Below, in pieces: positions 1 to 60,886 of a DNA stretch of 60,886 nt (positions within the stretch are counted from its first letter, which is position 1; every line of letters begins with the position of its first letter). The DNA lies in contig NZ_JAHESD010000030.1 in assembly GCF_018598585.1 (NCBI RefSeq), positions 1 through 60,886 of the forward strand, written 5' to 3'. Source of the stretch: Chryseosolibacter indicum. GTDB lineage: Bacteria; Bacteroidota; Bacteroidia; Cytophagales; Cyclobacteriaceae. The position numbers and the translations under genes were made by a program. A model generated the notes under the pieces. The model had not been told where the DNA came from and made no database searches. It saw only the letters and a program-made list of their open reading frames with translations.

Positions 1-946
1 CATTATCAGCTTGGTATCTCCAGGTTTTCTTTGCTGTTGATTTCGTCTTTTCTTTTGCTCTTGCTTCTTCTTCTGTCACAACGAACATCGGCTTATCAAA
101 AGAAGATTTCGCTTTTTCAAAACGTTCGATCTCTTTTGCTGAAAGTACTTCCTTTGCGTTTAGCAAGGTTCCGGTAGAAGCAACGATGTGATCGGCAGGT
201 ACGGTAATGTTTACTTTATAGTTACCGAACTCCAGCGCAAACTCACCTAGACGTTGAAACTGCTTGTTCTGCCAGCCTTCGTAATCATCATAAGCACACA
301 TCCGTGGAAACCAATGTGCAATAAGGTAGACGTTGTTTTTGTCTTCTGGGAAGTGCTCATACCCTTCGCGGGAGAGGAGGAAGAGGCTTCTGTCTGTTAT
401 AGGGTAAGACCATTGAATGGAAAAGGTGTATGTTTCTCCTGGTTTAATTGCTGTTGGAAGATCAACTCTTCCCATGGTTTTGTTAACAACAATAGGAAGG
501 TTCTTCCCACTTTTATCAGTAATGGAAGTAATCGTATAACCAGCTTCAAATTCCATCGGGCGCATAAGGTATTGAGCCCTTAACGTAGTGAGGGAATCTT
601 TTACACCACCGAAGATATCACCGAAATCTTCACTTCCTTTTTTGTTGATATTCTGATCAAGCTGAAGCCACAGAAAGCGCAGTGACTCCGGGGAGTTATT
701 GTAGTAAGTGATCGTTTCCTTTCCTGACAATATATTTTTAGCCTCGTCAAGTTCAGCATCAATTACATAGTCTGCTCGTTGTTGCCAGTACTTCCCACCA
801 GGGGCACCGGAAGCCGAGCGATATTCATTGGGTGTTGGCAGCATTTGTTCCAGCTGCTCAAACTTGCCCTGCCATTGCTTTTGCTCCTGGGCTACAGCAA
901 CAACAGACATCAAGGTGAGGGCAATTAAGATTGCATTTCTTTTCAT
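1..946 (-). CDS. M1 family metallopeptidase, N-terminal part (cut by window edge)
   Basis: This is the first 315 residues of a third M1 (gluzincin) aminopeptidase-like protein; the rest lies left of the window. It starts at the ATG at 944-946 with a signal peptide (MKRNAILIALTLMSVVAVAQ), then follows the same N-terminal pattern as its two neighbours (WQGKFEQLEQ, LPTPNEYR, YWQQRADYV). The reading frame stays open to the edge. The zinc site is not visible here, so catalytic competence is unknown. It is preceded by its own spacer and by the terminator of the neighbouring paralogue, so it is probably transcribed separately. Likely role: periplasmic or outer-membrane peptide cleavage (family inference). 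Confidence 0.9.
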   Translation of the reverse strand, partial: MKRNAILIALTLMSVVAVAQEQKQWQGKFEQLEQMLPTPNEYRSASGAPGGKYWQQRADYVIDAELDEAKNILSGKETITYYNNSPESLRFLWLQLDQNINKKGSEDFGDIFGGVKDSLTTLRAQYLMRPMEFEAGYTITSITDKSGKNLPIVVNKTMGRVDLPTAIKPGETYTFSIQWSYPITDRSLFLLSREGYEHFPEDKNNVYLIAHWFPRMCAYDDYEGWQNKQFQRLGEFALEFGNYKVNITVPADHIVASTGTLLNAKEVLSAKEIERFEKAKSSFDKPMFVVTEEEARAKEKTKSTAKKTWRYQADN

Positions 947-1032
947 TTTTTGAGTTGTTTTTAATCTTTTAAGAGAGGTTAGGTTGGTGCAGTGTAAAAC
1001 CAGATATAGGTTTTATATACAGCCGTAAAAAT

Positions 1033-1064
1033 AAAAAAACCACTTCATTTCTGAAGTGGTTTTT
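1033..1064 (-). terminator. Rho-independent terminator after the second M1 gene
   Basis: A perfect 13-bp stem (1035-1047 with 1052-1064, core CCACTTCA/TGAAGTGG) with a 4-nt loop. On the minus strand it is followed by a run of T (A33-39 on the plus strand). It lies 16 bp past the stop of the 1080-3329 gene and separates it from the first M1 gene. Confidence 0.9.
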
Positions 1065-1079
1065 AAATGAGGGGTCATT

Positions 1080-3329
1080 CTAGTTCTTATCTTTTTTAAA
1101 CTGATCGAACTTTGACTCGGTATTCTTTGGGAAGCTGTTATTGCTTGTTTCTACATCGGCAAGTTCAGCGTTAGGATCTACTACAATGTTGACTACCTCT
1201 TTGCTCTTTACAAAAACTTTAGTCACTTCATTTTCATTAATTCTCCAAATCTCGGCAGGAATACGTTCTATTTCTTTAGAGCCATCTTTGTAAGTCCATT
1301 CAATAACAATTGGCGTCACAAGGCCTCCAACGTTTTTAAACTTCAACTCATAGATGTTTTTATCTCTCAGTTTTTCTCTGATGCCGTTGTCATCAACCTT
1401 ACTCTTGAACTCACCATAGTTAGATTCAGGTGTGTTAAGAAGAGTAAAATCCTGAGGACCATTACTGAAGTCTTTAGAAGGTGAAGTGTTGGCAGTATTA
1501 GCTGCTGCTAGATCTCCCTTTTTCGTTTTAACATTTTTCTTCTCAGGATCTACGGTTTCATTCTTTACTTTAAACCATTTTACATCAGCTAGTTCAATAT
1601 CAACGTTATCTGTCGTATAGAACCAGCCTTTCCAGAACCAGTCAAGATCTACTGCAGAGGCATCTTCCATGGTTCGGAAGAAATCAGCAGGTTTAGGATG
1701 TTTAAATGCCCAACGCTCTGCATATTCTTTAAACGCACGATCAAATAACTCAGGGCCCATTACCGTTTCACGAAGCACGGTTAACGCAGCTGAAGGTTTA
1801 GTATAAGCGTTAGGTCCGAATTCGTTCGGCCTGATATTATCTGAAGTTGACATAACCGGTCTCATCTGGCTCTTGTCTCCTTTCATAAAGGGTACAATGC
1901 CTTTTGGTGTTCCGCGTGTTCCTGCAAGTTCAGGATAACGTACTCTCATCGTTTCTTTTTCAAGGAAGGTATTGAGGCCTTCATCCATCCACGACCATTG
2001 ACGTTCATCTGAGTTTATGATCATTGGGAAGAAGTTGTGCCCTACCTCGTGTACAATAACCATAACGGTAGAGAAGAGCGTTTGCTGCGAATATGTGCCA
2101 TCTTTATTTGGCCTGCCACCGTTAAAGCAAATCATAGGGTATTCCATTCCTTGATTGGCGGTATGAACAGAGTATGCTACCGGGTAAGGATATTCGATCG
2201 TACGCTCTGAATAAACTTCAAGTGCATTTTTGATGGCTTTAGTAGATTCTTTACCCCAGAGTGGGTTTCCTTCTTTTGGATATAACGACTGTGCTAAAGG
2301 AGTTTTATTGCCTACTTTAACAGCCTGCGCGTCCCAGATAAATTTGCGAGAATGAGCAAAGGCAAAGTCTCGAACGTTCTCTGCATGAAACTCCCATGTG
2401 CTCTTCTTTGTCGATTTTGTTTTCTCTTTAGCTCTTGCTTCTTCTTCTGACACAATGATTACTGGCTTGTCGAACGTACGTTTTGCTGTTTCGAATTTCT
2501 GTATCTGATCTGGCGTTAAAACTTCTTTCGCGTTTTGAAGTACACCACTTGCGCCAACAATGTGATCAGAAGGAACAGTGATTCTTACTTTATAATCGCC
2601 AAATGTTAAGGCAAACTCACCTTGTCCCAGAAACTGCTTGTTCTGCCATCCTTCATAATCGTCGAACACACACATGCGTGGGAACCACTGTGCAAAGGTG
2701 TAAACATAGTTCCCATCCTCAGGAAAGAATTCATAACCACCACGGCCATTAAAAACCTGGCGGTTGTATTCTTTGTATGACCAGTCAACAGAAAATGTAA
2801 ACTTCTCACCTGTCTTTAACGGAGCAGGAAGGTTTACACGCATCATCGTATTGTTGATAACATAAGGAAGGGCCTTGCCACCTGCATCTTTTACAGACTT
2901 AATGGTGTAGCCTCCTTTATAATCAGAAACTGTTATGCCCGAAACATAACCTAAAAATGCAGCAGGTATAGAATCTCTTACTGCACCTGTTTCGGTTTTA
3001 TCAGTCATGTTATCAGGACCAAAAACATTCTGATCTAACTGCAGCCACAGGAAGTTAAGGGCTTCGGGTGCATTGTTGTAGTATGTAATGGTTTCAGATC
3101 CTGTAAGCAGTTGCGTCTTGTCATCAACTTCTACATTAATAACATAGTCAGCGCGTTGTTGCCAGTAGTTAGGACCAGGTGACCCTGACCCTGTCCGGTA
3201 GCTGTTAGGCGTAGGTAATACTTCTCCGAGCTGTTCAAATTTTCCTTTCCAGTTCTGCTGTTGTGCCTGTATGTTTACAGCACACAATACAGCAATCCCT
3301 AAAATCACAAATCGCATGTTAATCCTCAT
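1080..3329 (-). CDS. M1 family metallopeptidase (tandem copy 2)
   Basis: A 749-residue secreted M1-type zinc peptidase. Seen: a signal peptide (to about residue 22, ending AQA-like), an N-terminal beta domain, the exopeptidase-like motif GMEYP in the position of GxMEN, the zinc motif HEVGH at residues 427-431, and the third ligand in DERQWSWMDEG about 19 residues later. A tyrosine in NAYTKPSAALTVL fits the conserved catalytic Tyr. The C-terminal 150 residues are a lysine-rich beta region (NVKTKKGDLAA). It starts 35 bp after the stop of copy 3, so the two are probably one transcript that ends at the 1033-1064 hairpin. The exact substrate is unknown; family knowledge suggests N-terminal amino-acid removal from peptides. 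Confidence 0.93.
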   Translation of the reverse strand: MRINMRFVILGIAVLCAVNIQAQQQNWKGKFEQLGEVLPTPNSYRTGSGSPGPNYWQQRADYVINVEVDDKTQLLTGSETITYYNNAPEALNFLWLQLDQNVFGPDNMTDKTETGAVRDSIPAAFLGYVSGITVSDYKGGYTIKSVKDAGGKALPYVINNTMMRVNLPAPLKTGEKFTFSVDWSYKEYNRQVFNGRGGYEFFPEDGNYVYTFAQWFPRMCVFDDYEGWQNKQFLGQGEFALTFGDYKVRITVPSDHIVGASGVLQNAKEVLTPDQIQKFETAKRTFDKPVIIVSEEEARAKEKTKSTKKSTWEFHAENVRDFAFAHSRKFIWDAQAVKVGNKTPLAQSLYPKEGNPLWGKESTKAIKNALEVYSERTIEYPYPVAYSVHTANQGMEYPMICFNGGRPNKDGTYSQQTLFSTVMVIVHEVGHNFFPMIINSDERQWSWMDEGLNTFLEKETMRVRYPELAGTRGTPKGIVPFMKGDKSQMRPVMSTSDNIRPNEFGPNAYTKPSAALTVLRETVMGPELFDRAFKEYAERWAFKHPKPADFFRTMEDASAVDLDWFWKGWFYTTDNVDIELADVKWFKVKNETVDPEKKNVKTKKGDLAAANTANTSPSKDFSNGPQDFTLLNTPESNYGEFKSKVDDNGIREKLRDKNIYELKFKNVGGLVTPIVIEWTYKDGSKEIERIPAEIWRINENEVTKVFVKSKEVVNIVVDPNAELADVETSNNSFPKNTESKFDQFKKDKN

Positions 3330-3364
3330 AGTTTATTTTGTCAACTATCGATGTTGTCAACCAA

Positions 3365-5584
3365 TTAATTTTTCTTTTTAAACTCGTCAAACTTAGAGTC
3401 GCGCTGAACTTTAGGGAAGATGTTATCTTCAATGTTTACGTCAGCAGTTTCAAGATTTGGGTCAACCATTATATTGGTTACCTCCTTGTCTTTTACAAAC
3501 ACTTTAGTCACCTTCTGCTCGTTGATTCTCCAGATTTCTGCAGGTATTTTTTCAAGTTCTTTTGTTCCGTCTTTGTAAGTCCATTCAATAATAACAGGCA
3601 TAACAAGACCTCCCTTGTTAGAGATTGTTACCTCGTAGATGTTCTTGTTCTCAAGCTTAGCCATGATCCCTTTATCGTCTACCCTGCTACGGAATTCGCC
3701 ATAGAACTGAGGATCAGTTTCAATTAAAGAAAACTCTTCAGGGCCGTTGCTAAAGTTGTCATACTTTTTATCAGTAGTTCCTTGGGCGGCAAGATCACCC
3801 TTCTTTGTTTTTACGTTTTTGCTTTCAGGCTTCGACTTGTCGTTGCGCAGTTTAAACCATTTAACCTGTTCAAGCGTCTGGTCAGTAACATCGGTTGTAT
3901 AGAACCATCCTTTCCAAAACCAATCAAGATCTACAGCTGAAGCATCTTCCATAGTACGGAAGAAGTCTGCTGGCTTAGGATGTTTAAAAGCCCAACGTTG
4001 TGCATATTCTTTAAAAGCTGCATCAAATAATTGGGGGCCCATTACTGTCTCACGAAGGATATAAAGAGCTGTTGCAGCTTTGGCATATTGTTCAGGACCA
4101 AACTGAATAACTTGTTCTGAGTTTGTCATCAATGGACGCATCAGATTTTTATCGCCCTTCATGTATTGAACAATACCTGATGGCTTGCCACGACTCCAAT
4201 CAATATCAGGATAGCGCTCAAGCTCGGTCATTAGCTGAACAAAGCTGTTAACACCTTCATCCATCCAGGTGGTCTGGCGCTCATCGTTGTTGATGATCAT
4301 GGGGAAGAAGTTATGCCCTACTTCGTGAACAATTACACCGATCATACCTTGTTTTAGTTGAGGGGTATATGTTCCGTCTTTTTTAGGACGACCGAAGTTG
4401 AAACAAATCATCGGGTACTCCATACCAATGCTTGCAGCATGTACAGAGATAGCTACCGGATATGGATAATCTATTGTGAACTTAGAATAAACTTCTAATG
4501 TATTCTTTACTGCTTTTGTTGACTCCTGCTCCCAAAGTGGATTACCTTCTTTAGGATAGTAAGACATTGCAAGTGGTGTTTTGTTTCCGATTCTCACCGC
4601 CTGTGCGTCCCAGATAAACTTACGTGATGATGCAAAAGCAAAATCTCTTACATTATCAGCATGGTATTCCCATGTTTTCTTCTGTTTAGATTTTGTTTTC
4701 TCTTTTGCGGTAGCTTCTGATTGTGTTACAATAATTACAGGCTTGTCGAACGACTTCTTCGCTTTCTCAAAACGTTCGATTTCAGCTTTGGTAAGTACAT
4801 CTTGTGGGTTTTGCAATACACCTGTAGCGGCAATGATATGATCTGCAGGTACGGTAATGCGTACTTTATAGTTTCCGAAAGGCAGCGTAAACTCACCACG
4901 ACCAAGGAACTGCTTATTCTGCCAACCCTGATAATCGTCATACACGCACATACGTGGGAAGAACTGCGCTATGGTATAAACGTAGTTTCCATCTTCGGGG
5001 AAAAACTCTAAGCCACTGCGCTGGCCGTAAATGCTGCGATCTACAATGTTAAAAGACCAGTCTACATTAAAAGAAACTTTCTCACCTGATTTTAAAGGCT
5101 GAGGTAAGTCAACGCGCATCATGGTGTTGTTGATGGTAAACGGAAGACCTTTGCCGGAAGCATCTTTTACAGCCTTAATGTTAAACCCTGCTTTAAAATC
5201 AGACACCTGCGCTGCAAAAGTTTTAGCTGCTGCAGAATCTTTAACGGCGCTTGTGCTTGTTGACTTTAATGTATTGTCATCAGAAAGTACATTCTGATCG
5301 AGTTGCAACCAAAGATATTTTAATACATCAGGTGAATTGTTATGGTACGTAATGGTTTCAGTTCCGTTGATGGTCTGGTTATCATCATTTAACTCAACAC
5401 TGATAACATAGTCTGCCTGCTGTTGCCAGTATTTTGGACCAGGAGAACCAGAACCGGTTCTGTATTCATTAGGTGTTGGCAGTGCTTGTTCAAGTTGTTC
5501 AAACTTTCCCTGCCATTTGGGTGATTCCTGTGCCCAGGCAAAGTTTACAAGAAGCACAAGAACAATTAGAATTAAACGACGCAT
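3365..5584 (-). CDS. M1 family metallopeptidase (tandem copy 3)
   Basis: A 739-residue paralogue of the next gene, colinear over its whole length. Seen: signal peptide (MRRLILIVLVLLVNFAWAQ), GMEYP motif, HEVGH at residues 420-424, the downstream glutamate in DERQTTWMDEG, and a tyrosine in EQYAKAATALYIL. All catalytic positions are therefore retained. The two copies are closely similar at the C terminus (NVKTKKGDLAA, IPAEIWRINE, KVFVK) but differ in the middle, as expected of an old tandem duplication rather than a fresh one. It lies 40 bp downstream of the HupE-like gene and 35 bp upstream of copy 2, which suggests a HupE-M1-M1 operon. Confidence 0.93.
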   Translation of the reverse strand: MRRLILIVLVLLVNFAWAQESPKWQGKFEQLEQALPTPNEYRTGSGSPGPKYWQQQADYVISVELNDDNQTINGTETITYHNNSPDVLKYLWLQLDQNVLSDDNTLKSTSTSAVKDSAAAKTFAAQVSDFKAGFNIKAVKDASGKGLPFTINNTMMRVDLPQPLKSGEKVSFNVDWSFNIVDRSIYGQRSGLEFFPEDGNYVYTIAQFFPRMCVYDDYQGWQNKQFLGRGEFTLPFGNYKVRITVPADHIIAATGVLQNPQDVLTKAEIERFEKAKKSFDKPVIIVTQSEATAKEKTKSKQKKTWEYHADNVRDFAFASSRKFIWDAQAVRIGNKTPLAMSYYPKEGNPLWEQESTKAVKNTLEVYSKFTIDYPYPVAISVHAASIGMEYPMICFNFGRPKKDGTYTPQLKQGMIGVIVHEVGHNFFPMIINNDERQTTWMDEGVNSFVQLMTELERYPDIDWSRGKPSGIVQYMKGDKNLMRPLMTNSEQVIQFGPEQYAKAATALYILRETVMGPQLFDAAFKEYAQRWAFKHPKPADFFRTMEDASAVDLDWFWKGWFYTTDVTDQTLEQVKWFKLRNDKSKPESKNVKTKKGDLAAQGTTDKKYDNFSNGPEEFSLIETDPQFYGEFRSRVDDKGIMAKLENKNIYEVTISNKGGLVMPVIIEWTYKDGTKELEKIPAEIWRINEQKVTKVFVKDKEVTNIMVDPNLETADVNIEDNIFPKVQRDSKFDEFKKKN

Positions 5585-5624
5585 AGAATAATATAAAGGT
5601 TAATGGTTTTGTTTTTCTTCAAGA

Positions 5625-6215
5625 TTACATCCAGAATATTTTATCCTTGATGAGAATAAGGGCGATACCTGCCACAGCGGAAGAGATTACCATCTTCCAA
5701 TCTCTGCGGCTTACACCTAAAAGATTCACCAAAATAAAGCAGGTAACAAGGAGCAGTACAACAATAATTATTTGTCCAAACTCTAAACCAAGATTAAAGG
5801 CAAAAAGCTGGGATACAATACTGCGGTCGCGGCCTAGTATACTTTTAAGGTAGTTAGAAAAGCCAAGACCGTGAATTAAACCGAAAACGCCTGCATAGAA
5901 ATAGTTCAATTGAAACGCCCGCCCACTAATTGCATCTTCAGATTTAAATAGATTAGAGGCGGCAGTTATAAATATTGTTACTGGAATTAAGAATTCAATA
6001 AGCTCGGCTCTTACAGTAATAATATCTAAGGTTGAAAGTGCCAGCGTAATAGAATGTCCTAATGTAAAAGCGGTTACAAGTATTAAAACCTGTTTCCAAT
6101 CCTTAAGCTGATATAAAGCGCATAGTGCAATAACAAATAAAATGTGATCATAACCGTTCGCGTAATCCAGGATATGATCCCTTCCGAGGTCAAAATATAA
6201 TCTAAACTGGCTCAT
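5625..6215 (-). CDS. HupE/UreJ family membrane protein
   Basis: A 196-residue polytopic membrane protein with about six hydrophobic segments. The N-terminal block GRDHILDYANGYDHILFVIAL and the following FTLGHSITLALSTL match the signature of the HupE/UreJ_2 family (His-Asp-His residues in the first helices, HS in the next). Some HupE proteins are nickel permeases; the function of this branch is not established. It is the first gene of a minus-strand run that continues into two M1 zinc peptidases and is divergent from a DUF6702 gene. The combination hints at metal supply to the peptidases, but that is inference. Confidence 0.85.
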   Translation of the reverse strand: MSQFRLYFDLGRDHILDYANGYDHILFVIALCALYQLKDWKQVLILVTAFTLGHSITLALSTLDIITVRAELIEFLIPVTIFITAASNLFKSEDAISGRAFQLNYFYAGVFGLIHGLGFSNYLKSILGRDRSIVSQLFAFNLGLEFGQIIIVVLLLVTCFILVNLLGVSRRDWKMVISSAVAGIALILIKDKIFWM

Positions 6216-6318
6216 GTATAGGCTGAAACTTCAATAATACCGCTTATTTTGGGATTGATAAACAGGATTTACTTTAAATTATTAAACCCTACCGGTGATG
6301 CAGAGTAGTGTAAATTGG

Positions 6319-6350
6319 TTGGTCGAAAATCATTTCAATTCGCATATTTG
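6319..6350 (+). promoter_or_regulatory. Probable promoter of the DUF6702 gene
   Basis: A -7-like box CATATTTG (one mismatch to TAnnTTTG) at 6343-6350 with TTG at 6319-6321, 21 bp upstream. It leaves a leader of about 30 nt before the ATG at 6389. Confidence 0.4.
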
Positions 6351-6388
6351 GCGGATGTTTTGCTAATCTTGAAGTTACAAATTTAGAT

Positions 6389-6898
6389 ATGACCGCCCTT
6401 ACAACGATTTACTACACCATTGCACAATTAACAGCCCTGATATTCTTTTTGCATCCGCTGCATGTATCGGTAACCGAAATTGAATTTGATGAAAAAGACA
6501 AGGCATTGGAAATTATGATGCGTGTTTTTATCGATGACCTTGAAACCACTTTAAGAAACAGTCTTCAGGATCCGGACCTCGATATTCTTGAGCCGAAAAA
6601 CGGCAAAACGGTAGACCAGATGATGCAGGAGTACCTGAAAACCAGATTTAAAATTTCGCTTGATAATAAAGTTCAAACAGCAAAATATCTTGGCCACGAA
6701 CGTGAAGGAGATGCTTTTATATTTTATATAGAAGTTAGCAATGTTAAGAAATGGAAAACAATAAACATTCACAACAACATCATTACGGAGGTTTACGATG
6801 ACCAGTCGAATCTGGTGCATGTTACCGTAAACGGAAAAGTTAAAAGTTTAAGGCTTACCCGAAATACTCCAGCCGATAATTTAACGTTTAGTAATTAA
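6389..6898 (+). CDS. DUF6702 family protein
   Basis: A 169-residue protein with an N-terminal hydrophobic signal or anchor (residues 5-22) followed by HPLHVSVTEIEFDEKDKALEI, the recognisable start of the Bacteroidota DUF6702 family. It is exported and probably periplasmic, with a small beta-rich domain. No catalytic motif is seen and the family has no established function. It is divergent from the HupE-like gene; the HupE/M1/DUF6702 neighbourhood suggests a shared role, which is unproven. Confidence 0.8.
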   Translation: MTALTTIYYTIAQLTALIFFLHPLHVSVTEIEFDEKDKALEIMMRVFIDDLETTLRNSLQDPDLDILEPKNGKTVDQMMQEYLKTRFKISLDNKVQTAKYLGHEREGDAFIFYIEVSNVKKWKTINIHNNIITEVYDDQSNLVHVTVNGKVKSLRLTRNTPADNLTFSN

Positions 6899-6999
6899 GT
6901 AAGGTCTATTAAGTATATTAACTCGCCCGTTATTTTGCGAAAGCCAAAGAGGGGTGAGTTAATTTTTTATACAATGCTAAGAGGCAAATTGATCATTAA

Positions 7000-8007
7000 A
7001 TGAAATATATACCTGTACTTTTTCTTGTATCTGTCTTACTTTGGAATTGCAGTGGTAATAAAACGGAAGAATGTGCAATTCAACCCGACGTTTCACCCAT
7101 TAATCTTCAGGTTCGAATCGAGCAATTCCAGGATACGCTTGCAGGCATTACATCAAAAAAAGAACTGGTAGCCCTTTTGTCACGGCAACCCGTTATGCGC
7201 GATAACCTCTTTCGCCGCAGTGAATATCCTAACGATTCTGTTTTTATTAATGAACTATACACAAAGTTTAGTCATCCCGGCATTGATACCTTACTAACAG
7301 AGACAAAAAGAATCTTTGGCGATTTATCCAATCTTGAGTCTGAATTTACCAATGCTTTTAAGAACCTGAAGCATTACTACCCAGACTTCGTCCTACCAAG
7401 GGTTCAATCCGTTATCTCAGGAATAGATGGCGATTTGTTTGTAAGCGATACGCTCATCATCGTAAGCCTTGATCACTTCCTCGGTAAGGAAGGAAAATAC
7501 CGCCCAAAAATGTACGACTATCTCCTTCGTAAATATGATCCGGAGGATATCGTACCATCGTGCATTCTCATCTATGGCATTTCTGATAATTATAACAAAA
7601 CCAATCTTGCAGATAAGACCGTTCTTGCCGATATGATTGCCTACGGCAAATCTTTCTATTTTGCTAAACACATGTTGCCTTGCGTGCCCGACAGCACGTT
7701 GATCTGGTATACCGCCCCTGAAATGAAAGGCGCCCACGAAAACGAAGATTTGATCTGGGCACGTTTTATTCAGGATAAAGTATTGTATTCTACCAGCATG
7801 ATTGAGAAGAGAAACTACCTGGGCGAACGGCCCGCTACTATACAGGTAGGAGAAAAATGCCCGGGTAGAATCGGTCAATGGGTAGGATGGCGCATCGTGC
7901 AGCAGTACATGCAGAAGCACCCCGAAATAACCCTGCCCCAACTCATGAGCGACAGCGATGCCCAGAAGATCTTCAAAGAATCGAACTACAAACCGAAAAG
8001 ACGCTGA
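7000..8007 (+). CDS. gldB: Gliding motility lipoprotein GldB
   Basis: A 335-residue lipoprotein (lipobox VLLWNC, Cys17) that matches GldB along its length: the FRRSEYPNDSVFINELYTKF region, YYPDFVLPRVQSVISGIDGDLFVSD, LIIVSLDHFLGKEGKYRP, and the C-terminal block RPATIQVGEKCPGRIGQWVGWRIV. GldB is required for gliding motility and T9SS function in Flavobacterium, although its biochemical role is unknown; the fold resembles a DUF2268 zinc-peptidase-like domain. Presence here fits the T9SS cargo protein at 24-25.8 kb. A weak -7-like box (TTATTTTG) lies at 6930-6937. Confidence 0.93.
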   Translation: MKYIPVLFLVSVLLWNCSGNKTEECAIQPDVSPINLQVRIEQFQDTLAGITSKKELVALLSRQPVMRDNLFRRSEYPNDSVFINELYTKFSHPGIDTLLTETKRIFGDLSNLESEFTNAFKNLKHYYPDFVLPRVQSVISGIDGDLFVSDTLIIVSLDHFLGKEGKYRPKMYDYLLRKYDPEDIVPSCILIYGISDNYNKTNLADKTVLADMIAYGKSFYFAKHMLPCVPDSTLIWYTAPEMKGAHENEDLIWARFIQDKVLYSTSMIEKRNYLGERPATIQVGEKCPGRIGQWVGWRIVQQYMQKHPEITLPQLMSDSDAQKIFKESNYKPKRR

Positions 8008-8184
8008 TAGTGCCAAAAACTGATTCTTGAGTCTGATACTGATTCCTCTGCGTGATGGTGGCTTGCAACACAGATAAGGGACCGAAAAGAGTGCCTTTAG
8101 AGTAGATCCTAGGGATATTTAGTGCTAAATCAGCGTTTTTAGGCTCTAAATAGGGTTTTCCTATGGAAAAAGGCCATTTATCCC

Positions 8185-8217
8185 TATCACCACCGTACCA
8201 CCACCGAATCACCACCC
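8185..8217. repeat. 11-bp tandem repeat, three units
   Basis: Three consecutive 11-bp units in the gldB-tpiA gap: TATCACCACCG, TACCACCACCG, AATCACCACCC. The top strand is almost free of G. It does not encode anything recognisable. The rest of the 8008-8421 gap holds the 7-bp repeat and the tpiA promoter; nothing else is recognisable. Confidence 0.8.
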
Positions 8218-8280
8218 TATCTCTATTATATTCTGATGGTACCGGCATGGGAGCGACATGGCACCAGAACTATTCCGATC

Positions 8281-8364
8281 CCTAATGCCTAATGCCTAAC
8301 GCCTAATTCCTAATCCCCAATGCCCAACCCCTAATGCCTAATGCCCATACCCGATGCCCAATCC
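8281..8364. repeat. 7-bp degenerate tandem repeat, twelve units
   Basis: Twelve in-phase 7-bp units with consensus CCTAATG (variants CCTAACG, CCTAATT, CCCAATG, CCCAACC). The array ends two bases before the -33 element of the tpiA promoter. Similar 7-bp arrays occur at 16888-16929 and 30066-30121. Confidence 0.9.
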
Positions 8365-8365
8365 A

Positions 8366-8396
8366 TTTGATAAAGTACGATTAGCTTATATCTTTG
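8366..8396 (+). promoter_or_regulatory. tpiA promoter
   Basis: TTTG at 8366-8369, then exactly 19 bp, then TATCTTTG at 8389-8396. This is a full match to the Bacteroidota consensus TTTG-N19-TAnnTTTG. The leader to the tpiA ATG is about 20 nt. Confidence 0.85.
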
Positions 8397-8421
8397 AGGC
8401 CCAATTAAAACACCGAATAAT

Positions 8422-9183
8422 ATGCGTCAGAAAATTGTTGCCGGAAACTGGAAGATGAACAAGACTTTGGAAGAAGCAAACATATTAGCTTCTGAAATCA
8501 TGGGCATGGTTGCCGATGAAGTAAAAGGTGATGTTAAGGTAGTTTTTTGTACACCATTTCCTTACCTGCTTCCTATTAAAAACATGTTGGGCAACAATCC
8601 ACGGATTAGCGTTGGCGCGCAGAATTGCAGCGAGCATGAGTCAGGAGCATATACAGGCGAGGTCTCTGCAGCCATGATCAAGTCGATCAATGTTCCTTAT
8701 GTGATTTTAGGACACAGCGAACGCAGACAATATTTTGGTGAAGATGGGAAGTTGCTTGCCAAGAAAATTGATGTGAGCCTAAAGCATGGCTTAACGCCGA
8801 TCTTCTGCTGTGGCGAGCCCTTAGAGGTAAGAGAAAGGAATGAACACGAGAGCTTGGTGAAGCAACAGGTTGAAGAAAGCCTTTTTCATTTAGATGCTGC
8901 CTCGCTTCAGAAAATAGTAATTGCCTATGAGCCAGTATGGGCTATTGGCACAGGTAAAACTGCTACAGCACAACAAGCACAGGAAATGCACGGTGTTATC
9001 CGCAAGCATATTGCCGGCAAATATGGTCAACAGGTGGCGGATAGTATTTCCATTCTTTACGGAGGAAGTGTGAACGCGGGTAATGCAAGAGAGTTATTTG
9101 CTTGTCCTGATGTTGACGGTGGCCTTGTAGGGGGTGCCTCGTTGAAGTCAAGAGAGTTTACAGACATTATAAAGAGCGCTTAA
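8422..9183 (+). CDS. tpiA: Triose-phosphate isomerase
   Basis: A 253-residue TIM barrel, the usual length. It interconverts dihydroxyacetone phosphate and glyceraldehyde 3-phosphate in glycolysis. Seen: GNWKMN with catalytic Lys11, ILGHSERR with the electrophilic His, AYEPVWAIGTGKTA with the catalytic Glu and flexible loop 6, and the phosphate-binding YGGSV and GGLVGGASL motifs. It is followed by prmA 10 bp downstream and probably co-transcribed with it from the strong promoter at 8366-8396. Confidence 0.98.
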   Translation: MRQKIVAGNWKMNKTLEEANILASEIMGMVADEVKGDVKVVFCTPFPYLLPIKNMLGNNPRISVGAQNCSEHESGAYTGEVSAAMIKSINVPYVILGHSERRQYFGEDGKLLAKKIDVSLKHGLTPIFCCGEPLEVRERNEHESLVKQQVEESLFHLDAASLQKIVIAYEPVWAIGTGKTATAQQAQEMHGVIRKHIAGKYGQQVADSISILYGGSVNAGNARELFACPDVDGGLVGGASLKSREFTDIIKSA

Positions 9184-9193
9184 TCCCAATTTC

Positions 9194-10030
9194 ATGTTCT
9201 ATACTAAACTGCAGGTTCAGTGCAACACTGAATTCTCTGAGATACTCATGGCTGAACTTGCAGAAATAGGCTTCGATACGTTTCTGGAAAATGAAGATGG
9301 GTTTGAAGCCTATGTTGAGGAAGCACGGTACGATGCTGAAGCGTTGGAAATTATTAAAGGGAAATACGCTGATCTAACACCGATAGGTTTTTCTTTTGAA
9401 AACATTGAGAAGAAAAATTGGAATGAAGAATGGGAGAAAAGCTATGAGCCGATAATTGTTGATGATAGATGCCTTATACGGGCTGACTTCCATAAAATAG
9501 AAAAGAAATATCCATACGAAATTGTGATAACGCCAAAGATGTCGTTTGGTACCGGACATCATCAGACCACTTACCTGATGATTAAAAACCAGATGGATAT
9601 CGATCACAAGTATAGAAGTGTGATGGATGCAGGGTGTGGCACTGCTATTCTTTCTATCATGGCCGAAAAGCTAGGTGCTAAACGAGTAACAGCCTTTGAT
9701 ATTGATGAATGGAGTGTGATCAATGGAAATGAGAATTTACAGATCAACAACTGCCGGGTAATCGAAATTCAGCAAGGGAAGATTTCTGAGGTAAGCATCA
9801 ACGGAAAGTTTGATATCATTCTTGCCAACATCAATAAGAACGTTTTGCTCGATGAAATCAAAACCTACTCAACATACCTTAACCCATTGGGTTTGTTACT
9901 CCTCAGTGGTTTTTATACACACGATATTGACAACCTTTTACAAGAAGCGAGCAAGTACAACTTCAAGGAACTAAGAAGAGACGAAAAGGAGAAGTGGGCT
10001 TGTTTGTTATTGCAGCTGATAGGCGAATAA
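9194..10030 (+). CDS. prmA: Ribosomal protein L11 methyltransferase
   Basis: A 278-residue PrmA. It trimethylates ribosomal protein L11 with S-adenosylmethionine. Seen: an N-terminal substrate-recognition domain (residues 1-65), the NWNEEWEKSYEPI motif, FGTGHHQTTYLM, the SAM-binding motif VMDAGCGTAILSIMAEKLGA, and the motif IILANINKNVL that corresponds to the NPPF-like loop in the family. It lies 10 bp after tpiA and is followed by a strong terminator, which defines a tpiA-prmA operon. Confidence 0.96.
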   Translation: MFYTKLQVQCNTEFSEILMAELAEIGFDTFLENEDGFEAYVEEARYDAEALEIIKGKYADLTPIGFSFENIEKKNWNEEWEKSYEPIIVDDRCLIRADFHKIEKKYPYEIVITPKMSFGTGHHQTTYLMIKNQMDIDHKYRSVMDAGCGTAILSIMAEKLGAKRVTAFDIDEWSVINGNENLQINNCRVIEIQQGKISEVSINGKFDIILANINKNVLLDEIKTYSTYLNPLGLLLLSGFYTHDIDNLLQEASKYNFKELRRDEKEKWACLLLQLIGE

Positions 10031-10065
10031 GCTTCATGTTGGAAACGAGGATTAACCGTTAGAAT

Positions 10066-10105
10066 GTATTGATCTCAGAAAGTATGAGATCAATACTGAT
10101 TTTTT
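10066..10105 (+). terminator. Rho-independent terminator of tpiA-prmA
   Basis: A perfect 12-bp stem (10066-10077 GTATTGATCTCA with 10085-10096), 7-nt loop, then six T at 10100-10105. Confidence 0.92.
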
Positions 10106-10141
10106 AACCTCTTAAATCGTACTTTTCGCAAGCCACAATTA

Positions 10142-10903
10142 TTATAGCTTGAGCCAATTCATTACGAGCTCGACAAACTCTTGTGGCTTTTCTGCTTGTA
10201 CCCAGTGGCCTGTATCAAGTGTTTCCAGCGTTGCAAGCGGAAATATTGTTGGAATTCGTGCCATGTCCTCGTCTCTCACATATTTTGATTTTCCACCTCT
10301 TATAAACAGTGTTGGCTTTTCAAACTTGCCTTCAAACTGAAGATCCCAGCCTATCTTACTAAGATTCTTATCAATAGCGGATAAGTTTATCTTCCAGGTA
10401 AATCCACCTTCTGGTTTGCGTTGCAGGTTCTTGAGAAGAAATAGTCTTACGTCCTGTTCAGGAACAAACTTCGATAACGGTTCTTCTGCCTGATTGCGGG
10501 AAGTAATCGAATCTATAGGTATAGCCTTTAGTCCATCAATGATCACATAGTGCTCAAGGTTATATGGTCTTGGTGCTATATCAACAATAATTAACTTTTC
10601 CAGTTTGTCAGGATGTGCTACTGCAAAATTCATCGCTACCTTTCCTCCCATAGAATGACCTATGACAATTGGGTTTTCGAGCTTGTGATCGGTTATAAAT
10701 TCTGCAAGGTCACTTACCATGCTTGGATAATCGAAGTCGTCGCTGTGTGGCGATTGACCGTGATTGCGTTGGTCGAGAAGGAAAACGCGGTAATCATTTG
10801 AAAACACTTTTGCCTGGGGTGTCCAATTATCAGACGAGCCAAAGATTCCGTGAAGTATAATGAGGGGCTGCCCTTGTCCTGATTCTTTATAGAATAATTT
10901 CAT
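10142..10903 (-). CDS. Alpha/beta-hydrolase, YbfF-type esterase
   Basis: A 253-residue alpha/beta-hydrolase. Seen: the oxyanion-hole motif LHGIFGSSDNW, DQRNHGQSPHS, the nucleophile elbow GHSMGGKVAM (Ser), an acidic residue in the LFIRGGKSKYV region and the C-terminal catalytic His in TGHWVQAEKP. The pattern HGIFGSSDNW plus RNHGQS is typical of the YbfF/ABHD11-like esterases. No signal peptide, so cytoplasmic. It is convergent with prmA and stands alone. Substrate unknown, probably acyl or thioester. Confidence 0.88.
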   Translation of the reverse strand: MKLFYKESGQGQPLIILHGIFGSSDNWTPQAKVFSNDYRVFLLDQRNHGQSPHSDDFDYPSMVSDLAEFITDHKLENPIVIGHSMGGKVAMNFAVAHPDKLEKLIIVDIAPRPYNLEHYVIIDGLKAIPIDSITSRNQAEEPLSKFVPEQDVRLFLLKNLQRKPEGGFTWKINLSAIDKNLSKIGWDLQFEGKFEKPTLFIRGGKSKYVRDEDMARIPTIFPLATLETLDTGHWVQAEKPQEFVELVMNWLKL

Positions 10904-11075
10904 TCGTTATATTTTTAATCTCAACAGCTGAAGCAGATAGCTTTACAATGCGCTTGTCACAACAATGGTTCCAGCCAATGCTTCGGCTGCCAAAAGTAAG
11001 CATTAAGGCCACATAAGGAATAATTTTTTATACCTGCTACTTGATCAAGCCCTTTATTACTCACTAATCCTGATA

Positions 11076-11083
11076 TATATTTG
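11076..11083 (+). promoter_or_regulatory. lysA promoter -7 element
   Basis: TATATTTG matches TAnnTTTG exactly. It overlaps an in-frame TTG at 11081, so transcription would begin downstream of that TTG and the ATG at 11102 must be the start codon. Confidence 0.6.
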
Positions 11084-11101
11084 AAGCTTACTAATTTTTG
11101 G

Positions 11102-12334
11102 ATGGAATTATCACAAGGAGCTTATAAAGTTCAAAATATTAAGCTTACAGATTTAGCAAATCAATTTGGTACTCCGCTTTATGTTTACGATGCCAATAAG
11201 ATTGTTCATCAGCTAAAAACACTTAAGACAGCTTTTTCTGGCTCTGATGTGAGAATCAAGTATGCTGCAAAGGCACTTACCAATATCTCTATCCTTAAAT
11301 TACTTTATAAAAATGGATCGGATGTAGATGTTGTATCCATTCAGGAGGCTCAGCTTGCGTTAAGAGCAGGTTTTAAACCGCATCAGGTTATGTATACGCC
11401 GAGCGGGGTTGATTTTGCAGAGATAACAGAGGCTGTTACATTGGGTCTTACTGTGAACCTGGATAACCTTTCGGTTCTTACAAAGTTTGGTGAGAAGTAT
11501 CATGACACCTACCCCTGCAGCATCCGGTTAAATCCTCACATCATGGCAGGTGGCAATTATAAAATTTCTACTGGCCATAGCAATTCGAAGTTCGGCATTT
11601 CTGTATTTCAGCTTCCTGAGATTCATGAGGTAGTGAAGAAGTATAGGATTAAAATCAACGGACTTCACATCCATACAGGCTCTGACATTACAGAAAGTGA
11701 AGTGTTTCTGAAGATGGCGGACATCCTGTTTGGTGTTGCCAGAGATTTCCCACACCTCAAGTTTATTGATTTCGGCAGCGGCTTTAAGGTTGCATATAAA
11801 GAAGGCGACATTGTTACCAATGTCTATGACCTGGGCTTGAAGCTTTCGAAATCCTTTAATGAATTCTGCCAGCATTACGGCCGTAAGCTTGAGCTTCATT
11901 TTGAACCGGGAAAGTTTATTGTTAGTGAAGCAGGCTATCTTTTAGTGAAAGTAAACGTGGTTAAAGCAACACCGTCAGTTACGTTTGTGGGTGTAGATTC
12001 TGGTCTTAACCATTTAATCAGGCCTATGATGTATGATGCTTATCACGATATTGCTAATATATCAAACCCTACGGGCTCGCAGAAGCTTTATACCGTTGTT
12101 GGCTATATCTGCGAAACAGACACGTTTGGTGCAGATCGCAAGCTTAATGAGGTGCGCGAGGGAGATATACTGGCATTTAAAAATGCAGGAGCTTATGGAT
12201 TTTCAATGTCGTCCAATTACAACTCAAGGCTAAAACCTGCAGAAGTGCTGCTTATTAATGGCGAGGCAAAGCTTATCAGAGAAAGAGAGCAGTTTGAAGA
12301 CCTGCTGGCAAGGCAAGTAGAAATTGATATTTAA
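11102..12334 (+). CDS. lysA: Diaminopimelate decarboxylase
   Basis: A 410-residue fold-type III PLP enzyme that converts meso-diaminopimelate to lysine. Seen: the PLP lysine in YAAKAL (Lys57), GSDVDVVSIQEAQLALRAG, HIHTGSDI, the glycine-rich phosphate loop IDFGSGFKV, HFEPGKFIVSEAGYL and the active-site CETDTFGADRKL near the C terminus. A longer frame from TTG 11081 exists but its start sits inside the -7 box, so ATG 11102 is chosen. Not in an operon with dapF (59.3 kb), although both act in the same pathway. Confidence 0.95.
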   Translation: MELSQGAYKVQNIKLTDLANQFGTPLYVYDANKIVHQLKTLKTAFSGSDVRIKYAAKALTNISILKLLYKNGSDVDVVSIQEAQLALRAGFKPHQVMYTPSGVDFAEITEAVTLGLTVNLDNLSVLTKFGEKYHDTYPCSIRLNPHIMAGGNYKISTGHSNSKFGISVFQLPEIHEVVKKYRIKINGLHIHTGSDITESEVFLKMADILFGVARDFPHLKFIDFGSGFKVAYKEGDIVTNVYDLGLKLSKSFNEFCQHYGRKLELHFEPGKFIVSEAGYLLVKVNVVKATPSVTFVGVDSGLNHLIRPMMYDAYHDIANISNPTGSQKLYTVVGYICETDTFGADRKLNEVREGDILAFKNAGAYGFSMSSNYNSRLKPAEVLLINGEAKLIREREQFEDLLARQVEIDI

Positions 12335-12398
12335 AGAACATCTCCTCCAGGAAGATTATACTACTTACTTTAAATACCTTACAAGGAACCAACGTCCG

Positions 12399-12425
12399 TT
12401 AACATATCGTTAAGATATTTTAATG
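12399..12425 (+). promoter_or_regulatory. 11-bp-spaced direct repeats (PhoB/PhoP-like box)
   Basis: TTAACA at 12399, TTAAGA at 12410 and TTAATG at 12420. The second unit begins 38 bp before the -7 box at 12448, the same geometry as upstream of 18328 and 21334. No -33 TTG is present at the expected spacing, as in activator-dependent promoters. Confidence 0.45.
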
Positions 12426-12447
12426 CGACCATATTAGTCTTATTTGA

Positions 12448-12455
12448 TACTTTTG
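12448..12455 (+). promoter_or_regulatory. dsbD-like gene promoter -7 element
   Basis: TACTTTTG, an exact TAnnTTTG. It implies a transcript start near 12462, upstream of the chosen ATG at 12486 and downstream of the alternative TTG at 12444. Confidence 0.6.
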
Positions 12456-12485
12456 GGGTTCTTAATGCACTTTTATAAAAAAATT

Positions 12486-14636
12486 ATGCGCTTACATTTG
12501 GTAAGATTAACACTGCTGGCTCTTATCTTATTGCCTGCCACGCTCTTCGGCCAGGTTCTTCAACCTGCAAAATGGACAACAGAGGTTTCAAAGACGAAAG
12601 TAAAGTCGGGGGATATTATAGAACTGATCTTTAAAGCAAAGATTGATGATAAATGGTATATGTATGCCAACGACTTTGATCCTGATTGTGGCCCTCTTTT
12701 AACAGAGCTTAGTTTTTCAGACGCTAAAAACTTTGAAGTAGTAGGTAAGACAATAGCGGTCAATCCATCGCCTAAACACGATGAGGTTTTCGACTGCGAT
12801 GTAAAAGTGTTCAAGAAAACAGCGGAGTTCAGGCAAAAAGTAAGAGTACTTGGCGGTACCTTGAAAATAGCAGGCTCTATTCAAGGGCAGGTTTGTACAG
12901 AGGTAGATGGAAAGTGCATTCCCTTTGAGGAAGAGTTTTCTTTTGATAACATAGAAGTGACAGGCGCACCAGCTCAGCAGTCACCGACAAAGCAACAATC
13001 AAACAATCTTAAAGATGAAAAGCCTGCCGCACAGGATCAGTCTTCATCAAACAATAAGAATAATAGCACTAATGCTGATACATTAAAAACTGCAGCAGCT
13101 GCAACCATGCAGGCTCCTTCAGCAACATCTGTAAAAAGTGAAAATAAAGGTCCCATTTTAGATCCAACAATTCTTCAGGGCGAAGCAGAACAACAAGATA
13201 GTTCTATTGCAGGTTATATGGTCCTTGCCTTTTTGCTTGGGCTTACATCATTGATAACACCGTGTGTTTTCCCAATGATCCCTATGACTGTAACCTTCTT
13301 TCTGAAAGATAACCAGTCGAAAAAAGAAGGTATACGTAACGCGATTATTTTCGGGGTCTCAATCATTGTAATCTATACAATAGCAGGTACGTTATTCGCT
13401 TTATTATTTGGCGCCGAAGGGTTAAATGCATTGGCTACGCATTGGTTGCCTAACCTTTTTGTATTCTTCATGTTCATTGTTTTCGCTTTGTCATTTCTTG
13501 GATTATTTGAAATCAATGCTCCGTATAAACTTGTTAACAAAGCCGATCGTGCGGCGGAAAAAGGAGGACTTGTTGGGGTGTTCTTTATGTCGGCAACACT
13601 TGTATTGGTTTCCTTTTCCTGTACTATCCCTATTGTAGGTAACGTGTTGGTACTTTCTGCGGGAGGCGAAGTTATAAAACCCGTTTTAGGGATGCTGGCT
13701 TACTCTGCTGCATTTGCTATTCCTTTTACATTGTTTGCCATATTTCCTGAATGGATGAAGAGCATGCCTAAATCCGGCGGCTGGCTTAACAGCGTAAAAG
13801 TAACCTTGGGTTTACTCGAGCTTGCACTCGCGTTGAAGTTCCTGAGCATCGTAGATCAGACTTACCATTGGGGTATACTCGACCGGGATGTAAACATTGC
13901 TATTTGGATAGTGATCTTCAGCTTACTTGGGCTCTATTTCCTCGGCAAAATCAGAACTTCAAGTGATACGGTGACCGATAAAGTGTCTGTGCCGAAGTTG
14001 ATGCTCGCCATTGTTACATTTTCATTTGTAGTCTACCTCATTCCGGGGTTATGCGGTGCTCCTTTAAAAGCGTTAGCAGGTTATCTCCCGCCTATGTATA
14101 CCCACGATTTCAATTTGTTGGAAGCTTCTAAAGATGATAAAGCAAACCAGTCGTGTGAGGAGCCAAAATATGGTGAATTCCTTCACCTGCCGCACGGTAT
14201 CAATGGTTATTTCGATTATGACCAGGCCCTGGCTTGCGCCCGCCAGCAAAATAAGCCCTTGTTTATAGACTTTACTGGCCACGGATGTACAAACTGTCGC
14301 GAAATGGAGGCTATTGTATGGTCAGATCCTGAAGTTCTGAAAAGGTTAAAAGAAGATTACGTGGTCGTTGCCCTTTATGTGGATGATAAAACTGAGCTGC
14401 CCGAACAGGAGTGGTATACCAGCAGGCACGATAATAGAGTAAAGAAAACTATAGGCAAGCAAAATGCGGATTTGCAGATAACAAACCTTAACAATAATGC
14501 TCAGCCATTTTATGTTTTGGTAGGAAAAGATGAGAGAGTACTTGCCTGGCCCAAAGCTTATGACAGAAGCATAGAAAATTTCAAAAATTTTCTAGATAGT
14601 GGCAAAAAAACTTACAATCAGTTATACGCTAACTAA
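12486..14636 (+). CDS. dsbD: Thiol:disulfide interchange protein DsbD
   Basis: A 716-residue inner-membrane reductase that moves electrons from cytoplasmic thioredoxin to periplasmic thiols. Domains in order: signal peptide (MRLHLVRLTLLALILLPATLFG), N-terminal nDsbD domain with a Cys pair (QVC...GKCIP), a Ser/Gln/Asn-rich linker (about 165-230), eight-helix CcdA-like core with the redox cysteines in TPCVFPMIP (about residue 258) and FSCTIPIVG, and a C-terminal thioredoxin domain with CTNC at about 601-604. All six redox cysteines appear present. ATG 12486 is preferred over ATG 12465 and TTG 12444 because it gives a clean signal peptide and lies after the -7 box. Confidence 0.94.
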   Translation: MRLHLVRLTLLALILLPATLFGQVLQPAKWTTEVSKTKVKSGDIIELIFKAKIDDKWYMYANDFDPDCGPLLTELSFSDAKNFEVVGKTIAVNPSPKHDEVFDCDVKVFKKTAEFRQKVRVLGGTLKIAGSIQGQVCTEVDGKCIPFEEEFSFDNIEVTGAPAQQSPTKQQSNNLKDEKPAAQDQSSSNNKNNSTNADTLKTAAAATMQAPSATSVKSENKGPILDPTILQGEAEQQDSSIAGYMVLAFLLGLTSLITPCVFPMIPMTVTFFLKDNQSKKEGIRNAIIFGVSIIVIYTIAGTLFALLFGAEGLNALATHWLPNLFVFFMFIVFALSFLGLFEINAPYKLVNKADRAAEKGGLVGVFFMSATLVLVSFSCTIPIVGNVLVLSAGGEVIKPVLGMLAYSAAFAIPFTLFAIFPEWMKSMPKSGGWLNSVKVTLGLLELALALKFLSIVDQTYHWGILDRDVNIAIWIVIFSLLGLYFLGKIRTSSDTVTDKVSVPKLMLAIVTFSFVVYLIPGLCGAPLKALAGYLPPMYTHDFNLLEASKDDKANQSCEEPKYGEFLHLPHGINGYFDYDQALACARQQNKPLFIDFTGHGCTNCREMEAIVWSDPEVLKRLKEDYVVVALYVDDKTELPEQEWYTSRHDNRVKKTIGKQNADLQITNLNNNAQPFYVLVGKDERVLAWPKAYDRSIENFKNFLDSGKKTYNQLYAN

Positions 14637-14736
14637 AGTTCAAAAAGCTTCCAAAGCGTTGAAATTTAGTGAATTCAAGCGGCTGTAGTTAATGTTTTTG
14701 TGTAAATACAATAACTTATATATTTGAAAATAAGCT

Positions 14737-14758
14737 AATTCCACACTTTTGTGGAATT
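14737..14758. repeat. Perfect inverted repeat overlapping the M23 promoter
   Basis: AATTCCACA, 4-nt spacer CTTT, TGTGGAATT. The right arm overlaps the -33 TTG of the next promoter. It could be an operator or a weak terminator hairpin for the dsbD gene; no T-run of standard length follows directly. Confidence 0.6.
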
Positions 14759-14786
14759 GGATATTTTTAGGACAGGGTTATCTTTG
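14757..14786 (+). promoter_or_regulatory. Promoter of the M23 endopeptidase gene
   Basis: TTG at 14757-14759, 19 bp, then TATCTTTG at 14779-14786 (exact TAnnTTTG). Leader of about 25 nt to the ATG at 14817. Confidence 0.75.
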
Positions 14787-14816
14787 TCACTCTCATTTTT
14801 TAAACTGCGCTAGAAC

Positions 14817-16118
14817 ATGGTAAAACGCTGGATCGGATTTCTTTTTCTTATCGCCATCACAGGTGGCGTCGTACTGCTCAAAAACTACTATCTGTCAACA
14901 AGTCCTAATCAGGAAACTTCACAGATTGACTCAACAACGTTAACGTTGGAATTACAACCTAAAGAACCTAAAGTGGTGTATGGTATGGTGCTGGATGAAC
15001 GCCAGGTGGTAATTGAGGACAAAATAAAAAGGAACCAGCGGCTTGGGGAAATTTTGGAACAATATAACGTTCCTGCTAAACTGATCAATCAGATCTCTAC
15101 CCTTTCACGTAAAGTCTTCGATCCGCGTAAAATTGCAGCAGATAAAAAATACACAGTTATTTATGAGCAAGACTCCTTAAAGAAAGCAAAAGCTTTGGTT
15201 TATGAGCCTAATGCTATTGACTATATCATCTTCAAATTCGATGACTCATTATCAGTAGATGTTCGCCAGCGCGAAGTTATAACTGTTGAAAAAACTGTTA
15301 CTGGTGTTATTAAATCAAACCTTTCTCAAACGATCCAGGAGTTAGGAATTACCAATGAACTTACAAACAAGTTTGTCGATATCTTCGGATGGCAGGTAGA
15401 CTTCCAGCGCTTACAAAAAGGTGATAAGTTCAAGCTTATTTACCACGAACAACAAGTAGAAGGAACCCCGGTAGGTGTTGGTCAAATTGATGCTATTTAC
15501 TTCGAACACTTTGGTGAAGATTATTACGCTTTCCCTTTTGACCAGGGTAATGGTATCGAGTACTTTGATGCTGAAGGTAAAAGCATGCGCAAGGCTTTCC
15601 TGAAGTACCCTATCGAGTTTACACGTATCAGCTCACGTTTTACCATGAACCGCTTTCACCCAGTTCAAAAGCGTTGGAAGGCACATCTTGGAACTGACTT
15701 CGCAGCACCAACGGGTACTCCTATTCGTACGGTAGGTGATGGTATTGTTCTCGAAGCACAGTATAAATCCAACAATGGTAACTATGTGAAGATTCGTCAT
15801 AATGCAACGTATACAACGCAATATCTTCACATGTCTAAAATTGCTGCAGGCATCAGACCCGGAACTCGTGTTCGTCAAGGTGAAACTATTGGTTATGTAG
15901 GTAGCACTGGCCTCGCTTCTGGTCCTCACCTTTGCTATCGTTTCTGGAAAAATGGTGTTCAGGTAGATGGTCTGCGCGCAGATTTACCTGCTTCAGAACC
16001 TGTTCGTAAAAATATGAGAGAGGCGTTTGAGGTAGTGAAACAAGAGCTTATGCAAAAGCTTAATACTATTCCAGCACCTCAGGAAGAAATTGAAAATGTT
16101 TTAGCTTCTGCTCAATAA
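14817..16118 (+). CDS. M23 family peptidoglycan endopeptidase
   Basis: A 433-residue membrane-anchored or secreted M23 (LytM-type) protein. Seen: an N-terminal hydrophobic segment (residues 5-26), a LysM/OapA-like central region (about 55-250), and the M23 domain at about 285-390 with HLGTDFA (zinc His and Asp) and the conserved GDGIV, NYVKIRH and YLHMSKI strands. The third zinc motif normally reads HxH, but here it is GPHLCYRFW, with Cys in place of the second His. The enzyme would cut peptidoglycan cross-links in the periplasm. Single-gene unit with its own promoter and terminator. Confidence 0.93.
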   Translation: MVKRWIGFLFLIAITGGVVLLKNYYLSTSPNQETSQIDSTTLTLELQPKEPKVVYGMVLDERQVVIEDKIKRNQRLGEILEQYNVPAKLINQISTLSRKVFDPRKIAADKKYTVIYEQDSLKKAKALVYEPNAIDYIIFKFDDSLSVDVRQREVITVEKTVTGVIKSNLSQTIQELGITNELTNKFVDIFGWQVDFQRLQKGDKFKLIYHEQQVEGTPVGVGQIDAIYFEHFGEDYYAFPFDQGNGIEYFDAEGKSMRKAFLKYPIEFTRISSRFTMNRFHPVQKRWKAHLGTDFAAPTGTPIRTVGDGIVLEAQYKSNNGNYVKIRHNATYTTQYLHMSKIAAGIRPGTRVRQGETIGYVGSTGLASGPHLCYRFWKNGVQVDGLRADLPASEPVRKNMREAFEVVKQELMQKLNTIPAPQEEIENVLASAQ

Positions 16119-16138
16119 GAAGTACTAACAATAACAAG

Positions 16139-16167
16139 AGACTGCCATAAATGGCAGTCTTTTTTTT
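16139..16167 (+). terminator. Rho-independent terminator after the M23 gene
   Basis: Perfect 9-bp stem AGACTGCCA/TGGCAGTCT, loop TAAA, eight T. Confidence 0.93.
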
Positions 16168-16169
16168 AT

Positions 16170-16856
16170 TTATACTCTTCTCTTTCTCCCTTCTATTCCG
16201 GGATATAGGCCAGGCACCGGATCGCTTATAAATACTTCTTTTGTGTCAATGTTCATCATTGATAATACCCCTGCCCAGCCTGCGCCGGTGTCCATCATCC
16301 ATACTTCCGATGATTTAATTGGGTGGTTATAAGTTATAGGTGTGTGACCTATATACACCTCTTCATAGCTTGAAAACTTACCATGAATACCCTTCTCATA
16401 TAAATCAATTGCTGTTCTCGCCAGGTTTCTATCCCACAGGAGAGTTTGTTGAGGTTGTACGTCAATGGGAATGTTAGGATTAAACCCTGCATGCACAAAC
16501 AACTTGTTGTCTTTCTCGTAATACAAATGAGAATTGTTGAGCAGTTTAATATGACTCTCCGGAATGCCATCTTTATAACTTTCGATGGTTGCCCGCCCGC
16601 CTTGCTCAACCCAGATATCCTCTCCTTCGGCGGTTTGCATCCATTCTAAAGTCCAGAAGTCATGGTTGCCGAATACGTAAACAAGGTTTTTAATCTTGAG
16701 GAGTTCATCAATACATTGCTTCGTCTCTGGCCAGCCATCGGCAACATCGCCAAGAAAAATAAGGGTATCGTCTTCATAAGAAAATGAGGCACGCTCTAAA
16801 CACTGCCGCAAAGCACGGTATGCGCCATGAATATCACCCAAAACAAAAGTAGCCAT
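16170..16856 (-). CDS. Metallophosphoesterase (PPP/ApaH-like)
   Basis: A 228-residue calcineurin-like phosphoesterase. Seen: the metal-binding motifs GDIHG (residues 7-11), GDVADG (GDxxDxG variant), GNHDFW, HAGFNP and GHTPI. These are the five signatures of the bacterial PPP phosphatase/ApaH group. Substrate unknown: protein Ser/Thr phosphate or a dinucleotide tetraphosphate are both possible. Cytoplasmic, no neighbours in an operon; convergent with the M23 gene and divergent from the MoxR gene. Confidence 0.88.
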   Translation of the reverse strand: MATFVLGDIHGAYRALRQCLERASFSYEDDTLIFLGDVADGWPETKQCIDELLKIKNLVYVFGNHDFWTLEWMQTAEGEDIWVEQGGRATIESYKDGIPESHIKLLNNSHLYYEKDNKLFVHAGFNPNIPIDVQPQQTLLWDRNLARTAIDLYEKGIHGKFSSYEEVYIGHTPITYNHPIKSSEVWMMDTGAGWAGVLSMMNIDTKEVFISDPVPGLYPGIEGRKRRV

Positions 16857-16887
16857 ACACTTGTATAGACAGGGGTATAACCGCTGT

Positions 16888-16929
16888 CTTTAAACATTAA
16901 ACATTCAACTTTTAACATTACTATTAAAA
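16888..16929. repeat. 7-bp degenerate tandem repeat, six units
   Basis: In-phase units CTTTAAA, CATTAAA, CATTCAA, CTTTTAA, CATTACT, ATTAAAA. Read on the minus strand they fit the NNTAATG pattern of the 8281-8364 array. It sits just upstream of the moxR -7 box. Confidence 0.6.
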
Positions 16930-16939
16930 AAGTAAAACA

Positions 16940-16947
16940 TACTTTTG
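16940..16947 (+). promoter_or_regulatory. Probable promoter -7 element of moxR
   Basis: TACTTTTG, exact TAnnTTTG, 66 bp before the start codon; no clear -33 element. Confidence 0.5.
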
Positions 16948-17013
16948 CCGCAGAAATATTTTTTGCAGGCATAAATCAATAAATCAGTTATTTTGGCGGT
17001 TTAATAATTAATT

Positions 17014-18000
17014 ATGGAAGCGGTAACTGTTGAAAAACATCAAGAGCATAAGGAAAAAATCAGACAGGTTATTTCTGAAGTAGGGAAGGTAGTTGTTGGA
17101 CAGGAATACATGGTTAACCGGCTTTTGGTAGGGTTATTTACCAATGGGCATATTTTACTGGAAGGCGTACCTGGCCTTGCAAAAACACTTACCATCAGCA
17201 CCCTTGCTAAAGTACTTCACCTCGATTTTCAACGGATACAATTTACTCCCGATCTTCTTCCGGCCGATCTGGTAGGAACGATGATCTACAATCAAAAAGA
17301 CGCAAAGTTTGAGGTTAAGAAAGGACCTATCTTCGCCAACATTATCCTTGCAGACGAGATAAACCGCTCTCCTGCCAAAGTACAATCTGCGCTGCTTGAA
17401 GCCATGCAGGAAAAAACTGTAACCATTGGCGAGACGACTTTCAAGCTTGATAAGCCATTCCTGGTAATGGCCACGCAAAACCCGGTTGACCAGGAGGGAA
17501 CGTACCCGCTACCTGAAGCCCAGGTCGATCGCTTTATGATGAAGGTCTACGTAAACTACCCTACCAAAGAACAGGAAATGGAAGTGATGCGCAGAATCTC
17601 CAACATGAAGTTTGACTACACAGTAAACCAGGTTTTGACAAAAGAAGATATCTTCGATATCCGTGAGCAGGTTAACAGGGTAAAGATCTCTGAATCACTT
17701 GAGAAATATATAATAGAGCTTGTGTATGCTACACGCAAGCCACTTGATTACAAACTCAATGATCTTGCACAATATTTACAATTTGGAGCCTCACCACGTG
17801 CGAGCATTAACATGAACCTTTCAAGCAAGGCTATTGCCTATATGGATGGACGGGATTATGTACTTCCGGAAGACATCAAAGAAGTGGCATTGGATGTGAT
17901 GAGCCACAGAATACTTCTGAACTACGAAGCAGAAGCAGATAATGTGAAACCTGCTGATATCGTAAAAACCATATTAACAAAGGTGCCTATTAATAAGTAA
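17014..18000 (+). CDS. MoxR family AAA+ ATPase (orphan copy)
   Basis: A 328-residue AAA+ ATPase of the MoxR group. Seen: Walker A GVPGLAKT (51-58), Walker B ILADEIN (111-117), sensor 1 MATQNP, arginine-finger region LPEAQVDRF and the lid sequence FGASPRASINM with sensor 2 Arg. MoxR proteins act as chaperones for VWA-domain partners, usually encoded next to DUF58 and VWA genes. This copy has no such neighbour: upstream is a phosphoesterase on the other strand and downstream a TonB receptor. The second MoxR copy at 51.7 kb sits in the usual cluster. A possible distant partner is the VWA membrane protein at 28-30 kb (inference). Confidence 0.93.
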   Translation: MEAVTVEKHQEHKEKIRQVISEVGKVVVGQEYMVNRLLVGLFTNGHILLEGVPGLAKTLTISTLAKVLHLDFQRIQFTPDLLPADLVGTMIYNQKDAKFEVKKGPIFANIILADEINRSPAKVQSALLEAMQEKTVTIGETTFKLDKPFLVMATQNPVDQEGTYPLPEAQVDRFMMKVYVNYPTKEQEMEVMRRISNMKFDYTVNQVLTKEDIFDIREQVNRVKISESLEKYIIELVYATRKPLDYKLNDLAQYLQFGASPRASINMNLSSKAIAYMDGRDYVLPEDIKEVALDVMSHRILLNYEAEADNVKPADIVKTILTKVPINK

Positions 18001-18259
18001 TAGGTACCAGTTCTTATCTCTTCATTCTCATTTTGCATTTCTGGCTTGGGCATTCCTTAAGATCATTTAAAGGAATCAAAAGGATATTTTGTTAAGAGGA
18101 GATAGGCTAGTAATCCTTTCTGTTATCGCCAGATTAAGCAGGTTAAAAAATCTTATAATTAATGTTAAGTCGAAATAGTGTGAAGTAGTTGATAATCACC
18201 ACAAAGAACTAAAACCTTCAAAATCAGATAAAAAACAACTGTTAGCCAGCCATTTCTAC

Positions 18260-18276
18260 TTAACAATTTGGTAACA
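18260..18276 (+). promoter_or_regulatory. 11-bp-spaced direct repeat (PhoB/PhoP-like box)
   Basis: TTAACA at 18260-18265, five bases, GTAACA at 18271-18276. The second unit starts 37 bp before the -7-like box GACCTTTG at 18308. Otherwise the 18001-18327 gap shows only a weak stem near 18050 and no gene. Confidence 0.45.
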
Positions 18277-18307
18277 CTCGCATACCTATGAGGTAATATT
18301 GGAGTAG

Positions 18308-18315
18308 GACCTTTG
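18308..18315 (+). promoter_or_regulatory. Probable -7 element of the TonB receptor gene
   Basis: GACCTTTG, one mismatch to TAnnTTTG, followed by GCA as in many promoters of this window. No TTG at -33 spacing. Confidence 0.4.
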
Positions 18316-18327
18316 CAGCAAATCAAA

Positions 18328-21147
18328 ATGATTATGTTTCAAAAAGTTCTTTCGTTTTTGCTACTGCTTGTATCCGCTTATACTTATGGACAGAATGGAA
18401 CAATTTCAGGTATTGTTACAGACGCCACAACAGGTGAGACGGTAATTGGTGCTAACGTTGTTATTCAAGGAACGACGGTAGGCGCATCTACAGATGTTGA
18501 AGGAAAATTTTCAATACCCAATGTAAAACCTGGTACTTACAATTTACAAGTGACATTTGTTACTTATAAAGCACATTTAATTCCTAATGTTCTGGTTGAA
18601 TCGGGTAAAATCACAAACATTCAGGTTCAGATGCAAGAAGATGTATCTGAGCTAGAGGAGGTAGTGGTAACGGGCACCAGAGAGATCAATAACGATTTTG
18701 CACTTCTTAAAGCAATTAAAGAAAGTAAGCTTGTAGTTAGTGGTATTTCTGCTGAACAAATATCAAGATCACAAGACAGAGATGCAGCTCAAGTTGTAAG
18801 AAGAGTACCCGGTATTACTTTGCAGGATAATAGGTTTGTAGTCGTCCGCGGCCTTTCATCTCGATACAGTAATGTTATGTTAAATGGAGTCTTAGCCCCT
18901 AGTACAGAAGCTGATTCGAGAGCATTTTCTTTTGATATTGTTCCAAGTGGCCTTTTAGACAGGATGTTGATTTACAAGTCTGGTGCAGCAGAATTGCCCG
19001 GTGATTTTGCTGGCTCGGTTATCCAGGTAAACACAAAGAGTGCGGTTGATCATAACTTTTTCAACGTTGCTTTAGGTACCGGATATAGGGTTAATACAAC
19101 ATTAACTTCAAGAAGTACTCAACAACGCTCCTCCACAGAATGGTTAGGTTTTGATAATGGAATGAGAGATATGCCAGATGGTGCTCCAGCTGATTATAGA
19201 AAATTGGGATTTAATGTATCAAAGATAGAAGCGGAAAGTAGAAAGTTTAAAAACACGTGGGGTCTTGAAGAGCTCAATGTTAAACCGGATGTTCGCTTTA
19301 ATATTGATTTAGGAAGAGCATTTAAAATAGGTCGTGTTTCTGTTAATTCTATTAATTCATTGAATTATAGTAATACTAATCAATACAATACGATTGAATT
19401 TAATAGGTATCAAAATTATACCGAAAACGGAAGTGGTGATTACACAAGCGCGGACATGTTTAGGTATAACGATGAACAATTTATAAACAACGTGCGTGTA
19501 GGACTCTTGAGTAATTGGACATTCAGATATAGCGATAAAAGTAGCATTGAATTCAAAAACCTATATAATAGATTAGGGACAACACAAACTACCATTCGCG
19601 AAGGTGACAACTTCTTCAGATCACAGCACTATCGAAACTATTCATTGAGATATATCGAAAGAAGTATTTACTCAGGTCAGCTCGAAGGAAATCATGAGCT
19701 TGTTACAGATAAGTCAAAAATTACTTGGTTGTTAGGTTATACTTCTGCAAAGAGAAATGAGCCTGATTGGAAAAGATTAGTAACCGCTCGTCCTCTAGGA
19801 TCTTCTGATGAGGTTGCATACTCTGTTGCTGTCCCGACATCTACCAGTCCATCAAACGCTGCACGCTTTTATCAAAACCTGAATGAATTTAATGCAACTA
19901 ATCGTCTGGATTTTGAATATTCATTCAATGAAAGGGAGGGGAAAGATCCGTTTGAATTGAAGACAGGTTATTGGTTAGAATATAAAGAAAGGAATTTTGA
20001 TGCCCGTCAGATAGGACACGTGGCAAGAGACGGCTTTAATCCTGAGATTGCATCCTTGCCTTATAATCAAATCTTCTCTACCAACAACGTCTCTTATAAT
20101 GGTGGTCATTTTATATCCGAAAACACCAACGTCACTGATTCATACGAAGCAAGTAATGTTCTTACAGCTGGATATGCAAGTTTAAACATGCCGCTGACTT
20201 CAAAAATCAGAGTAATACCTGGAATAAGAGTTGAACATAATATTCAAAAGTTAGAAACTGCAGAAGGTGTAGGATCTGCTAAAGTCAATAATCCTGTTAC
20301 AAGTATACTACCCTTCCTAAATATTTCTTATAATTTAAATACTACCTCATTATTGCGGTTAGCTTACAGCAAGACAGTAAACCGTCCTGAGTTTCGCGAA
20401 TTAGCTCCATTTACTTTCTACGATTTTGACAATCAATCTGATGTACTAGGCAATCCCAAGCTAAAAATTGCAAATATCCACAATGTCGATCTTCGTTATG
20501 AATACTATCCTACACCTAATGAATTTATTTCAGCCGGTCTTTTCTATAAGTATTTCAAAAATCCGATTGAAACGAACATCGATAACGGAACAGATAATCC
20601 AGTATTCTTATTTAATAATGCTGACAATGCACAAAACTATGGTGTTGAGGTAGAGATACGTAAATCTTTAGCTTACACTTCATCAAGCCATCTTCTTAAC
20701 CATACATCTGTTGTCTTTAATGCAAGTTATATTTTCAGTACAATCAACTTGTTAAATGATGGGCAACTAATGGAAAAAGATTCAAGGCCAATGCAGGGGC
20801 AGTCTCCTTATATCATTAATGCAGGATTGTTCTATAACGATGAAGACAATGGCTTACAAGCAAATATTCAATATAATATATTTGGGAAACGCATCGCATT
20901 TGTTGGTTTATTAGGACAACCAACATGGTGGGAAATGCCTAGAAATGTTATTGACATTACCATTTCAAAAACAATTAGTAAAAGGACTGACTTACGATTA
21001 GGGATAAGTGATCTTTTAAACTCGAAATCTTATATAAGAGAAGATGCAAACCTTGACAACGATGTGAGCAATTCCAATACTAACAAAATTGTTCGAAGCA
21101 CAAGAAGTGGTCAATACATTACACTAGGAGTTGCAGTGAAGTTATAA
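18328..21147 (+). CDS. TonB-dependent receptor with carboxypeptidase-like domain
   Basis: A 939-residue outer-membrane receptor. Order: signal peptide (to about residue 22, TYGQ), a CarboxypepD_reg-like beta-sandwich (GTISGIVTDATTGETVIGANV, about 23-110), the plug domain (VVRRVPGITLQDNRFVVVRGLSSRYSNV... PGDFAGSVIQVNTK) and a 22-strand barrel ending in YITLGVAVKL. There is no SusD partner, so it is not a classical polysaccharide locus. It is followed by a terminator and a lipoprotein gene with the same promoter architecture, which suggests the two proteins form a receptor pair. ATG 18334 is an alternative start; TTG 18313 lies inside the -7 box. Substrate not determinable. Confidence 0.93.
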   Translation: MIMFQKVLSFLLLLVSAYTYGQNGTISGIVTDATTGETVIGANVVIQGTTVGASTDVEGKFSIPNVKPGTYNLQVTFVTYKAHLIPNVLVESGKITNIQVQMQEDVSELEEVVVTGTREINNDFALLKAIKESKLVVSGISAEQISRSQDRDAAQVVRRVPGITLQDNRFVVVRGLSSRYSNVMLNGVLAPSTEADSRAFSFDIVPSGLLDRMLIYKSGAAELPGDFAGSVIQVNTKSAVDHNFFNVALGTGYRVNTTLTSRSTQQRSSTEWLGFDNGMRDMPDGAPADYRKLGFNVSKIEAESRKFKNTWGLEELNVKPDVRFNIDLGRAFKIGRVSVNSINSLNYSNTNQYNTIEFNRYQNYTENGSGDYTSADMFRYNDEQFINNVRVGLLSNWTFRYSDKSSIEFKNLYNRLGTTQTTIREGDNFFRSQHYRNYSLRYIERSIYSGQLEGNHELVTDKSKITWLLGYTSAKRNEPDWKRLVTARPLGSSDEVAYSVAVPTSTSPSNAARFYQNLNEFNATNRLDFEYSFNEREGKDPFELKTGYWLEYKERNFDARQIGHVARDGFNPEIASLPYNQIFSTNNVSYNGGHFISENTNVTDSYEASNVLTAGYASLNMPLTSKIRVIPGIRVEHNIQKLETAEGVGSAKVNNPVTSILPFLNISYNLNTTSLLRLAYSKTVNRPEFRELAPFTFYDFDNQSDVLGNPKLKIANIHNVDLRYEYYPTPNEFISAGLFYKYFKNPIETNIDNGTDNPVFLFNNADNAQNYGVEVEIRKSLAYTSSSHLLNHTSVVFNASYIFSTINLLNDGQLMEKDSRPMQGQSPYIINAGLFYNDEDNGLQANIQYNIFGKRIAFVGLLGQPTWWEMPRNVIDITISKTISKRTDLRLGISDLLNSKSYIREDANLDNDVSNSNTNKIVRSTRSGQYITLGVAVKL

Positions 21148-21172
21148 TTCTTGTTTTTAAAAAACTTAAAAG

Positions 21173-21212
21173 TCCATAGGGGAAGAGTATCATTTTCCTT
21201 ATGGATTTTTTT
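21173..21212 (+). terminator. Rho-independent terminator after the TonB receptor gene
   Basis: A 12-bp stem with two G-U pairs (21173-21184 with 21194-21205) followed by seven T. Confidence 0.85.
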
Positions 21213-21232
21213 ATTATCTAAAAATGAAATTC

Positions 21233-21271
21233 ATAACATTGGGTTAATGAATTGTTAATGTGATAGTAAAT
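21233..21271 (+). promoter_or_regulatory. Four direct repeats with 11-bp period (PhoB/PhoP-like box)
   Basis: ATAACA at 21233, TTAATG at 21244, TTAATG at 21255, GTAAAT at 21266, each separated by five bases. The third unit begins 37 bp before the -7 box at 21292. It is the most complete of three such sites in the window. Confidence 0.55.
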
Positions 21272-21291
21272 GCCTTTAATAATAATCGACC

Positions 21292-21299
21292 TAATTTTG
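21292..21299 (+). promoter_or_regulatory. -7 element of the lipoprotein gene
   Basis: TAATTTTG, exact TAnnTTTG, about 35 bp before the start codon. No TTG at -33 spacing. Confidence 0.6.
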
Positions 21300-21333
21300 A
21301 GTCTTTAAAACCTTAACAAAAAATCTTTTAAGC

Positions 21334-22728
21334 ATGAAAAAGATGAGCAAATTACTCGCATTTTTTATAGCACTAACTTCAATTTTTGCTATGCAGAGCT
21401 GCGACGACGACGACGATGATTCACAACCACAAGGTAATGATGAATTAACTGTTCTCGAAGGAAATATCACCGCAGATATGACTTTAAGTGCAGATGAAAA
21501 ATATTTAATACGTGGTAAAGTTTATGTTAATGCTCCCGCTAAACTTACAATTCCTGCAGGTACAATTCTGTTTGGCGAAAAAGATAGTGATGGTGCATTA
21601 ATTATTAACCGAGGTGCAATGATTGAAGCTAAAGGAACAGCCGACAAGCCTGTTATCATGACTTCCCAAGCCCCAGTCGGTTTCCGTAATCGTGGTGATT
21701 GGGGTGGTTTAATTATCCTTGGTAAAGCATATAATAGCAATGGTGCATCTGCTACTATTGAAGGTGTGAGTGCCTCTGCTGGATCTGAAAATGGTGTATA
21801 TGGCCCAGGTTCTGGCAATGCAAATGATGCAGATAATTCTGGTACTTTACAATATGTGAGAATTGAGTATGCAGGTATAGCATTGTCGCAAGACAACGAG
21901 TTGAACAGTCTCACCATGGGATCTGTAGGTTCAGCAACAACAATAGACCACATTATGGTGTCATATGCAAATGATGACGCTTATGAATGGTTTGGTGGAT
22001 CAGTGAACCATAAATATCTTATAGCTTATTCTACTAACGACGACGACTTCGATACAGATAAAGGCTATAATGGTAAAGTGCAATTTGGTTTAGTAGTACG
22101 TGACAATGGAGTAGCTGATTTTTCAGGATCAAGAGCATGGGAATCTTCTAGTAACACTACTTCTCCTGTGCCTACTGTGGGAGGAATATCAAGACATTCT
22201 GCTCCTGTTTTTTCCAATGTTACTGTATTAGGACCAAGATTATTTGGAACTAGCATTGATACCGATTATAAATCCGCTGTAGAGATAAACCAAAGCTCAG
22301 CTATTAAAATACATAATTCAATTATTACTGGTTTTGCTACTACAGCTACTTTTGGTAATGAAGGGGCACTAGTTACAGGTAACGTATTCTCGGCGGCAGG
22401 AAACAATAATGTGGCTGATGGAGCTTCTGCGCCTATCTCTTTTGCAACAGATAACGCAATAGAAGGTACTGTAACCAATATTTTTGGACCCTATACTGCT
22501 AAGAGCGCTTCTAACCAAGCCAATAACAACGTTTACTCACATTCTGGCTTGCCTGCATCTGCTTATCAGGTAGGTACTAGTCCTTATTTGACTGGCGCAA
22601 TAAATTTAAGTGCTGATCCATTCTTCCAAAATGTAGCATATAAAGGTGCTTTTGGAACAAGTGCAGATGCTGGATGGAACATAACTTCACCATGGGTTAA
22701 TTTTGATCCAAACAGCGCAACTTATTAA
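21334..22728 (+). CDS. Surface lipoprotein, parallel beta-helix-like
   Basis: A 464-residue lipoprotein (lipobox AMQSC, Cys23, followed by a run of six Asp, which is typical for surface-exposed Bacteroidota lipoproteins). The body repeats short strands such as LTIPAGTILFG, ALIINRGAMIEAKGTADKPVIMTS and GDWGGLIILGKA, the pattern of a right-handed parallel beta-helix family found in this phylum with TonB receptors. Asp and Asn are abundant (DDDFDTDKGYNG), which could bind cations. It is the likely partner of the upstream TonB receptor: same strand, 186 bp gap, same promoter layout. Family members are sometimes labelled multidrug transporter, which the sequence does not support. ATG 21334 is followed by MSKL at 21343 as an alternative. 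Confidence 0.85.
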   Translation: MKKMSKLLAFFIALTSIFAMQSCDDDDDDSQPQGNDELTVLEGNITADMTLSADEKYLIRGKVYVNAPAKLTIPAGTILFGEKDSDGALIINRGAMIEAKGTADKPVIMTSQAPVGFRNRGDWGGLIILGKAYNSNGASATIEGVSASAGSENGVYGPGSGNANDADNSGTLQYVRIEYAGIALSQDNELNSLTMGSVGSATTIDHIMVSYANDDAYEWFGGSVNHKYLIAYSTNDDDFDTDKGYNGKVQFGLVVRDNGVADFSGSRAWESSSNTTSPVPTVGGISRHSAPVFSNVTVLGPRLFGTSIDTDYKSAVEINQSSAIKIHNSIITGFATTATFGNEGALVTGNVFSAAGNNNVADGASAPISFATDNAIEGTVTNIFGPYTAKSASNQANNNVYSHSGLPASAYQVGTSPYLTGAINLSADPFFQNVAYKGAFGTSADAGWNITSPWVNFDPNSATY

Positions 22729-22749
22729 TTGAAATCATTTTATAATTAA

Positions 22750-22779
22750 AGTCTGGGCTATTCAGTCCAGACTTTTTTT
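22750..22779 (+). terminator. Rho-independent terminator after the lipoprotein gene
   Basis: Stem AGTCTGG/CCAGACT (22750-22756 with 22767-22773), 10-nt loop, seven T. Confidence 0.85.
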
Positions 22780-22804
22780 ATTTTTGAATAACCATCATGT
22801 TAAA

Positions 22805-23413
22805 ATGAGAACATCGTTGATTTTCATAGCGCTTATGTGCTCACTATTACTGTCTTGTAATAATTCTTTTGATGCAAAAGACAACTTAACTAATGAGGAG
22901 TATGAAGAAGTACTAATGAAAGTTGCCCCTTATGTCATAAAAAAATCAGATGACTTTTCATATGAAGACCGGTTTAAACCTGAAAATGCTAGTTACTACC
23001 AAAGATTCATAGAGAAATCAAAAGGTGAGCTGAAGTATTTTAAAAAAACGGATACTGCTTCAATATTCTTCTTCAGTTACAAAGATTTGTCAAGTTTGTA
23101 TGAGCATTATCAAGGGCTTGGCGGATACTACCGCACAGATGATAAAGGAAAGATAACTTTCTTAAACATTCTTTACCATACACCGCGTTTTACTAAGGAG
23201 GAACAACGCGAAAAGGACCAAATTCTGTTCGAAGAAATGGTCAGCAAAGGCAATGTTAATGCTTATATTGGAAATAGGAAATTTATTCACACACCTAATA
23301 AGGATTTCTACTACAACACAAAACTCAACAAATGGGATTACACTCCTAACTCTTCGTGGAAATTTTTGAATGAAGCAAAACAAGAAGCATTGAAGGCTGA
23401 TAGCGTGAAGTAA
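22805..23413 (+). CDS. Hypothetical lipoprotein
   Basis: A 202-residue lipoprotein of unknown function. Seen: lipoprotein signal MRTSLIFIALMCSLLLSC with Cys18, then a charged, aromatic-rich mature domain (EYEEVLMKVAPYVIKKSDDFSYEDRF, YYRTDDKGKITFLNILYHTPRFTKEE). No known motif. It follows the beta-helix lipoprotein directly after a terminator, so it may be read through at low level or have its own promoter. A longer frame from TTG 22784 is rejected because it starts in the terminator tail. It may be part of the TonB/lipoprotein locus, but this is only proximity. Confidence 0.75.
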   Translation: MRTSLIFIALMCSLLLSCNNSFDAKDNLTNEEYEEVLMKVAPYVIKKSDDFSYEDRFKPENASYYQRFIEKSKGELKYFKKTDTASIFFFSYKDLSSLYEHYQGLGGYYRTDDKGKITFLNILYHTPRFTKEEQREKDQILFEEMVSKGNVNAYIGNRKFIHTPNKDFYYNTKLNKWDYTPNSSWKFLNEAKQEALKADSVK

Positions 23414-23982
23414 AACAAGCGCATCTACATGTCCTTTAAGTAATATTGAATAAGACTAGGGATACAGACGATTGACCAAAGCAGATCTGAACTCCCTGTT
23501 TGTGACCGATATTATCATTTGAAGACTTTGGATTTGTAAGAATATCATCAAATCCAAGAGAATCAGGAATTAATGTTGCTCACGAATTGCTTGAGAACAT
23601 ACCTGGTAAAGAAGCGGGGTAAATTTATATTTCTTTCAGCACTACAATGAAACTCCTCATTGAGTGTTCTTGATGACCTCCAGGCGGAATGAAGCGAAAA
23701 AAGGAGTGCCTCATGTATGTATTAAATGTAAAAATATGGATAACCCAATTGAGAGAGAGGCAAGGACATATCATAATACGTTTGGAGTAACACACATTCC
23801 AACATTGTTACAATGGTTAAGGGAGAGTTTAATTAAAAAGAGGTAAAAAGTGTTCTAAAGGATTGGAGTAGAAATTTAATCAATTAATAACTCGAAATAA
23901 ATATTTGCTAAGAAACGGTTTTTTAGATTTAACAGGGAAAGGGAGATGTTATTATGACTTATTAAATCTTAAAATAAATAGT
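23414..23982. other. Gene-free gap with possible decayed coding remnant
   Basis: No intact gene is seen in 569 bp. The plus-strand frame 23509-23622 reads a protein-like stretch (EDFGFVRISSNPRESG, then INVAHELLENIPGKEAG) and stops, without a start codon. A second open stretch at 23673-23846 (57 codons) has no recognisable similarity. The composition is compatible with the decayed end of a larger gene, for example a secreted or polymorphic protein, but the source cannot be identified. A weak -7-like box AATATTTG lies at 23900-23907 before the next gene. Confidence 0.35.
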
Positions 23983-25839
23983 ATGATTAAAATTTTACTT
24001 AGCAGGAAGAGCATGCTAGTCATCTTATTCTTGATTGCTATTAGTCCAGTTTTTTCCCAATCGCAGAATTATGATACGTGGGAAATTGTGTCAGCAAGTT
24101 TAAGTGGGGGCAAAGTAGTTATAAACGCAAATGAGACTAGGGTAATTAAATTTCGAGTAACAGCAAAAAGGCAATTAAATCCGAGTGGTAACCCCAACGA
24201 ATGGTTGCCTGTAAACTTTCAATTTCAATTGGCGCGCATGCCCAGTGGCGCTCAATCATGTGGGTGTACTGCTATCTCCAATATTCAAACAATTACGTCA
24301 GCAGATTTTGGTACTAATGAAGCCTTTGTAACAAAGGAATATTCAGTCTCTGTAACAGCTCAATCAGGTTCCTCATCCACCGGATCCGCGCTAAGGAACG
24401 GCGACAGGATTGTATTAGTAGTAGGAGGGCCGTGGGCTCCTAGTAAAGCTTATTCAGTAACGGTCAATATACCACCTTCTGTACCTGCCGCACCTACTAA
24501 TCTTACTATATCAGCTGGAGCATCTTGCAAAGTAGATTTATCATGGACTAAACCATCAGGCACTGTTACAGGCTATAAGATTTATGTTAATGATGTATAT
24601 AATCAATCTTTAACATCAACATCTACTACTATATCCAACCTTAATGCAAATACCACTTATGCCTTAAAAGTTACTGCTTATAATTCTCTTGGAGAATCGC
24701 CCAAAAGTACTGCAGCAAATTATACCACTTCAGCAGATCCTATTGGAACTTCTCTAAATAATCCGATTAACGTTACTTTGCAACCCCAACAGTTTTATTA
24801 TGATGCACGTAGCAATGTGTCATCCAATTGCTATAGAAATGATTTAGATGCTAATGGAGATAACCAATTTACAGGACAACCGAGTGACGATGTTTACTAT
24901 AAGTTTTATAGTCAGTATTCGGGTGAGTTACAAATTTCTCTTTGTGGGTCATCATTCACAAATACTAGGATACACCTTCTAAAATATACTGCTGCAACAT
25001 GGGTGTGGGTTGAACGTGATATAAACGAACGCACGTTATGTGCAAGCCTGCAAACTTCACGCGTTCAAGGAATTGAGCCGGGTACTTACGCGGTAGTTAT
25101 TGAAGGTGACGGTTCCAGTTCAGGTACATACAATCTTAGTATGATATTAGATACGCGATTTGTTCCAGGTTCAGCTTGGTATATTCCAATAGATGCAGGC
25201 GTTTTTGGAAGTTGTACTAACTTTTATGATAATAAACCTTGGATTAATCCTACGTTTATTGACAATTACGGAGGACCTGGCGATGACGTTTACTACAAAT
25301 TCTCATTAAGTACAGAAGCTAATATTGTCATTGCAGCCTGCAATGATATCCATGATTTTAGGGTTCATTTACTAAACAATGAAAATCAGTTAATCATGGA
25401 TGGTAATGTTGAACCTTGCTATATTAGTACTTTCCTTCCAGCAGGAAACTATAAGGTAATAGTAGAGGGTGAGCCTGATAGCTACCCTCACGAATATAAT
25501 TTACCTGTCTCAATTTGGACAAGTGATTGTTTTATCGGAGGAAAGTCTGCTGCAAATGGCTTCACGATATCTAGCAATGAAACATTAAATAGTGACTCAA
25601 AAGTAAATGAAGATATTAAAGTATTTCCAATCCCTGCTCGTGAAATAGTAATAGTTGAGCCTGAAATGGATCATACATATGGGGTGAAAATTTTAGATAT
25701 GTCCGGCACTGTTATTAGAGCGTGGAATAATCTTAAAGGCTCTAATAAATTGGACATCATTAATATAAAAAAGGGGATATATATAATTGAAGTTAAATCA
25801 CTAAACAGAACATTGAAAAGGCGCATTGAACTTAATTAA
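23983..25839 (+). CDS. T9SS type A sorting domain protein with FN3 and PPC-like domains
   Basis: A 618-residue secreted protein exported by the type IX system. Order: signal peptide (MIKILLSRKSMLVILFLIAISPVFSQ), an N-terminal beta domain of about 150 residues that resembles the choice-of-anchor or reelin-like type, a fibronectin type III domain (PAAPTNLTISAG... to YTTSA), two similar PPC-like beta domains each marked by DDVYYKF and a Cys-containing strand followed by RIHLL or RVHLL, and the C-terminal T9SS sorting domain (IKVFPIPAREIVIV... KGIYIIEVKS... RRIELN). No catalytic domain is apparent, so it is an adhesin or binding protein. The frame extends upstream to TTG 23905, but ATG 23983 gives the signal peptide. 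Confidence 0.88.
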   Translation: MIKILLSRKSMLVILFLIAISPVFSQSQNYDTWEIVSASLSGGKVVINANETRVIKFRVTAKRQLNPSGNPNEWLPVNFQFQLARMPSGAQSCGCTAISNIQTITSADFGTNEAFVTKEYSVSVTAQSGSSSTGSALRNGDRIVLVVGGPWAPSKAYSVTVNIPPSVPAAPTNLTISAGASCKVDLSWTKPSGTVTGYKIYVNDVYNQSLTSTSTTISNLNANTTYALKVTAYNSLGESPKSTAANYTTSADPIGTSLNNPINVTLQPQQFYYDARSNVSSNCYRNDLDANGDNQFTGQPSDDVYYKFYSQYSGELQISLCGSSFTNTRIHLLKYTAATWVWVERDINERTLCASLQTSRVQGIEPGTYAVVIEGDGSSSGTYNLSMILDTRFVPGSAWYIPIDAGVFGSCTNFYDNKPWINPTFIDNYGGPGDDVYYKFSLSTEANIVIAACNDIHDFRVHLLNNENQLIMDGNVEPCYISTFLPAGNYKVIVEGEPDSYPHEYNLPVSIWTSDCFIGGKSAANGFTISSNETLNSDSKVNEDIKVFPIPAREIVIVEPEMDHTYGVKILDMSGTVIRAWNNLKGSNKLDIINIKKGIYIIEVKSLNRTLKRRIELN

Positions 25840-25899
25840 ACTAATAAAGTTGACTAGTCCCGACAAAGTTGACAAGTTGTAGTTAATTATAATCATGTT

Positions 25900-25935
25900 A
25901 AAAACTTCGGTGGCTTGTTTGGCCCCGAGGTTTTT
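25900..25935 (+). terminator. Rho-independent terminator after the T9SS protein gene
   Basis: An 11-bp stem (25900-25910 with 25925-25935) with one G-U pair and a T-run inside the right arm (AAAAACTTCGG against CCGAGGTTTTT). Confidence 0.75.
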
Positions 25936-26323
25936 GATTCCACTTACGTGGGTATTCCGTTTTGAGCATATTCCAACTTAAATGGCGGGCCTTGATTATG
26001 AATAGATAATGCTTCAAGCTAAACCAAATAAATCTTTTTCCTGTCAAAAAGTCTCTAAAAAAGGGGGGATGTACGAGGGATATTGCTAGGATTTAGGATG
26101 CCTTACCACCGGTTTATCTGCCTCTTAGAAGACGGGGCAAAATTTAGAATAATATTGCCTGTCGGAAATAATGGCAGCCTCCAAATAAACGGTAAAATCC
26201 ATTAAGCTACATATATTTCAACAGCCACTCTTGATGGTACAGAGGAGCCGAGAAACTATAGTAGCAGAAGTGGTGGTAGCAGAGCCGGAATTTAAACAGA
26301 GACATCAATAGCACATCAGCTAA
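25936..26323. other. Gene-free gap
   Basis: About 390 bp without a recognisable gene or RNA. A short open stretch (about 26205-26295, plus strand, ending in SSRSGGSRAGI) has no start codon or similarity. The stretch may hold old mobile-element or gene debris; nothing firm is visible. Confidence 0.4.
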
Positions 26324-27010
26324 TCAATTAATATTACTCTGCTTCAGCTTTTGCATCTCGATTACGCGTTTTATCTGCTCACCTGCGTTGGCAACGGAGT
26401 CCTGGTCTTTCTTATTCTTCTCAATTTTTTTAGTGAGCGATTCGAACTCAAGGCTGTTGTTTTCTATTTGTTTGTCAAGCTTTAGCTTTTCCTGCTTGTT
26501 CTGCTCCAGCTTATTTCCAAGATCTTTATTCTGGCCCACCAGACGCTGTTGTTGTTTCTGGACTGCCTGCAACGCGCGATTAGACTCATCTATTTGTTGT
26601 TGTACTTTATCGCGGTAAAAGCTCGCACCGAAGTCATGTACCAGCTTTTCAACGTCTTTTTTAACGTCCTCTACCGTTGATGGCCACTCGCTTGGAAGTA
26701 CGCCTATCCAAGCACTTCCACTGCCTTTGTCCCTTACAACTGCATATATTGGTGAAGCATAGTTCTTTTCACCAATAACAGATGGTGTGATAACATATCC
26801 CTCGGTTGTTTTCTTTGGTTTACCAACTGGTTTTAAGAATTTAAGAAACTGCGCCTCTACATCGTGCAGTGTGCCATCAAGTTCAATTTCAAATCCTTCT
26901 GCTGCTTCGCCTTTTATTTGAATGGATTCCTTATTTACTTTAATATTCTGAGCCGTAGTGATAAAGCTTAAAAAAATAAAACCGACGAAGAAACAGGTTT
27001 TCATAAACAT
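26324..27010 (-). CDS. Secreted coiled-coil protein of unknown function
   Basis: A 228-residue exported protein. Seen: signal peptide (MKTCFFVGFIFLSFITTAQ; start at 27010 or the ATG at 27004), a small N-terminal alpha/beta domain (about 20-125, with KGEAAEGFEIELDGTLHDVEAQF and SPIYAVVRDKGSGSAWIGVLPSEWPS), and a long C-terminal coiled coil (about 130-215) rich in Gln, Lys and Glu. No known family is recognised. It is divergent from the TIGR01777 gene with a 51-bp gap, so the two promoters must overlap. Possibly a periplasmic structural or tether protein. Confidence 0.75.
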   Translation of the reverse strand: MFMKTCFFVGFIFLSFITTAQNIKVNKESIQIKGEAAEGFEIELDGTLHDVEAQFLKFLKPVGKPKKTTEGYVITPSVIGEKNYASPIYAVVRDKGSGSAWIGVLPSEWPSTVEDVKKDVEKLVHDFGASFYRDKVQQQIDESNRALQAVQKQQQRLVGQNKDLGNKLEQNKQEKLKLDKQIENNSLEFESLTKKIEKNKKDQDSVANAGEQIKRVIEMQKLKQSNIN

Positions 27011-27061
27011 TTAGGTTCGCAAAAAGTTAGTACAAAGTAAAGAAATCTAGTTGGTGATTTT

Positions 27062-27976
27062 ATGAATGCATCGAAAAGAATCTTGCTCACAGGAGCTTCA
27101 GGTTTAATTGGTAGCCGATTAACAGAAATGCTTTTACAAAAAGGTTATGAAGTAAGTCATTTATCACGACATAAAAGTAATACATCAAAAGTTAAAACCT
27201 TTGTCTGGAATATTGAATCGGGTGCGATAGAAAAAGGAGCTTTAGATGGTATTGATACCATCATTCACCTTGCTGGTGCGGGAGTTGCAGACAAGCGATG
27301 GACAAATAGTAGAAAGAAAGAAATTCTTGAAAGCAGAACAAAGTCTACTGCGCTGCTATTCAACGAGCTTAAAAAAGAAAACGCTCCCGTGAAAAACTTT
27401 ATCAGCGCTTCTGCCATAGGATACTATGGCTTTGATAACAATTCCAAATTGTTTGATGAGAACGATAAACCGGGAAGTGGTTTTCTTGCTGAAGTAACAT
27501 CAGCATGGGAAGCCGAAGCTGATAAAATAGAGCAATTAGGAATAAGGTTAGTTAAACTTCGCATTGGAATCGTGCTCAGCAAAAAAGGAGGCGCGCTTGA
27601 ACCTATGGCTAAAGCAGTAAAATTTCTTGTTGGCTCTCCCTTAGGAAGCGGTGATCAATACATGAGCTGGATTCATATAGAGGATCTATGCCAGATGTTT
27701 ATCCACGCTGTAGAAAATACAGAAGTGCGTGGTGCTTTTAATGCTGTCGCCCCTAATCCAGTTACAAATAAAGAGATGACAGAAGCAATTGCAAAACAGC
27801 TGCGCAAGCCAATGATCTTTCCTTCTGTCCCGGCATTTGTACTTAAAGCAATTTTTGGTGAGATGGGCGATGTAGTGCTAAAAGGAAATAAAGTATCATC
27901 AAAGAAAATTCAGGAAACCAGATTCAACTATAAGTTCACAACGCTTGATAAAGCTTTAAAAGACCTTCTTGCTTAG
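27062..27976 (+). CDS. TIGR01777 family epimerase (SDR)
   Basis: A 304-residue extended short-chain dehydrogenase of the TIGR01777/YfcH/SDR39U1 type. Seen: the NAD(P)-binding motif LTGASGLIGSRL at the N terminus, DTIIHLAGAGVADKRWT, SRTKSTALLF, the active-site SAIGYYGFD (Tyr) and the C-terminal DUF1731 domain (FPSVPAFVLKAIFGEMGDVVLKGNKVSSKK). Cytoplasmic; physiological substrate unknown. Its stop overlaps the stop of the convergent VWA gene by 4 bp. Confidence 0.93.
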   Translation: MNASKRILLTGASGLIGSRLTEMLLQKGYEVSHLSRHKSNTSKVKTFVWNIESGAIEKGALDGIDTIIHLAGAGVADKRWTNSRKKEILESRTKSTALLFNELKKENAPVKNFISASAIGYYGFDNNSKLFDENDKPGSGFLAEVTSAWEAEADKIEQLGIRLVKLRIGIVLSKKGGALEPMAKAVKFLVGSPLGSGDQYMSWIHIEDLCQMFIHAVENTEVRGAFNAVAPNPVTNKEMTEAIAKQLRKPMIFPSVPAFVLKAIFGEMGDVVLKGNKVSSKKIQETRFNYKFTTLDKALKDLLA

Positions 27977-30057
27977 TAAGACCCGTGGTACCTTCTGAGA
28001 AACCACTCTGCTGATACCAAAGTAATCAATAACCAGAATACCCATTTTAAGTTAATGATAGAGTCAAAAGTCTCTTCAGTATGGATAATACTTCTGGCTT
28101 CTGTCTTTTGCAGTTCTTGTTGTAGTTCTCCAATTTTTGACGCTTCATAAAATCTTCCTCCTGTTTGGAAGGAAAGTCTTTTAAGCAAATCGAAGTCGGC
28201 CGTGAGATTTTGTAATTCCGCTTGCTGTTCCACAACAGCAAACTCGCCACGCACTTCTTCTGTTTTCCCATTAATAACGGTTTGAGAACGATACCTGTAA
28301 ACACCTTCTTTCAATCCGCCAATCTGGTAGCGGATGTTACCAGGACTTGTAACATAAGAATATTCATTTCGTTTACCGGATTCATCGGTTATGAATATCT
28401 TTATGTTGTTGCCATAAACTGGCTCAAATATGTCGTTGTACACCTGGCTTTCAAAAACAACGGCTTCTGTGTCTGAAAACTCTTGTTGAAGCGGGTAGCT
28501 CCTGAACTTCCGTTTGTCGTCTGTGGTGCTAAGAAATTGTATGAGCTTGCCAAAGAGTTCATCAAAAGATGTGGTGTTCTCGGTGCGGTCAAATTCATTC
28601 AGCCTCCATCGCCATAATCCTTCGCCAAACGTTACGCTTATTTTTCTTGACTCCTTTATATCAACAGTAAGTAAAGGTTTTTGTGTATTAACATTTCCAA
28701 TCCGCTGATATAACAGTGGTGTTGACGTCAATGGCAAGTTATGCTTGCCAAAGTGAACACTTACAGGAGGAAAGTTTGCAATGATTGTATTCGCCTCTTC
28801 AGACAAAGAAAAATTGGAGAAGGCTGGGTTGATAACGGGAGTCACCTCATCATAGTCACGAGGTGTATTATCAAACTTAACAGGCATACCTTGGGCGGCA
28901 AGGTAGCGCAAGTCTGATTGTAAACCCAGTACAAGGAGGAGGGACGATTTACCCTTTACAAATGATTGAAACAACGTGTTGGTTCTTCCTCTCAAATCTG
29001 GCGACTGGTGGAAAATAGCAAGGTCAATGTCGTCTGCGCGTAACCTATTCGGTTGTTGTTCTGATACGCCTGGAATGTGAAGCAGGAATTCATAATTAGA
29101 ATTCTTTTCTATCACTTCCCGCAATGCTTTAATATCGGGATGGGGCGAAGGCGCTACCAGTAGAATCTTCTTTTTACCTTCTACTACTTCTACAAAAACC
29201 GAAGACCTGTTGTTTCTTACGTTCTGCTCTCCATCCTTAGGTTCAACCTGTACGTCGAGTTTCTGTATTCCCTGTTCCTCTGCCAAAACCTGGAAGTCGA
29301 AAGAAATCAACCCCTCTCCCGTTGTTCTTTTAGTTTGACGGTCAACAAGCTTTCCTCTTTTAAAAACTGAAACCACAAGGTCCTGCGCTTTTAAGTTCTT
29401 AGCCTGTACTTCTGCTCTGAGGGGAAATTTATTTCCCTGATAGGCGATTTTGTTATATGATACATTCTTTATAGAAACATCTGTTCTCTCCGTTGTGTCA
29501 CCTAAACCAATAGTATAAACAGGGTAGTTAAATGAAGCGTACAAGGGAGACAGCCCTGAATTATAGATACCATCAGAGGCTAGAATAACGCCTGCTATAT
29601 TCTGACCTTCGTATCTATTGCTGATCCTTCTTAATGCACCCTGGATGTCTGACTGAGAGGCAGTGTACTGAATGTTGTTTGCATCTTCTTCTAAAAGTGT
29701 ATGTGTAGCTACATCATATCCTTTTTCTTCAAGGGCTTGGGCGGCGGTGCTTAATTGTTGTTGCGTTTGTTTTAGTAATACTGAATCAGTAGCCTCTTTT
29801 ACGGAAGCAGAGTTGTCATATAAAACGATGAAGTGCGGTTTTTCAAAAAGGTTATTGATCTGTTTAACAATAGGCCCGAGCAATAAGAAAGCAAGGAAAA
29901 AGGTAAGAATTGCCCTTATGCTAAATAACAACCAGTTTATAGCTTTACCCCATGGTTGCTGACGGGTTCTGTAATATTGAATGAAAGCGTAAGCTAATCC
30001 AATAAGAACACAAACAACAACAAATTCCGGAGCCGACTCTAATATTACTCTTCTCAT
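27973..30057 (-). CDS. Membrane-anchored VWA-like protein
   Basis: A 694-residue inner-membrane protein. Order: two N-terminal transmembrane helices (about 8-27 and 41-63), a VWA-like domain with the MIDAS-type sequence DNSAS (DxSxS) and VILASDGIYNSG, beta-sandwich regions (about 205-300), a class I glutamine-amidotransferase-like fold (KKILLVAPSPHPDIKALREVI... DLAIFHQSPDLRG) without an obvious catalytic triad, and a C-terminal helix (KWVFWLLITLVSAEWFLRR). This layout is known in Bacteroidota BatA/BatB-like or DUF7408-like proteins of unknown role that often work with MoxR and DUF58 partners. Here those genes are elsewhere in the window. Transcribed after rarA on the minus strand. Confidence 0.85.
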   Translation of the reverse strand: MRRVILESAPEFVVVCVLIGLAYAFIQYYRTRQQPWGKAINWLLFSIRAILTFFLAFLLLGPIVKQINNLFEKPHFIVLYDNSASVKEATDSVLLKQTQQQLSTAAQALEEKGYDVATHTLLEEDANNIQYTASQSDIQGALRRISNRYEGQNIAGVILASDGIYNSGLSPLYASFNYPVYTIGLGDTTERTDVSIKNVSYNKIAYQGNKFPLRAEVQAKNLKAQDLVVSVFKRGKLVDRQTKRTTGEGLISFDFQVLAEEQGIQKLDVQVEPKDGEQNVRNNRSSVFVEVVEGKKKILLVAPSPHPDIKALREVIEKNSNYEFLLHIPGVSEQQPNRLRADDIDLAIFHQSPDLRGRTNTLFQSFVKGKSSLLLVLGLQSDLRYLAAQGMPVKFDNTPRDYDEVTPVINPAFSNFSLSEEANTIIANFPPVSVHFGKHNLPLTSTPLLYQRIGNVNTQKPLLTVDIKESRKISVTFGEGLWRWRLNEFDRTENTTSFDELFGKLIQFLSTTDDKRKFRSYPLQQEFSDTEAVVFESQVYNDIFEPVYGNNIKIFITDESGKRNEYSYVTSPGNIRYQIGGLKEGVYRYRSQTVINGKTEEVRGEFAVVEQQAELQNLTADFDLLKRLSFQTGGRFYEASKIGELQQELQKTEARSIIHTEETFDSIINLKWVFWLLITLVSAEWFLRRYHGSY

Positions 30058-30065
30058 CTAACAAT

Positions 30066-30121
30066 TTTTAACCTAACCTGTAACCTTTAACCAATGACTA
30101 ATGACCAATGCCTAACACCTA
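30066..30121. repeat. 7-bp degenerate tandem repeat
   Basis: Eight in-phase 7-bp units (CTAACCT, GTAACCT, TTAACCA, ATGACTA, ATGACCA, ATGCCTA and relatives) between the rarA stop codon and the VWA gene start; the last unit includes the rarA stop. Same class as 8281-8364. Confidence 0.75.
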
Positions 30122-31387
30122 ATATCCATACTTCTCTTTCCATAATGAACGAAGGTATCTTCTAAGCTCTTCTTCTCTTGCATTGTTTCCGGGCTCATAA
30201 AATTTCGTGTCTTTTATTTCATCGGGAAGAAACTCTGCTTTTACAAAATTGCCTTCGTAACTATGAGCATACTGATAGCCCTTCCCGTATCCAAGGTTCT
30301 TCATCAACTTAGTCGGGGCATTGCGAATAGCGAGGGGTACTGGTAAATCTCCGGTTTCATTCACCGCACTAATAGCATTTTCAATGGCCATGTAACTTGC
30401 ATTGCTTTTTGGCGATGATGCTAAATATATGGCACACTGTGATAAAATAATTCTTGCTTCAGGATAACCAATAACGTTGACTGCCTGAAAAGTATTGTTA
30501 GCAATTACCAGCGCCGTGGGATTAGCGTTGCCGATGTCTTCAGAAGCGAGTATGAGCATTCGTCTGGCAATAAATTTTACATCCTCACCACCTTCTACCA
30601 TGCGGGCCAGGTAGTATACCGCCGCATTGGGATCGCTGCCTCTGATGGATTTGATAAAAGCAGAGATAATATCGTAATGTTGTTCACCACTTTTGTCGTA
30701 AATGGCGATGTGCTTTTGGGCAGTATCCATTACAAGGGAATCAGTGATTACAATATCCCCTTTATTTGAATCTGCAATAAGTTCTACAAGATTCAAAAGC
30801 TTCCTTCCATCTCCTCCTGAAATGTTAAGTAGCGCTTGATGATCTACTACTTTTATACTTCTCTTCTTAAGCTCTTCATCTCTTTCTAATGCATGTTGAA
30901 CAAGTTCAAGAAGTTTTTCCTCATTCAAAGCCTTTAAGGTATAAACCTGGCAACGCGATAACAATGCAGAATTTACCTCAAAGGATGGATTTTCTGTCGT
31001 AGCCCCAATCAGGGTAATCACTCCTTTTTCAACAGCACCTAACAACGCATCCTGCTGCGATTTATTAAAGCGATGAATCTCATCAATAAATAAAATGGAT
31101 TTGCCTGACTGCTTTGCTTTTTCAATAACATCGCGAACGTCTTTTACTCCGGCGCTTACGGCACTTAAGGTGTGAAATGGTTTCTTCACCTCATTCGCAA
31201 TTATGTTGGCGATTGTTGTTTTGCCTACACCTGGTGGCCCCCATAAAATCATGGACGGAATATTACCAGATTGTATAGCTCTTCTTATCACACCATTGGG
31301 CCCGGTTAAATGCTCCTGCCCTACAAGATCATCCAATCTTGAGGGCCTCATGCGCTCTGCCAATGGTAATCTGGAATTTATAAGCAC
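30119..31387 (-). CDS. rarA: Replication-associated recombination ATPase RarA
   Basis: A 422-residue AAA+ ATPase of the RarA/MgsA/WRNIP1 family, which acts at stalled forks. Seen: [19 protein letters not shown] at the N terminus, Walker A GPPGVGKT (50-57), Walker [13 protein letters not shown], sensor 1 [13 protein letters not shown], and the C-terminal clamp-loader-like and tetramerisation domains ([33 protein letters not shown]-type C terminus ending EKYGY). The start is GTG at 31387: the conserved PLAERMRP lies upstream of the first ATG and a stop codon precedes the GTG. Confidence 0.96.
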
Positions 31388-31515
31388 GATTTAGATTCTA
31401 CAGTTTAATACGATTCAAAATTTCTGAATTCAGAAACGGTGAAAATTAATGAAAACCGCTCACTTCAACTATAAGGTTCAACGTGGAATTTATCGTGATT
31501 TTTAATGATAGTTGC

Positions 31516-31523
31516 TATATTTG
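31516..31523 (+). promoter_or_regulatory. -7 element of the histidine kinase gene
   Basis: TATATTTG, exact TAnnTTTG, followed by GCA. A leader of about 50 nt follows, which contains the palindrome at 31541-31554. Confidence 0.55.
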
Positions 31524-31540
31524 CAGGCCCACAGCAGCAG

Positions 31541-31554
31541 CTCCTGATCAGGAG
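31541..31554 (+). promoter_or_regulatory. Palindrome in the kinase leader, possible attenuator
   Basis: CTCCTGATCAGGAG, a perfect 14-bp palindrome, followed by a T-run at 31559-31564 and located between the -7 box and the start codon. The 5-bp stem is short for a terminator; a protein-binding site is as likely. Confidence 0.35.
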
Positions 31555-31582
31555 TGTGTTTTTTCTTTGTTAAAATAGGCGG

Positions 31583-33055
31583 ATGAAGATTTCATATCTC
31601 ATATTTATCGGGTTTTTGGTCATTCTTATCATGTTCTCTGCTACCACTTATATAAATTTTAAGCAGGCAGAGCGTGTTAACGAGAACTCAGAGTTCTTTG
31701 CGAGATCAACTACAATTGTACGGCATACTAACAGATTTCAGCGTAATATTCTGAATATGGTTAGTGGTTTGCGTGGTTACTTGTTTACAGGAGAGAACTA
31801 CTTTATCCAGGCTTATGATTCTGCCGCCCAGGAGAACATTGACATCCTTGCAGAGCTGGATACTATAGTGCCAGATACTTCGGTGCAAAAACGGGCTTTA
31901 CGGCAAATACGTCAACTAAATGATGAATGGGTAAACAATTATGCTATCCCACTCATCGAGGCAAAAAAGATGTCCTTAACCTCAGACAGCAGTAAGCATG
32001 CATTTGATGAATTATATAGAGAGAGGCTTTTAAGTGGAGTCGAGATGCGCTTAAACCGAAGGTTGCAGCAGATGTTTAAAGATTTCAGCAATTATGAATA
32101 TAATTTAAGGGATTTGCGAAAAAGCGAGCTAACAGAATCTATAATTCTAACAAAACGTATTTCTATTTATTTAACCTCCGTCTCAATTATATGTGGGTTG
32201 GCAATTGCTATATTCCTTGCCTACAGGATCTCTAACAGAATAATGAAGATGGTTAAAATGGCAGATAATATCGCTGCTGGTGATTATAATGTACATACAA
32301 CTGCAGAAGGAAACGATGAAATCGGCAGCCTTGCAAGATCTTTAAATCACATGGCCAGTGTACTTTCAGAAAACATCAGTTTGCTCAAGAGGAAAAACGA
32401 AGAGTTAGGCCAGTTTGCTCACATTGTGTCACACGATTTAAAAGCACCCTTACGGGGAATTGATAACGTAGTCAATTGGATTGAAGAAGATCACCTCGAT
32501 GAGCTATCTCCAAAAGTAAAGGAGTACTTCCAGCTCATTAAAGGACGATTGGTAAGAGGAGAAAATCTTATTCAGGGTATACTTACTTATGCCCGTATTG
32601 GAAGAGAACAACCTGTTATTGAACTGGTAGATCTTAATGAGCTGATGGGCGAGATACTTGAAAATGTTGCTGCTACATCCACGGTAGCTATTGATGTTCA
32701 GAAAGATCTCCCGGTATTTGAGACCGAAAAAATTCCATTACAACAGATTTTTTCAAATCTTATTGGTAACGCGATAAAATATAATGACAAGCGAAATGGA
32801 AAAATAAAGATTTATGCGAGGAAATCTCCAAGCTATTATACTTTCTTTGTAGAAGATAATGGGCCAGGTATAGACAAGGCTTACCATGACAAGATCTTTA
32901 TGATCTTTCAAACCTTGCAGGAGCGCGATAGCTTTGAGAGCACAGGTGTCGGTCTTGCAATAGTGAAAAAGATTCTTGATGATAGAAGACAATCAATTAA
33001 ATTAACTTCAACGGTAGGTAAAGGTTCCGTATTTTCCTTTACCTGGCCAAAATAA
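31583..33055 (+). CDS. CHASE3 sensor histidine kinase
   Basis: A 490-residue membrane kinase. Order: TM1 (4-24), extracytoplasmic CHASE3 domain (about 30-175, GLRGYLFTGENYFIQAYDSA), TM2 (about 190-212), HAMP (about 212-265), HisKA with phospho-acceptor His284 in VSHDLKAPLRG, and an HATPase domain with N box (FSNLIGNAIKYND), G1 (EDNGPGID) and G2 (STGVGLAIVKKIL). The partner is the single-domain response regulator that starts 9 bp downstream. The pair resembles Cph1/Rcp1-type modules, though this kinase has no GAF/PHY photosensor. Signal unknown. Confidence 0.94.
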   Translation: MKISYLIFIGFLVILIMFSATTYINFKQAERVNENSEFFARSTTIVRHTNRFQRNILNMVSGLRGYLFTGENYFIQAYDSAAQENIDILAELDTIVPDTSVQKRALRQIRQLNDEWVNNYAIPLIEAKKMSLTSDSSKHAFDELYRERLLSGVEMRLNRRLQQMFKDFSNYEYNLRDLRKSELTESIILTKRISIYLTSVSIICGLAIAIFLAYRISNRIMKMVKMADNIAAGDYNVHTTAEGNDEIGSLARSLNHMASVLSENISLLKRKNEELGQFAHIVSHDLKAPLRGIDNVVNWIEEDHLDELSPKVKEYFQLIKGRLVRGENLIQGILTYARIGREQPVIELVDLNELMGEILENVAATSTVAIDVQKDLPVFETEKIPLQQIFSNLIGNAIKYNDKRNGKIKIYARKSPSYYTFFVEDNGPGIDKAYHDKIFMIFQTLQERDSFESTGVGLAIVKKILDDRRQSIKLTSTVGKGSVFSFTWPK

Positions 33056-33064
33056 ATTCAGAAT

Positions 33065-33490
33065 ATGATGACAATGGATAAAGTAATTAACATCTTATTG
33101 GTTGAAGACGATACACTTGATGTGATGGATGCGAAGCGTACCCTCGACAAAATGGGTATTCTTCATATCATGCACGTGGCAAAAAATGGTGAGGAGGCTC
33201 TTAAACATCTTGAAAGGGTATCTTCTGAAAATGGTGTGAAGCCAGATGTAATTCTTCTCGATCTCAATATGCCAAAAATGAATGGCATGGAATTCCTGTC
33301 AATCCTGCGTAAGGATGACCAATGGAAGAACGTGAAAGTATTTATCCTCACTACGTCAGAAGAAAAAGAAGATAAAGAGGCGGCGAAGAAGTTGGGCGTT
33401 TCCGGGTTTATAGTTAAGCCGTTAAAGCTGAATAATCCTTCTTCCATAGATTCATTTAACCTGATGATCGATCTCCTTAATTTTAAGTAG
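33065..33490 (+). CDS. Single-domain response regulator (Rcp1-like)
   Basis: A 141-residue receiver domain with no output domain. Seen: the acidic pair VEDD, phospho-acceptor Asp66 in ILLDLNMP, the switch Thr in ILTTS and the conserved Lys in FIVKPL. The insertion typical of Rcp1-like regulators (VSSENGVKPD) is present. It likely relays phosphate from the upstream kinase to another protein or acts by protein contact. ATG 33065, 33068 and 33074 are all possible starts. Its stop codon directly abuts the stop of the convergent STAS-like gene. Confidence 0.94.
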   Translation: MMTMDKVINILLVEDDTLDVMDAKRTLDKMGILHIMHVAKNGEEALKHLERVSSENGVKPDVILLDLNMPKMNGMEFLSILRKDDQWKNVKVFILTTSEEKEDKEAAKKLGVSGFIVKPLKLNNPSSIDSFNLMIDLLNFK

Positions 33491-33889
33491 TTAGCGGCTG
33501 GGGGGCAACTCCAATAACCATTGTTTTGCCTCTTTGGTATTATTAAATAGTCGGAGTTGCAGTTTTGCCTTAGCCAGCGTGTAGGAGATACTCTCTACGG
33601 CTACTTTGTTAAAATAATTGCTTGGTTTTACAATGGCTACAGCATCAAATCCGTTCTGCATTGCTCTGGGCAAAAAATTAAACTCAATATATCGCTGGTC
33701 CTCCATTCCAATAAGAGTCATGTCCTCTATATCGGCCAGTAGCTTATTGGCCTTATTTTCCATCAGTATTTTAAGCAAGAGTTCTGTTCCTTCACGAAAC
33801 TGGGCACTGGTAGAATAACCTCTCCATTCCATAATTACCAGTTTACTTGACGAATCATAGTAGATATTATAAGGTACTGTGCCTGCCAC
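33491..33889 (-). CDS. SpoIIAA/STAS-like protein
   Basis: A 132-residue cytoplasmic protein with the alternating beta-alpha pattern of the SpoIIAA-like (STAS-related) fold: YNIYYDSSSKLVIMEWRGYSTSAQFREGTE, LLADIEDMTLIGMED, FDAVAIVKPSNYFNKVAVESI, LQLRLFNNTKEAKQWLLEL. It lacks an obvious phosphorylatable DSxG motif. Start is a GTG at 33887-33889. The nearest ATG would remove the first strand. It converges on the two-component operon with no gap between stops; proximity to a kinase/receiver pair suggests a signalling role, which is inference. Confidence 0.7.
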   Translation of the reverse strand: MAGTVPYNIYYDSSSKLVIMEWRGYSTSAQFREGTELLLKILMENKANKLLADIEDMTLIGMEDQRYIEFNFLPRAMQNGFDAVAIVKPSNYFNKVAVESISYTLAKAKLQLRLFNNTKEAKQWLLELPPSR

Positions 33890-33974
33890 GTGTAAATGGA
33901 TTCTTAATTTTAATTGAAACGTTTCATGATAGATAATGTTCCGGCAAGCTTAATCATTTATATTAACAGGAACA

Positions 33975-34676
33975 ATGGCGTCATACAAAATATTTCCTTG
34001 CGGCGATCAGGGTATAACCATTCAATTTGGTAATCAGATCATATCAGGCATCCACCAAAGATTGATAGAGATCAAACATATTTTTGAATTTGAACCTTTT
34101 GTTGGCTTACGTGATGTTATAGTCGCCTACTCATCATTAACAATTATCTATGATAGCTTCCGTGTCAGCCAATATTATAAGCAATCATCGTATCAATACG
34201 TAAAACAAAAGTTAGAGGAAGTGTGTAATCTTTCATCCGCTAAAGCGGAAAGCAGTTCTCCTCTAAAAAGAATTCCGGTTTGTTATAATGAAAGTTTTGG
34301 TCTTGATCTTAAAACCATTGCATCTTCTAAAAAGCTATCAGTTGAAGAAGTAATAGAATTACACACCACAACTACATATCATGTTTTTATGATTGGTTTC
34401 CTTCCTGGATTTCCGTACATGGCAAGCATTAACGAAAAGTTAGTAATGCCCCGCAAAACCAAACCAAGGCAACAAATACCTGCAGGTAGTGTTGGCATTG
34501 CTGGGTTACAGACCGGTATCTATCCCGTGATATCTCCAGGTGGTTGGCAGATACTTGGAAGAACCCCGCTCTCTTTGTTCAGTAAAGAGAAAGATAACCC
34601 TGTGTTGCTAAGACCAGGCGATGACGTACAATTCTATCCCATAACAAAAGACGAGTTTATAGCATATAAAGAATAG
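33975..34676 (+). CDS. pxpB: 5-oxoprolinase subunit B (KipI family)
   Basis: A 233-residue PxpB. With PxpA and PxpC it forms the ATP-dependent prokaryotic 5-oxoprolinase that opens pyroglutamate to glutamate. Seen: FPCGDQGITIQFG at the N terminus, the conserved HTTTTYHVFMIGFLPGFPYM, LVMPRKTKPRQQIPAGSVGIAG, and TGIYPVISPGGWQILGRTPLSLF, all hallmarks of the carboxyltransferase/cyclophilin-like KipI family. First gene of a tight operon: 3 bp before pxpC. The Bacillus homologue KipI also inhibits the sporulation kinase KinA. Confidence 0.96.
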   Translation: MASYKIFPCGDQGITIQFGNQIISGIHQRLIEIKHIFEFEPFVGLRDVIVAYSSLTIIYDSFRVSQYYKQSSYQYVKQKLEEVCNLSSAKAESSSPLKRIPVCYNESFGLDLKTIASSKKLSVEEVIELHTTTTYHVFMIGFLPGFPYMASINEKLVMPRKTKPRQQIPAGSVGIAGLQTGIYPVISPGGWQILGRTPLSLFSKEKDNPVLLRPGDDVQFYPITKDEFIAYKE

Positions 34677-34679
34677 CAG

Positions 34680-35660
34680 ATGAGTATTCGCGTAGTAAAA
34701 GCAGGGATACTAGATACAATCCAGGATTTGGGAAGGCACGGCTACAGCAGTTTAGGAATTAATCCTAATGGAGTAATGGATACCTATGCTGCACAACTTG
34801 CAAATTGTTTAGTGGGCAACAACCTGAATGAAGGCTTAATTGAATTTCACTATCCCGCTTCTCAACTGCATTTTAGTAAAGAAGCTTTGATAAGCATCAC
34901 GGGGGCCGACTTCACTCCTTTTGTTAATGAAATGCCTGTTCCTGTAAATTGTCCTACCGTAATTACAAAGGATTCAACGTTGGTCTTTAAAAAAAGAAAG
35001 TGGGGCGCGAGATGTTATCTTTCTGTAAGTGGTGGATTTGAAATTTCACCATGGTTGAAGAGCAAGGCAACGAATATCAAAATACAAGCCGGAGGTTTTG
35101 AGGGAAGAGCATTAAAAAAGGAAGACGTACTTTCTTTCAAGCCAGGCAAGTCATTTACCAATGCACCAACAAACGTAAGAGCACTCCATTGGAGCGTTAA
35201 TACAAGTGTGATGTATAAAGAACGGTCTCATATTTCTTTTATCCCAGGAAATGAATGGAATCTTTTAACAGAGGAATCGCAGCAATGTGTTATATCTTCT
35301 CCTTTTAAAATTGATAAATCTTCTGACCGCATGGCATATACATTATTGGGAGAAAGGCTTTCCTATAAACCCCATGAGGAATTACTTTCTTCTGCTGTAA
35401 CATTCGGAACAATACAGGGTTTGCCTGATGGAGGACTCCTGGTGTTGATGGCAGATCATCAGACTACAGGGGGTTACCCGAAGATAGGGCATGTAATCAG
35501 TGCGCATCTTCCCAAACTTTCTCAATGTTCAGCCCACGAAGAAATTCGACTAAGCCCGGCTTCCATTGAAGACGCAGAAAAAATGTTAATTTCACTTCAG
35601 CAGGAAATAAAGATCATCCAATGGTCTTGCGCACAAAAGCTCAATGAAATCTATGCATAG
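34680..35660 (+). CDS. pxpC: 5-oxoprolinase subunit C (KipA, biotin-dependent carboxyltransferase family)
   Basis: A 326-residue PxpC. Seen: [69 protein letters not shown], the [13 protein letters not shown] motif and [26 protein letters not shown], all conserved in the KipA/UahB C-terminal-like family. Together with PxpB it probably activates the substrate by phosphorylation or binding. The 3' end overlaps the start of pxpA by 17 bp, which indicates translational coupling. Confidence 0.96.
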
Positions 35661-36408
35661 AATCGATCTTAATTGTGATATGGGTGAAAGCTTCGGTGCT
35701 TACTCCATGGGTACGGATGAAGCAATAATGGATTATGTGTCATCTATAAACGTCGCCTGCGGCTTTCATGCAGGTGATCCTTCTGTTATGCGTAAAACGA
35801 TAGCGCTGGCAGCGAAGAGAAATATTGTTATTGGTGCACATCCTGGCTATCCTGACCTTCAGGGATTCGGAAGAAGGAAGATGGATCTCTCACCGGAAGA
35901 AATTTATGACAGCGTTATCTACCAGGTGGGTGCGTTGCAAGCTTTTGTCCATGCTGTTGGAAAAAAACTTCACCACGTTAAACCACACGGAGCCCTTTAC
36001 AACGTTGCAGCAAAAGATAAGTCAGTGGCTAAAGCGTTAGCACAGGCAGTGTATGATGTCGATAAAGATTTAGTTTTCGTTGGCCTTTCAGGAAGTTTGA
36101 TGATTGAAGAAGCAAATGGAATTGGTCTGCTTACGGCAAGTGAAGTGTTTGCAGACAGAACCTACCAGGACGATGGAACACTTACACCGAGAACATCTCC
36201 CCGTGCCCTTATGGCTTCTGATGAAGATGCAACAAGCCAGGTTTTGCAAATGATTAAACAAGGCACGGTAACGAGTGTTAATGGGAAAACAGTGAATGTA
36301 AAAGCAGATACTGTTTGTATCCATGGTGATGGCAAGCATGCCTTATCTTTTGTAAAGTCTATCGTAAAAATGCTTGAGCAACACCATGTCACTATCAAAC
36401 ATTTCTAA
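35644..36408 (+). CDS. pxpA: 5-oxoprolinase subunit A (LamB/YcsF family)
   Basis: A 254-residue PxpA with the family signature [58 protein letters not shown] and [17 protein letters not shown], and the terminal [13 protein letters not shown]. Metal-dependent TIM-barrel-like deacetylase fold, the hydrolytic subunit of the complex. ATG 35644 overlaps the pxpC end; ATG 35653 is an equally good start because the family begins shortly before IDLNCD. It overlaps the transporter gene by 23 bp. Confidence 0.96.
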
Positions 36409-37579
36409 GCAGCATACCTCCGCTTTGCTGGGCGCGGCCTTCCTAATGGCTACCTCAGCTATTGGGCCTGGCTTTATTACGCAAACCACGGTATTCACCG
36501 AGAAGCTAAAAACAAGTTTTGCTTTTGTAATTCTGTGTTCAATTCTGCTCGACATTGTTGTTCAGCTCAACATCTGGCGTGTACTTACTGTTTCCGGTAA
36601 GCGCGGCCAAGAATTAGCTGACGATGTATTGAAAGGCTCCGGTGGTGTTCTTACCTTTTTCATTGTTCTTGGTGGCCTTGCTTTTAACATCGGTAATTTA
36701 GCAGGTGCGGGTCTCGGCATCCAGGTGATAACCGGTATCGATTTGAAGCTTGCTGTCCTGATCAGCACGGTTATTTCCTTGATTGTTTTTTGGTCTAAGG
36801 AAGCAGGCAAAGCAATAGACCTCTTTGCGAAAGTATTGGGTATAGGAATGATTTTACTCACAGCTTATATAGCCGTAAGTTCAAACCCTCCGGTGTCACA
36901 AGCAATTGAGCATTCGTTCTTCCCGGAGGTCATCGACACAACGGCTATCATGGTGCTTGTTGGCGGCACGGTCGGCGGCTACATAAGTTTTGCAGGTGCG
37001 CATAGGCTTATCGATGCAAAGATTACGGGCGCAGAAAATATTAAGTATGTGTCCAACGCAAGTGTCAAAGCCATTCTATTGGCTTCTGTAATGCGGGTTT
37101 TGTTGTTCCTTGCAGCACTGGGTGTGGTCGCAGGGGGAGCAACGTTGGATCCGGCAAATCCTGCTGCGTCTGTTTTTAACATAGCTGCTGGCAATGTTGG
37201 CTATCTCATATTTGGTGTAGTCCTTTGGTCAGCGTCCATTACATCTGTAGTTGGATCAGCATATACTTCTGTTTCGTTTCTAAAATCAATTCATCCTTTT
37301 TTTGAGAATAGATATCGTGTGGTCATCACTACCTTTATAATTATCTCGGCCACTGTTTTTCTTTTGGTTGGTAAACCGATAAACGTACTTGTCATCGCAG
37401 GTGCACTTAACGCCATTGTATTACCGCTTGCGCTGATAATCATTTTGATTGCTTCAAGAAAACCATTCCTTATCGGAGATTACAAACATTCACTGTGGTT
37501 AACTGTTTTTGGATGGATTGTAGCTATAATACTCTCTCTGATAAGTATCAAGACAATATTTTACGAGTTTGTAAAATGA
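36386..37579 (+). CDS. Nramp-like transporter of the 5-oxoprolinase operon
   Basis: A 397-residue membrane protein with about 11 helices, related to the Nramp family (YcsG type). The canonical TM1 metal-binding motif DPGN is replaced by GPGF ([12 protein letters not shown]), and the TM6 MPH motif is missing ([18 protein letters not shown]). It is therefore unlikely to move Mn or Fe like true Nramp proteins. In Bacillus the homologue ycsG lies with ycsF (pxpA) and kipI/kipA, so transport of 5-oxoproline or a related acid is a reasonable inference. The start is ATG 36386; TTG 36374 is less likely. Translationally coupled to pxpA. Confidence 0.9.
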
Positions 37580-37621
37580 GGATACTACGGATTTTGCCAT
37601 CACTGGCGGTTAAAGCATTGA

Positions 37622-38206
37622 TTATACCCGGGTATTTTGAGATCGGATTAGTGCAAGAGAATCTGCGTCAAATCCAAATTGTTTGAGTATTTCAACAATG
37701 AACGACGTCTTCCCTTCTACATAGCCGTTTATATCTTCAGAAAACTTAGAAGCGAGCTTTTCCTTTAGTTCCCCATAAGCATGTGCTTGCGCTGGATGAG
37801 ACCGAAGGTAATCGCGGAATCTAATGTGATTAAGTAAACTTAGGCTTCCCTGCAGACACACATATAGATTATGTTCCGGCCATTCTCTTCCTGAACCATC
37901 CAGTGGCACTGATACTGAAATGCGTTTAAACGCTTCCCTGCCTTCTATACCCAAGTCTCCCAAATGTTGATAACCAAGTTTTTCCAATACTGAAGTTATT
38001 TTCTTCAACTTATTTTCGTCTGATGCTATGATATCTATATCAATAATCGGTTTTGCTTTCAGGCCGGGAACAGACGTACTACCAACATGTTCTATCCCTT
38101 CCATCAAACCCGATAACCTTGTCTCATAAACGCTGCGAAGTTGAAGGAAGGTTGCAGGCCATTGTTCTGAATACTGTGCTATAGTAATTAGTTTGAAAGC
38201 TGTCAT
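37622..38206 (-). CDS. GrpB family protein (nucleotidyltransferase fold)
   Basis: A 194-residue GrpB/UPF0157 protein. Seen: YSEQWPATFLQLRSVYETRL, IEHVGSTSVPGLKAKPIIDIDII (the pol-beta-type GS...D-x-D motif), LGYQHLGDLGIEGREAF, and HNLYVCLQGS, RFRDYLRSHP. The family has a minimal nucleotidyltransferase fold; no function is firmly established. Converges on the pxp operon, with a 42-bp gap. Confidence 0.9.
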   Translation of the reverse strand: MTAFKLITIAQYSEQWPATFLQLRSVYETRLSGLMEGIEHVGSTSVPGLKAKPIIDIDIIASDENKLKKITSVLEKLGYQHLGDLGIEGREAFKRISVSVPLDGSGREWPEHNLYVCLQGSLSLLNHIRFRDYLRSHPAQAHAYGELKEKLASKFSEDINGYVEGKTSFIVEILKQFGFDADSLALIRSQNTRV

Positions 38207-38360
38207 GATTAATTATTTCTAAGGTGGCACTCATGAAAATTTAAAATTAATAAAAGCATTAACAAATTGCTGACTGTCATCCATCATGAGCGTTGCCTGG
38301 TGTAACTGCAGCGGTGCCCCAGGAAGTGGGCTGGGCAACATAGTTGCGCCATGATTTTTT

Positions 38361-38395
38361 ATGTTACTTTTTTCATCCAAGAAAAAAAGTAACAT
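38361..38395. repeat. AT-rich inverted repeat
   Basis: Perfect 13-bp arms ATGTTACTTTTTT (38361-38373) and its complement (38383-38395), 9-nt spacer. It lies in the 38207-38799 gap, upstream of grpB, and does not follow any gene end on either strand closely. That gap contains no gene. Confidence 0.8.
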
Positions 38396-38552
38396 TAAAG
38401 GAAGAAACCATTATGAATAGAATAAGGCGGGGAATGTCGCACCAATGCAAGTGTCTGCGCCTCCTCTATGATAGAAAGCATCTTTCCTAATCCTCCCCAT
38501 CCCTAATTTATGGTTCATTTTAATATCAAATAGAATGGCTTGGGAATGAATT

Positions 38553-38655
38553 ATGCCAGCACCGTGCGAGCACCATGCCAGCACCATGTCTGCGAGAAAA
38601 TACCCCCATTTCTCGCAGACACGCTGTACGCACGGTGCTGGCATGGTGCTGGCAT
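38553..38655. repeat. 103-bp inverted repeat made of 11-bp units
   Basis: Left arm: 11-bp units ATGCCAGCACC, GTGCGAGCACC, ATGCCAGCACC, ATGTCTGCGAG. Right arm: complementary units including ACGGTGCTGGC and ATGGTGCTGGC. The arms are symmetric about 38604, with a perfect 13-bp inner stem (TGTCTGCGAGAAA, 38587-38599 with 38609-38621) and a 9-nt loop. The outer part pairs imperfectly. Transcribed or single-stranded, it would fold into a long hairpin. No T-run follows. Confidence 0.9.
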
Positions 38656-38773
38656 CGGACATTCCCGAGCTTATTGTCAGCTTCTCGTTAAATAAATGGG
38701 TGCCATTTTAAAGACCTTTGAAAAATATTTTAAACTATTTTTATGTCCGCGTATGGATTGCGGTATGCGAGCC

Positions 38774-38781
38774 TACTTTTG
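38774..38781 (+). promoter_or_regulatory. -7 element of the 38800 gene
   Basis: TACTTTTG, exact TAnnTTTG, 18 bp before the ATG at 38800. It rules out the upstream in-frame ATG at 38743 as the main start. Confidence 0.6.
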
Positions 38782-38799
38782 TTAAAAAACACAATACTT

Positions 38800-39357
38800 A
38801 TGGGAAAAATTAAAGGACACTCGCTCATCAAAGAAGTACGGGGACGCATTGGGAAAGACATGTACTTGCGCAAATCGGGACGCAATACCATTGTTTCCAG
38901 AAAAGGAATTGTACGGCGCTCCAGTGAGGGCCAGCAGGCTAACAGAGAGCGGTTTGCTCAGGCCGCGCTTCATGCCCGGACGATGTTAATTGGACCTGAA
39001 TTAAATAGAGCATATACGATTATGGGTATGCTACAAGGAATAACTGCAAAAAATGCAGCAATCAGTGATTTTTTACGTCAGCCGGAGATCGATTCCATAG
39101 AAACAGAAAATTATAAAGGAAACATAGGTGATACCCTTTTTATTATGGACAAACATGTTCTGAAACTTAATGAAGTTGAGGTGACCATTATAGCGCCAGA
39201 CGGAACACTGATTGAGCAGGGAAGCGCCGTACCCTGGAACCTTCATTGGAAATACAACGCCACTGTTCAAAGGTTCTTGCTACCTGGAACTAGAATTACC
39301 GTAACAGGCATTGACAGACTGAGAAGAAGGACCGAAAAGGTTGTTTTCGTAGGGTGA
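38800..39357 (+). CDS. Hypothetical basic protein (possible DUF6266-like)
   Basis: A 185-residue protein, no signal peptide. The N-terminal third is basic and glycine-rich (MGKIKGHSLIKEVRGRIG, then KDMYLRKSGRNTIVSRKG) and resembles the start of phylum-specific proteins of the DUF6266 kind; the C-terminal half is beta-rich (LNEVEVTIIAPDGTL, LLPGTRITVTGIDRLRRR). Function unknown. It stands alone between repeats and a tRNA. Start ATG 38800 was chosen because a -7 box lies between it and ATG 38743. The 39358-39606 gap that follows holds no recognisable gene. Confidence 0.7.
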   Translation: MGKIKGHSLIKEVRGRIGKDMYLRKSGRNTIVSRKGIVRRSSEGQQANRERFAQAALHARTMLIGPELNRAYTIMGMLQGITAKNAAISDFLRQPEIDSIETENYKGNIGDTLFIMDKHVLKLNEVEVTIIAPDGTLIEQGSAVPWNLHWKYNATVQRFLLPGTRITVTGIDRLRRRTEKVVFVG

Positions 39358-39606
39358 GGAGAGCCGTCTCTGGATCCCTACTTCTGAAAAAGGATTAGTT
39401 AAAGTCGCTTTTTTCCAGAAGATGCCTTTTGTCGCCTGACGGCGATATGAATTATCTTCGGTTTGACAATAAAGCGGTAGCAATAATTTAAGAAAGGACC
39501 TGTAAAGTTACTTTTCAATGGTAGCGGCTTTTAATAACAATCGGAAGAACTTGTATGGCGTAAGTCGGATAAGAGCCTAAGGGAATACTTTATTTAAAAA
39601 GGGCAT

Positions 39607-39636
39607 AAAAAAAGCGACCTTTTATAGTCGCTTTTT
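39607..39636 (-). terminator. Terminator of the initiator tRNA (bidirectional)
   Basis: Stem AAAAAGCGAC (39609-39618) with GTCGCTTTTT (39627-39636), 8-nt loop, T-runs on both strands. It lies 6 bp beyond the tRNA 3' end. Confidence 0.85.
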
Positions 39637-39641
39637 ACTAG

Positions 39642-39714
<73 letters not shown>

Positions 39715-39840
39715 ATATATTTTTGTTTTAGGAACTTCTTTCTTAACGTCTGCAGGTATATAACTTATTTCCTATCAAATAAAGTTCCCTGCTTTTTGTA
39801 TCGGATGGCAAAAGTAGAGCTTTAACTAATAAAAAACAAG

Positions 39841-39848
39841 TACCTTTG
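39841..39848 (+). promoter_or_regulatory. era promoter -7 element
   Basis: TACCTTTG, exact TAnnTTTG, only 6 nt before the ATG at 39855. The era mRNA would be leaderless or nearly so. Confidence 0.65.
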
Positions 39849-39854
39849 CAGAAG

Positions 39855-40742
39855 ATGGAACAAAAAGGTTTTAAATCTGGCTTTGTTAGTATCGTAGGGC
39901 GGCCTAATGTCGGTAAATCGTCTTTGATGAATAAATTAATGGGTGAAAATCTCTCCATTATTACATCAAAAGCGCAGACTACCCGCCATAGAATTATGGG
40001 AATTCTCAATGGCGAGAATTATCAGGTGGTTTATTCTGATACTCCGGGCATTCTTGAACCGAAATACTCGCTTCATGAAGCTATGATGAGCTACGTGAAG
40101 GTTTCGCTAGAGGATGCAGATGTTATATTGCTGGTGGTAGAGTTGGAAGATAAATTTGATCAGCAGCTATTTGAAAGATTCCTTCGGATTAAAACACCAA
40201 TTATTCTCCTTCTAAACAAAATAGACCTTGCAAAAGGATCGCAGGTAGAAGATAAGATTGCTTATTGGAAGAGTGCTATACCCAATGTCAGCAGCATCTT
40301 GCCGGTTTCTGCTAAATCAGGAACCAATGTCGATAAGATACTGGATGTGATCCTGGAGAAAATACCTGATCATCCTCCGTTCTTTCCGCAGGACGAGTTC
40401 ACCGATAGAACAGAGCGGTTCTTTGCATCAGAAATAATAAGGGAGAAAATTTTCCTAAATTATTCAGAAGAGATTCCGTATAGCGCTGAAGTTGTAATTA
40501 ACTCATTTAAAGATCAGCCTGACATTATCCGCATCAGTGCAGAGATTTATGTTGAACGTGATTCGCAGAAAGGAATACTGATCGGTAAGGCAGGAAGTTC
40601 TTTGAAGAAGGTAGGTATGGAAGCACGAAAAGACATGGAAGCCTTCTTTGGAAAGAAAATCTTTCTTGAAACGCATGTTAAAGTGGCCACAAACTGGCGT
40701 AAAGAACGAAACAAGCTCAGGCAGTTTGGGTACACCGAATAA
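39855..40742 (+). CDS. era: GTPase Era
   Basis: A 295-residue GTPase for 16S rRNA maturation and small-subunit assembly. Seen: G1 GRPNVGKSS (from residue 15), G3 DTPG (YSDTPGILEP), G4 LNKIDL, G5 PVSAKSG, and the C-terminal KH domain (RISAEIYVERDSQKGILIGKAGSSLKKVGMEARKDMEAFFGKKIFLETHVKV). Start ATG 39855; the TTG at 39846 lies within the -7 box. It is followed by der 27 bp downstream, an era-der operon. Confidence 0.97.
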   Translation: MEQKGFKSGFVSIVGRPNVGKSSLMNKLMGENLSIITSKAQTTRHRIMGILNGENYQVVYSDTPGILEPKYSLHEAMMSYVKVSLEDADVILLVVELEDKFDQQLFERFLRIKTPIILLLNKIDLAKGSQVEDKIAYWKSAIPNVSSILPVSAKSGTNVDKILDVILEKIPDHPPFFPQDEFTDRTERFFASEIIREKIFLNYSEEIPYSAEVVINSFKDQPDIIRISAEIYVERDSQKGILIGKAGSSLKKVGMEARKDMEAFFGKKIFLETHVKVATNWRKERNKLRQFGYTE

Positions 40743-40769
40743 ATAAGTAAGTAATTTGTACGTATAGAA

Positions 40770-42077
40770 ATGGCAAATGTAGTAGCAATAGTAGGCAGAC
40801 CAAATGTTGGAAAGTCGACATTCTTTAACCGATTAATCGAAAAACGCCAGGCGATTATGGATGATATTTCTGGTGTTACACGCGATCGTCACTATGGTTA
40901 TGCTGAATGGTGTGGCAAATTCTTTACGGTAATCGATACGGGAGGTTATGTAACAGGATCAGAAGACAAGTTTGAATCTGAAATCAGAAAACAGGTGAAG
41001 CTTGCTATAGATGAAGCGTCTGCAATCATCTTTATGGTTGATTGTCGTGATGGATTAACTGGTTTCGATAAGGAGTTTGCGAATATTCTCAGAACCTCCA
41101 AGAAGCCAACCTTTATCGCTGCCAATAAAGCTGATACACCTGATAAGTCGATGCTTGCAGCTGAGTTCTATGAGTTAGCCTTAGGTGAAGTTTATCCCGT
41201 ATCTGCCGAGAACGGTGGCGGTACAGGCGAGCTGTTAGACGAACTTGTAAAAACTTTTCCTTCAGAAGGAGTTGAAGATCCTGATGCCGGGATTCCAAGA
41301 ATCTCTATCCTGGGAAGACCTAACGTCGGAAAGTCGTCGTTGCTTAACGCGTTGTTAGGAACAGAAAGAAGTATTGTTACGGATGAGGCAGGCACTACCC
41401 GTGACGCCATTCACTCTTATTATAAGATGTTTGGTAAGAACTTTATCCTTATTGATACTGCGGGGATTAGGAAGAAAGGTAAAGTAAAGGACGATATAGA
41501 ATTCTATTCCGTTTTACGATCTCTTCGCGCTCTTGAAGAAAGTGATGTAGTTATTGTAGTGATAGACGCTGAACGCGGAATGGAAGCCCAGGACGTTAAT
41601 ATCATTAGCCTTGCCCAACGTCAGGGTAAGGGAATGGTAATTATGGTAAACAAATGGGATCTTATTCAAAAAGACTCAAAAACAGCAGACAAGTACAAGA
41701 AAGAGATTTACGAGAAACTTGCACCTATAGATTATATTCCGATTATCTTTTCATCTGTTCTTGAGAAGCAGAGGGTATTCCAGGTGATTGAGAAGGCGGT
41801 TAATGTTTTTGATAGCAAAACAAAGAAAATACCCACTTCTAAGCTTAATGAGGTTATACTTCCTGAGATTGAGCGTTACCCCCCTCCGGCAACCAAAGGA
41901 AAGTTTATACAGATTAAATATATAACCCAAGTAGCTGCTCGGTTTCCATCGTTTGCGTTTTTCTGTAACCACCCTCAATACATCCAACCTTCTTACGAAA
42001 GGTTTTTGGAGAACAGAATTCGAGAGAATTTTGACTTTGAGGGGGTACCGGTAAGGTTAATCTTCAAGAAAAAATAA
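40770..42077 (+). CDS. der: GTPase Der (EngA)
   Basis: A 435-residue double GTPase required for large-subunit assembly. Seen: two G domains, each with GRPNVGKST/S (residues 9-17 and about 181-190), DTGGY and DTAGIRKKGK as G3, NKAD and NKWD as G4, and a C-terminal KH-like domain ending EGVPVRLIFKKK. Length and arrangement are normal. Downstream of era in the same operon. Confidence 0.98.
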   Translation: MANVVAIVGRPNVGKSTFFNRLIEKRQAIMDDISGVTRDRHYGYAEWCGKFFTVIDTGGYVTGSEDKFESEIRKQVKLAIDEASAIIFMVDCRDGLTGFDKEFANILRTSKKPTFIAANKADTPDKSMLAAEFYELALGEVYPVSAENGGGTGELLDELVKTFPSEGVEDPDAGIPRISILGRPNVGKSSLLNALLGTERSIVTDEAGTTRDAIHSYYKMFGKNFILIDTAGIRKKGKVKDDIEFYSVLRSLRALEESDVVIVVIDAERGMEAQDVNIISLAQRQGKGMVIMVNKWDLIQKDSKTADKYKKEIYEKLAPIDYIPIIFSSVLEKQRVFQVIEKAVNVFDSKTKKIPTSKLNEVILPEIERYPPPATKGKFIQIKYITQVAARFPSFAFFCNHPQYIQPSYERFLENRIRENFDFEGVPVRLIFKKK

Positions 42078-42116
42078 TTTTTCCTTACCCGACGGTTTAC
42101 AATTAATCAATACTTG

Positions 42117-42124
42117 TATATTTG
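42117..42124 (+). promoter_or_regulatory. Promoter -7 element of the small lipoprotein gene
   Basis: TATATTTG, exact TAnnTTTG, with TTTA at 42096-42099 as a weak -33 element (17-bp spacer). Confidence 0.55.
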
Positions 42125-42150
42125 CCATTGAATTTTAAAACCTGTAAACT

Positions 42151-42339
42151 ATGAAAAAACTTATCGCATTGTTAATGGTATGCGGTTTTGCATTTGCATT
42201 CGTAGCTTGTGGCGGTGGTTCTAAGAACGAAGCTGAAAGCACAGATTCAACTGCAACCGAAACTCCTGCTGTTGAACCAGCTCCTGCTGACACAACTGCA
42301 ACTGACACAACTGCAACTGATACAACTGCAGCTCACTAA
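42151..42339 (+). CDS. Small Thr/Asp-rich lipoprotein
   Basis: A 62-residue lipoprotein. Signal MKKLIALLMVCGFAFAFVAC, Cys20, then a low-complexity tail made of TDSTATE, PAPADTTA and three copies of TDTTA (15-bp DNA repeat units). No folded domain is expected. Such proteins are common and often highly expressed in Bacteroidota, as the strong promoter and double terminator here also suggest. Function unknown. Confidence 0.8.
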   Translation: MKKLIALLMVCGFAFAFVACGGGSKNEAESTDSTATETPAVEPAPADTTATDTTATDTTAAH

Positions 42340-42341
42340 TT

Positions 42342-42361
42342 AACAATCAAAAAAGATTGTT
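42342..42361 (+). terminator. First of two hairpins after the small lipoprotein gene
   Basis: AACAATC, loop of six A, GATTGTT, then a short T-run. Weak on its own. Confidence 0.5.
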
Positions 42362-42369
42362 TTCCCGGG

Positions 42370-42399
42370 AAGGCTTTAGATTTGCTAAAGCCTTTTTTT
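42370..42399 (+). terminator. Rho-independent terminator after the small lipoprotein gene
   Basis: Perfect 10-bp stem AAGGCTTTAG/CTAAAGCCTT, 5-nt loop, seven T. Confidence 0.93.
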
Positions 42400-42418
42400 A
42401 TTTGCCTTTGATTTGTCT

Positions 42419-43045
42419 ATGAATGAACAAAAGGTTTATCAGATACTTCATCAATACGTTCCCGAGGCATCTCTTCAATATTGCTTTGCCCTTTGGAAGA
42501 ATAACCCTTTTACCCTAAAAATCACCAAATCAAGACAATCTAAAGTTGGGGACTTCACTGCGAAGCGAAATATTAAAACACCTCAAATTACCCTCAACAA
42601 CGACCTTAACCCTTATCTTTTCCTTGTTACCTATATTCATGAGGTAGCACATCTTCATGTTTTTGTAAGACATGGTAACAGGGTTGAGCCTCATGGCGAT
42701 GAATGGAAAAACGTGTTTCAACGCCTGATGATCCCTTTACTTGATATTTCTGTTTTTCCTGAAGAAATCTTACACGTACTCAGGTTGCACATGGTTAATC
42801 CAAAGGCAAGTTCATTTGCTGATAGTGACTTAACCAAAGCTTTCAGGCTGTTTGATAAGAATGCCTCAAATTTTGCCTGTTTATCTGATCTTCCTGAGGG
42901 AAGTATCTTCCAGTTTCAACACCGTTATTTCCAGAAAGGCAAGATTAAAAGAACCCGAATTGTGTGTAAGGAGATAAAATCTAAACGTAATTACCTCATC
43001 CCTGCCGATGTATTGGTAAGTGACGTACAATTGAGCTTGCTTTAA
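42419..43045 (+). CDS. SprT-like zinc metalloprotease-fold protein
   Basis: A 208-residue SprT-like domain protein. Seen: the zinc motif HEVAHLHV (HExxH) in the N-terminal half, the following PHGDEWK that carries the third ligand His, and FALWKNNPFTLKITKSRQSKVGDF at the N terminus. The C-terminal part has basic, Cys-containing strands (NFACLSDLPEGSIFQFQHRYFQKGKIKRTRIVC) that resemble a degenerate zinc-ribbon. Relatives of SPRTN process DNA-protein crosslinks in eukaryotes; the bacterial role is not established. ATG 42419 chosen over TTG 42413. Confidence 0.87.
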   Translation: MNEQKVYQILHQYVPEASLQYCFALWKNNPFTLKITKSRQSKVGDFTAKRNIKTPQITLNNDLNPYLFLVTYIHEVAHLHVFVRHGNRVEPHGDEWKNVFQRLMIPLLDISVFPEEILHVLRLHMVNPKASSFADSDLTKAFRLFDKNASNFACLSDLPEGSIFQFQHRYFQKGKIKRTRIVCKEIKSKRNYLIPADVLVSDVQLSLL

Positions 43046-43107
43046 AAGCGGAGTGTAAAGGAGGAAGCTAAAGGAATCTGCAATTGCCTCCTCGTATAAA
43101 TATTAAC

Positions 43108-43674
43108 TCACCCCAATCTCCGTTGAATTAATTTACTCACGATATCGTAAAACGTATGAGGTTGAAAGGTGCGCCACTTTTCAATTTCCAGCGTGCCACC
43201 CATGTTTATATAATTATCTACGTTAAATTTCCTGAACTCTTCACGAATAAATTCGGGGAAAGAGACTGCGGCAATCCAGCCATCTTCAACGTCTTCAAAC
43301 CACTCTTCGTAGTAGCAATCATCCGACCCATGAAAGTTCAAAATGTTCTCTCCAATAAGAATGAACTTATTGATCCCTTCATTGATAAGATGCTCAATGA
43401 TGTTTCTTTTTAGTGTCATGATGTCGTTGTTGATCGCATCATTCCATTCACCAATAAATTCTATGATGGTATAACCTGCATCGTAATCTGTATAAAGGAT
43501 TTTAATGTACAGCGTTTCAGACCCAATGTTATCCCAGGCTGGATCTATGTAATAGCCGTAGATAGTTTCCGAGTAAACATCGAAGTTGTATTGCTTCCCA
43601 TAAAATGGTGAGCGTTGATCGACAGAAGAGTCGTAATATTTAAGCCAGTTATAGTATGGTTCAATTTGATGCAT
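43108..43674 (-). CDS. Hypothetical acidic, aromatic-rich protein
   Basis: A 188-residue cytoplasmic protein rich in Tyr, Asp and Glu (HQIEPYYNWLKYYDSS, then GSDDCYYEEWFEDVEDGW). Its ATG at 43672-43674 overlaps the murQ stop region by 14 bp, so it is translationally coupled to murQ. A longer frame would start inside murQ and is rejected. No known family is recognised. By position it could be an accessory of MurNAc recycling, but it is just as possibly unrelated. Confidence 0.7.
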   Translation of the reverse strand: MHQIEPYYNWLKYYDSSVDQRSPFYGKQYNFDVYSETIYGYYIDPAWDNIGSETLYIKILYTDYDAGYTIIEFIGEWNDAINNDIMTLKRNIIEHLINEGINKFILIGENILNFHGSDDCYYEEWFEDVEDGWIAAVSFPEFIREEFRKFNVDNYINMGGTLEIEKWRTFQPHTFYDIVSKLIQRRLG

Positions 43675-44479
43675 GTCCTTTTCGGCTCTCAACAGCCTTG
43701 CGGACAGAACCAAATTCAAGCAGTAATCGTTCGGCCTCTTTTTCGTCTACGGCAAGTTCTTCCATAATCATTCTTGCGCCTCTGTCAACCAGCTTTGCAT
43801 TGGTGAGTTGCATATCTACCATTTTGTTACCTTTTACTCTTCCGAGTTTAATCATAACAGAGGTAGATATCATGTTAAGAACCAGCTTTTGAGCCGTACC
43901 GGATTTCATCCGGGTGCTTCCCGTAACAAACTCAGGGCCTACTACTACTTCTATAGGGAAATCTGCATATTTAGAAACTTCTGAATTTGCATTACAGGTT
44001 ATACTAGCAGTAGTAATGCCGTTGGCTTTTGCCTCTTTTAGTCCACCAATAACATAAGGTGTTCTTCCCGAAGCGGCAATGCCTACAAGCACGTCTTTCT
44101 TGTTTATTCCATAAGCCTGCAGGTCAATCCAGGCCTGTTGCTGGTTGTCTTCAGCATTTTCAACAGCCTTCCTTATGGCTGTATCTCCACCGGCTATCAA
44201 CCCCACTACCTTTCCGTGCGGCATTCCATAGGTAGGCGGTATTTCTGAAGCATCAAGAATGCCAAGTCTGCCACTGGTGCCGGCTCCTATGTAGAATAAC
44301 CTTCCGTCGTCCTTCATCTTTCCGACTACAGCACTAACTAATGCCTCGATCTGCGGAATAATCTTTTCAACAGCGAGGGGTACTGTTTTATCCTCCCGGT
44401 TTATGTTCACCAGAAGGTCGTTAACACTCATTTGTTCCAGGTTATTATAATTTGAGGAGGACTCAGTAACAGATGACAT
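43661..44479 (-). CDS. murQ: N-acetylmuramic acid 6-phosphate etherase
   Basis: A 272-residue MurQ. It cleaves the lactyl ether of MurNAc-6-phosphate to GlcNAc-6-phosphate in cell-wall recycling. Seen: the SIS fold with FYIGAGTSGRLGILDASEIPPTYG, VGLIAGGDTAIRKAVENAEDN, VLVGIAASGRTPYVIGGL and FVTGSTRMKSGTAQKLVLNMIST, the family signature. Located 19 bp downstream of a BadF-type kinase gene, the arrangement of a recycling operon. Confidence 0.97.
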   Translation of the reverse strand: MSSVTESSSNYNNLEQMSVNDLLVNINREDKTVPLAVEKIIPQIEALVSAVVGKMKDDGRLFYIGAGTSGRLGILDASEIPPTYGMPHGKVVGLIAGGDTAIRKAVENAEDNQQQAWIDLQAYGINKKDVLVGIAASGRTPYVIGGLKEAKANGITTASITCNANSEVSKYADFPIEVVVGPEFVTGSTRMKSGTAQKLVLNMISTSVMIKLGRVKGNKMVDMQLTNAKLVDRGARMIMEELAVDEKEAERLLLEFGSVRKAVESRKGHASN

Positions 44480-44498
44480 ATGTATGGTGCTTGGCGAA

Positions 44499-45353
44499 TT
44501 AATTTAGCTGTTGTGTGTGGTAGAGTGTAAGACCTGCAATTGGCCCTTCAAGAATATTCTTTACAGTGATGCCTTTATCGTTGGCTACTTGCCTTAATAC
44601 ATCACTAAAGTAGAAAGCTATTGATCCTGTAAAGTGAACTTTCAGGTTCTTGTAGTTTTCATACTTCATAACATTGTTCTCATAGAACTCGGAAAAGCTA
44701 TTATAGATAAGTTTATAGCAGTAAGGCTCTTTGAGATGCTGGAAGATAAATTTAGCAAAGCTGGCCAGAAACGCGCTAGGCTTTTCTTGCTGGTAGATCT
44801 TTTCAAGAAATTCTTCGCGGCTTAATGGAAAGCGGTTATGGAACTGCGCCGCCAATTGTTCCGGCATCTTCTTTCTGAGGTAATCAACAAGAAACTGCTT
44901 CCCGATATTAGCTCCGGATCCTTCATCTGCAAGTATCCACCCGAGGTTGGCAACGTTGTCAATAATCTTTTCACCATCGTAAAGGCACGAGTTGGAACCT
45001 GTACCCATAATGCATGCGATACCTGGCTCTCTTCCGCAGAGGGCCCGTGCCGCAGCTAATAGGTCCCACCCAATCTCTATTTGCGCCTGAGGGAAGAATT
45101 CAAGAAAGGCACTTTTTACTGTTAGTTGGTTCTTCTCTGAAGAGACACCTGCACCATAGAAAAAGATCTTGTCTATTTCACTTACCTGATTATTGAGTTT
45201 AGGAATTAAAACTTCCTGTACAGTTTTTTTTAGGTCTTCAACGGGTTGGTAATATGGGTTGAAGCCTGCGGAATGAGCCTGACCGATAGTACCGTCTTTA
45301 TGGATTATTCTCCAATCAGTTTTTGAGCCTCCGCTGTCAGCTATAAGAATCAT
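44499..45353 (-). CDS. BadF/BadG-type N-acetylsugar kinase (MurNAc/GlcNAc kinase)
   Basis: A 284-residue ASKHA-fold kinase. Seen: phosphate 1 motif IADSGGSKTDWRII at the N terminus, GAGVSSEKN, phosphate 2 IACIMGTGSNSCLYDG, and WILADEGSGANIGKQFL plus the adenosine motif VHFTGSIAFYF. This is the N-acetylglucosamine/MurNAc kinase group. Since murQ follows directly, it probably makes MurNAc-6-phosphate, as the MurK-MurQ pair does in Tannerella. The fold differs from AnmK. First gene of the three-gene minus-strand unit. Confidence 0.9.
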   Translation of the reverse strand: MILIADSGGSKTDWRIIHKDGTIGQAHSAGFNPYYQPVEDLKKTVQEVLIPKLNNQVSEIDKIFFYGAGVSSEKNQLTVKSAFLEFFPQAQIEIGWDLLAAARALCGREPGIACIMGTGSNSCLYDGEKIIDNVANLGWILADEGSGANIGKQFLVDYLRKKMPEQLAAQFHNRFPLSREEFLEKIYQQEKPSAFLASFAKFIFQHLKEPYCYKLIYNSFSEFYENNVMKYENYKNLKVHFTGSIAFYFSDVLRQVANDKGITVKNILEGPIAGLTLYHTQQLN

Positions 45354-45476
45354 GTTGTTATAAAGGGCTGGTTGTGTTCTGACTTGCGCCTTGGGTTACA
45401 AAGCTATAACAGTAAACGAATTGTAAAAACAATCATACCGAGTGTGCCCGTGTGTGTTTAAGTTTTTTGTAATCTT

Positions 45477-45722
45477 TTAAATTTTTAATCTTCCCACTAC
45501 CCTGAATTTGTCGAAAACATTGTGTGTATGGGGTGCATCTTTCAGTTCATCTGTCAAGTCCTGGCCTGCCCAATGCTCATAGTGCTTACCATTTCTCCAT
45601 AATCGTGATGTTGTTACATCATATACGAGCTCTTTATAAGCCACCCATACTTCAGGTTTATCCTGCCCATTTCTTAATGCCAGTTGGTTTCTTGTAATAA
45701 CGGGTAACTGATCTATGTTCAC
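45477..45722 (-). CDS. Small cytochrome b5-like heme-binding protein
   Basis: An 81-residue protein that is a single cytochrome b5-type domain: VWVAYKELVYDVTTSRLWRNGKHYEHWAGQDLTDELKDAPHTHNVFDKFRVVGRL. Two conserved His (in GKHYEHWAG and DAPHTHNVF) are candidate heme ligands. No signal peptide or anchor, so soluble. It overlaps the upstream RDD gene by 4 bp and is therefore translationally coupled. Electron partner unknown. Confidence 0.85.
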   Translation of the reverse strand: MNIDQLPVITRNQLALRNGQDKPEVWVAYKELVYDVTTSRLWRNGKHYEHWAGQDLTDELKDAPHTHNVFDKFRVVGRLKI

Positions 45723-46429
45723 AGTGCGTTGTAGTGGTTATAATCTTTAGCGATAACACGTAAGAATTGCACCGCCGGAAGATCAGTTTCAATTCCCAAC
45801 ATAGTCTTTATCTTTTCGCTGAGCACAAGTACCGGTTGAATGTTTCCGTAACCATCGTTAGCTTCAAGTGCTCTTTGAATGAGTTCAATATCCTTTGCTT
45901 GTAATTGTACTACCTGTGGGAAAGTAGGTGTGTACGTTTGTTCTGGCGTAATAAAAACCTGTTCTGCTGTTATTTCTTTTTGTGCTATAAGTTTTACAAC
46001 CGAAGTTCCTGCCACCACATCGCCGAGACGCTGACCTTTGCCTCCCATAGCAATGATAACCACAGCAAGAGCCCCCGAAAGAAGATAGAAGTCAACAAGG
46101 CTAAAAATCCACCGCAACAGGTAATCTCCTATCGTTGGCTCTGTACCATCTAAGCGCACCACCTGGATACTCATTACTCTTTTACCTGGACTTTGACCAT
46201 TCATAAAAATTTCGAAAAGTAAATGGTAGAAGAGCCAAGGCACGCCCAGTAGAATAAGATACAGCCACCAGATCTCCGTTTTTGTGTTGATTAATAAGGC
46301 TACGATTGCAATTGTATACCCGACGAGTATTAACCGGTCTAAAAGATAGGCAAGAATGCGATCGCCAACACTTGCTATGGGGTATTGTATTGAAACATTC
46401 TGGGTAGTACTAACACTAATTGTTTGCAT
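45719..46429 (-). CDS. RDD family membrane protein
   Basis: A 236-residue protein with the RDD domain (about 14-155): ASVGDRILAYLLDRLILV, LLFEIFMNGQSPGKRVMSIQVVRLDGTEPTIGDYLLRWIF and a fourth helix, then a cytoplasmic C-terminal tail. RDD proteins are implicated in ion exchange or osmotic tolerance in some species, but most are uncharacterised. In this phylum RDD commonly sits divergent from the SpoIIM/DUF4129 cluster; here an M19 dipeptidase gene lies between them. Confidence 0.9.
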   Translation of the reverse strand: MQTISVSTTQNVSIQYPIASVGDRILAYLLDRLILVGYTIAIVALLINTKTEIWWLYLILLGVPWLFYHLLFEIFMNGQSPGKRVMSIQVVRLDGTEPTIGDYLLRWIFSLVDFYLLSGALAVVIIAMGGKGQRLGDVVAGTSVVKLIAQKEITAEQVFITPEQTYTPTFPQVVQLQAKDIELIQRALEANDGYGNIQPVLVLSEKIKTMLGIETDLPAVQFLRVIAKDYNHYNAL

Positions 46430-46477
46430 CGCCTTAAAAAATGAAATATCTTTTCTTCGCCTTACAAATTACGGCAT

Positions 46478-47728
46478 ATGATACTTAAATACCTTGTACC
46501 TGGAGTTTTATTCCTTACACTTGTTTCATGTGGGTCGCATGAGCGAAAAATTGATTACGCATCACTTCCGTCGGAAAAAATTCAGCAGTTGGCGGATTCT
46601 CTCGCCCAAAAATACATCATCACTGATGGACACGTTGATTTACCATACCGATTAAAAATAAAACATTTCAGGCTCGACCGTGAGTACTTAGGCATTCCCC
46701 TAAAAACAGATGAAGGTGATTTTGACTATGAACGCGCTAAAAAGGGTGGTCTTGATGCACCTTTTATGTCTATATACATTCCTTCAAGTTATCAGCAAAA
46801 GCCAGATCATGGCAAAATACTAGCTGATTCATTAATTAACATGATAGAAGGAATTGCTAAAGCTCACCCGGACAAATTTGCGCTGGCAAAAACACCTGCC
46901 GAAGTTGAAAAGAACACAAGTGAAGGGAAGATTTCCTTACCTATGGGAATGGAGAATGGTGCACCAATTGGCGATAGCCTGGAAAACGTAGGGTATTTCT
47001 TTAAAAGAGGAATTAGATATGTGACACTAACCCACGGTAAGGATAACCAGATTTGTGATTCATCTTATGACACTACACAAACGTGGAATGGTTTAAGTCC
47101 TTTTGGTGAGCAGGTAGTTGCCGAAATGAATCGTATTGGTATGATGGTAGACATCTCGCATGTTTCTGACAGTACCTTTTTTGATGTAATCAACATAACA
47201 AAGGCTCCTGTTATAGCTTCTCATTCGTCTTGCAGGTTTTTTACGCCAGGGTTCCAACGCAACATGTCTGATGAAATGTTAAAAGCGCTAGGAAAAAACG
47301 GAGGTGTAATACAAATTAATTTTGGCGCTGCCTTTCTTGACTCAGTAGCAAGAAAGAATGATGCTTTAAGAGATTCTCTTGAGAAAATACTCTCGAATAA
47401 AAAGCTCACTTCTGCTGACCCTGAAGCACAGCCAATTATAGAACAATTTGGCAAAGATCATAAAGAACTATTCTCTGATGTTGAACGGGTTGCGGATCAT
47501 ATAGACCATGTAGTGAAACTGATTGGCATAGACCACGTAGGTATTGGTTCTGATTATGATGGAGTTGGTGATAGCCTGCCTCTAGGACTAAAAGACGTCT
47601 CTACTTATCCTAATCTTATTGCAGTTCTTTTGAAACGAGGGTACACGCCTGAAGACATAGAAAAAATTTGTTATAAGAATGTTTTCAGGGTATGGAATAA
47701 AGTGATAGATGTAGCATTAGGCGGCTGA
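46478..47728 (+). CDS. Lipoprotein membrane dipeptidase (M19)
   Basis: A 416-residue lipoprotein (lipobox LVSC, Cys18) with the M19 renal-dipeptidase fold. Zinc and substrate motifs: ITDGHVDLPYR (HxD), GMENGAPIG (bridging Glu), TLTHG, DISHVSD, APVIASHSSCR, and HVGIGSDYDGVG (Asp). It cleaves dipeptides in the periplasm, including those from peptidoglycan or with D-amino acids. Sits between the divergent RDD operon and the SpoIIM operon, on the same strand as the latter with a 59-bp gap. Confidence 0.93.
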   Translation: MILKYLVPGVLFLTLVSCGSHERKIDYASLPSEKIQQLADSLAQKYIITDGHVDLPYRLKIKHFRLDREYLGIPLKTDEGDFDYERAKKGGLDAPFMSIYIPSSYQQKPDHGKILADSLINMIEGIAKAHPDKFALAKTPAEVEKNTSEGKISLPMGMENGAPIGDSLENVGYFFKRGIRYVTLTHGKDNQICDSSYDTTQTWNGLSPFGEQVVAEMNRIGMMVDISHVSDSTFFDVINITKAPVIASHSSCRFFTPGFQRNMSDEMLKALGKNGGVIQINFGAAFLDSVARKNDALRDSLEKILSNKKLTSADPEAQPIIEQFGKDHKELFSDVERVADHIDHVVKLIGIDHVGIGSDYDGVGDSLPLGLKDVSTYPNLIAVLLKRGYTPEDIEKICYKNVFRVWNKVIDVALGG

Positions 47729-47787
47729 TGTAAGATTAATGATTATCATGAATTGTCTGCCGGTTGGGTTATTCGGAAATTTGAGTT

Positions 47788-48747
47788 ATGAAAGAAGCAG
47801 CGTTTGTTAAGCAAAACAAAGCACGTTGGGAGGAGTTTGAAAGAGTAGTAAAAGGCCAGGAAACAGCGGACCCGGACAGGATCGCTGCACTATTCATTCA
47901 AATTACGGATGACCTTTCCTTTTCAAGAACGCAATACAACGATAGCCGTACAACGCAATATCTAAACGCTTTGGCGAGCAAACTTCATCTCAGGATCTAT
48001 AAGAATAAGAGGGAAGATAAGAATCGCTTTCTTACCTTTTGGAAGGAGGAGGTGCCCGCGGCAGTTTACGAAGCTCGTAAAAGCCTGCTTTATTCTTTCA
48101 TTATATTTATAGTGGCTGGCGTTATCGGAGCTGTATCAGCATATTATGATGATACTTTTGTAAGATTAATACTTGGCGACGGCTATGTAAACATGACGCT
48201 GGAGAATATCAAGGATGGTAAACCCACCGATGTTTATGCCAGTATGGACCAGACCACCATGTTTTTCTATATTACGTGGAACAACGTGATGGTGTCCTTT
48301 CGTGTTTTTGTATTGGGTGTTATTGCCTCACTGGGTACCGGTTTCTACTTATTCTATAATGGACTGATGGTAGGAACATTTATGACCTTCTTCTACCAGG
48401 AGAGTCAGCTAAGCCATGCGTTGCCTGTTATTATGTTGCACGGGACTATTGAGCTAACGTCTATTGTTATAGCAGGAGCTGCAGGATTTACCATGGGCAA
48501 CAGCCTCATCTTTCCTGGTACTTATTCTCGCCTTGATTCTTTTAAAAAGGGTGCAGCCAAGGGGATGAAGATTGTTGTAGGACTTGTTCCGTTTTTCTTC
48601 ATTGCAGGGTTTATCGAATCTTTTGTGACGCGTTATGCTTTTATGCATTGGAGCTTGAAAGCTTTAATTATTCTTGCATCTGCAGCCCTCATGATCTATT
48701 ATTTTGTAATTTACCCGACCCTACTTAAGCGAAATGGAAAAATTTAA
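47788..48747 (+). CDS. SpoIIM family membrane protein
   Basis: A 319-residue inner-membrane protein of the stage II sporulation M (DUF95) family. A cytoplasmic N-terminal helical domain (residues 1-100) precedes about five transmembrane helices; FYITWNNVMVSFRVFVLGVIASLGTGFYLFYNGLMVGTFM and HGTIELTSIVIAGAAGF are the family hallmarks. The phylum does not sporulate, so its role is unrelated to spores. First gene of a tightly packed operon through to DUF58. Confidence 0.93.
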   Translation: MKEAAFVKQNKARWEEFERVVKGQETADPDRIAALFIQITDDLSFSRTQYNDSRTTQYLNALASKLHLRIYKNKREDKNRFLTFWKEEVPAAVYEARKSLLYSFIIFIVAGVIGAVSAYYDDTFVRLILGDGYVNMTLENIKDGKPTDVYASMDQTTMFFYITWNNVMVSFRVFVLGVIASLGTGFYLFYNGLMVGTFMTFFYQESQLSHALPVIMLHGTIELTSIVIAGAAGFTMGNSLIFPGTYSRLDSFKKGAAKGMKIVVGLVPFFFIAGFIESFVTRYAFMHWSLKALIILASAALMIYYFVIYPTLLKRNGKI

Positions 48748-49726
48748 TGTCATTAACTTTCACAAGACGCGTGACTTCAGCAACAAGATGAACGCGACTT
48801 TTGAATTCATCAAGCAGAATTTCAAGCCTCTTTCAAAAAGTATATTGGTTATTGCCGGACCTCCTATTCTTATTGCAAGCTTGCTGATGGGATCTTTTAT
48901 TGGAGACATGTTTTCAATGACAGCCTTGGCAACTCAGGGCGGTAACCAATTTGAAACTTATTTTACATCTCCTTCTCTATGGCTTCAGATACTGCTCATC
49001 GTGGTCTTTTTTTTGGTGAGTGGTGTGGGCACAATTGCAACCATCAACAACTACATTGTTTTGTATGGTGAGAAGAGAACGAATCAGATCGAAGTCCATG
49101 AGATATGGCAACGGGTACGTGAAACGTTTTGGATGTATCTCGGCACTATGCTGCTTTTTGCACTTCTGGCGGTAGCAGTATATATCCTGATGATCATCCC
49201 GGTAGTTCTTCTCGCTGCAATCTCACCTTTCCTGATTGGTTTTGGTATAATTGCCCTTATTTGTGGTGTTATTTATTTTTTTGTTGCATGTTCTTTTGTG
49301 TTCATTATAAGAACCTACGAGAGGGTTGGTTTCTTTGAGTCAATAAAAAGGTCTTTTATCCTTATTCGGGGAAAATGGTGGAGCACCTTTGGATTAGTTT
49401 TTATTCTATATATTATAGTAGGAACTGTATCTTATATTTTTCTCATTCCGTGGTATGCCATGACCATAGCCCAGTCACTTCACAGTGTTAGTACATCTTC
49501 GTTTCAGGAGCCGGGCACTACTTACCAGATAGTAACAATGGTTTTCTTTACCTTGTACTACCTTGCACAAATGGTAATGTACGCTATGCCTAACGTTGGT
49601 ATTGCATTCCAGTACTTTAACCTTGTTGAAAGAAAAGAAGCAAGAGGTCTTATGAGCCAGATCGAATCTTTTGGTGAAGCCCCAACACCTCCTGCTTCTA
49701 ATAATAATATTGAAGAAACTTATTAA
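48734..49726 (+). CDS. Polytopic membrane protein of the SpoIIM-DUF58 cluster
   Basis: A 330-residue membrane protein with about six transmembrane helices and the repeated pattern seen in glycerophosphoryldiester-phosphodiesterase-type membrane domains (WSTFGLVFILYIIVGTVSY). Overlaps the SpoIIM gene by 14 bp. Function unknown; it is a constant partner in this cluster. ATG 48788 is an alternative start. Confidence 0.85.
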   Translation: MEKFNVINFHKTRDFSNKMNATFEFIKQNFKPLSKSILVIAGPPILIASLLMGSFIGDMFSMTALATQGGNQFETYFTSPSLWLQILLIVVFFLVSGVGTIATINNYIVLYGEKRTNQIEVHEIWQRVRETFWMYLGTMLLFALLAVAVYILMIIPVVLLAAISPFLIGFGIIALICGVIYFFVACSFVFIIRTYERVGFFESIKRSFILIRGKWWSTFGLVFILYIIVGTVSYIFLIPWYAMTIAQSLHSVSTSSFQEPGTTYQIVTMVFFTLYYLAQMVMYAMPNVGIAFQYFNLVERKEARGLMSQIESFGEAPTPPASNNNIEETY

Positions 49727-50510
49727 TAAGGGAAGGCAAGTGCGGTTATTTATTCTTCTGCTGTTTATTCTGATGGTTTCTCAAACGGGCTTTTCTCAAG
49801 TTATTGATACCACCGTGGTTGAAGAGGCAGACAGCATTTACCAGGCGGTGGAAGAATCAGAAAATGAAAGACTGTTTAATGCTCCTTCTGACACTTCAAA
49901 TGTTGAGGTTAGACAGTTCGATCAGCAAAAGCTTAGTTCATTAAAGGAAGATCCGGACATGGATTACCGGCAACCTCCTACAATTGCAGAAAGTTTGTGG
50001 GACAGGTTCTGGACATGGGTTGGTGAACTCATTGAATCCTTGTTTAAAAGAGCAGTTTATACGAATTGGGGAAGAGTGCTTGTTTACGCACTGGGTATTG
50101 CATTGCTTGTGGTGCTCATCATGATGATTCTCAAAGTAAATGCATTTAAGGTACTCTATTCTGCACAAGGCAGTAAATTAAATGCCACGGTTCTTGATGA
50201 GAACATTCATGAAATGGATTTTGATAAACTAATTCAGGAAGCGGTTTCTAGCCAGGATTATCGGAAAGGCATAAGGCTTTTGTTTCTTCAGGCATTGAAG
50301 ATTCTCTCCGACAGGCATCTCATCAACTGGGAATCAGGAAAGACTAACCATGAGTATGTTAATGAATTACAATCTAAAGAGTTAAAGACAGGCCTGAATG
50401 AATTGAGTTTTTACTTTGATTATGCATGGTACGGTAACTTTAATATATCGGCCGATCTTTTTAATAAAGTTCAAAGTATCTTCTCAAGCTGGAAGACTAA
50501 AATAAGTTAA
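49710..50510 (+). CDS. DUF4129 domain protein
   Basis: A 267-residue protein. Order: signal peptide (FILLLFILMVSQTGFSQ), a periplasmic acidic segment, one transmembrane helix (about 143-165) and a cytoplasmic C-terminal DUF4129 domain (DFDKLIQEAVSSQDYRKGIRLLFLQALKILSDRHLI... LSFYFDYAWYGN). Start is uncertain because there is no ATG: TTG 49710 (KKLINKGRQVRLF) and GTG 49740, which has GGAAGG just upstream, are both credible. It overlaps the upstream gene slightly. Confidence 0.85.
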   Translation: MKKLINKGRQVRLFILLLFILMVSQTGFSQVIDTTVVEEADSIYQAVEESENERLFNAPSDTSNVEVRQFDQQKLSSLKEDPDMDYRQPPTIAESLWDRFWTWVGELIESLFKRAVYTNWGRVLVYALGIALLVVLIMMILKVNAFKVLYSAQGSKLNATVLDENIHEMDFDKLIQEAVSSQDYRKGIRLLFLQALKILSDRHLINWESGKTNHEYVNELQSKELKTGLNELSFYFDYAWYGNFNISADLFNKVQSIFSSWKTKIS

Positions 50511-50539
50511 AGCATGAGTAATTGTAAGGTACAGAGATA

Positions 50540-51721
50540 ATGCGTAAAGACTGGAAATACATATTATATGTAGGTGGAGCAATTGCATTATTTGTTTTGG
50601 TAAAGCTTATCACGCCAAAGCAATATAACTGGAATGTTACCCTTGCGCATGACGATAAGGACCCCTACGGTACCTATGCACTTTTCAATCTACTTCCTGA
50701 CGTTTTGGAAAAGAAGCGTATTAAACACAATTATAAGACGATCTATGAGTTAAAAGATTCCCTTACTTCCAACGAAAATATCCTGATCGTTGCGACAAGT
50801 TTTAATCCTGATAAGGAAGATTGTAATGCACTGCTTGCCCATGTTAATAATGGAGGAAATGCTTTCATTTCAAGTCAGTATATATGGGGAAGTTTTGCCG
50901 ATACGCTTGATGTAGGAACACGTGACTACCTTTTCTCGGGAGAAACATTGTTAAAGGAAGACTCTACTTCAATTACGTTTGTAAACCCCCAGTTAGATAC
51001 CATGGAACAATACTGGTATCGCAAGGATAACATCCAAAACCACTTCGATGAGTTTGATACTGTAAAGACAACCATCATTGCAAGGAATAGTAATGGCAAA
51101 CCAGTAACGATTCGTATTCCATTTGGAAAAGGAAACTTTATCTTAAATGCAACACCACTGGCGTTCACCAATATCTATTTGCTCGCGGGTAGTAACAGTA
51201 ATTTTGTATCTCAGACATTATCCTATCTTCCTATAAGAGACGTAAACTGGACGGAGTACTACCATTTAGGAAGAATGGAAGCAACAACGCCGTTGCGTTT
51301 TATTCTTACAAACGAGCCCTTACGATGGGCTTATTATATCACACTATTTGCTATTCTGGCATTTATGATATTCGAAGCAAAACGCAAGCAAAGAATAATC
51401 CCGATTATTAAGCCGCTCGCCAACACTACACTTGAGTTTGTATCGACAATTGGTAATCTCTACTTTCAGAATGGGAACCATAAGAATATTGCTGAAAAGA
51501 AAATCCTATTTCTTTTAGATCACATCAGAACACAATATATGCTAAGTGCCAGGGAAATTGACGACGAGTTTATCAAAACCTTAGCACTGAAATCAGGCAA
51601 GAGCGAACAGGAGTTAAGAGTATTGTTCAGGACCATTCATTTCATCCAATCTGCCACCGAGATATCCGGGGAGCAACTGGTGGACCTGAATGCTAAAATT
51701 GAAACGTTTAATAGAAGATAA
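50540..51721 (+). CDS. DUF4350 domain protein
   Basis: A 393-residue membrane protein. N-terminal transmembrane helix (about 8-24), a periplasmic DUF4350 domain with a GATase-like fold (YGTYALFNLLPDVLEKK, ILIVATSFNPDKEDCNALLAHVNNGGNAFISS), a second helix (about 267-285) and a cytoplasmic C-terminal domain (LSAREIDDEFIKTLALKSGKSEQELRVLF). Standard member of the MoxR/DUF58 cluster. Confidence 0.9.
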   Translation: MRKDWKYILYVGGAIALFVLVKLITPKQYNWNVTLAHDDKDPYGTYALFNLLPDVLEKKRIKHNYKTIYELKDSLTSNENILIVATSFNPDKEDCNALLAHVNNGGNAFISSQYIWGSFADTLDVGTRDYLFSGETLLKEDSTSITFVNPQLDTMEQYWYRKDNIQNHFDEFDTVKTTIIARNSNGKPVTIRIPFGKGNFILNATPLAFTNIYLLAGSNSNFVSQTLSYLPIRDVNWTEYYHLGRMEATTPLRFILTNEPLRWAYYITLFAILAFMIFEAKRKQRIIPIIKPLANTTLEFVSTIGNLYFQNGNHKNIAEKKILFLLDHIRTQYMLSAREIDDEFIKTLALKSGKSEQELRVLFRTIHFIQSATEISGEQLVDLNAKIETFNRR

Positions 51722-51738
51722 TAACATCACTAGCACCA

Positions 51739-52716
51739 ATGGAAGAAAATGTTTTTCATAATCGCGTTGATCTTTCCGCTTTAAATGAAAGTATTGTTAA
51801 AATAAGATCAGAGATAGCAAAGATCATCGTAGGTCAGGAGGAAATGGTAAACCTTCTTGTTACTGCCATTCTTGCTGATGGACATGTGCTGATTGAAGGC
51901 GTGCCTGGTGTTGCGAAAACGCTTACCGCCAAACTTCTTTCGAAAGTAATCTCTGTTAAATTTACCAGGATACAGTTTACACCTGATCTCATGCCTTCTG
52001 ATGTGTTGGGAACATCGGTTTACAACATGAAAAGCGGTGACTTTGAATTTAAATCAGGTCCTATCTTTTCAAACATTGTCCTTATTGATGAGATCAATCG
52101 CGCCCCAGCGAAAACACAATCTGCATTGTTTGAGGTAATGGAAGAAAGGCAAGTTACTGTAGATGGACGCACCTATCAGATGGAAGCTCCTTATATTGTA
52201 GTCGCTACTCAAAATCCCATAGAGCAGGAAGGAACTTACAGGTTACCCGAAGCACAATTGGATCGTTTCCTGTTTAAGATTAATGTTCATTACCCCGCGC
52301 TTGAAGATGAGGTGTCTATTATCAAAGGGCATCATGCGCGTAAAGGCCACCAACCCGTGGCTGAAGTAACTGCGGTGCTAAGTGCTGAAGATATAAGAAA
52401 GTATAGGTCTGTAGTTCAGCACATTCATGTCGAAGAAAACCTGCTCGAGTACATAGCACGGATAATTGTAGAGACGCGTAATAATCCGTCGCTATTCTTA
52501 GGGGCATCACCGCGCGCATCAGTAGCTATTCTTAATAGTTCAAAGGCATTCGCTGCGCTTAATGGACGTGACTTTGTTACCCCGGAGGATGTTAAATACG
52601 TAACAAGGCCTGTATTAAGGCATCGTGTGGTGTTAACGCCTGATAAAGAAATGGAAGGTGTAACAGCAGACGAGGTTATTAAATTGATTATTGACAAAAT
52701 TGAGGTGCCGCGGTAG
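51739..52716 (+). CDS. MoxR family AAA+ ATPase
   Basis: A 325-residue MoxR ATPase. Walker A GVPGVAKT (54-61), Walker B LIDEINR, sensor ATQNPIEQEGTYRLPEAQLDRFLFK, and the lid GASPRASVAI. Likely partner: the DUF58 protein, whose gene overlaps the stop by one base. The overall module (MoxR-DUF58-DUF4129) is proposed to be a chaperone and maturation or stress-signalling complex at the membrane. Confidence 0.95.
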   Translation: MEENVFHNRVDLSALNESIVKIRSEIAKIIVGQEEMVNLLVTAILADGHVLIEGVPGVAKTLTAKLLSKVISVKFTRIQFTPDLMPSDVLGTSVYNMKSGDFEFKSGPIFSNIVLIDEINRAPAKTQSALFEVMEERQVTVDGRTYQMEAPYIVVATQNPIEQEGTYRLPEAQLDRFLFKINVHYPALEDEVSIIKGHHARKGHQPVAEVTAVLSAEDIRKYRSVVQHIHVEENLLEYIARIIVETRNNPSLFLGASPRASVAILNSSKAFAALNGRDFVTPEDVKYVTRPVLRHRVVLTPDKEMEGVTADEVIKLIIDKIEVPR

Positions 52717-54047
52717 TGAAGCTTCTGAAGTCATTATATCTCAACAACAGAATTTTTATTGCTATAGGTGCAATAGTGATTTGCTTTATCGCCAGCTTCA
52801 TTATTGATGATCTCATTATCATACCTCAGGCTTTATTCTTTCTTTTTCTTGGGCTAGTTATAACAGATATGCTTCTGCTTTATAGAACAAGAAGAGGATT
52901 AGCAGGAAGCAGAATAATGGCAGATAAGCTCTCCAACGGGGATGATAATGAGATAAACATTACGTTGCAAAACTCTTATCCGTTCCAGGTAAAGCTGAGA
53001 ATTATAGACGAAATACCGCACCAGTTTCAGCGTCGGGATGTAAACTTTTACATTGATCTTGGTGCAGGCGCGCAAAAGCAATTCCATTACTACCTAAGGC
53101 CAGTAAAGCGCGGTGAATATAGTTTTGGTGCCCTTAATGTTTTTGTAAGCTCACCCTTAGGGTTGCTGGCCAGAAGGTTTCGTTTCTCGCAAGATAAACT
53201 TGTTCCTGTTTATCCTTCATACTTGCAAATGCGAAAGTATGAGCTGCTGGCAATCTCAAACAAGCTAACAGAAACAGGCATTAAGAAGATAAGACGCATA
53301 GGCCATAATATGGAGTTTGAGCTTATCAAGGAATACGTGGCCGGTGATGATTACAGAACGATTAACTGGAAGGCTACCGCACGCAGGCGTCATTTGATGG
53401 TAAATCATTACCAGGATGAGCGCTCCCAACAGGTGTATAGTCTGATTGATAAAGGCAGAGTGATGAAGATGCCCTTTGAAGGATTAAGCCTTCTTGATTA
53501 TGCCATCAATGCTTCTTTAGTAATATCAAATATTGCTATTAAAAAATCTGACAAAGCCGGCATCTTAACCTTTCAGGATAAGATTGCTACGCATGTGCCG
53601 GCCAGTAGAAGTAATAATCAGATGGGTAATATTCTTGAAGTACTTTACAACCAGAAAACTGCCTACAGAGAAGCAGACTTTTCAGTTGTATATAATTTTG
53701 TAAGGAGAAAGATTACGCAACGCAGCTTGCTTCTGCTATATACAAATTTTGAGTCTGTCTACAGCATGCAGCGGCAGCTCCCATATCTGCTTAATCTCTC
53801 GCGCCATCATCTTCTGGTGGTAATATTCTTCGAGAATACAGAGATGAAGTCATTTGTTGAACAACCAGCAGCGGATTTGAGAAGGGTTTATCATAAGGCA
53901 ATAGCGGAAAAGTTTATCTATGAGCGTAAGTTAATTGTTAAGGAACTTACACGTCATGGCATTCAGGCTTTGCTTACTACACCACAGAATCTGACTGTAA
54001 ATACCATCAATAAATACCTTGAGTTAAAGTCGCGGGGACTTATATAG
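52716..54047 (+). CDS. DUF58 domain protein
   Basis: A 443-residue protein. Two N-terminal transmembrane helices (about 12-52), a beta region and the DUF58 motif ELIKEYVAGDDYRTINWKATARRRHLMVNHYQDERSQQVYSLIDKGRVM, which leads into a VWA-like domain. Start is GTG 52716, overlapping the moxR stop TAG. Last gene of the operon; converges on the GMC gene. Confidence 0.94.
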   Translation: MKLLKSLYLNNRIFIAIGAIVICFIASFIIDDLIIIPQALFFLFLGLVITDMLLLYRTRRGLAGSRIMADKLSNGDDNEINITLQNSYPFQVKLRIIDEIPHQFQRRDVNFYIDLGAGAQKQFHYYLRPVKRGEYSFGALNVFVSSPLGLLARRFRFSQDKLVPVYPSYLQMRKYELLAISNKLTETGIKKIRRIGHNMEFELIKEYVAGDDYRTINWKATARRRHLMVNHYQDERSQQVYSLIDKGRVMKMPFEGLSLLDYAINASLVISNIAIKKSDKAGILTFQDKIATHVPASRSNNQMGNILEVLYNQKTAYREADFSVVYNFVRRKITQRSLLLLYTNFESVYSMQRQLPYLLNLSRHHLLVVIFFENTEMKSFVEQPAADLRRVYHKAIAEKFIYERKLIVKELTRHGIQALLTTPQNLTVNTINKYLELKSRGLI

Positions 54048-54078
54048 ATTGAATAAGTAGTGTCTTTGCTTCCAACTC

Positions 54079-55773
54079 TCAAATGTTCTGTTTCTTCATC
54101 TCATTTATAGCGTGGGCGCATGCCCTAGCCGTTATAGCCATGTAGGTAAGAGAAGGGTTAACACAACTTGAAGATGTCATAAAAGAGCCGTCGGTAATAA
54201 AGACGTTCTTTACTTCATGCATCTGGTTATACGAATTTACAACAGAGTTCTCCGGATCTTTTCCCATTCTTGCTGTTCCCATTTCGTGGTTTGCATTTCC
54301 AGGATATGCAGTGTTAACGTATGGCTTTACATTTTTATATCCGAGCTCTTCAAGAAACTCAGCGGTGCCATTGGCCATGTCTTGCTGCATTGCTTTTTCA
54401 TTGTCCTTAAACTCACAGTTTATGGACAATGTATTTCGTCCCCACTTATCTTTTACATTTGTGTTCAGAGTTACACGGTTGTCATGGTAAGGAAGACATT
54501 CACCAAAGCCACCAAAGTTAATAGACCACGGCCCTGGTGTTTGTACAGCAGACTTCAGGTCTGCACCTATTTTATCGCTTACTATCTGCGAACGCCATCC
54601 AGCTCTGCTGGCGCCACCCATTAATCCATAGCCTCTCAGGTAATCTTTATTCTTTTTATTTACATTAATAAATCGTGGAATGTAAAGCGTATTTGGTCTT
54701 CTGCCTGAATAATATTTATCCTCGAAACCTTCTACTGATGCAGAGGCTCCGGAATTTTTATGGTGGTCCATTAAGTTTCTTCCTACCTGATCGCTACCGT
54801 TGCCCAGGCCATTTGGAAATCTGTTTGAAACAGAATTTAAAAGAATGAATGTTGTGCCTAATGTTGAAGCATTCAGGAAAATGATCTTCGCGTAATATTC
54901 AGTTATTTCATTTGTCTCTGTATTTAAAACCTCTACGCCTGTTGCCCGTTCTTTCTGCTCGTCATACAATACCCTGTTTACTAACATCCCTGATAATAAT
55001 TCGAGGTTTTTAGTAGCATGCGCTGCGGGTAGTGTACTTGCGTTTGTGCTGAAGTAAGCGCCATACGGGCATCCGCGATGACAGAGATTTCGCGCCTGGC
55101 ATTGGCCGCGGCCCTTTACAGGTTGTGTAAGATTTGCGACCCTGCCGATTGTGACCCTTCTATCAGGATATTTCTTTTCGAATTTTACTTTGAAGTCCTG
55201 CTCAACACAATTCATCTCCATCGGTGGGAGAAAATGTCCGTCTGGTAGGTGGGCGAGTCCTTCCGTCTGACCACTTACACCAATAAACTTCTCGACATAA
55301 TCGTACCAAGGGGCAAGATCTTTATAGCGGATAGGCCAATCTATTCCGTGTCCATCTTTAATGTTTGCTTCGAAGTCAAGGTCGCTAAACCGGTAGCAAT
55401 GTCGGCTCCATAACAACGATCTTCCGCCTACAACATCGGCCCTTATCCAATCGAATCGCTTGATTTCAGTGTAGGGATTTTCAAGATCATTAATAAAAAA
55501 GTGCTTGTTCTCGCTCTGAAAAGTCCAATGCCTGTTTTGTACAAACGAAATGCGCTTTTCTTCTTCTGTTAGTCTGTTTCGATGCGGGAAGTCCCACGGA
55601 TCATTCGTTGCTGTTGGGTATTGAGGATGGTTTACCGGTTTCCCTCTTTCCAGCATAAGTACTTTTAATCCGCTTTCGCACAGTTCCTTTGCCGCCCAGC
55701 CACCGCTTATTCCGGACCCGACAACAATGGCATCATAAGTCCTGGCTTCCTTAGATTTGGAAATTAGATTCAT
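54079..55773 (-). CDS. GMC family oxidoreductase
   Basis: A 564-residue flavoprotein. Seen: the FAD motif AIVVGSGISGGWAAKELCESGLKVLMLERG near the N terminus, WSRHCYRF, the Cys-rich GRGQCQARNLCHRGCPYGAYFSTNAS, and the C-terminal GMC block NHEMGTARMG and SSCVNPSLTYMAITARAC with the catalytic His and Asn. Related to gluconate 2-dehydrogenase and sugar or alcohol dehydrogenases that pair with a subunit 3 protein; no such neighbour is present here, so it is an orphan. ATG 55773 preferred over GTG 55782. Confidence 0.92.
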   Translation of the reverse strand: MNLISKSKEARTYDAIVVGSGISGGWAAKELCESGLKVLMLERGKPVNHPQYPTATNDPWDFPHRNRLTEEEKRISFVQNRHWTFQSENKHFFINDLENPYTEIKRFDWIRADVVGGRSLLWSRHCYRFSDLDFEANIKDGHGIDWPIRYKDLAPWYDYVEKFIGVSGQTEGLAHLPDGHFLPPMEMNCVEQDFKVKFEKKYPDRRVTIGRVANLTQPVKGRGQCQARNLCHRGCPYGAYFSTNASTLPAAHATKNLELLSGMLVNRVLYDEQKERATGVEVLNTETNEITEYYAKIIFLNASTLGTTFILLNSVSNRFPNGLGNGSDQVGRNLMDHHKNSGASASVEGFEDKYYSGRRPNTLYIPRFINVNKKNKDYLRGYGLMGGASRAGWRSQIVSDKIGADLKSAVQTPGPWSINFGGFGECLPYHDNRVTLNTNVKDKWGRNTLSINCEFKDNEKAMQQDMANGTAEFLEELGYKNVKPYVNTAYPGNANHEMGTARMGKDPENSVVNSYNQMHEVKNVFITDGSFMTSSSCVNPSLTYMAITARACAHAINEMKKQNI

Positions 55774-55954
55774 CGAAAACACTTCTATTAACTTCTAAGT
55801 ATCAAAAAATTGTTAATAACACAAAGAGGTTTTTTTCAATCGGTTTCGAACTTTTTTAGTGGTAAAAATTGTATGAATTCAAGCTCATACAAGGAACATT
55901 AAAATTTCCCATAAAAAATATGAGTAATTGTGCTGATAGAAAGACTCGCTGATT

Positions 55955-55962
55955 TATTTTTG
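55955..55962 (+). promoter_or_regulatory. carB promoter -7 element
   Basis: TATTTTTG, exact TAnnTTTG, 34 bp before the ATG. ATTG at 55927-55930 is a loose -33 candidate. Confidence 0.5.
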
Positions 55963-55996
55963 CGCAATTTTGTTCATCCCTTTTTAACAACACACC

Positions 55997-58813
55997 ATGC
56001 CAAGAGACAGAAGTATTCGCTCGGTACTGATCATCGGTAGCGGACCTATTATTATTGGTCAAGCTTGTGAATTTGATTATTCAGGTTCCCAGGCCTCACG
56101 TTCGCTGCGTGAAGAAGGTATTGAAGTGGTTTTGATAAACTCAAATCCTGCAACCATTATGACCGATAAGGTCACTGCAGATCACGTTTATCTTAAACCA
56201 TTAACAAAAAAATCTATTCGGGAAATTCTCGAAAAGCATCACATAGACGCCGTATTACCTACCATGGGAGGCCAAACGGCTCTTAATTTATGTATTGAAT
56301 GTGATAAGGCTGGTATCTGGCAGCATTATGGCGTTAGAATAATTGGCGTAGACATTAAAGCGATCGAGACCACAGAAGATCGCGAGAAGTTCAGGTTAAA
56401 GATGCACGAGCTTAATGTTGGTGTATGTAAAGGTGCTACGGCTACTTCTTTCCTGGAAGGAAAAGAGATCGCTCAGGAAATAGGGTTCCCGCTGGTTATC
56501 AGACCGTCATACACATTAGGTGGAACAGGCGGTGGCTTTGTTGAAAATCCTGAAGATTTTGATGAAGCTTTAAACAGAGGTTTGCATGCTTCGCCAATAC
56601 ACGAAGTGCTTGTAGAGCAAAGTATCTTCGGCTGGAAAGAATACGAGCTAGAGCTTTTGAGAGATGGAATGGGTAACGTAATTATTATCTGCTCCATCGA
56701 GAACTTCGACCCAATGGGAATCCATACAGGAGACTCGATTACTGTTGCTCCGGCAATGACGCTGCCTGATACTACTTATCAGAAGATGCGCGACATGGCT
56801 ATTAAAATGATGAATGGTATTGGTCGGTTCGCAGGTGGCTGCAACGTACAGTTTGCATTGAATCCTGATAACTACGATGAGATTATAGGTATTGAAATCA
56901 ATCCACGCGTTTCAAGATCTTCCGCGCTTGCATCAAAAGCAACGGGTTACCCTATTGCTAAGATAGCTGCTAAACTTGCTATTGGTTATAATTTAGATGA
57001 ATTAAAGAACGCGATAACAGGAACAACTACTGCTTACTTTGAGCCGGCTGTTGACTATGTGATCGTTAAAATACCACGTTGGAATTTCGACAAGTTCCAT
57101 GGTGCGGATCGCAAGTTAGGTTTGCAGATGAAATCAGTAGGTGAAGTAATGGGTATTGGAAGAAACTTCCAGGAAGCACTTCAAAAAGCTTGTCAGTCAT
57201 TAGAAATCCGCAGGAACGGAATAGGAGCTGATGGCAAGTCACTCACCAAGCAAGAGGAAATTCTTCATAGCCTTGAGCATCCTACATGGAACAGGATATT
57301 CCATATCTACGATGCCATTAAGCTGGGCATTCCGCTTAAAACTGTTCTAAAGCTTACCAAGATTGATCGCTGGTTCTTAAAACAAATAGAAGAACTGGTA
57401 GAACTTGAAAAGGAAATTGAAAAGCATACGCTTAATGATATTCCTGTCGAGTTGATGAAGCGTGCGAAAGAAAAAGGTTATGCAGACAGGCAAATTGCGC
57501 ACATGCTTAAGTGTCTTGAAAGTGAGGTGCATGAGAAGCGTAAGCAAATGGGTATTAAGCGTGTTTACAAACTCGTTGACACATGTGCTGCAGAGTTTGA
57601 AGCAAAGACGCCGTACTACTACTCTACTTTTGGCACAGAAAATGAATCAACGGTATCCAACAGAAAGAAGGTAATTGTACTTGGCTCAGGCCCGAACAGA
57701 ATAGGACAGGGAATTGAGTTCGACTACTCTTGTGTTCACGGTGTACTGGCAGCCAAAGAATGTGGTTATGAGACCATCATGATCAACTGCAATCCTGAAA
57801 CTGTTTCTACAGATTTTGATATTGCGGATAAGCTGTACTTCGAGCCTGTATTCTGGGAACACTTGTATGACATCATCCAGCATGAGAAACCAGAAGGTGT
57901 AATTGTTCAGCTTGGCGGACAAACCGCTTTAAAGCTTGCCGAAAAACTGCATGCTTACGGAATAAAAATCATCGGAACATCATTCGACTCTCTTGACCTC
58001 GCAGAAGACAGAGGCAGGTTTTCAACCCTGCTTAAAGATCTTAATATTCCATACCCTGAGTTTGGTGTAGCAACAAATGCCGATGAAGCAATTGAAGCAA
58101 GTAAACACATTGGCTTCCCATTATTGGTTCGTCCTTCTTACGTATTGGGTGGGCAGAGCATGAAGATCGTGATCAACGAGCAGGAACTTGAAGATCACAT
58201 ACTGGATATATGGAAACACCTTCCTGAAAACAAAGTGCTTTTGGATCATTTCCTCGAGCAGGCAATTGAAGCTGAAGCTGATGCCATTTGTGATGGAGAA
58301 GATGCATACATCATCGGTATTATGCAGCACATAGAACCTGCAGGTATTCACTCCGGCGACTCTTACGCGGTACTACCGCCATACAACCTGGGTGACTTTG
58401 TTATCAAGCAGATTGAGAACTATACGTTAAAAATAGCGCAGGCACTTAAGGTAAAAGGACTTATCAACATACAATTTGCCATTAAGAATGATAAGGTGTA
58501 TGTAATTGAAGCTAACCCGCGTGCATCTCGTACCGTGCCATTCATCTGTAAGGCGTATGACGAACCTTATGTAAACTTTGCAACTAAGGTGATGCTGGGC
58601 GACAGGAAGATCAAAGACTTCCAGTTCAATCCGACGAAGAAGGGCTACGCCATTAAAGAACCGGTGTTCTCTTTCAATAAATTCCCGGATGTAAATAAGG
58701 AACTAGGCCCTGAAATGAAATCTACCGGTGAAGCTATTTACTTTATAGACGATCTGATGGATGATTACTTCCTGAAGATCTATGGCGAAAGGAACTTGTA
58801 CCTGAGCCGATAA
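55997..58813 (+). CDS. carB: Carbamoyl-phosphate synthase large subunit, without regulatory domain
   Basis: A 938-residue CarB. It makes carbamoyl phosphate for pyrimidine and arginine synthesis, with the small subunit CarA (not in the window). Two ATP-grasp halves are seen: the first begins LIIGSGPIIIGQACEFDYSG and has RPSYTLGGTGGG and EINPRVSRSSALASKATGYPIA; the second begins VLGSGPNRIGQGIEFDYSC and has RPSYVLGGQSMKI and EANPRASRTVPFICKAY. It stops soon after (ERNLYLSR), so the C-terminal MGS-like allosteric domain of about 130 residues found in E. coli CarB is absent. A strong terminator follows. Confidence 0.97.
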   Translation: MPRDRSIRSVLIIGSGPIIIGQACEFDYSGSQASRSLREEGIEVVLINSNPATIMTDKVTADHVYLKPLTKKSIREILEKHHIDAVLPTMGGQTALNLCIECDKAGIWQHYGVRIIGVDIKAIETTEDREKFRLKMHELNVGVCKGATATSFLEGKEIAQEIGFPLVIRPSYTLGGTGGGFVENPEDFDEALNRGLHASPIHEVLVEQSIFGWKEYELELLRDGMGNVIIICSIENFDPMGIHTGDSITVAPAMTLPDTTYQKMRDMAIKMMNGIGRFAGGCNVQFALNPDNYDEIIGIEINPRVSRSSALASKATGYPIAKIAAKLAIGYNLDELKNAITGTTTAYFEPAVDYVIVKIPRWNFDKFHGADRKLGLQMKSVGEVMGIGRNFQEALQKACQSLEIRRNGIGADGKSLTKQEEILHSLEHPTWNRIFHIYDAIKLGIPLKTVLKLTKIDRWFLKQIEELVELEKEIEKHTLNDIPVELMKRAKEKGYADRQIAHMLKCLESEVHEKRKQMGIKRVYKLVDTCAAEFEAKTPYYYSTFGTENESTVSNRKKVIVLGSGPNRIGQGIEFDYSCVHGVLAAKECGYETIMINCNPETVSTDFDIADKLYFEPVFWEHLYDIIQHEKPEGVIVQLGGQTALKLAEKLHAYGIKIIGTSFDSLDLAEDRGRFSTLLKDLNIPYPEFGVATNADEAIEASKHIGFPLLVRPSYVLGGQSMKIVINEQELEDHILDIWKHLPENKVLLDHFLEQAIEAEADAICDGEDAYIIGIMQHIEPAGIHSGDSYAVLPPYNLGDFVIKQIENYTLKIAQALKVKGLINIQFAIKNDKVYVIEANPRASRTVPFICKAYDEPYVNFATKVMLGDRKIKDFQFNPTKKGYAIKEPVFSFNKFPDVNKELGPEMKSTGEAIYFIDDLMDDYFLKIYGERNLYLSR

Positions 58814-58819
58814 TTGAAT

Positions 58820-58868
58820 TAAAATGTAATAATGGTGTGAACTAATGCATCATTATTACATTTTTTTT
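58820..58868 (+). terminator. Rho-independent terminator of carB
   Basis: Perfect 14-bp stem (58821-58834 with 58851-58864, core TGTAATAATG/CATTATTACA), 16-nt loop, eight T. Confidence 0.85.
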
Positions 58869-58899
58869 GAAACATTCAACGATATTAAGGCTAGTGTTC

Positions 58900-58971
58900 T
58901 CTAAGTCTCTTCTAAGTCTCCTCTAAGTCTCCTCCAATACTTCCCCCATACTTTCTCAGACTTTCCCAGCC
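58900..58971. repeat. 11-bp degenerate tandem repeat
   Basis: TCTAAGTC recurs at 58900, 58911 and 58922, then diverged copies (TCCAATAC at 58933, CCCATAC, CTCAGAC, CCCAGCC) continue with 10-11 bp steps. The top strand is strongly pyrimidine-rich. Confidence 0.8.
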
Positions 58972-59064
58972 TTAAGCAGTACGGGCGTGTGAAATAATTA
59001 TGCATGAAATACGTCCCTGAATGTATTAAACCGGAAACAATTCGCTATTTACCCGCCGAACCTA

Positions 59065-59072
59065 TAACTTTG
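59065..59072 (+). promoter_or_regulatory. Promoter -7 element of the DUF4834 gene
   Basis: TAACTTTG, exact TAnnTTTG, with TTCG at 59041-59044 as a degenerate -33 element. Leader of about 30 nt. Confidence 0.5.
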
Positions 59073-59105
59073 ATTTCCAGTTATACAATAAAATAAATAT
59101 AACCG

Positions 59106-59303
59106 ATGCTTAAGTTCCTCCTCATTCTTGGACTTGTTTTATATAGTATTTATAAGATAGGCAATTTGTTTTTTCGTGCAGGAGCGGCTTCTCAACAATT
59201 CCGCAATCAGCAAAGACCAGACAGCAGCAACCTAAATGGTCAAAAGTCTAAAAAAAGCTCTTTTAAAGGGGGCGAGTATGTTGACTACGAAGAGGTGAAG
59301 TAA
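59106..59303 (+). CDS. DUF4834 family small membrane protein
   Basis: A 65-residue protein. One N-terminal transmembrane helix (MLKFLLILGLVLYSIYKIGNLFF) and a basic tail that ends in the family motif GGEYVDYEEVK. Small membrane proteins of this type are frequent next to dapF in Bacteroidota; function unknown. Lies 21 bp before dapF, probably one transcript. Confidence 0.85.
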   Translation: MLKFLLILGLVLYSIYKIGNLFFRAGAASQQFRNQQRPDSSNLNGQKSKKSSFKGGEYVDYEEVK

Positions 59304-59324
59304 TTGACCTATAATTTATAATCT

Positions 59325-60140
59325 TTGAAAATTCACTTCTATAAATATCAGGCAACCGGTAATGATTTTGTTATAGTAGACAATAGAACTGCCGGCTATT
59401 CCTTTACTAAAGAGCAGATTGAGCGTATTTGCCAACGTAAGTTTGGAGTAGGTGCAGATGGGCTGATGCTGATAGAGAAACACCCATCTCTTGATTTCAA
59501 TCTTGTGTATTACAACAGCGATGGCTCACAAAGTTTATGTGGTAACGGAAGCCGTGCTGCTGTTGCTATGGCTGCTTCTTTGGGATTGTTAAAGGGCAAA
59601 ACATCTTTTAATGCTTATGATGGAAGGCACGATGCCGAATTATTAAGCGGGGATATTGTACGGTTAAAAATGAATAGTGTGAAAGAGATAAAGAAGTTCG
59701 GAAACGACTTCTTCATCAATACCGGATCACCTCATTTTATCCGATTCGTTTCCAAGATAGAAGAACACCCTGTTTACGAAGAAGGCAGAACCATTCGTTA
59801 TGATGAAGCTTTTAAGCCTGGCGGAACAAACGTAAACTTTGTAGAGGTGTTGGCTGATAATACTATTTACGTTCGCACGTATGAACGCGGTGTTGAAAAT
59901 GAGACGCTCTCATGCGGAACAGGCGTAACAGCTGCTGCATTGGCTGCTTCTGTGCTTGGCTATAAATCGCCCGTTAAAATAGGAACACTAGGAGGTGAAC
60001 TTATGGTAGAATTTAAAATCAGTCAATCAGGTCATGCAAATAATCCCCTCGATCCTACCAACGGCCATTCGGACTTGTTTTATGATATTTTTCTTATAGG
60101 TCCTGCCAAAATGGTCTTTGAAGGCAACTTGGAACTATAA
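59325..60140 (+). CDS. dapF: Diaminopimelate epimerase
   Basis: A 271-residue DapF. It converts LL- to meso-diaminopimelate for peptidoglycan and lysine. Both catalytic cysteines are present: SLCGNGSRAA and LSCGTGVTAAA. Other motifs: FYKYQATGNDFVIVD, KFGVGADGL, INTGSPHFI, GTNVNFVEV, RTYERGVENET. Start is TTG 59325: the conserved KIHFYKYQATGNDF begins directly after it and there is no upstream ATG. Confidence 0.97.
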   Translation: MKIHFYKYQATGNDFVIVDNRTAGYSFTKEQIERICQRKFGVGADGLMLIEKHPSLDFNLVYYNSDGSQSLCGNGSRAAVAMAASLGLLKGKTSFNAYDGRHDAELLSGDIVRLKMNSVKEIKKFGNDFFINTGSPHFIRFVSKIEEHPVYEEGRTIRYDEAFKPGGTNVNFVEVLADNTIYVRTYERGVENETLSCGTGVTAAALAASVLGYKSPVKIGTLGGELMVEFKISQSGHANNPLDPTNGHSDLFYDIFLIGPAKMVFEGNLEL

Positions 60141-60339
60141 TTGAGAAGTGCAAATTCTTTAAGTCCTCCTTTTCTGCTTTTCATGAAGAAGGGTTGGGGG
60201 TGAGCCCCAAAGCAATTAACTTTAGGCTCTTTTTAATTAAGAAACAGTTAGAACTTTATCAGAATGAAGTAGATTCGGGCTTCATGAAATATGGTTTGAA
60301 TCTGTAATAGACAACGAACGAATCAACGGAACTACTAGA

Positions 60340-60886
60340 ATGTTAAAACTCATTGCTAAAATCTTTGGAACCAAGTCTGAAAAGGATATTAAACGCATCA
60401 TGCCGCTGGTTGAGCAGACCAAAAAGGAAGGTGAACGTCTAAAATCCCTTTCAAATGATGACCTTAGAAACGAAACAGCTTCTATCCAGGACTTTTTAAG
60501 TCAGGAATTGAAGAGCATAGATGACAGGCTGTCAGCTCTTCATCAGAAGATAGCCAGCAATCCTGATCTTGATATAAATGAAAAGGAATCTATTTTCTTA
60601 GATATAGATAAAATTGAGACAGAACGAAATAAGGAGCTTGAAAAGGTTCTTATAAAGGTTCTTCCAAAGGCGTTTGCAATTGTAAGAGAAACGGCAAAAC
60701 GCTTTAAAGAAAACGAATACCTTGAAGTAACAGCACGTGATTTTGACCGTGTTATATCTGCCACCCGGGATAATGTAAAGATTGTTGGAGACAAGGCTCA
60801 CTGGTATAACAAGTGGATGGCTGCCGGCAACCTGGTTGCCTGGGATATGGTTCATTATGATGTACAGATTATAGGTGGTATTGTTT
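60340..60886 (+). CDS. secA: Protein translocase ATPase SecA, N-terminal part
   Basis: The first 182 residues of SecA, cut by the window edge. Seen: MLKLIAKIFGTKSEKDIKRIMPLVEQTKK and LSNDDLRNETASIQDF, the Bacteroidota-type N terminus, with the phylum-specific insertion (EKESIFLDIDKIETERNKELEKVLIKVLPKAFAIVRETAKRF) and WDMVHYDVQIIGGIV before the Walker A region. Part of the Sec translocon motor. Gap 60141-60339 before it holds nothing recognisable. Confidence 0.95.
   Translation, partial: MLKLIAKIFGTKSEKDIKRIMPLVEQTKKEGERLKSLSNDDLRNETASIQDFLSQELKSIDDRLSALHQKIASNPDLDINEKESIFLDIDKIETERNKELEKVLIKVLPKAFAIVRETAKRFKENEYLEVTARDFDRVISATRDNVKIVGDKAHWYNKWMAAGNLVAWDMVHYDVQIIGGIV

Follow-up and report, generated by a model that had tools for sequence, protein, structure and literature searches.

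Predicted Pho boxes of a Bacteroidota type in front of a TonB-dependent receptor gene and a lipoprotein gene of Chryseosolibacter indicum

The Bacillus subtilis PhoP box is built from a TTAACA-type hexamer with a period of 11 bp. The cyanobacterial SphR Pho box is described similarly, with TTAA-containing units at 11 bp (CTTAACCT), each of 8 bp and a 3-bp linker. Both resemble the repeats described here, but they belong to other phyla and other sigma factors. In the Escherichia coli Pho box, PhoB likewise binds head to tail to tandem direct repeats of 11 nt (PMC4415409), and the element precedes the -10 box by 10 bp (PMC1906773); in the present case 9 bp separate the last hexamer from the -7 box. 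The E. coli core is CTGTCAT, in contrast to the hexamer (T/G)TAA(C/T)A and the Bacteroidota-type promoter found here.

Within the Bacteroidota, PhoP of Riemerella anatipestifer has a TTTAACA core, is autoregulated, and binds at a TonB receptor gene in vitro, while the available passages of that report show no 11-bp period, no -7 register, and no link to phosphate genes (PMC9603813). PhoB of Bacteroides fragilis binds the pstC promoter in vitro, and the text of the paper has no mention of a consensus or a binding site (PMC3547664). In Flavobacterium johnsoniae, phosphate depletion strongly induces PhoB-Tbdt-FII of the group Fjoh_0543-Fjoh_0546 (PUSIV: phoBR, Tbdt, FII), the receptor gene Fjoh_0545 and the lipoprotein gene Fjoh_0546 being listed with transcriptome FC values of 8.0 and 9.9; a Pho box or motif is nowhere mentioned in the main text of the study (PMC8115612). 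Searches of open-licence literature listings gave no Pho-box consensus of the Bacteroidota that states a period and a register. The Pho box as a kind of element is already known, and the consensus and register of this phylum appear to be new. PhoB binding has already been shown in the phylum; what such an operator would add is a searchable consensus, spacing, and register for Bacteroidota phosphate starvation, by which phosphate regulons could be predicted from sequence.

The window is the whole stretch of 60,886 nt that was analysed, taken from a genome of 5.8 Mb spread over 183 contigs. The -7 box of Bacteroidota-type promoters is TAnnTTTG. An earlier sequence-only reading of the window had linked three promoters by 11-bp-spaced TTAACA-like repeats and had placed a DsbD-like reductase, a TonB receptor, and a lipoprotein in one regulon, perhaps responsive to phosphate. 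A sequence check found the three elements in place, namely TTAACA-N5-TTAAGA at 12399, TTAACA-N5-GTAACA at 18260, and four units at 21233-21271, with repeat units 38, 37, and 37 bp before the boxes at 12448, 18308, and 21292. All three promoters lack a TTG at the usual -33 distance, as judged by eye.

The TonB-dependent receptor gene (18328..21147, plus strand; Pfam PF00593) is preceded by TTAACA-N5-GTAACA-N16-GTAATA-N9-GACCTTTG, with units at 0, 11, and 33 bp. The first putative Pho-box unit (TTAACA, 18260..18265, plus strand) lies 48 bp before the -7 box and is kept in the two same-genus orthologues, L092 and L105. The second (GTAACA, 18271..18276, plus strand) lies 37 bp before the box, in phase 4 mod 11. 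A further candidate unit (GTAATA, 18293..18298, plus strand), overlooked in the earlier reading, stands where a -33 element would be, 15 bp before the box; this is the commonest distance in the register survey described below. The box itself (18308..18315, plus strand) had been given as TAnnTTTG; it is actually the imperfect GACCTTTG, and GACCTTTGCAGCAAAT is conserved in both orthologues. The barrel of F. johnsoniae Fjoh_0545 is listed as pf14905, in contrast to PF00593 in the window.

Counted back from the -7 box of the lipoprotein promoter (TAATTTTG, 21292..21299, plus strand), the plus-strand units of the four-unit 11-bp array (21233..21271) start at 59, 48, 37, and 26 bp. When compared to TTAACA, the minus strand of the array matches at 19/24 positions (TTACTA/TTAACA/TTAACC/TTATGA) and the plus strand at 16/24. 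The lipoprotein gene (21334..22728, plus strand) gave no match in Pfam and NCBIfam searches. Synteny, through FII's place beside phoB, assigns it to the FI/FII/FIII kind (low-phosphate-inducible, pectin-lyase-like), and its closest named relatives among the matches listed are from Cyclobacteriaceae and Flammeovirgaceae MAGs, which places the genome in the Bacteroidota. The third gene of the group (22784..23413, plus strand) was read by eye as a small lipoprotein-like gene. An ORF alike in size and N-terminus, compared by eye and unaligned, follows the receptor-lipoprotein pair in L331, L343, L350, L359, L369, and L376.

Taken singly, the three sites are equalled by the best pair on either strand in 11, 12, and 20 of 2000 dinucleotide shuffles, a result that is suggestive and no more. 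With a slightly looser unit, four intergenic places of the window have at least 11/12 matches, and these sites are three of them. A generic AT-rich promoter feature was rejected, since the 11-bp spacing is unremarkable in 529 generic promoter regions from 1.26 Mb of the genome, with 35 places of at least 10 matches compared to 19-40 at other spacings. Because of both these results, the analysis moved to homologues in other genomes, and conservation is the decisive evidence for the repeats.

Each upstream region was scored by its best TTAACA pair at spacings of 7-23, with the expectation taken from shuffles. The lipoprotein homologue is encoded in 55/59 genomes of the order, and 19 of the 40 stretches fetched around homologues also contain the receptor. 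At spacing 11, 10/19 receptor regions of the order, window included, have at least 10/12 matches (1.2 expected), and 7 reach 11 (0.1 expected). The lipoprotein regions reach 10 matches in 12/32 cases at spacing 11 (2.3 expected) and again in 12/32 at spacing 22 (1.6 expected), while all other spacings give at most 5 in either set. These counts leave out one receptor and eight lipoprotein regions with too short an upstream part or no ORF or hit.

The phylum set comprises the best 80 of at least 581 confirmed loci from a lipoprotein-alignment scan of named genomes, and spans Cyclobacteriaceae, Flavobacterium, Pedobacter, Chitinophaga, Hymenobacter, Parabacteroides, and others. In 60 of these 80 loci, the lipoprotein gene immediately follows the receptor gene. 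Conservation in related genomes, by which the earlier reading was to be judged, is borne out for both genes: spacing 11 occurs in 40/67 receptor regions (3.2 expected), 25 of them with at least 11 matches (0.2 expected), and in 30/43 lipoprotein regions (2.5 expected), 10 of them with at least 11 matches (0.3 expected). Any spacing besides 11 and 22 gives at most 12 receptor and 7 lipoprotein regions. The counts leave out 13 receptor and 37 lipoprotein regions of the 80 loci, with an upstream part below 45-60 nt or no ORF or hit. TTAACA ranks first among 60 letter permutations, with 35/110 regions at 11/12 matches and spacing 11, followed by its own shifted frame TAACAT with 22/110. Control genes from the same 80 loci have spacing 11 in 22/234 regions at 10 or more matches vs 4-16 at other spacings, a small excess, and 14/37 of their units are in phase 4. 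Some controls resemble phosphate genes by eye (metallophosphoesterase-like, porin-like), so the control set is not clean.

The register of a (T/G)TAA(C/T)A unit was taken as its distance from the last -7 box, and the values cluster at 15, 26, 37, 48, 59, and 70 bp. With the strict TAnnTTTG box, 80/111 units (68 of 159 regions) are in phase 4 of 11, where about 10 are expected; with a relaxed box (NNNNTTTG near the start codon), the figure is 128/176 units (123 regions) and about 16 are expected. Locus L396 (identical to L097) is counted twice in these figures, and the set thinned of near-duplicates, which excludes it, has 79/108 (strict) and 127/172 (relaxed) units in phase. In the window, the receptor units at 15, 37, and 48 bp and the lipoprotein units at 26, 37, 48, and 59 bp are in phase, and the DsbD units at 38 and 49 bp are one base off. 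From the phase clustering it therefore follows that the fixed distance to the -7 box noticed in the earlier reading is a true, phylum-wide property of the promoters of these two genes, receptor and lipoprotein; for the DsbD promoter it did not hold.

The gene pstS is a textbook phosphate-starvation (Pho) target. Its upstream regions in other Bacteroidia contain a spacing-11 pair in 16/28 cases, where 1.5 are expected and no other spacing gives more than 6; 15/28 have at least 11 matches (0.1 expected). The test covered 30 loci, from 58 listed above-cut-off matches in 53/198 genomes, of which 2/30 were unusable. Thirteen of the 16 units from the 15 regions bearing a -7-like TTTG are in phase 4. 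In this lineage the element accompanies the pst operon, as found in pstS regions of other Bacteroidia, and the enrichment that the earlier reading proposed to look for at this gene was obtained there. PhoX-family upstream regions gave a modest signal, with spacing 11 in 7/25 (1.3 expected) and 4 at the next best spacing; four of their 29 regions were dropped, and L191 was excluded beforehand.

In this genome, the OmpR-family regulator on contig C102 (the C102 regulator) has PhoB as its best NCBIfam match, below the curated cut-offs (232 vs 296 bits; 224 vs 270), and its partner has PnpS/PhoR, also below cut-off. The regulator is matched at E < 1e-80 in 54/59 genomes. Homologues of the window receptor adjoin phoB in flavobacteria: a PhoB-like gene stands divergently beside the receptor in Flavobacterium L359 and L369, and also in L376 and L409, while Schleiferia L343 has one immediately downstream of the receptor-lipoprotein group. 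These five neighbours, among 80 loci, share 50-55% identity with the C102 regulator. Six further loci of the 80 have regulators at 33-38% identity and were left uncounted. F. johnsoniae PUSIV is arranged in the same way (PMC8115612), its receptor and then lipoprotein standing beside phoB; the window's receptor-lipoprotein pair, in contrast, stands apart from the C102 phoB-like gene, and its tie to the induced F. johnsoniae genes is drawn through synteny in other flavobacteria. The phoB-like promoters of relatives have the 11-bp pair in 7/27 cases (1.0 expected), with spacing 19 giving 6/27, and five of them (L272-L276) have TTAAGGAATTGTTAA in common, the complement of which is TTAACAATTCCTTAA. 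These pairs are consistent with autoregulation. Three of the 30 phoB regions were dropped.

A phytase row in this genome consists, by Pfam, of FecR, a TonB receptor, a lipoprotein-like protein, and phytase. A five-unit 11-bp array in front of it spans both the end of an ORF read by eye as sigma-factor-like and the gap before fecR. On the same contig, an opposite-facing pair lies 217 bp before a SusC-SusD-phosphodiesterase-like row. Phytase genes were rejected as a direct test of the Pho box: no signal was obtained, with a good 11-bp pair in 1/12 usable upstream regions and spacing 10 giving 3. This set had 17 analysed loci, four with 1-25 nt of upstream space and one with no ORF, L219 and L220 being excluded beforehand. 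The receptor, the lipoprotein, and the phytase row correspond to starvation-induced groups of a relative by homology and synteny alone, and nothing of this kind was found for DsbD.

Phasing, conservation, the pstS element, and phoB synteny lead to the conclusion that the receptor and lipoprotein repeats are very probably Bacteroidota Pho boxes, predicted to serve a PhoB-like regulator under phosphate starvation. They combine 11-bp direct repeats with a fixed register, some 10 bp ahead of the -10/-7 box, seen for receptor, lipoprotein, and pstS. The phosphate reading proposed earlier is supported for the receptor and lipoprotein genes, with the phytase array in addition, and is weakly supported for the DsbD-like gene. 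The same elements are most likely the phosphate-starvation switch of the phylum. Under phosphate starvation, a PhoB-like response regulator of the OmpR family, here probably that of C102, would bind head to tail on the (T/G)TAA(C/T)A direct repeats, 11 bp apart. The last repeat stops about 9 bp short of the -7 box, where the -33 TTG is missing, and by analogy with E. coli PhoB the regulator most likely takes over this contact. It would hold primary-sigma RNA polymerase at the -7 box and so activate transcription, and the receptor and lipoprotein would then capture phosphorus compounds at the outer membrane. The repeats with their spacing, phase, conservation, occurrence at pstS of other Bacteroidia, and synteny with phoB-like genes are observed; which protein binds, the direction of regulation, the signal, and what the receptor and lipoprotein do are inferred.

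PhoB systems normally depend on the Pst-PhoU sensing unit. Neither PhoU nor PstC has a match in this genome, and PhoR sensing is therefore probably unlike the Pst-PhoU route. A single PstS-like match (contig C121) is below cut-off and adjoins ORFs that are TonB/ExbD-like by eye; because of these neighbours and the lack of a convincing box, the locus was rejected as a pst operon. The genome has one PHO4-type permease. Plant-associated Bacteroidetes have been reported to lack PstSABC (PMC8115612). On balance, the evidence favours a phylum-wide operator of (T/G)TAA(C/T)A repeats at 15+11n bp before the -7 box, which would work here in the absence of Pst-PhoU, with PhoR reading phosphate in another way and with TonB receptors and lipoproteins as the main outputs. 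This raises the testable question of how PhoR senses phosphate in genomes that lack Pst and PhoU.

The DsbD-like thiol:disulfide interchange protein (12465..14636, plus strand; Pfam) has its TTAACA-N5-TTAAGA pair at 12399..12415 (plus strand), 49 and 38 bp before a -7-like box, TACTTTTG (12448..12455, plus strand), that is, in phase 5 where the standard is 4. In a three-genome alignment, this box is shifted by one base from GTTATTTTAG of L243, which recurs in L245 and L247, and the box assignment is therefore plausible. The shared regulon first proposed is supported for the receptor and lipoprotein and weakly supported for DsbD. The gene may tentatively be read as a regulon member in this genus only, disulfide reduction having been recruited to phosphate starvation, or else its repeat may serve another regulator. 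An 11-bp pair with at least 11/12 matches is kept in three of 25 usable regions, those of the three genus members searched, and it aligns there while the remaining upstream DNA aligns poorly by eye. At spacing 11, 5/25 regions have at least 10 matches vs 0.7 expected, and other spacings give at most 3. In contrast, 0/22 regions of other genera reach 11/12 matches and two reach 10, and the distances of 38 and 49 bp are off the standard phase. The comparison points to a real, lineage-specific element outside the standard register. Four of the 29 DsbD regions were dropped, and L246 was excluded beforehand for an internal stop.

It is unlikely that the receptor and lipoprotein repeats are operators of another OmpR-family regulator with no phosphate specificity, comparable to Riemerella PhoP, the motif of which resembles that of ArcA. 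That motif, in which TTTAACA is most conserved, lies around 579/583 DAP-seq peaks, and EMSA showed binding at TonB receptor, moxR, phoPR, and other promoters (PMC9603813). The present genome encodes 11 OmpR-type DNA-binding domains. Against it, pstS promoters bear the same element in the same register, and an array precedes the phytase row. Riemerella PhoP may belong to the same protein family as the PhoB-like regulator.

Chance, by which TTAA-rich strings at 11 bp arise in AT-rich intergenic DNA, is barely credible: isolated sites do occur, as 0.5 to 1% of shuffles match a single site and generic promoters have no 11-bp peak, but one spacing, one phase, and one hexamer among its permutations are conserved in homologues, which refutes it for the receptor and lipoprotein repeats.

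A large regulon is not supported. The sampled 22% of the genome contains 3 boxes of the full architecture with a strict -7 box, no excess over the 1-7 in other registers, and a genome-wide class of such promoters was not found in that sample; the strict rule also overlooks the receptor promoter itself, the -7 box of which is imperfect. The two-unit pattern occurs genome-wide at 1364 places compared to 1204 for the reversed control (at most 2 mismatches), barely above it. The regulon looks small. The three-unit pattern has a modest excess, with 466 places vs 384 for the reversed control (at most 3 mismatches), and the 53 three-unit places with at most 2 mismatches include both the lipoprotein and the phytase arrays.

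In the upstream regions of the register analysis, distances from the start of each TTAACA-like unit to the -7 box show a minor second peak in phase 2 of 11, with values of 68 and 79 bp. This peak suggests that some promoters carry a second upstream array with its own phasing.

The window contains a fourth intergenic pair, TTAACA-N5-TTGATA (55800-55816, minus strand), upstream of a 567-aa ORF on the same strand (54079-55782). The TonB receptor gene is preceded by a MoxR-type ATPase gene (17014-18000), and a MoxR-like ORF, judged by eye, likewise lies upstream of the receptor in genomic stretch L350. PhoP-bound promoters in Riemerella include moxR (PMC9603813).

The best 11-bp array of the genome comprises four TTAAC units (L073:9991-10029, equal to C100:62591-62629) and has 0 mismatches to the three-unit pattern in a whole-genome pattern search; a 686-aa ORF lies about 400 bp past it. 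On contig C160, TTAACA-N5-TTAACA occurs twice, both copies mismatch-free (L072:10004-10061), flanked by a DUF1573-like gene, called by eye, and a histidine kinase and response regulator pair.

On contig C150, a PhoB-like regulator without an adjoining kinase is grouped with a PlcP-like phosphoesterase and with a short ORF that, by eye, looks like a glycosyltransferase (L090:7840-10514); the group resembles a lipid-remodelling locus. The regulator is 45% identical to the PhoB-like regulator on contig C102, the proposed reader of the repeats. A weak pair is located 216 bp upstream of the phosphoesterase.

Another tandem array of 11-bp period, ATAACCCGTAG (G000:C33:88806-88865, C. indicum genome), is probably unrelated to the candidate Pho boxes. 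Similar strings were found in stretch L442.
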